From Cochliopodium minus (taxonomy: Eukaryota > Discosea > Himatismenida > Cochliopodiidae): a stretch of DNA of 31,141 nucleotides. This document shows, in pieces, positions 1 to 31,141 of the stretch; within the stretch, counting starts at the first letter, position 1; each line of letters opens with the position of its first letter. The notes under the pieces were generated by a model. It was not told the DNA's origin. It did not search any database and saw only the letters and a program-made list of their open reading frames with translations. The translations under genes and the position numbers were made by a program. The DNA lies in contig JAMYWO010000322.1 in assembly GCA_024220525.1 (NCBI GenBank), forward strand, positions 2,881-34,021. The letters are read 5' to 3'.

Positions 1-12
1 TTTTTTTTTTAC

Positions 13-1676
13 CTTTCAATAGTTTTGATTATTTCTTCAATGCTGAAATAAGGCTCATAATCTTTTAAATCGAAATCCTCTTCTTTGGAGCCTTCTTTAA
101 GTATTTCAAACACCACAAGAATGCTCTCCATTGCTGAAATTCTTACTTGTATATCTTTGTGTTCCAACAATGAAACTATAAACTCCATTTGCCTAAAAAA
201 ATTTTTGTGTTAAAAAATTTTGAAAATATTATAGATATTTTGATTTTTGATTTTTTGATTTTTTAATTTTTTTTAATTTTTATTTCAAATTTATTATTTT
301 TATTTTATTTTTTATTTATTTTTTTTATTTTTTAATAATTAAATTTTATTTAAAGTTTTATTTTTTATTTTTTATTTTTTATTTTTATTTTTTTATTTTT
401 TGTTTTTGATTTCAAATTTTCTATTTTTACATGGTTTCATATTTTGTTTTTAAAAATAATTTTTTCATTTTTTTTATTTTTTTTATTTATTTTTTTATAA
501 ATGTATTTATTATTTTATATTTAAGTTAAATTATTTTTTTCATCAATAATGATTTTTTTTGATTTTTTACTCTTGAACAATTTTTTCTTCCAAAATGTCA
601 ATGGGAAAATAAGAAGTGGTAAACTGCCAACTTTTCAAAAACAAAACAAGAAAGTGTTTGTCTTTCAATCTGTCACTTTTATGTTCTTTAAGTTTGTTTT
701 CTTTTATTTCTTTCTCTTTTCTTTCTTTTTTTGTTTCTTTCTTTTCCAATTTTTCAGATTCGTGTTCTTCTTTCATTTTATTGAAGATTTCTTGTTGCAA
801 TTCATCAATCTCTATCGTGTATTGATCCATGTACTCATTATATCTCAAAATGGACAAACAAGCAGATGATATTGATTTCATTTTTGCGCATCCTCCCTAT
901 CATCAAATTATTTGGGTGAGTAAAATAATTTAATTTGTGAAAATTTGTTGGTAAAAATGATGTATAAGCATAACGAAAAATTATTTGCATTTTAATGCGA
1001 TTCCAATATACAACAAATGAAAATAACAAGTGTATATTTCAAGTTATATCTCGAATATATCGATGTTTGATTTTTTTATGTGTTGAAAATATGTCTCTGG
1101 ATATCCAGACATTTATTTAAAGAAAAATTATTGATGAAGATTTAATTAAAACAAAAAAAAATTGACATTATGAAACTACATTACGAAAAATTATTTTTCT
1201 ATTTCAAAATGTGCTTGATCACATTTTATAAAAATCAGAATAAATGCAAATATTTAATCCTCAAGTAATCCAAATTGTATTTCCTTTTTACCTTTAATGT
1301 TGATTGAAACAATTTTAAAAAAAGTTCTTGATCTTCCCAATCAATGCTCCAATCCAAGGATAAAATCATCATCATTGTAAATTTGGATGCTATTGCCTTT
1401 TCTTCTATATCTCCTTTTTTTATGCTTGAGATACAAGTCTCGATGAAAAATCTAATATTCTGCCTAATGTCTTCCAAATGATACATTAAGTATTTGATCA
1501 TGAATTCATATGCAATTATTCTTGAAGAATTCCTTTCATTGTAAAAGAATTTTAATTTTTAAAATTTTTATTCAAAAGATAAAAAATTACTTGCTACAAG
1601 TCATTAGTTGCATATTTACTTCAAATTTATCAGAAATGACATCTCTTGGATCATCACTTTCCCTATTGTGATTCAT
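13..1676 (-). CDS. Interferon-related developmental regulator (IFRD)-like protein, 3' part missing
   Basis: Spliced gene read on the minus strand. Exons are 1591-1676, 1292-1532, 571-896 and 13-192, and phases agree at every junction (277 codons visible). It starts MNHNRESDDPRDV. Features that match the IFRD family are an N-terminal helical stretch (SSRIIAYEFMIKYL, then KKGDIEEKAIASKF), a middle FLKSWQFTTSYFP resembling the family's AL-SAW-LLLT segment, and LLEHKDIQVRISAMESIL, which corresponds to the family's LLES-V-RIAAGE-IALL. An Asp/Glu-rich DFDLKDYEPYF follows. The family is made of HEAT/ARM-like helices and acts as a transcription and translation co-regulator. A Lys/Glu-rich coiled-coil insert (about 50 residues, near 640-800) separates the two conserved parts. 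The last donor lies at 11-12, so more exons are off the left edge. No single motif is diagnostic; an ARM-repeat protein of another family is the main alternative. Confidence 0.72.
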
Positions 1677-1809
1677 ATCAAATTTTTTTTATTTTTTATT
1701 TTTTATTAAATTTATATTTTTAAAAAACTCAGTGATTTGAGTTTTAAAAATTGAATACTTATTGCAAACAAAGTTATATGGAAATATGATTTATTAATGT
1801 TATTACAAC

Positions 1810-2773
1810 TCAATTTTTGAAAGGAAGATTATTCAAAAGTTTCCCAATTCCACTACCACCACTTTGTTCTTGTTGAGGAGGTTGATCTTTCAAGAAATAA
1901 GAATAACTAAAATATAAAAAAAACAAGAAATAGTTACCCATTTGAGGAGAATATCCTTGTTGAGGAGGATATCCTTGTTGATAAGGTTGAGGATGATAAC
2001 TTTGTTGGTATTGTTGTGGAGGGTAGCCTTGTTGTGGAGGATATCCTTGTTGTGGAAGTTGTGGGGAATATCCTTGTTGTGGATGATATCCTTGTTGTTC
2101 TAATGGAGGAGAATCTTTTATAAAAATTTAAATGCATTTAAATTTTAATATTTATTATTTAATTAATTAATTTTTAATTAATTAATATTTAATTTTGTTT
2201 GAAAATATTGATGAAAACAAATGATTTTTGAAAACTAATTTTTATCATAAAAGCTTACCATTATTAGTATTCACTCCTAACTTTTTTCCCAAAAAATTTC
2301 CTAGAGGCTTTGGAACTTGGCTTACAACTGATTGTCCCATTTGATTTGGCACTTGACTGATTTGTTCGAATGCCTTAATAGTATAGTTATGAATGAATTA
2401 TTAAGTATTTAATTTATCATATTTACTTTTGTCATTCTTTCGAAACCCTCTATTTAAAAAAGCATGGTTTTTTATTGATTTTATTAATTTTTAAATGTAA
2501 TATTTCTTTTTACGAGACATTTTTTGGAATCCTTCACACATTACCTTTGGGAAATAATTGTTTAAAAAATTTGAAAGTTTAAATATGTTTACCTTGAATC
2601 CTATTTGATTGAATTTAATTATTTGGCTTCTCGGAGCAAATAATAATTCTTTTTATACCTTCACTCATTTCCCTATAACCCTCTACAAAAAAGTTCAATT
2701 TTATTGAATGATACTTAAAAAAAGATTTAAACTTCCCATCTTTAAATGCCTCCTTAGGTAATAAATTATTCAT
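1810..2773 (-). CDS. Small protein with 7-residue repeats and a GYPPQQ-type tail, built from microexons
   Basis: Minus-strand gene. Exons are 2659-2773, 2593-2600, 2514-2544, 2427-2449, 2259-2373, 1938-2114 and 1810-1886 (181 aa, TGA stop). Phases fit at all six junctions. The middle carries consecutive seven-residue units: EGYREMS, EGFKVMC, EGFQKMS, QGFERMT, KAFEQIS, which look amphipathic. A Gly/Lys stretch (LGNFLGKKLG) follows, then a low-complexity tail of QQGYPP/QQGYHP units and a closing IGKLLNNLPFKN. Such Pro/Gln/Gly/Tyr tails occur in many cytosolic membrane- or RNA-associated proteins; I do not recognise this one. It lies 133 bases upstream of the IFRD-like gene on the same strand and is divergent from the HIG1 gene. 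The first exon is the weak point: residues 14-30 read through a stretch that starts GT and ends AG. Confidence 0.6.
2593..2600 (-). other. 8-nt microexon (GATTCAAG)
   Basis: Flanked by AG (2601-2602) and GT (2591-2592) on the minus strand. It takes the frame from phase 1 to phase 0 and supplies the G-F-K of repeat unit EGFKVMC. Skipping it puts a TGA a few codons into the next exon, so the frame and the peptide repeat both need it. Confidence 0.6.
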
Positions 2774-3056
2774 TTTTTTTATTTTTATTTTTTTTTTCTT
2801 TTTTTACTCCGATAGATTTTATATTCAGTTTTTTTTTGATAAAACAAAAAAGGATATCAGTTAATACTTCAACGAAGTTTCAAACTCTCCAGAACCAACT
2901 GAAAAATAATAATCTAGATTTTTCTTTAAAAATATTTTAGCCTAAATCTCGAAAATCAAAGCAAATAAAGAATTTCTTGACGTTTTGAGAATCAAAATCC
3001 CATTGAAAAATTTCGAATATTAAGAAAAAAAAAAAAAAAAAATTGTAAAGAGTAAA
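2774..3056. promoter_or_regulatory. Divergent intergenic region with presumed bidirectional promoter
   Basis: These 283 bases separate two divergent start codons: the repeat protein at 2773 (-) and the HIG1-domain protein at 3057 (+). The stretch is AT-rich with poly-T and poly-A next to each start. I see no TATA box or factor site that I would defend. The assignment rests only on geometry. Confidence 0.4.
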
Positions 3057-3421
3057 ATGAGTGACGATTTAAGTTCATCAAGTTTTCCTGTAATTAAAAA
3101 TAAATCATTTCTTCAAGCTTGCAAAGAAGATCCATTGGTACCTTTGGGTATTTTTTTTATTTTAAATTCAAACAAATATGCTTGTAAATAAATCCTAAAT
3201 AATTGACATGCAAAAAAAAAGGATGTGGATTAACTTCGATTGCATTGGTCAGAGGATTATTTGCATTTAAAAAAGGAGATTCAAAATTAAGCCAGAAAAT
3301 GATGAGAATGCGTGTGGCTGCTCAAGGATTTACTGTTGTTGCTATTACAGCATCCATTTTGTATAAACCTCTCACAAATATTATTGGAGATTTATATACC
3401 AAAATAAAAGCAGAATTTTAA
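3057..3421 (+). CDS. HIG1 domain protein (Rcf1/HIGD-type respiratory factor)
   Basis: Two exons, 3057-3147 and 3222-3421, joined in phase 1 across a 74-nt intron; 96 aa, TAA stop. The domain is recognised from C-KEDPLVPLGCGLT, then ALVRGLFAFKKGDS, then SQKMMRMRVAAQGFTVVAI. This is the HIG1 signature: a first membrane helix, a short loop with the conserved SQ-MMR-RV-AQG-T motif and a second helix (residues about 68-80). Family members sit in the mitochondrial inner membrane and help assemble or stabilise cytochrome c oxidase and its supercomplex with complex III. The length equals that of animal HIGD proteins. There is no obvious cleavable presequence, as is usual for the family. The start is the first ATG after a poly-A leader. 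Confidence 0.93.
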
Positions 3422-3791
3422 TCCACAACATAACCTTTTTAGTTTGATGATATCTTTGCTCAAAAAAAAGGAAAAAGGAGATCTTTTTCTTTTGAAAATA
3501 AAAATATTTCAAAAAATATCAAAAGATCATCAACAAAAATTAAAGTTACTGAAAGGATATGTTCTAATCAGTTAATAAATCAATATGATTCTTTAATTAA
3601 CTTTTTATTCTTATTCTTTCTAAAGAAATTTGCCAATATTAAATTATTATGAAAATAGTCATTTCAAAAATTTCATGATTCAACACCCTCCTTTATTCGT
3701 TTTTCAAATTAATTTTTTTGGCTTTTTATATTTTACCGCTTTTTTTTTATGCATTGATAAATTGATAAAAATAAAAAAAAAAACTGATATC
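3422..3791. other. Intergenic spacer between the HIG1 and exportin-7 genes
   Basis: 370 bases containing the 3' flank of one plus-strand gene and the 5' flank of the next. An open frame from 3630 runs into the exportin start, but its upstream part is hydrophobic, low-complexity and unlike exportin N-termini, so I treat it as leader. No RNA gene or repeat is seen. Confidence 0.4.
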
Positions 3792-6700
3792 ATGGAGCAA
3801 ATAGAACAATTATGTCAGACAGCATTTACAGAAACAAATAAAGAATTGAGAATTCAAGCAGAGAATAAATTGAATTCTATCATTACCATCCAAAATATAC
3901 CCCAATTACAACTTACTTTATCCAACAGCCAAAATCAACAAACATTGCATTATATGGCTAAATCCCTGATTAATTTAGTAACAACCAATTGGAAATTATT
4001 GAATATTCAACAAAAACTTGCAATAAGTAAACAAAATGAACCATTTTTAATTTATTATTTTTTGGAATAATTTAATTATTTGATCATACATACGATTAAT
4101 ATACTAATTAACAAATGATAATGATTGCCATACTGATACGAACATATCCTTTTTTATTTGAGTTTATATAAAATCATTCTTTCTTTGTTATCGCTCATTT
4201 AATCATTTACCCTATTATTTTTAAAAAAAGGAAACATGGGACTAACATTTCTTGCAAATAGATACAATACAGTATCCAAACCTATCTTGATATTAATATG
4301 TGAATTGATAGCAAGAATAACCAAATTAGGATTGATAGAAAATGAAGAATTGAATGATATAACATCACAAGCATCCAAATTCTTTCAGGTATCAATTATT
4401 TTTTTTGCTATTTGAAAATGATTACTTGTACAAATAATTTATTGCGCAATTATTAATTAATTAAATAATTTACTTTTTTTTTTCTAAAAATTATTTTTTA
4501 ATTATAATTAGTCAGGACAACACTTAACTGTTGGTTTTTTATTATATACAACCCTAGTACATGAAGTAGATACGATGTTTCCCACTCACACATTATCGTA
4601 TCACAGAAAAATAGCGATAGCGTTCAGAGATCAAGCTTTGTCCAACATTTTTTCTTTGGGAGTCAATTTTGTGAAGCAAATAAAGTCGATACCTGAAAAC
4701 ATGAGAAAAATAATCGCAGAGAAAGCTTCTGATCTTTGTTTTCGCTGTTTGTCTTATGATTTCATTGGCACTTCTCCTGATGATTCTATTGATGAAATTG
4801 GGTAAAAATAAAAATATAATAATTTTTTTAAAAATAAAGTAAAAATTATAAAACAACACAGCTAAAACAGAAATAATAATAGTGATCATAATAATAGAAT
4901 TAATTTTTTTTTTAAATACAAATCCAAAAAAAAAAATTTAATAAAAGTAAATTAAAATTTAAATCATTCAATAAAAGAAATTTCAAAAACAATTCAAAAT
5001 TTAAATAAAAATTAAAAAAATAAAATAAAAATAAAAAATAAAAAATAATGAAATATTAAAATTATAATTTAAACATTATAAAAATAAAAAAAAAATTAAC
5101 AAATTAATTTTTTTTTGAAATAGTACAATACAAACACCAAAGACATGGAAGTCGTATTTTGAAGAAGAAAACATTTTGAGTCATTTTTTTGATTTGTACA
5201 CTATCACCATGTCTCACTCCACTCTCCGTTGCCTGGGTCACATCGCTGCTACCAGAATCACTCTCTTCACCACTACTTTAACCAAAAATAATTTTTTGAA
5301 CACTTTAATCAAAGGTTTGGGAAACATTATGTCCAACAAAATCGGTATATCTTTTTTTTAGATTTTTTGAAATTTTTATCCTTTATTTATTTTATTTCAT
5401 CATTTGATATTTTTGTTTGCTTCTTTTTGTTTTTGTTTTCATTTTTTATTTTTTTGTTGATTTACGTAGATTCATTTTTATTTAATTTAATTTAGTATTT
5501 TACATATTTGTTTTTATTATTTTTTTTATTAAATTTCTTGAAAATATTTAATTTTTTTGTTTAAATTATTTTTGATTAATATGTTAATAATTAATATTTT
5601 TATTTTCAATTTATAACAGATTTTTGATTTTTGCTTATTACAAAAATAAATATTATTTTCATTTTTATTTTTAAAAATTTGTTAAATTTATTTGTATTTT
5701 TTAGGACTTGGAGAGGTAATGTTACATCATGAATTTTGTAGATTGCTTACGAGACTTAAATCGAATTTTCCAATGAAATTGATAGTGTCAACAGAAGCAT
5801 TCAAAGTGTTTCTTCCTGTTTTGACTCAATTCACCATACAAACTTTTCAGTCTTGGCAGTTTTCTCCTCACAGCATTTATTATTTATTAGAACTGTGGAG
5901 GGAAATGATCAAAGGTGATACTAAACAAAAATTAAAAATAAAAAACAAGAATTTTTAAGAATAAAAATAAAATAAAATAAAAAAACCAAATAAAAATAAA
6001 TAAAAAAACTAAAATGAAAAATAGAAATTAAACAAACATAAATTAACAAAATTTAAAAATAAAATTAAATATTAAAAATAATATCATCAATAAGTAAAAT
6101 AAGCAAAAAAGAAATATTAAAACTTTTTTTTTAAAATTTTTTTTATAGGATCAAACTTTGTAGAAGAAAATGACAAAACGTTTGTGTGCCAATACGCATC
6201 ACAATTAATACAAGCATACACGCAATCGCGCATTCAAAGTGTGACTAACATCATACAAAACGATTCGATAGAAGATCCCTTAGAAAACGAAAATTTGTTA
6301 GAGGAGGAAATAAAATCATTACCTCCGCTTATGAGATGCCAATATGAGCCTATAAGTATTTATTTAAAGGGCGTTTTTGAACCTTTAGCTAAAAATTTCA
6401 TCATGTGTGTTCAAAGTGTTGTAAATAATAACAATAATTCTCCTCAAAAAGTTGTTTCTCCCTCTCAGTTGGCTTTGATTGAAGGGCAGTTAACATGGGT
6501 CGTTTATATGATTGGTTGTGCTATTGGAGGTAAAAAAAAACTTTTGAATCAAATTATTTATAATAATATGGATTAGTTTTAAAAATAAAAACAAAAATGA
6601 AAACTGTCAAAAAAATTAAAAAAAAATAATCAATTTTTGAAAGAATAAAATAAAAAATGAAAAACTAAAAAAAATAAAAGAAAAAAATGAGAATCTATCT

Positions 6701-9700
6701 AAAATCAAAATAAATCAGAAATATATATAAATTTAAAATAATAAAAATAAAATAAAAAAGAAATAAAAATAAAATAAATTAAACTAAAAATAAATTGATA
6801 GTAAAAATTTATTGAATCTAAAAATTTAAATTTTTAAAGGAAAAGCACACATAAACAGTTCAGAAGAACAACATTCGAGTATTGACGCAGAACTTTCAGC
6901 ACTCCTCTTCCAGCTTTTAAACGCACATAACCAAAGACTCGCCTACCCAACCTGCTGCACAGAAAAGTACACAGAGAGACTAGAAATTGCTCTTTTAAAG
7001 TTTATTCAGCATTTCAGAAAAGTTTTCATTTCCGAAAATAATTCCTCTCCTTCTTCTATTTTCCCTCGTTTAGAAAAGTTGGTGGGTATAGGTAAAAAAA
7101 AAATTTTTTTTCATTATTCACCTTTATAGTTTTTTACTCAAAAATAATTTTTCAAATATTTTTTTATTAATAAGTTTTTTTAATTTTATTCAATATTTTT
7201 GAAAATTTTTTAAATTCAATTTGACAACCAAAAATAAATTTGAAACACGATTACTATTAATCTTATTATAAATAATTTTTTACTCAATATAGTTTTTTGC
7301 AATATAATTTAATTTTTAATTTTTTAAAAAATTTTTTTAATAAATTTTAAATTTAATTTATCCATCAAAAATAAATTTGAAAGAAATTGAAAAATATTTA
7401 TTGTTATTCTTAATGATAATTTAAAATATTATAAATTAAAAATCTCGAAAATAAAATTATAAAAATATAATAATAATCTATGAATCAATTAATGTCCCAA
7501 TTTTTTTTGTTTTTTTTTTTATAATTTTATTGAATATGGATGTATTTAATTCTCAATAGGAAATTACAAGACGGTGTTGAATGTGATGTTGATCAAAATT
7601 TGTGAAAACTTAAAGTACTGGGCCACCAACAAGCACATCATTCGAGAATCCCTGGAACTTTTCAACAACATCAGCAGTGGTTATTCTAGTGCTAAAATTG
7701 TCAGAGAAACTGACACCGTCCTAAAATTGTTCACTCATCACACAAGGTAAATTATCTTTATTTTTTAATTTTTTATTTATTACTATTTTTCATTTAGATT
7801 TTTAATTTTTTTTAATTTTTATTTATAATGTATTTATTCATATTTTTTGTTAATTATTTATTTTTTAAAATTTTAATTTTTTATATTTTTTCATTATTTT
7901 TTAATTTAATTTTTTTATTTTGGAAAGATTTTTTTTTTTAATTGTATTTCAATCATTTTCATTTATTTATTTTTTTTTTTGAATTTTAAAAAAGTCAATA
8001 TTTCCCATTTTTGGAATTTCCGAAGAATACACGTTGCAGATCAACATTTTACAACACAATATCGAGACTTTTGTTTTTGGATTCAAGTGGATGTACGAAC
8101 ACTCAGTTTAACAACTTTATGAAACCTTTCACCTCTTATTTCCATAATCTCTTAAATATCAACAATCCTCAAGCTTACAAAAATGATCAAATCAGACATC
8201 TCATCATTGGTAAAAAAATAAAATAAAATAAAATAAAAAAATTAAATTTAAAAAAATAAAAAATAAATTAAAAAAATGTTACAAAATAAAAAAATAAATT
8301 TAGATCAAGAAATAAAAATAAATTCTTCAAAATTTAAAAATAAATTGAAATAACAAAAAAAAAATTTAAAAACAAAAATAAATAATCTAAATAAAAAATG
8401 ATTTGAAAAAGAAATAAAAGAATAAAAATTATTGATTAATTAAATTTCAAAAATTAAATTTTAATAAAAATTCTAATAAATATTTTATTTTTGATTTATT
8501 TGTTTTTTTAAAAAAGGACTTTTGAGAGATTTTAGAGGAATAGTGGACGCAATATTCAATAAAAGGGCATACAACATGTTTTTTGATTGGATGATAGAAT
8601 CAAAGTCGCCAAACAACCAGTCCTTTGTGGAAGTATTTCCTCGCATAGCTGCAGTCTTTTACGATGATCCCTACGTCACCACTCCTCTTTTCAAATTTCT
8701 TTCCGAACTTTGTTTCAGTAAATCTTCTCGTATCAAATTTGATTCTTCTTCTCCCAATGGCATTTTGTTATTTCGCTTTGTCAGTGAAACTATTGGTATT
8801 CTTTTTTTTTTATTTATTTTTTATTATTATTTTTTCATTTAAGATTTTTTTATTTTTTGTTTTATTTTGTTTTATTTTTTATTTTTGATTTTATTTTTGA
8901 TTTTATTTTTTATTTTTTTATTTTTTTTATTTTTTTATTTTTTATTTTTATTATTACATTTTTATTTTTTATTTTTTATTTTTTATTTTTATTTTTACTT
9001 TAATTTATTAATTTAATTTTTGATTTTCATTTTTTTTTAATTTTTCAAAAAAATTCATTTAATTTTAACAAAGTTGCATACGGATCGAAAATGACAAATT
9101 TCAACATTCCAACAGACAAGGAGATATACGATTACAAGTTTAAAGGGATATGGCTTTGCCTCCAAACATTGTCTCGTTGTTTGACTGGTTGTTTCTGTAA
9201 TTTTGGTGTTTTTACTCTTTATAAAGACCCCGCCCTCGACAATTCTCTCAACACCATCTTCAATCTCTTGTTTTCCATCGACACTTCTGCTGCATTAGTA
9301 AAAAAAATTATTTTTTTATTTTATATTTATTTTTTTATATTTTTATAAAATTATATTTTTGTATTTTATATTTTTTTATTATTATATTTTTGTATTTTTT
9401 TTTATTTTTATAAATTTTATTTTTTAGATTTTATTTTGTATTATTATTTTTTATTTTTATAATTTTATTTTAATATTTTCATCAATTTTATTTTTTGAAA
9501 TATTGTTGAAAACTTATTTTTTTTGTTTTTAGAAATACCCCAAATTCGCATCTTCTTGTTATACGTTTTTGGAATCCATCTCCACAGAGCACACCTCCAC
9601 TTTGTCCACCCTTGACGACAGAATATTCGAAAAGGTAGTTCATTTGCTCCAAATAGGGATCGACTCCAAGAGCGTTCTCAACCAAAATGTAAATATTTCA

Positions 9701-10514
9701 TTATTTTTTATTTTATTTTATTTTATTTTGTTTATTTATTAATTTTTAACAATTTTTTTGTTTTAAATTTAATTTAATTTTTATTATTTTTTATTTATTT
9801 TATTTATTTTTCTGATTATTTATTTTTATTTTTAACAATTTTTTTATTTTATAACAATTTTTTTAGTTAAATTAAATTTTTATTAATATTTGTTAAAATT
9901 TATTGAATTTTATATTTGAATTTTTTTTTAATTATTACATTTTATTTTTACATTTTATTTTAAACAATTTATGTTTTTAGGTTTGCACATCTTGTTGTAC
10001 TGCAATAGACAGAATAGTGCAATTTTATGTGGACAATTTGGAGAAGGAAACATTTACAGCACAAAGCATCAAAAAACACTTTAACGTCCACATCAACACT
10101 TTCAACAACATCCTCCGCATCTTGTTCACCATCTGTTTGAACGATGAATGTCAATACGTCTGGTCTCTTTCTCGTCCTATGTTGGGTCTCATCATCATAA
10201 ACCCGAAAGTAAAAAAATTTAAATTCAAAAATTTAATTTTATTTGAATTTTTTAATTTTTTTTTAATTTTTTTTAATTTTTTAATTTTTAATTTTATATT
10301 TTTTTTTTGATTTTTTTTTTTTTGTTAGTATTTCAGTCAGTTGCAACAAGAGATAGTGTTGATGTACAAAGGGGAGATACAGGTAGAAATTTCAAATGCT
10401 CTTCAAGATTTGATGAAGGACATTGAGTTAAATTTGACTTCTTCCAACAGAGACCAATTCACCAAAAATCTCACCAACTTTAGAAATAGCATCAAAAAGT
10501 TCTTAATTACCTGA
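3792..10514 (+). CDS. XPO7: Exportin-7 (RanBP16-type importin-beta family transport receptor)
   Basis: Complete 14-exon gene. Exons: 3792-4026, 4231-4388, 4512-4801, 5124-5344, 5705-5914, 6149-6529, 6840-7091, 7560-7746, 7995-8209, 8517-8795, 9074-9297, 9533-9688, 9981-10208, 10329-10514. They sum to 3222 nt, giving 1073 aa; animal XPO7 is about 1090. Exportin-7 landmarks appear in order: ARITKLG, RKIAIAFRD, CLSYDFIGTSPDDS, FFDLYTI, HEFCRLLTRLKSNFP, YYLLELWREM, IEDPLENENLL, GQLTWVVYMIGCAIGG, RCRSTFYNTISRLLF, LRDFRGIVDA, SSPNGILLFR, NFGVFTLYKDPALDN, CTSCCTAIDRIV, and a C-terminal NRDQFTKNLTNFR. The protein is a HEAT-repeat receptor that carries cargo through nuclear pores with RanGTP. The start ATG at 3792 gives the expected N-terminus (EQIEQLCQTAF). 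Five introns split a glycine codon as G|GA. Confidence 0.95.
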
Positions 10515-11003
10515 TTTTTGAATTTATTTTATATAATATCTTTTTTTTTTTTAATTAAAAAAATTAATTTATCAAAAAAAATTAAAAAAAATTGTCTTTG
10601 GTTACTCAAAATGTTCCAAATTGTTTTAATACATAAAAAATCATGTTTCATCAATCTTCCACAAGATATGATCAATAGCATATTGGATAAAAAAGTAAAT
10701 TATTTTTCAAACCCCATAAATTCCATATCCAAAATAAAAAGAGAAATTTGAAAATCTTCAATCAAAAATTTAATTATAAAGCTCATCGTTCTGTTCAATT
10801 CTTTGATATCATTATAATTATTTATTTTTTATTTTTGGGATTATTTTCTTACACTATGAAATAACATTCTCAACATGAAATGATAATGAAATATAAATTA
10901 ATTATAGCATATCCATTCCATATCACCTCTATCAATTCAACATTCCTCAACCAAAATATCAATTCAAAAATAAATTTTTTATTTTAAATAAAAATAGTAT
11001 GAG
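10515..11003. other. Intergenic spacer between exportin-7 and PEX1
   Basis: 489 AT-rich bases between two plus-strand genes. A frame at 10518-10751 is mostly Lys/Ile/Phe with no splice support or family resemblance, and I do not call it. No promoter element is identifiable apart from a run of A/T before the PEX1 start. Confidence 0.4.
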
Positions 11004-14000
11004 ATGCCATTGGTGCTAGAGATGACTTGGCAAGATTGGAGTTCAGGAGATGAAGAAATCAAAAAAATAGTAGTAGGATGGGATGGATCGAATGCCTCCC
11101 AAAACAACACGATAGAAATCTCCTCCCATTTCGCCAAAGTGTTGGATTTGAAGCATCATCAAAAAGTATCCATCAAACCTTTGAAGAAATTGAAACAAGC
11201 CACCCAAGTGGAACTAGAACCATTGACAGAAGATGATTGGGAACTAATCGTAATAAAAAATATCTTTATTTAAATAAAATAAAAATAAAAATAAAATAAA
11301 AATAAAATAAAAATAAAAATAAAATAAAAATAAAAATAAAAAATAATCAAAAAAGAAAAAATACATTTAATATTATAATATTCATATTTTTTATTAGGAA
11401 AAAAATGGAAGCTATTTGGAAGGGCAGGTTTTGAACCAAATATGTGTGGGATTTGAATCTCAGATATTTCCTTTGTGGATCCACTCTCAAGCGTTTGCTT
11501 ATGTTAAAATCTCTTCAACACAACCTGAGAAAATCGTTAGGTTTGGAAACAACACTGAAGTAAAAAAAAAAAAAAACTTTAAATTAAAATAAAATAAATT
11601 AAAAAAACTAAAAATAAAATATTTAATTTTAAATCAGATAAATATTGAAAATTAAAAAAAAAAATTAAAAAAAAAAACAATATTTATTTAAAGAAATCAA
11701 CATAATTTTATTTTCCAATTCAAGTAAAAATAAATTAAAAATTAAAAAAAAAATATGAATCAAAAATAAAACATAAATTTTTTAAAAAAAAAAAAAAAGA
11801 TGATGGTAGCTCCCAGAATAAGAAAAAAAGAAGAAAAAGCAGAACTCCTCAAAAACGATGAAAAAGAAAATTCAAAAGAAGATTCAAAGAATAATAAAGA
11901 TTTAAACAATAATAAAGATTCAAACAAGAACAAAGATTTAAAGAATAAAGATTCAAAGAATGAAGAGATATTTCCGAAAAAAGGGACGAGGTATGTGAGA
12001 AGTGTGATTTTGGAAAGTGTGGATGAAACAATGCAGAAAAAAGATTTTGTCAACTTTGTTTTTCTTTCTTCCCTTACTTTGCAGTCTTTGCATTTCAATC
12101 TCAATTCCTTCGTTTGCGTTTCCACTATTGAATACAAAAAAACTAACGAAAAAGAAAAAAAGGTATAAAAAAATAATTGTTTCAGTTAAAATAAAAAAAA
12201 TGTGAAATAATTATTTAAAACAAAATAAAAATAAATATAAAATGAAAACAAAATAAAAATAAATATAAAAATTTAAAAGAATTAAAATCAATTAAAAAAT
12301 AATAACAAATAATCCTAGATAATCCTTCTGAGATTAGAATTATAGAAGACAACAAAATTGATAGATTTTTTTCTTTATCAAATTTTCAAAAAAAAAATCA
12401 TTCGAAAAAAAAAAATAAAAAAAAATAAAAAATTTCAATAAAATTTGAAATTAATTGAAAAAATAACAACAAATTATTTCAATAAGGAAAAAATTGAGAG
12501 TCTCCCAAAGAAAAAACCAGTTTTGATGAATAAAGTGTTTTTAAACATAAAAATAAACGAAAAAGTTCCTTACTCCTTCATCGCACTGAAAAGGGAAGTG
12601 TTTGAAAACTCCCTCCTTCAACCAATGCACCGATGCAAACTCTTCCTTCACAACCCTTTGCAACCCCTTCCCCTCGAAAAGATAACTCTGCATCCTGTCA
12701 TCTGGGATTCTCCTAATTCAAACAATAAAGAAATTTCTCCGAAAATTCCAGAAGAACTTCACAAAAAAATATTTGAAAAATTCTCTACTTTTCTTCTCAA
12801 CAACGAAAACAAAATTCTCACTCAATCCTCCCTCATCCCCCTATCTTTAAATAACAATAATAATTTAAATGACAATAATTTTAATAATAATTTTATTAAT
12901 AATAATCTAAATGAGAATAATTCAATTAATAACAATAATTTAATTAACAGTAATCTAATTAACAATAATTTAATTAACAGTTATTTTTTTACACATTTTT
13001 CGGTGGAGATGAACAAGCCCGAAAAAAAACCCAAAAAGAAAGATGATGAGCAGGTCACTCCTCCTTCTCATTACGAGACCCGCGAACTTCTCTCTAATCT
13101 CACCAACCTCACCAATCACCAAGTCACCGCCAACATGATTTCTAATCACTCCTCTAATGGTTTTTTTTTTCTCTTAATTTGCAATTTTTAATTTGCTTTT
13201 TAAAAAGAAATTTGTTCATAATTATTTGTATTTAAATCAAATTTTTAATTTTATTTTTTTTTAAAATTTAAATTTTTTTTAAATTTTTATTTTAAAAAAA
13301 TTTTATTTTAATCTATTTTTTATTTTAATTTATATTTTATTTTAATTTAATTTATATTTTAATTTAAAAAATTTTTAATTTATTTTAAATTATTTTATAT
13401 TTTAATTTAATTTATATTTTGATTTAATTTTTCAATTAATTTTAATTTTTTATTGCTTATTTTTTTTTCAGAGAACAAAAAGAAAATTAAAAAAGAGGAG
13501 GAAAAAGAGGAGGAAGAAAAAACATATGTTGAATCATTTATCATCAAAAACCCAAAGAAGATAGTTCTGGAAATGTCTGATTCAATCCACATCACTCCCA
13601 AATCTTTCTCCATCAATTCCGTCGAAATGAAACAGTTGGGTTTCGTAGAGGATTTGTGTGTGGAAGTCGAAAAACACATTAATTGGTGCACTCATAGCAA
13701 TTTTTTACAAATCAACTCTGTCTTGCCCAGTTCTGTTGGTTCTTTGTTATTAATTGTAATTTTTTTTCTATTTTCATTTAATCCTAATTTATTATTATTT
13801 TTATTAATTTTTTATTAATTTTCATTTTTCCAATTAATATTTTAATTTTTATTACCATTCGTATTTCAATCATTTTATTTATTTTTATCGTACTAGAAAT
13901 GTGATATATTTATTAATTTTTATTTTTATTATTAATTTTTAAATTTTATTAATTTTTAAATTTTATTTTTTTGATTTTTGTTTATTCAATTTTTTTTTTA

Positions 14001-16292
14001 AAAAAGACAGGACAAACACTATCAGGAAAAACATCAATACTGAAGGCAATAGAAAAAGAGAAAATGGAGAAAAACAAGATGTTTGTGGAGTACATCAACT
14101 GTTCCGAGTTGAGCAACAAAAGATACAGCACCATCAAATCCAAACTCAACTCTATTTTCAACAAAGCTGTAAGAAATCAGCCCTCCCTCCTTCTCTTCGA
14201 TGATTTAGATGTTTTGATTTTGCCTCAAGAACAAGGTTTTACTTTTTTTTGTTTATTTTTTAAACTTTTTTTATTTTTATTCATTTTTTTAAAAAAAATT
14301 TTGTTAACATCAATGTTGAAATTTTTATTTAAAGCGTTCACATCATAATAAAGTTTATTTTAAATATTTTAATCAAAAAAATTTTAATTTCTAAAAGATC
14401 ATTCTTTTTTAAAAATATTAACAATTTTCAATAAGATGGTTTATTTTTTAAAAAAGATTATTTCAAAATAAAATATTCACTTTTTAATTTTCTTTATATT
14501 TTAAAAAAAAAAATTTTGTTTATTTAAACATTCAAATTTTTATTTTCATTTTAAATTTTACTAGATAAATATTTTAATTTTAATTTATTCATTTTTTAAA
14601 AAGTTTTGATTTAAATTCTTTTTTTTCAAAAAAAAAAAAAAAAAAAAGACGAAAATAACACAGTGAGAACAAACCAAATAACAAGTTTTATTTACGATTT
14701 TATGACATACATCTCCCCTCCCAAAAACTCAATAGCGATGATTGGGACATGCAAATCAGAACAATCCATAAACAAAAAGTTTGTTGACAACACTTTGTTG
14801 AATCGTGTCATTCAGTTAAAGGTTCCTCCTCTTAACGGTCGTCATCTCATCTTGTCTTCTATTTTGAAATTAAACAATAATTTGTTTTGTGATGAAAAAG
14901 TCATTGAAAGTGTTTCCAAACTTACTGAAGGTAAAAATGAACAAAAAAAATAAAAATTCAAACAAAATTTTTTGATAATTAAAAAAATTGATGAAAAATA
15001 AAATCAATTTTTTGAATTATTTTTTGGAAATAAATAACAAAATGAAATAAAAAAAAAAGACAAAAATTAATTTTTAAAAAAAATATGAAAGAAAAAAAAT
15101 GTAAATCTCAAAATTAAATAATAGAAAACCAAAATAAAATTTTGAAAAAATAAAACATTAAAGATGAAAGTTTATTTTAAAAAATATAAAATTAACAAAA
15201 AAAATATAAAATAATAAAATAATCAAGTAAAAAATGTAATTAAATAAAAATGTAAAAAATATAATTATTAAAAAAAAAAAAATGAAAAACTATTTTTTAA
15301 ATTTTTTGTTTTTTTGTAGGATTTGTAGCGGGAGATTTACAACAACTTGTGGAAAGAGCATTACATTGTGCGTCTTTTAAACTTCTTCAAAAAGAAAATG
15401 ATGAAAATCAAAGAATTGAAAACAAAGAAATGATTTCAGAGAATAAAAACTACAGTTTTTTTTCAGAGAAAAATAAGAGAATTGACATTTCCCTTCTTGA
15501 CTTTAAAAATGCTCTCAAAGATTATACTCCTTCTTCCTTGAAAGGTGTCACTCTACACAAAAGTGAAATTGAATGGAGTGATGTTGTAAAAAAAAAAGAA
15601 ATTATAATTTCAATTAATTTATTTTCATTTTAATTAATTTATTATAAATTATTTTAATTTATTTTAATTTTGATTAATTTATTTTCATTTTGATTAATTT
15701 ATTTTCATTTATTTTAATTTATTTTAATTTATTTTCATTTTGATTAATTTTAATTTTAATTATTTATTTTCATTTTAATTTTTTTTAAAATAAATAATTT
15801 TCTTATTTTGATATAATTTTTATTTTAAAATTTTTTTTAATTTAAATTTAAAATTGATTAAAGGGAGGACTTTGGAATGTGAAACAGATAGTAAAAGAAA
15901 CGATTGAGTGGCCTTCCAAGTACTCTCCTTTCTTTAAAAAATCTCAACTCAGACTTCGTTCTGGTCTTTTGCTGTATGGAGGTAAAAAAAAATTTAAAAA
16001 ATTAATAAATAAATAAATTAAAAATAATATATAAAAAAAAAGGACCTGGTTGTGGAAAAACTGTAAAAATATTCATTTTTAATTTTTAACTCATTTTTAA
16101 TTTTTTTATTTCTTTTTTATTTTTTTAATTTTATTTTTCATTTTTTTTTTTTTATCCACATTTTTTTTCATTTTTTTATTAGATGTTGGCAGGAGCAATA
16201 GCAAAGGAATGCAGACTTAATTTCATTTCAGTGAAAGGACCTGAATTACTCAGCAAATATATCGGTGCATCCGAACAATCCATCAGAGACTT
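11004..16292 (+). CDS. PEX1: Peroxisome biogenesis AAA ATPase PEX1, 3' end lost at gap
   Basis: Eleven exons: 11004-11249, 11398-11559, 11800-12162, 12487-13159, 13472-13755, 14007-14235, 14649-14930, 15320-15585, 15864-15981, 16044-16063, 16183-16292 (917 codons plus 2 nt). The N-domain shows [27 protein letters not shown] and [16 protein letters not shown]1 has Walker A GQTLSGKT (residues about 578-585) and a Walker B-like LLLFDD. The inter-domain segment has [15 protein letters not shown], and D2 opens with [40 protein letters not shown] and [22 protein letters not shown]1 with PEX6 extracts the PTS receptor PEX5 from the peroxisomal membrane. D2 Walker B and everything after are missing because the contig ends at the N at 16425. 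Residues about 379-420 are an Asn-rich insert. Exon 4's 5' edge (AG at 12485-12486) is chosen by phase. Confidence 0.92.
12841..12984 (+). repeat. Asn-rich AAT/AAC trinucleotide tract inside PEX1
   Basis: Within exon 4 an imperfect (AAT/AAC) run encodes alternating Asn with Leu, Phe, Ile and Ser ([11 protein letters not shown] and so on) over about 45 residues. It sits between the N-terminal domain and D1, a usual place for a tolerated linker. The run stays in frame, so it is translated. Confidence 0.85.
16044..16063 (+). other. 20-nt microexon encoding the PEX1 D2 P-loop
   Basis: Flanked by AG (16042-16043) and GT (16064-16065). With one base from the previous exon it encodes exactly GPGCGKT, the D2 Walker A, and joins LLLYG to [10 protein letters not shown]. 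The conserved PEX1 D2 sequence confirms the join. Confidence 0.9.
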
Positions 16293-16424
16293 GTAAATTT
16301 TTTAATAATAAAAATAAAAAGAATTTATTAAGAAAAAATAAATCAATAAATGAAAAAAAAATAAAAAATAAAAAATAAAAAATAAAAAATAAAAAATAAA
16401 AAATAAAAAATAAAAAATAAAAAA

Positions 16425-16425
16425 N
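16425..16425. other. Assembly gap (single N), contig A to contig B
   Basis: One ambiguous base follows about 70 bases of (TAAAAAA)n low complexity inside an unfinished PEX1 intron. The sequence after it does not continue PEX1 and begins the next contig with a 77-base string repeated at the window end. Confidence 0.85.
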
Positions 16426-16502
16426 TGTTTAAATCTATTAACTTGTCAAATTTTAAATTTTGGAAACATTTGCCAACAAATCAATAGTAAATAGATATGA
16501 TC
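16426..16502 (+). repeat. 77-bp exact direct repeat, copy 1
   Basis: Identical over 77 bases to 31065-31141, by reading both. It starts directly after the N and is followed by different sequence. The length of exactly 77 and the position at contig ends point to a de Bruijn graph overlap, meaning that contig C continues into contig B in the assembly graph. Confidence 0.95.
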
Positions 16503-16744
16503 ATTATCAAAAATAAATTGAACAATCCATTATATAGGAATTTTGAGTGAATTGCCACATGTCTTTAAACATTGTTGTAATTGTCTTGGGAAGAGTAGAA
16601 TGTTTCCTTTTAACAAGAATTGGCTTTCAAGATTATTTGGTCAAGATAAGAGCAAACAAATCCAATTTTATAATTTTACATTAAATATAATCTTTTTTTC
16701 AGCAATCCTTTTTAATTTATTTAATTTTATTATTTTGAAAGATC
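16503..16744. other. 3' flank of the alanyl-tRNA synthetase gene, probably with a repeat-derived piece
   Basis: About 240 bases between the 77-mer and the AlaRS stop. The first 180 or so have exon-like composition (16543-16690 reads SELPHVFKHCCNCLG on the plus strand) but match no family I know. Because contig C joins here through the 77-mer, this may be the continuation of the same degenerate element, ending against the AlaRS 3' flank. Confidence 0.35.
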
Positions 16745-19700
16745 TCAATTAAGAAGTTCAGAAGCATACTTCTCTGCAAGTTTCAAAGCTTCATCAAAAG
16801 AATCAACCTATCAATAAAAAAATAAAAAATTAAACAAAAAATAAACAAAAAAAGAAATTTATTTTAGAAATATTTCTTTTTTAAATTTTTACCTTGTCTC
16901 CATTTGCAGCAGCAAAATTAGGTCTCCCACCACCTTTACCACCCAATAATAATGCTATTTCTTGAGCCCATTTTCCTTCAAGAAAATAAAAATAGATTAA
17001 ATTAATTAAAAAGTTATAAAAAATAAATTAAATTTTTTTTTGAAAAAGGTTTTAAAATGAAAAATTTCTTCTCATTACCTGCATTCAATTTTGAAGAAAG
17101 AGATTGAGGAACACAACAATTAATGAAAACTGTTTTGTCATCTCTAGTCAAAAAACAAGCAGCTGTGGTGTTACATGTGTCCGAAAAAAGTTTGCAAGCA
17201 TTATTTAATCCCTTTTTTATTTTATTTTAAAAAAAATTAATTTTAAATTTCATTTTGTATTTGATTTTATTTAAAATTAAATTTATTTTTTTAAAAAATT
17301 TAAAAACGATGAAAAAGAAAGAAGATTTACTTTTTTATTTCCACCAATGTTGAGATCAATTACAATGAATTTAGTACCTTTTTGAGTACATTCATTTGAA
17401 AGGTTTTTGGCTAATTCCAATGATGATTCCAACCCCCCTTTTCTTTCTTGGAATAATTTCTTACCTAAAAAATAAAAATAATTTCAATAAAAAAAATTAA
17501 ATAAAAAAAGAAAAGAATGTAATTAAATCAAAAAATTAAATTTATCTTTTTTTTTAATTTTTGATCAATAATAGTTATAAAAGAGTAAATAAGATTATAA
17601 TAGTTGTAATTAAGATAGATTATAAGATTATAATAGATTATAATAAATTATAATAGTTATAAAAGAGTAAATAAGATTATAATAGTTGTAATTAAGATAG
17701 ATTATAAAATTATAATAAATTATAATAGTTATAAAAGAGTAATTAAGATTATAATAGATTATAATAGTTATAAAAGAGTAAATAAGATTATAATAGTTGT
17801 AATTAAGATAGATTATAAGAGTAAATAAGATTATAATAGATTATAATAGTTATAATAGAGTAATTAAGATTATAATAAAGTAAATAAGATTATAATAATA
17901 TCAATTAAGATAGATTATAAGATTATAATAAATTATAATTGTTATAAAAGAGTAAATAAGATAAATAATAATAGGAGGGAGGGGTTACTGAGGATTCTGT
18001 GGTGATCTTCAATTTCTCTGCGGAGATACAAAGGTAGGGTAGAGTTTAAAAGTTCTTGTTGAATCAATTTGAATTCATTTGTCAATTTTTCTCCCTCCAA
18101 TTCTTTAGCATTCTCCACTCTCTTCAACAAACTTTCTCCTATTTTTTTCATTATAAATTAATTGAATTAAATTAATAAAAATAAAATTAAAAATAAAAAT
18201 AAAATTAAAAATAAACAAAAATAAGAATAAAAATAATAAAATTAATAAATTGAATTAATAAATAAGAATAAAAATAATAGAATAAAAAGATATAGAGAGG
18301 AGAGAAGAATTTACCAAAGAGACGAGATTCTTCAGCCAAAGAACCCGTGATAGCAGTGATGCGGGAGACACCTGCAGAAGGAGAAGTGTCAGAAGTGATG
18401 TAAAAGAATTTTGCTTCTTCCATGTTCTTCAAATGTGTTCCTCCTTTAATTATCAAAAATAAATTCATTATTTAACAATTAAATCAATCAATACATTAAT
18501 ACAAAAATAAAAAATTCAAAAATAAAAAAAGTCAAATTGAAAAAATAATTTAAAAAACTAGAAAAAATAAAAAATAAAATAAATAAGGAGAGGAAAGAGG
18601 AGAGGGAATTTACCACAAAGTTCAACGGAGAAATTAGAGTTGTTGAGGTCAGAAGGATTTTTCAAGAGAGAATCGACATCAATACCCAGAGAGACAACAC
18701 GGACAGGATCAGGATATTTCTCTCCAAAAACAGCACGAATACCATGAATAGACAAAGCAGAAGATAAAGGAACAACTTTATCATAAATCTCCCATTTACT
18801 CTTTATCTTTTCATTACATATCTTTTCTACTTTTTCTATTTGTTCATTTGTCAATCTCTTCTTTGATGAAAAATCAAATCTCAATTTTAATGTGTCCACC
18901 TTTTTTTTAACAAAATAATAAAATTAAAATCAATAAAATAATAAATAAAATAAAATAAATTTAAAATTAAAAATAAATTTAAAATTAAAAATAAATAAAA
19001 GAATTTTTAATAGAAGCAAACTTTAAGAAGGAAATCATAAAATTAATGTTTAAATTTGAAGTAAAATTTATATTAAATAAATCAAAAATTAAAAATAATA
19101 TTAAATAAGGAATACAAATAAGTAAAGATTGAATAAAAATAAAAATAATATTAAAGTAAAGATTAAAGGAATAAAAATAAAAATAGATAAATAAATATAT
19201 AAATCAATAGAGAGAGAGAGAGAGAGAGAAAGTGTGTATGTATGTATTACCAAAGAACCTTTTTGTTCAACTTCATCACCAACAATGTGTTTGAGGGCAA
19301 AGTTGAGGAGATGGGTAGAGGTGTGGTTAGAGGTGATGGATTTACGTTTTTCAAGATCAACACGTAAAGTAGCAACGTCACCAACAGAAAGAGTACCATT
19401 ATTTAAATCTCCCACATGAATGACATATCCTGCATATGACTGAACTGCTTTCACCAAAAATATTCCATTCACTTCTTCTTTTTCTCCTTCTTTTTTTACT
19501 GTTGTAAAATCTCCCAAATCATATATTTGTCCTCCTGATTCATAGTAAAAATTGGTCCTTTAAAAATCAAAAAATAAAATTAATATATTAAATTTCAATT
19601 TAAATTTAACAAATTAGAAAATAAAATTTTAAACCAAAAAAACAACAATGTTCAAATAAGACATAAATAAACTTAATAAAACAATGTTTAAATAAGACAT

Positions 19701-21455
19701 AAATAAAACTTTATAAAACAACAATGTTTAAATAAGATATAAAATAAAAACATTAAAAAGAAAGAAAGAAAGTGTTAAAAATATTGTAAAAATAAAATGT
19801 GAAACAAAAGAATAAGAATGAAAAGAAAAAAGAAAAAAAAGAGGGGAAATTTACTTGTCAAAGATGACAGCATAGATGCCATCATCAGAGGAAATGGATT
19901 GAACAAACTTTTTGTTTTTGTGATCCCAAATGCTGACAACTTTAGAAGAGATATCAAGAAGAGAGTACTTGTGAGAATCATCAGTGACAGAAATGTTTGA
20001 TTTTTGAAGGAAATCAGTTTCATTAGCAGTAAAAGAAACCTCATCATAAACACTTCCTTTTTCACTTTTTGTATTTTTGAGAGCTTCCAATTCCAAGTAT
20101 TTATCAAACCCTGGCAAATCTACTTTCAAAGGAGGTTTGTATTCTTCGCACATTCTTTCGGTGAGATCAACAGGGAAACCATAGGTGGTCCACAACTTTG
20201 CAGCAATCTCACCAGGAAAGACAATGAGTTGTTTGGAATCTTGTTTTCCGTCTGTTAAAGTTTTTGCGTTTTTGTTGAACAATTCGATACCGTTGTTTAA
20301 AGTTCTTTCAAATCTTTTTTCTTCTTCACTGATGATGCTTTCTATCTCTGTTTGTTTTTCTTTCAATTCTGGAAAGAAATCACCAAGAGATTCCACCACA
20401 ACAGGAACCAATTTGGTGAAGAAGCCATTGTCTGCTTTCAATTTTTGTCTTCCATAAAGAACTGCACGTCTCAAAATACGTCTCAAAACATAATCTCTCC
20501 CGTTTGATCCTGGTCTTCCTCCATCTGCTATTGCAATACTCAATGTACGAATGTGATCAGCAATTACTCTGAAAGCCATATCTACTTGATCAAGGTCTTC
20601 TTTCCCTACCTTTGCTCCATAAGGCTTTGAATTGGTCACCCTTTGAATCTCCTCAAAGATTCTGGTAAAGATTTCTGTGTCATAGTTGGATCTTTTGTTG
20701 TGCATTACACTCACAAGTCTTTCGAAACCCATTCCTGTATCCACGTGTTTATTTGGCAAAGTTCTCAAACTGGAATCACCTTCACGATTGAATTGAATGA
20801 AAACAAGATTCCAAATCTCCAACACATCTGGATCATCTGCATTTACGAGAGCTGCTGCATCTCTTCCACCAATTCTATCGAAATGAATTTCAGAGCAAGG
20901 ACCACAAGGACCAGTAGGACCCATTTCCCAAAAGTTTTCTTTAGCACCATAAGGCAATACTCTTTCTGCAGGCAAGTACTTCAACCAAAGATCTCTTGCT
21001 TCTTCATCTGCTTTTAATCCTTGTTTTTCATCTCCTCTGAAATAAGTCACGTATAATCTTTCTGCAGGCAATTTGAGCACTTCTGTCAACAACTCCCAAG
21101 CCCAATCGATTGCCTCTTTCTTGAAATAGTCTCCAAAAGACCAATTACCAAGCATTTCAAAAAAGGTGTGGTGATAAACATCTTTTCCTACATCTTCAAG
21201 ATCATTATGTTTTCCTCCTGCTCTTATACATTTTTGACTGTTACATGCTCTTTTCAAATTTACCAATGGATGATTTGGGTCCACATTTCCCAAAAAAATT
21301 GGTTTGAATTGATTCATTCCTGAATTTGTGAATAATAAGGTTGGATCATCTAATGGAATGGTTCCATTTGATTTCACAAATGTATGTCCTTTCTTCTTTT
21401 CGAAAAATTCTATAAATGTTTTTCTAATTTCATTTGCAGTTAATTTGCTTTCCAT
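16745..21455 (-). CDS. Alanyl-tRNA synthetase
   Basis: Complete nine-exon minus-strand gene. Exons are 19855-21455, 19251-19557, 18614-18899, 18315-18443, 17989-18138, 17331-17464, 17079-17211, 16893-16975 and 16745-16807 (2886 nt, 961 aa; human AARS1 is 968). The class II core has [15 protein letters not shown] (residues 76-90), [14 protein letters not shown] (98-111, motif 2 region), [13 protein letters not shown] (181-193), GMGFERL (241-247) and motif 3 [13 protein letters not shown] (319-331). The editing domain has the zinc ligands HTSTH (612-616) and CGGTH (731-735). The C-Ala domain ends with [16 protein letters not shown]. It charges tRNA-Ala and hydrolyses mischarged Ser/Gly. No targeting presequence precedes [11 protein letters not shown], so this is the cytosolic form unless an alternative start exists. 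The first exon carries over half of the protein; all introns lie in the 3' part. Confidence 0.97.
17570..17960. repeat. Imperfect tandem repeat in an AlaRS intron
   Basis: Almost the whole intron 17465-17988 is made of interleaved units such as AGAGTAAATAAGATTATAAT and GTTGTAATTAAGATAGATTA. The longest unit is about 82 bp, with shorter derived copies. It is minisatellite-like, has no coding potential, and probably varies in length between individuals. Confidence 0.85.
19209..19230. repeat. (AG)n microsatellite
   Basis: About ten AG dinucleotides, TC on the AlaRS sense strand, lying about 20 bases inside the intron after donor 19250. A pyrimidine run this close to a donor is unlike the A-rich donors elsewhere. 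Confidence 0.9.
19647..19750. repeat. Short tandem repeat in the first AlaRS intron
   Basis: Three imperfect copies of a unit of about 37-39 bp containing CAATGTTTAAATAAGACATA. It is intronic, with no coding frame. Confidence 0.7.
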
Positions 21456-22094
21456 CTTTAAATATATATTGTTAATAAATAATTGGGTTATCTACAATAA
21501 ATCTTTCAATTTTTTTTTTTTTTATTCATCTTTGTTGTTAATAATATTTTTATATTTGAAATAAAAGCATTATCAAAGAGTCCAAATGATAAATAAGTAT
21601 TGAATTTTTATTCTTATAATTTTCTTATAAATACTTTTATTTGATGTCTTAAAAATGATACCTTTAAAAAATTTTCTAATAATTATCGAATAATGTTTAT
21701 ATTCAACTAATATAAGATTGAGATTGTGAGTAGTTCAAATTTTTTTAAATATCTTTTGATAAAATATATCAAAAAAAAATTTGTTCAATCAGAATTTGGA
21801 AAACAAGTAAATAATGGATTAATATTTGGATGGATTTTGGACACATATTTTTTTTTTTTGATTGTATTTAAATGAAACATCAGGAAAAATAAAAACTTTC
21901 AATCTATAAATATCCTTCAACAAAAATTTGATCATGTAATCCAATGTCAAACAAAAACAAATTTGTATATTAATTTTCAGTTAAAATATTAAAAAAAAAA
22001 ATGAGTCATCATATTTCTCAAAAAAAAAAAAAAATCAATAAAATCAAAAAGATTCAAAATATATAAAATATATAAAAAAAAAAATCTTGGATAA
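21456..22094. promoter_or_regulatory. Divergent intergenic region between alanyl-tRNA synthetase and ER HSP90
   Basis: 639 bases between two outward-facing start codons, so both promoters must lie here. I see a CCAAT box at 21941-21945 and a bZIP-type palindrome TGAGTCA at 22002-22008, about 90 bases before the HSP90 ATG. No full ER stress element (CCAAT-N9-CCACG) and no clear tandem heat-shock element is visible. Poly-A tracts lie near the HSP90 start. Both sites are short enough to occur by chance. Confidence 0.45.
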
Positions 22095-22146
22095 ATGAAG
22101 AATCATTTCACTTTAATTTTGGTTATTTCATTACTTTCAATTTCCA
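22095..22146 (+). other. Short first exon encoding the signal peptide of ER HSP90
   Basis: This 52-nt exon ends at donor GTAAAA (22147) and joins in phase 1 to acceptor AG at 22204-22205. The join creates a hydrophobic leader. Without it the protein would have no start and no ER targeting. Confidence 0.85.
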
Positions 22147-24826
22147 GTAAAAAAAACTTTTTTTTTCCTTCAAAAATTTCTAATCATATTATAATTTTCG
22201 ATCAGCAATATTTTGTGTATTTGCAAATGCCCAAGAAGTAGATGGAACAAAATTGAATGCAGATATTAAAGATGTTAAAGTTGGATCAACAACTGACAGC
22301 AATGCAGTTGAAAGAGAAGAAGATGAGATTAGTTCAGAAAGATTGACATCCAAACAAAAAGATTTGTTCAAATCACAATCTGCAACTCATCAATATCAAG
22401 CAGAAGTGAATCAATTGATGAATATTATCATTAACAGTTTATATTCTAATACCGATGTATTTTTGAGAGAATTGATCTCAAATGCTTCTGATGCTTTGGA
22501 TAAAATTAGATTCATCTCCTTGTCAAATAAAGATGCTTTGAAAGGAAAACCTGAATTGGAAATTAGAATTAAAATTGATGCAAAGAACAAAATGATTCAC
22601 ATCACTGATTCTGGTGTTGGTATGACCAAAGAAGAATTAATCAAAAATTTGGGAACTATCGCCAAATCAGGAACAAAAGGTAAAAAAATTATGAATCAAT
22701 AACAAAATGAACATTATAAACAAAAAAATGTATAATTTATATTTTTTCTAATTTAAAAAAAAAAAAAAAAAAATTAGATTTTATGAACAAATTGAAAGAA
22801 CAAAAACAAGATGCATCTTCTTTGATTGGTCAATTTGGTGTGGGATTTTACTCTTCTTTTCTTGTTGCAGATAAAGTAACAGTAATCTCAAAACACTATG
22901 ATAGTGAAAAACAATACATCTGGGAATCTGATGCAGGACAAAACTTTTTTGTTTCAGAAGATCCAAGAGGGAACACTCTTATAAGAGGGACACAAATCAC
23001 ACTTCACGTGAAAGAAGAACACTATGAATTATTCGAAAATGAGAAAATTGAAAATTTGTTGAAGAAATTCAGTGAATTTATCGATTTTCCAATTTACCTT
23101 TGGAAGAGTTTTCAAGAAGTAGAAGATATTCCTTTAACAGAAGAAGAAATTAACAAAATCAGAGAAGAAAGAAAAGAAAAAAGAGAAAAAGAAAAAGCAG
23201 AGAAAAAATCAGAAGAAGAAGTAGAAATGGGAAAAGACGACTCTAAAGAAGAGGAAGAGGAAGAAGAAGAAAAAGATATTCCTAAAACCAGATCTGAAAA
23301 GAAAACAGTGTACAGATGGGAATTAACCAACACAAACAAACCAATTTGGACTCGTGAAAAATCAAGCATCACGGAAGAAGATTACAAGTCTTTCTACAGA
23401 GCTCTCACCAAGGATACAGAAGATCCTCAAACTTTTACTCATTTCAACGCAGAAGGAAGTGTAAACTTTAAAAGTATTTTGTACATCCCTAAACATCCTC
23501 CTTCCAACATGTTTGAGATGAATTACAAAAAGGATGGTTTGAAATTGTACGTCAGAAGAGTTTTCATCACTGATGATTTCTTTGATGTTTTACCTACTTG
23601 GTTAGCTTTCCTCAAAGGTGTAGTTGATAGTGAAGATATGCAATTAAATGTTTCCAGAGAAATTTTGCAACAAACCAAATCTTTGAATGTCCTCAAAAAA
23701 AAGATTGTTCGTAAGGCTATCGGAATGATGGTAAAAAAACAACCAAAAAAAAAAATAAACTTAATTTAATACATTTCATACATTTCATACACTTAACTTT
23801 GATCTAATACATTTCATACACTTTGATTTAATACATTTCATACACTTAATACATTTAATTTAATAAACTTAAAATTTGATACATTTAATTTGAAATTAAG
23901 ATTTATTTTTAAATTTTAAAATTTAGCAATCAATTGCAAAGAATGAAACAGAATATACGAAATTCTGGGAAAATTATAGTAAAGCAATAAAGTATGGAAT
24001 CCTTCAAGATGTTCCAAATCAAATCAGATTGGCAAAGTTGTTGCGTTTTCCTTCCTCTTTCAACACCACAGTAGGAGCATACACCTCCCTTTCTGACTAT
24101 GTATCCAGATTGAAAAAGAATCAAACAAACATTTTGTATCTTGCAGGAGATAACGCAGAGAAATTATCAAAATCTCCTCTCGCTGAATCTGCTTTGGAAA
24201 AAGGGTATGAAATATTGTATTTGAATGATGCTATTGATGAATATGCAATTCAAGCTTTACGTACTTTTGATGCAAAGTATAAATTTGCTAATTTGCAAAA
24301 AGAAGACGTTAAACTCGAAGAGGATGAAAAAGATGAAGAAAAGAAAGAAGCAGACAAAAAGAGACAAGAAGCTTTGGACGAACAATTCAAAGAATTGAAA
24401 ACTTTTTTGAAAGAAAAATTGGCAGGAAAAATTTCAAGAGTAACTTTGTCTGAAAGACTCACCAAATCTCCTGCTGCTTTGGTTGCTGCTACTTATGGTA
24501 TGTCTGCCAACATGGAACGTATTTTAAAAGCTCAAGCTCTCGGAAATACAGGTATCTCCAAATCTAATCCTTCTTTGGAAGTGAATCCAAATCATCCCCT
24601 CATCACCGAGTTGAATAACAAGATTGCTATTGAAGGGAAAGATTCTCCTTTGATCGCTGATGTTGCAGAACTTTTGTATCATACCTCTGCTCTCCTTTCT
24701 GGTTATCCTGTTGATGAACCTGGTCTTTTTGCCGAAAGCATCCACAACCTTTTGAACTCTGTCATGGGTATTGAATCTAAATCTTCCCCAACCCCTTCTA
24801 CCACTGAAAGTCACGATGAACTTTAA
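22095..24826 (+). CDS. Endoplasmic reticulum HSP90 (GRP94/endoplasmin type)
   Basis: Four exons: 22095-22146, 22206-22679, 22778-23730, 23927-24826 (792 aa). Exon 1 (52 nt) starts the signal peptide [18 protein letters not shown], which runs on to a likely cleavage after FANA-Q (residues 26-27). The N-domain ATPase has [14 protein letters not shown] (catalytic Glu about 106), DSGVGM (152-157) and [12 protein letters not shown] Glu/Lys-rich charged linker follows. The middle domain has [17 protein letters not shown] and NVSREILQQ (catalytic Arg about 469). The C-terminus is SHDEL followed by TAA, so it carries the HDEL retrieval signal. The signal peptide and HDEL together place it in the ER lumen, where GRP94 folds secreted and membrane proteins in an ATP cycle. 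The length is close to human GRP94 (803). It shares its upstream region with AlaRS. Confidence 0.96.
23765..23895. repeat. Short tandem array in ER HSP90 intron 3
   Basis: Repeated TAATACATTTCATACACTT-like units, about five imperfect copies, inside the intron 23731-23926. It has no coding potential. Confidence 0.7.
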
Positions 24827-25035
24827 AAAACACATTTTTTTTATTTATAAAAATCAATAAATTATTAAAAAAAAACTAAAATTCTCTTTTTTTTTATTTT
24901 AAAAAGTAGGTTGTATTCTATTTTGTTTCATCTATTATCAATAATGTTCTTCAACACTTTTTATTTCATTGAATATTGATTAATAGTTTTTCCAAAAAAG
25001 AATAGATTGAGGAAAAATAAAAAAAAATTAAAGAA
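24827..25035. other. Spacer between ER HSP90 and the ankyrin gene
   Basis: 209 AT-rich bases holding the 3' flank of HSP90 and the promoter of the ankyrin gene, both on the plus strand. Nothing specific is recognisable. Confidence 0.4.
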
Positions 25036-27639
25036 ATGAGTGAAGAAGTAATCAAAGAATTGATAAAGAATTTGGATAGTTTAACCAATGTAGATTCATT
25101 AAACAAAATATGGATGAATTGTTTTAATCAAAAGAAAAATTTTGATTTATTACCTGCCCTACTTTCCAAAGGAGCAGATCCAAACCTCACCAATAATTTT
25201 GGAGAATCTTTGCTTCATCATTTTAGTGAACATGATGATTTAAAGAATGTGGAATTATTAATTTCTCATAAAGCCAAAGTAGATTTGGCTGATAACAATG
25301 GAAACACATCAATTCACAATTTATGCAAATTATTAGATAATATACCATTAGATACTCTTAAACTATTGATCCCTCATGCAGATCTAAATTTAAAGAACAA
25401 AGAAAATAAGACACCTCTCCATCTTTCTTGTGAAAATAAAAACTCTTCATCAGTGTTGATAAAATTGCTCATTGAATCAAAAAGTGGAGTAGAAAATCAA
25501 GACAATTTCCTTAAATCTCCTTTGCATTCTTATTCTCAAATCCCATCCAAGAAAGAAATTAGTATCTTTAATCTTTTATTAGATTCCAAGAGTGATATCA
25601 ACTTGAAAGATAAATCTGGTGTAAAAAAACTTTAATAATTTAAATTAATTTATTTTTTTTATTTTTATTGAATTTATTTAATTTATTTTCATTTTTTTAA
25701 TTGAATTTAATGAATTATTTAATTTTTTAAAAATATTAGATGACTCCTTTGCACTACATTTGCGTCAACAAATACGCAAACGAAGAAATGATAGAGGTAT
25801 TATAATTTAAACTTTTTTGTTTTTTATAATTTATTATTTTTATTCATTTTTTTATTGTATTTTAAATTAATTATTTTTTATTTTTGTATTTTATTTTTAT
25901 TTTTTTTCATTTTTTTAATTCATTTTTATTTTTTAAAAAAAGATGTTTTTAAAAAGAGGAGCGGAGACAAATATAAGTGCGAATAATGGATGGACACCAA
26001 TTTTTTCATTGATGAGCGGAGATTTTGCAAGTTTGGAAATGGTTCGCAAATTTCATCATTACAATACCAACTTTTCTTATCAAACTCCCCCTGGCAAAAA
26101 CATCCTCATCTTTTCTTGTATCTTTTTCCCCTCCTTTTTTTCATCTCTCTTTATTATATCTTTATTATATCTTTATTATATCTATCTCTTTATTATTACA
26201 TCTTAATTATCTTTATTATCTCTCTCTTTATTATTTCTCTTTATTATTTCTTTATTAACATCTCTCTTTATTATCTCTCTTTATTATCTTTATTATCTCT
26301 TTTATTATAAATATTAATTTTAAACATCAATTCTAAATATTAATTTTAAATATTAATTTTAAATATTAATTTTAAATATTAATTTTAAATATTAATTTTA
26401 AATATTGATATAATATTAATTTTAAATATTAATTATAAATATTGTATTTATTTTATTTTTTTCAAAAAAATAAAAAGGTGAGTTAGATGGAAGACAATAT
26501 TTAAATATGGATAATAGTGTAAATTTTGAAAAGAAAAGGGAATACTATGATATCATCCTTTTCTTTCTCTCCTCTAATGTTGATGTCAACACCTCCACCA
26601 GACATGTATTACCCCCTCTCCCTCCCTTTATCTTTATTTGCATTTATTTTATTTTATTTTAATTTTTTTATTTATTTTACTTCATTTTATTTTATTATTT
26701 CTTTTTAAAAATTTACTTATCTCCTAATTATTTATTGTGAATATTTATTTAATTTCTCATATATATTTTTTTATTTGTATTTTATAAATATTTATTTATT
26801 ATGTATTTACGTATTTATTAATATTTATGAATTATTTAATTAATAAAGAAATTAACAAATTTTATTTATTTATTTGTTTTTTTGTTTGTAAAAAGGGGAT
26901 GACAGCATTGGATTGTTCGATATCAAATTCAAAGTGTAGTTCAAAAATAACAGAATTGTTGATTTCAAAAGGAGCAGATGTGAACACCCAAAACAAAAAT
27001 GGAAAAGACATCCTCTTCAATTCTTTATCTGGTATCATTACTCCTCCTTTCCTCCTCCTTTTAAAATTGTTAATTTATTCATTTCCTTATTTAATATTTA
27101 TTTATTTAATTTAATATTGATTTCTTAATTTAATTTTTATTTATTTTATTGATTTTATTTCATTTTTTAATTAATCAATTAATCAAAAAAAAAGGAGGAG
27201 ACATGGATGTGGGATTTTTTGGACCATATTTGGAAGAAATGGAAAGAAAAATGAGAATGGTGTTTGAAAAAGGATTCAAACATATAAACGAAGTGAATGA
27301 TGATTTTCAAACCATTTTGCATTTCGCTTGCAAATATTCCTTAAACGATGTCCCTCTCATCATCATTCGTCTTTTGTTGAATTACGGTTTTGATCCTTAT
27401 CAAAAAGTAAATTCTTTTTTATTTTTAAATTTTTTGTGTTGTAATTTTTTTGTAAAAAGGACTATTTGGGAAAAACACCATATGATTACTTGGAAAAAAA
27501 CAAGTTTAGAGATCAAGAAGAAGAGTTGAATGATTTGAAAGTATTCTTTGAGAAACATTACAAACCTCTCAAACAAGATAGTAAAGATGATAAGCTTGAC
27601 ACAAACAATGATTTAAACAAAATTAGTCAAAACAAATAA
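25036..27639 (+). CDS. Ankyrin-repeat protein
   Basis: Seven exons: 25036-25620, 25740-25796, 25943-26117, 26478-26605, 26896-27031, 27195-27406, 27460-27639 (1473 nt, 490 aa, TAA stop). Ankyrin units are spread through the whole protein: LLSKGADPNLTNNFGESLLH, LLISHKAKVDLADNNGNTSI, NKENKTPLHLSCENKNSSS, LLLDSKSDINLKDKSG joined to MTPLHYICVNKYA, FLKRGAETNISANNGWTPIF, FFLSSNVDVNTSTRH joined to GMTALDCSI, and LLISKGADVNTQNKNGKD. A final charged helical tail (LEKNKFRDQEEELNDLKVFF) follows. Several repeats span exon joins, which supports the splicing. No enzyme domain, SOCS box or membrane segment accompanies the repeats, so it is probably a scaffold or inhibitor of unknown partner. Intron 3 is the longest and is made of simple repeats. 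Confidence 0.88.
26145..26454. repeat. Two adjoining simple-sequence tracts in ankyrin-gene intron 3
   Basis: The first part (about 26145-26307) is built from TTTATTATCTCTC/TTATATC variants. The second (about 26308-26454) is a 14-bp tandem repeat TTAATTTTAAATAT with at least seven copies, several exact. Together they fill most of intron 26118-26477. Confidence 0.85.
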
Positions 27640-27666
27640 AAAAAAATTATTTGAGAAAAAAATTCT
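27640..27666. other. 27-base convergent junction
   Basis: Only 27 bases separate the TAA of the ankyrin gene (+) from the TAA of the membrane-protein gene (-). Any ordinary 3' UTR from either gene must run into the other gene's coding strand. Confidence 0.85.
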
Positions 27667-29193
27667 TTAATTCTCAGTTTGTCTATTTGATTCTTCGTTG
27701 TAAGTTTTAGAATGGGTGCTCATTTGAGTATCAAAAGATTTTTTGATCTTTTTGAGAGGGTTTTTGTAAAAGATAGAAATAGAAATGAGAGCCACTGCCA
27801 AAGAAAAACTACCAGTCACTGGTACCATGAAAAATAGATTTGCATTTTTTTGTACTGTTGGAATTATACCTGCAATGAACCCGATGTTTCCTGTTTGATT
27901 TTTTTTATTTTTAAAAAAAAGTTTTATTACAAATAAATTGAAAGTTACCCATGAAAGCAGCTATTTCCATTGCCAAAATAGAAACACCTATTCTCAAATA
28001 ATCAAATTTTTTAGATTTTTCTCCACTACTTTTGATTTCAGAAAGTTTTCTAAACTTGTTTAGGAAATAAATAGATACTTTTTTAAAAAAATAATCAAAA
28101 AAATTTTTTATCAAAAAAAAAAAATTCTACAAGGATAAAACACAATATGCATAAAAAGGAAAGAAGGGAAAAGGTATCCATAGGCATAGTTTAGATTTGG
28201 TTCCCATTTTGATAATAGAACAAAATAAACAATAAATAATGAAGTAAAAACCAAAACATTTATCAAGTAGATTCCCAAACAAAAAATGTAATAAAATTTC
28301 ATTTCCCATCCTTTATTATTTTTTTAATTAAAGACTTAATTTTAATTTTAAAAACTAGATACCTCTTTCTTGAAATAAAATGTAGAGAAGATTCAAGCTA
28401 ATCATGGTGTATCCCAAGAACCTTTTTAAAAAATCATGTGAAAAAATAATTAAAAATCAAAAGTTTGATTACCCAAAAAATTCGAAAAATATGGGCAGAA
28501 TTAAACTAACAGGATAAGCAGAGAAGTAGTTATAATAAATAATTGGGTCTAATTAAGAATTATTTTTTAAAAAAAATTCATTAAAGAAATTATTTTTTTA
28601 CCAAACTAAATGTTTACAAAAAAAAAAAAAAAATATTAAAGAATAAAAAATTTTAATGAAATTTTTTATTTTACCCAAGAAACAAAAATAAAAAGATTTC
28701 CGACAAAAAAGAAAGAGATGTTAATGAGTGCAAAACTGGGTCTGCATTTATCTTTGATTATATATTGTACAATCCTTACAGATGACATCACAAGAGATAT
28801 CTTTTGAAAAAAAGATTAACAAAAAAAAAAAAAATTAAATTTTTTTTTTAAAAATTATACAGCTAACAATGTTAAATTGAAGATTTGGAAAAATATCACC
28901 ATCCCTGAAATTAAAAATAATTTTATTTTATTTTATTTAATTTATTTCATTTTTTTTATTTTTATTTTTTAAAAAATTACCTTTATTTAGTTTTTCAAAA
29001 CTTGTTCCAATGTTTCCGAATTGTGCAAATACAACATTGTTGGGGGAGAAAACAGAAGAATGTTTGATGAAAAGATCGAGTTCAAAACAATTTACTGGTA
29101 TTTTTATTTTTTTAAATGTCTCCCCTCTTTCTCTTATTCTACATAATATATCCGCACTTTTTGAAACCAATAAAACACCTATTGCTCCCAAAT
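27667..29193 (-). CDS. PA-like domain plus seven membrane segments, 5' end missing
   Basis: Minus-strand exons: 28981-29193, 28861-28904, 28675-28800, 28602-28605, 28473-28548, 28363-28421, 28131-28310, 27949-28077, 27667-27890 (about 351 aa visible, TAA stop). All phases match. The visible N-terminal part (GAIGVLLVSKSADILCRI, then KIPVNCFELD) resembles the second half of a protease-associated (PA) domain. About seven hydrophobic segments follow, starting near MVIFFQIFNLTLLA, FALINISFFFVGNLFIFVSW, FSAYPVSLILPIFFEFFG, FYYIFCLGIYLINVLVF, YLFPSFLFMHIVFYPC, ILAMEIAAFMGNIGF and LFFMVPVTGSFSLAVAL. A short polar C-terminal tail ends the protein. The layout suggests a lumenal or extracellular PA domain on a receptor-like seven-helix bundle. 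It lacks the YD/GxGD aspartyl motifs expected of SPPL proteases. I do not recognise the family. Earlier exons are lost at the N at 29302. Confidence 0.7.
28602..28605 (-). other. 4-nt microexon (TTTG)
   Basis: It lies between AG (28606-28607) and GT (28600-28601) on the minus strand, with an intron of about 69 nt before it and one of about 51 nt after it, both T-rich with GTAAAA donors. The exon before ends in phase 0 (VSW) and the exon after is only open for the rest of its length in phase 1, so a linker of 1 mod 3 bases is required. TTTG gives SW-F-DPIIYYNYF. Confidence 0.65.
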
Positions 29194-29218
29194 CTTAAAT
29201 TATATTTAATAAATTACG

Positions 29219-29254
<36 letters not shown>

Positions 29255-29301
29255 TTTATTTTATTTTTATTTTATTTTTATTTTATTTTTATTTTTATTT
29301 T

Positions 29302-29302
29302 N
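29302..29302. other. Assembly gap (single N), contig B to contig C
   Basis: This ambiguous base follows about 80 bases of (ATTTT)n low complexity in an intron or flank of the membrane-protein gene. The sequence changes abruptly in composition on the other side. Confidence 0.8.
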
Positions 29303-31141
29303 ACTATTGCTTGCATCACCTCATTCTTCATCTCTAAACACAACAACATCATCTGGAAACAAACTCTTGAAAATAACAACAGAGGACATGGAAGATAAGA
29401 ATTATTCACCAACCTCTTCAATGAAGAACATTCGCTTATTAATTTTGACAATAAATTGTCAACCTTTTCTTCTAAGAATCACATGAAATTTGTCGAAAAA
29501 AACAGACTCATTTCAATCCTTGGTCAAAAAATTGTTGACAAGTTAATAATAATAACAAAGATGATACCTGTTAGAATGCCGAAAAGTCCTCCCACAGAAC
29601 TAAGGTGGGATCCTATGAGAATCTCTATTCTAACAGTAAACGTACAAATAATCTAGATTCCAGTTTAAGAATGGAACTCCAAAAGATGACCAAATAGAAT
29701 GCTGGACACTCACAAATGGTACAGAACAAGTCCAACAACATTGTGCCACTGCTTTACAGAGTATCAATCAGATTCTTTTCAATTCCTTCTAGACTGCTAT
29801 GGTAGAAAGGTTGATTTCACTCCACAACCAACAACTTTCACCTTTGAAGCAAATCTTAGTTAAGAAAATTTGAGAATGATCTTTTATTCATGCTAACAGA
29901 AATTTTGTTAGAAAACATCTTCAAATTGGAAAAATTATCCTTAATTGTTCTTTTGAATTTCACAAAAATAATTTTTAATTTTTATCAATTTTTTTGATTG
30001 AAAATTTTTATCCGTCCCTGGTAACAAAGTGAACAATTTGAAAGTCAAAAAGAGTCTGCTGAATTCGTGGATTGTCAAAATTAATGATACTTCTTTCATT
30101 GATTTAAACTTATTGGCAAACAAGATTCTCTTTCTTTCATCAGAAACATCAACCAAGTAACCAAAAAAAGTTTTTGGATCTTTTGTAACAATGATAGTAC
30201 TGGACCTACTTTTCATGGCGTCGCCACTCTCATTCCTAAAAGACTCTTTAACAAACCATTTCACAGAGTAATCGAAATGGGAAACCATCTCTTTGAAAAA
30301 GAACCACAACTTTTCTTTCAAACTTGTCTCCTAATCTAACTCCAACCTAAAAAGCGAATCTTTCAAATTTCTGAAAAATACTTCAATGATTCTATTTTCA
30401 TCTCCAATCTAAATGAAAGACTCAAAGAATCAAAGAAGAAACATGGATCCTATCAAGAAAAATTGCAGTACATGATTGATGAAGCAATAGAAAATAACAA
30501 AAGAACTTAAAAGAGAAATAAAGTCAAAACTGCAAAAAAAGATGAGAAAAATTTGGAAGAATGTTGAAAAGGTGAAAAAGGAAAAAGAGGGGAAAAATGA
30601 AAAATTAGATCTTGAATCTCAACAAAATGATAATAAAACTAAAGTTTGAAAATAATGTTGACAATTTTGAAGTAGAAATCTAAGAACTGTCAAAACAAAT
30701 TGATGATGTTTTCTGGAAAGAAATTGAAGAATTAAAGTGGAAGAAAAAAATTGATTTTGAAAAGATAAGGAGCAAACAAGATCTACTCAATGCACTTCAA
30801 GTTTAAAACTTCAATCAAATCAAAACTTGAGTATCTCTTTAAATTAAAACTGAGAAAATTTAAATTAAAAAAATTGAAAATTTGTTTTGCAAAAATTTAA
30901 ATGAATAACAAATTAGTTTGTTGAGAGGTTGATTCTGTAGGGATAACGACAATTTTTGCAGCATAAGAAGTTCGACTTGGAAACTGAACCAAATCGAGCA
31001 TGAGCTCAACAAAAAATTTTATTTTCCTATTCATCAAGAAGAAATGTAGTTCAAAAGAAATATCTGTTTAAATCTATTAACTTGTCAAATTTTAAATTTT
31101 GGAAACATTTGCCAACAAATCAATAGTAAATAGATATGATC
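29303..31141 (-). mobile_element. Degenerate retroelement-like fossil (family uncertain)
   Basis: This contig has exon-like base composition throughout, unlike the spacers, yet neither strand holds a long intact gene. The best-preserved part, 29941-30321 on the minus strand, resembles a retroelement RNase H region: a TIIVTKDPKTFFGYLV block in the place of the usual TDAS motif, then KFKSMKEVSLILTIHEFSRL, then a TDK motif. Lys/Glu-rich frames lie further on (30360-30640). No terminal repeats can be seen because both edges are contig ends. It is clearly broken, with many interruptions. The state of decay suggests an old copy or a consensus of several copies. The assembly overlap at its right edge agrees with a multi-copy sequence. 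LTR, DIRS-like or other retroelement membership cannot be decided by eye. Confidence 0.4.
31065..31141 (+). repeat. 77-bp exact direct repeat, copy 2
   Basis: Identical to 16426-16502 and ending exactly at the last base of the window. The preceding base is C here and N in copy 1. Confidence 0.95.

Follow-up and report, generated by a model that had tools for sequence, protein, structure and literature searches.

The tetranucleotide TTTG at positions 28605 to 28602 on the minus strand of the analyzed window (a stretch of 31,141 nt of the Cochliopodium minus genome) is very probably a genuine coding exon of four nucleotides that would be included in the mRNA of its gene. This reading is supported by the reading frame, the splice sites, and the intron lengths, and above all by two homologous 4-nt exons and by 11 loci of the same family in which the corresponding codons are uninterrupted. 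Because the same tiny exon is present in two distant sister genes, TTTG is very probably real and needed for the protein. Most likely, it is constitutive, i.e., part of every functional mRNA, although this is less certain than the reality of the exon itself.

The gene and its probable four-base exon

The gene is encoded on the minus strand, from position 29193 to position 27667, where nine predicted exons, including TTTG, join as one open frame of 350 residues with a terminal stop. Its features, all on the minus strand and listed in the order of transcription, are as follows:

28981 to 29193, minus strand: first visible exon, 213 nt, PA-like part; acceptor set by comparison with the paralogue C65
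28861 to 28904, minus strand: exon B, 44 nt
28675 to 28800, minus strand: exon before the microexon, 126 nt; contains the second hydropathy peak, ends ...FIFVSW, and was aligned with the paralogues
28606 to 28674, minus strand: upstream intron, 69 nt, GTAAAA...TTTAG, phase 0
28602 to 28605, minus strand: predicted microexon TTTG, 4 nt, in which TTT encodes Phe and G opens the Asp codon (G/AC); homologous to ATTG in C65 and C4
28549 to 28601, minus strand: downstream intron, 53 nt, GTAAAA...ATTAG, phase 1
28473 to 28548, minus strand: exon after the microexon, 76 nt; starts with (G)AC CCA, the Asp-Pro motif (DPIIYYNY)
28363 to 28421, minus strand: exon E, 59 nt
28131 to 28310, minus strand: exon F, 180 nt
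27949 to 28077, minus strand: exon G, 129 nt
27667 to 27890, minus strand: last exon, 224 nt, with the stop codon

On the minus strand, the sequence at the microexon reads ...GTTTCTTGG/GTAAAATAAA...AACATTTAG/TTTG/GTAAAAAAAT...CTTAATTAG/ACCCAATT..., which corresponds to the predicted spliced sequence ...TTTCTTGG-TTTG-ACCCAATT.... With its 4 nt, TTTG lies far below the upper size limit for microexons (27 to 30 nt). Its borders (TTTAG/TTTG/GTAAAA) are canonical, and the flanking introns of 69 and 53 nt are normal for the family, as the ordinary introns of the window gene and of the paralogues C65 and C4 measure 49 to 76 nt (n = 10 modeled); read as a single intron, the stretch between the two large exons would span 126 nt. 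The initial annotation, which placed TTTG between canonical AG and GT dinucleotides with T-rich introns on either side, agrees with the sequence of the minus strand, and its proposal that TTTG supplies the frame shift between two coding exons is borne out as well: the preceding exon ends in phase 0, the following exon is open only with a linker whose length is 1 modulo 3, as is that of TTTG, and without TTTG a stop appears as the 16th codon past the junction.

In a hydropathy scan of the plain Kyte-Doolittle type, as opposed to a trained predictor, the product displays seven helix-length peaks after the PA-like part and one more inside it. The microexon contributes residues 128 and 129, right after the second peak (residues 107 to 125). 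The earlier label of a “PA/seven-helix” gene is partly supported by the seven peaks and by the matches of two of five paralogue pieces that fall just under the PF02225 (PA) cut-off of 23.9 (C107a, E = 4.9e-5, 23.8 bits; C107b, E = 3.6e-4, 21.0 bits); the window protein itself has no Pfam match under E = 0.09, PF02225 included. The C43 piece gave no PF02225 match, and one paralogue piece showed a weak match to cytochrome b561 (E = 0.0038, below the cut-off).

No exons were found 5' of position 29193. A single N is located at position 29302, beside a long TTTTA repeat and upstream of the first visible exon, and further 5' exons were perhaps lost at an assembly gap. Beyond the N, at positions 29303 to 31141, inspection by eye revealed coding-like stretches with many stops, possibly a decayed gene. 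On the other side of the gene, positions 25037 to 27639 of the plus strand carry a gene judged ankyrin-repeat-like by eye, which has several T-rich introns, including one with simple-repeat tracts at about 26140 to 26440; the neighboring gene that ends at position 24826 encodes HSP90, with endoplasmin as the best match of solved structure. The G+C content of the window ranges from 18 to 38% by kilobase, and scans of the window for Rfam families (at the gathering threshold) and for tRNAs came back empty. A search with an exact primer pattern for small-subunit rRNA likewise gave no match.

Homologous exons and uninterrupted codons in the family

A search with the window protein against its own genome (assembly G000, 44.65 Mb in 598 contigs) returned at least 25 matching places, which were grouped into 13 loci; the later addition of C32 brought the family to at least 14. 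Two weak matches, C114 (E = 0.035) and C43 (E = 0.072), were accepted for their aligned motif. A TTTG-type exon is found in 3 of these 14 loci, namely, in the window gene and in C65 and C4, which are located on other contigs. In C65 (sequence L008), ATTG has an upstream intron of 53 nt and a downstream one of 62 nt, and the neighboring exons end with ...CTATACATG and start with ATCCAGTTGCTTATTGG, respectively; the corresponding introns of C4 (L020, reverse strand) measure 55 and 60 nt on either side of ATTG, between ...GCTACTTGG and ATCCCATGGCTTATTGG. Both have the form AG/ATTG/GTAAAA and occupy the same codon with the same phases as TTTG, giving the products M-I-D-P and W-I-D-P, so that all three carriers yield x-D-P with identical phases. 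As the proteins of C65 and C4 are only 29% and 36% identical to that of the window gene, the 4-nt linker and its phases have persisted through the change of most other features.

In the other 11 loci (C246, two in C234, C43, C81, two in C107, two in C51, C114, and C32), the codons are unbroken: one open frame encodes the Asp together with the residue before it and the one after it, which is Pro except in C114 (Ala), as in AWIDPFSYW, YAIDPLGYW, NLDPIYYH, and LVDPWSYW. In the alignment of 11 rows, the D-P-x-x-Y motif has an invariant Asp, an invariant Tyr, and a nearly invariant Pro, and the Asp is present in all 14 loci (in 11 by alignment and, by eye, in C234b, C51b, and C32). The tree, built from 11 rows with C234b, C51b, and C32 left out, separates the three carriers from the other rows by a branch with support values of 84/91, a separation equaled by 3 of 500 label shuffles; as none of its eight inner branches attains the 95/80 mark of the tool, the support for the grouping of the carriers is moderate. 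In alignments between carriers, the downstream introns score no higher than shuffled sequences (z from -1.1 to 0.8) and the upstream introns somewhat higher (z from 1.9 to 3.5), which perhaps comes from a common layout of an A run followed by a T run, or from some residual likeness.

Two details of the paralogous genes were read by eye. In C4 (L020 and L085, reverse strand), a probable GC-AG intron lies just before TTGTCATATTGG: there is no GT at this border, and a GC...AAAG intron yields the AKGVVIL reading of the family. The first exon piece of C4 more likely starts at TTGTCATATTGG, and its microexon is not affected. In C65, a probable 22-nt exon, GAACACATTTTGTTAGTACAAA, is located just before the PA exon (L084, positions 3839 to 3860, plus strand) and follows the family pattern HILLVQ.

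Chance occurrence and rival explanations

Within the 126-nt stretch of the window gene, TTTG is the sole AG-N(0-30)-GT pair, as is ATTG in the respective stretch of C65; that of C4 contains, in addition to ATTG, a 20-nt linker that is wrong for the frame. Only 1 of the 10 ordinary introns of these genes has an internal AG followed by GT, at a spacing of 19 nt. In 100,000 simulations of a 123-nt stretch under a first-order Markov model derived from the 16 introns modeled in the three genes, AG-N4-GT with both introns of at least 45 nt arose in 0.27% of the stretches and any linker of 1 to 30 nt with a length of 1 modulo 3 in 1.6%. The bare signature of paired introns is not enriched: in a sample of 55 sequences (200,637 bases), linkers of 1 to 9 nt were found in 22 places versus 51 in the reversed-sequence control. 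The signature alone therefore proves little, and raw counting was dropped as evidence. A coding-aware scan, in which the 60-nt flanks had to be open with the linker and closed without it (and which is blind to linkers that leave the frame open in their absence, such as most multiples of three), detected three places with linkers of 1 to 9 nt, precisely the three carriers, versus one in the control. The C65 and C4 loci had been fetched into the sample by homology, so that only the window part is unbiased with respect to microexons; in that part, TTTG is the only such place for linkers of up to 20 nt. Across the genome, the pattern AG[A/T]TTGGTA-N38-68-AGA[C/T]CC occurs in 21 places (10 + 11) versus none in the reversed controls, and among these places the GTAAAA donor is confined to the three carriers.

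The same scan listed six places with linkers of 10 to 20 nt versus none in the control. Two of them are sub-pieces of the 44-nt exon of C65, and the other four measure 11, 13, 14, and 16 nt (L072, positions 1208 to 1218; L056, 1396 to 1408; L055, 2068 to 2081; and L022, 177 to 192, respectively; all on the plus strand). Of the 13-, 14-, and 16-nt candidates, whose products were searched for homology, it supports only the 13-nt one, GTTTCACGGTTTG, which belongs to a mitochondrial carrier gene on contig C9; the products of the 14- and 16-nt candidates matched no Pfam family above the cut-off. With the 13-nt linker, the carrier product matches PF00153 (E = 7e-21) and carriers of solved structure (best E = 3.1e-8), whereas direct joining without it leads to a stop. 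Among the 12 domain alignments listed for the best four carriers, 11 cross the linker ungapped, the exception being the third repeat of u12621, which has a four-residue gap there; the scores of single carrier domains are weak, because carrier repeats are alike. This candidate suggests that the genome splices further microexons.

Direct joining of the large exons and retention of either or both introns were rejected, as a stop arises in all three carriers. Single GT-AG introns were enumerated for the window gene with donors from 60 nt before to 40 nt after and acceptors from 45 nt before to 60 nt after, and none of them reaches the downstream frame. When GC-AG and AT-AC introns and exon-internal sites are also allowed, 13 open joins appear on paper in the window gene, 11 in C65, and 5 in C4, as would be needed if another splice choice, such as a donor inside the preceding exon or a GC-AG or AT-AC intron, joined the large exons in frame. 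In the window gene, however, three GT-AG joins and a GC-AG join end in the wrong frame, and nine AT-AC joins cut the second helix partly or wholly, together with the Asp. In the paralogues, one AT-AC join of C4 would keep both the helix and Asp-Pro without the microexon, at the price of four extra residues (VKKK), and C65 and C4 share an open GT-AG join 23 nt inside the preceding exon, but the latter shortens the helix and changes the Asp into Tyr. Within the limited range that was enumerated, no single alternative join is open in all three carriers, and a different splice choice is barely credible.

The stretch could also be one 126-nt intron, with the frame thrown off by a homopolymer indel in the assembly or by decay of the gene into a pseudogene and with TTTG as a chance AG-N4-GT. 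In its favor, homopolymers are common here, there is an N at position 29302, and the 5' end of the gene was not found. Against it, C65 and C4, diverged paralogues located on other contigs, have linkers of identical length at the corresponding codon and with identical phases; all remaining exons of the window gene join in frame unaltered, and the supposed intron would be well above the 49 to 76 nt of the ordinary ones, all of which makes this explanation highly improbable. A further proposal accepts the exon and contradicts only its constitutive use, thereby overlapping with the preferred reading: TTTG would be optional, and its skipping would shift the frame and end the protein early, providing a regulated off-switch via mRNA decay. 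The stop that follows skipping in the window gene is what such a switch would require, and alternative use is common among neuronal microexons of animals (PMC8378409). Nevertheless, the Asp that the microexon helps encode is present in every locus of the family, and we consider an optional TTTG unlikely.

Splicing, origin, and known ultra-short exons

A constitutive TTTG would restore the frame and add Phe and the first base of the conserved Asp of the D-P-x-x-Y motif right after the second helix. Each flanking intron is ordinary in its size and splice sites, and the spliceosome would therefore most likely define each of them as a separate unit (intron definition), removing one after the other and leaving four bases between the two ligations. 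Recognition through the introns, which the initial annotation took to be required, would be a reasonable reading of this arrangement. A single origin of the exon is most likely, in an ancestor of the three paralogues that gained two introns with four bases between them; the exon would then have persisted as the identity of the proteins fell to about 30%.

A 4-nt exon kept through duplication and flanked by very short introns provides a natural test of intron definition against a lower limit of exon size, as well as of how introns a few bases apart arise. The chances appear evenly balanced that this AT-rich eukaryote, whose introns measure about 50 to 70 nt, retains ultra-short exons for constitutive use over long evolutionary times, namely, the 4-nt exon of the three paralogues and the 13-nt exon of the carrier gene. 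If it does, this would suggest that exon length under strict intron definition is essentially without a lower limit, and that two introns separated by just four bases can be gained and endure. Exons of this kind are easily missed in annotation, as noted in a survey of plant genes (PMC8831610), and predicted proteins would then be broken or frameshifted at such places.

Exons of this kind are already known, and the useful aspect of the present case is its conservation across distant paralogues combined with small introns. The statement that TTTG is among the shortest exons possible needs qualification: 4 nt is very short indeed, but 1-nt exons have been published in plants (PMC4674806, PMC8831610) and a 4-nt one in human MPC1 (PMC9929638). 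Microexons of 3 to 15 nt have been searched for in Creolimax, a unicellular relative of animals (PMC4739763); among the matches listed in our literature search, none described, by its title or the start of its abstract, a protist exon of 4 nt that is conserved among paralogues.

A close parallel is the reportedly constitutive exon of human MPC1, which, like TTTG, consists of 4 nt and is not a multiple of three; its neighboring introns are each removed by their own sites, as predicted for TTTG (PMC9929638). Both of these introns are still excised when the MPC1 exon is cut to zero, and the intronic signals on either side of it were interpreted as an exon-definition island. The MPC1 exon has been verified in RNA, whereas TTTG is known from the DNA sequence; also unlike the exon-definition island of MPC1, both introns of TTTG are short (53 and 69 nt). 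Neuronal microexons that need PRP-40 resemble TTTG in being very short and a challenge to the splicing machinery, but they are alternative and regulated. Their need for this factor is relieved by reducing the flanking introns (PMC8378409), and the introns of TTTG are short from the outset. In plants, the 1-nt exon of Arabidopsis APC11 has been explained by a proposed combination of intron definition and stepwise removal (PMC4674806), and surveyed gene copies with a 1-nt exon exist beside copies that hold the base in a larger exon (PMC8831610). The APC11 and VPS55 exons have been verified in RNA in plant genes, while the evidence for TTTG is genomic; like them, TTTG appears to be an ultra-short, frame-restoring coding exon that is found in some gene copies only (PMC4674806, PMC8831610).
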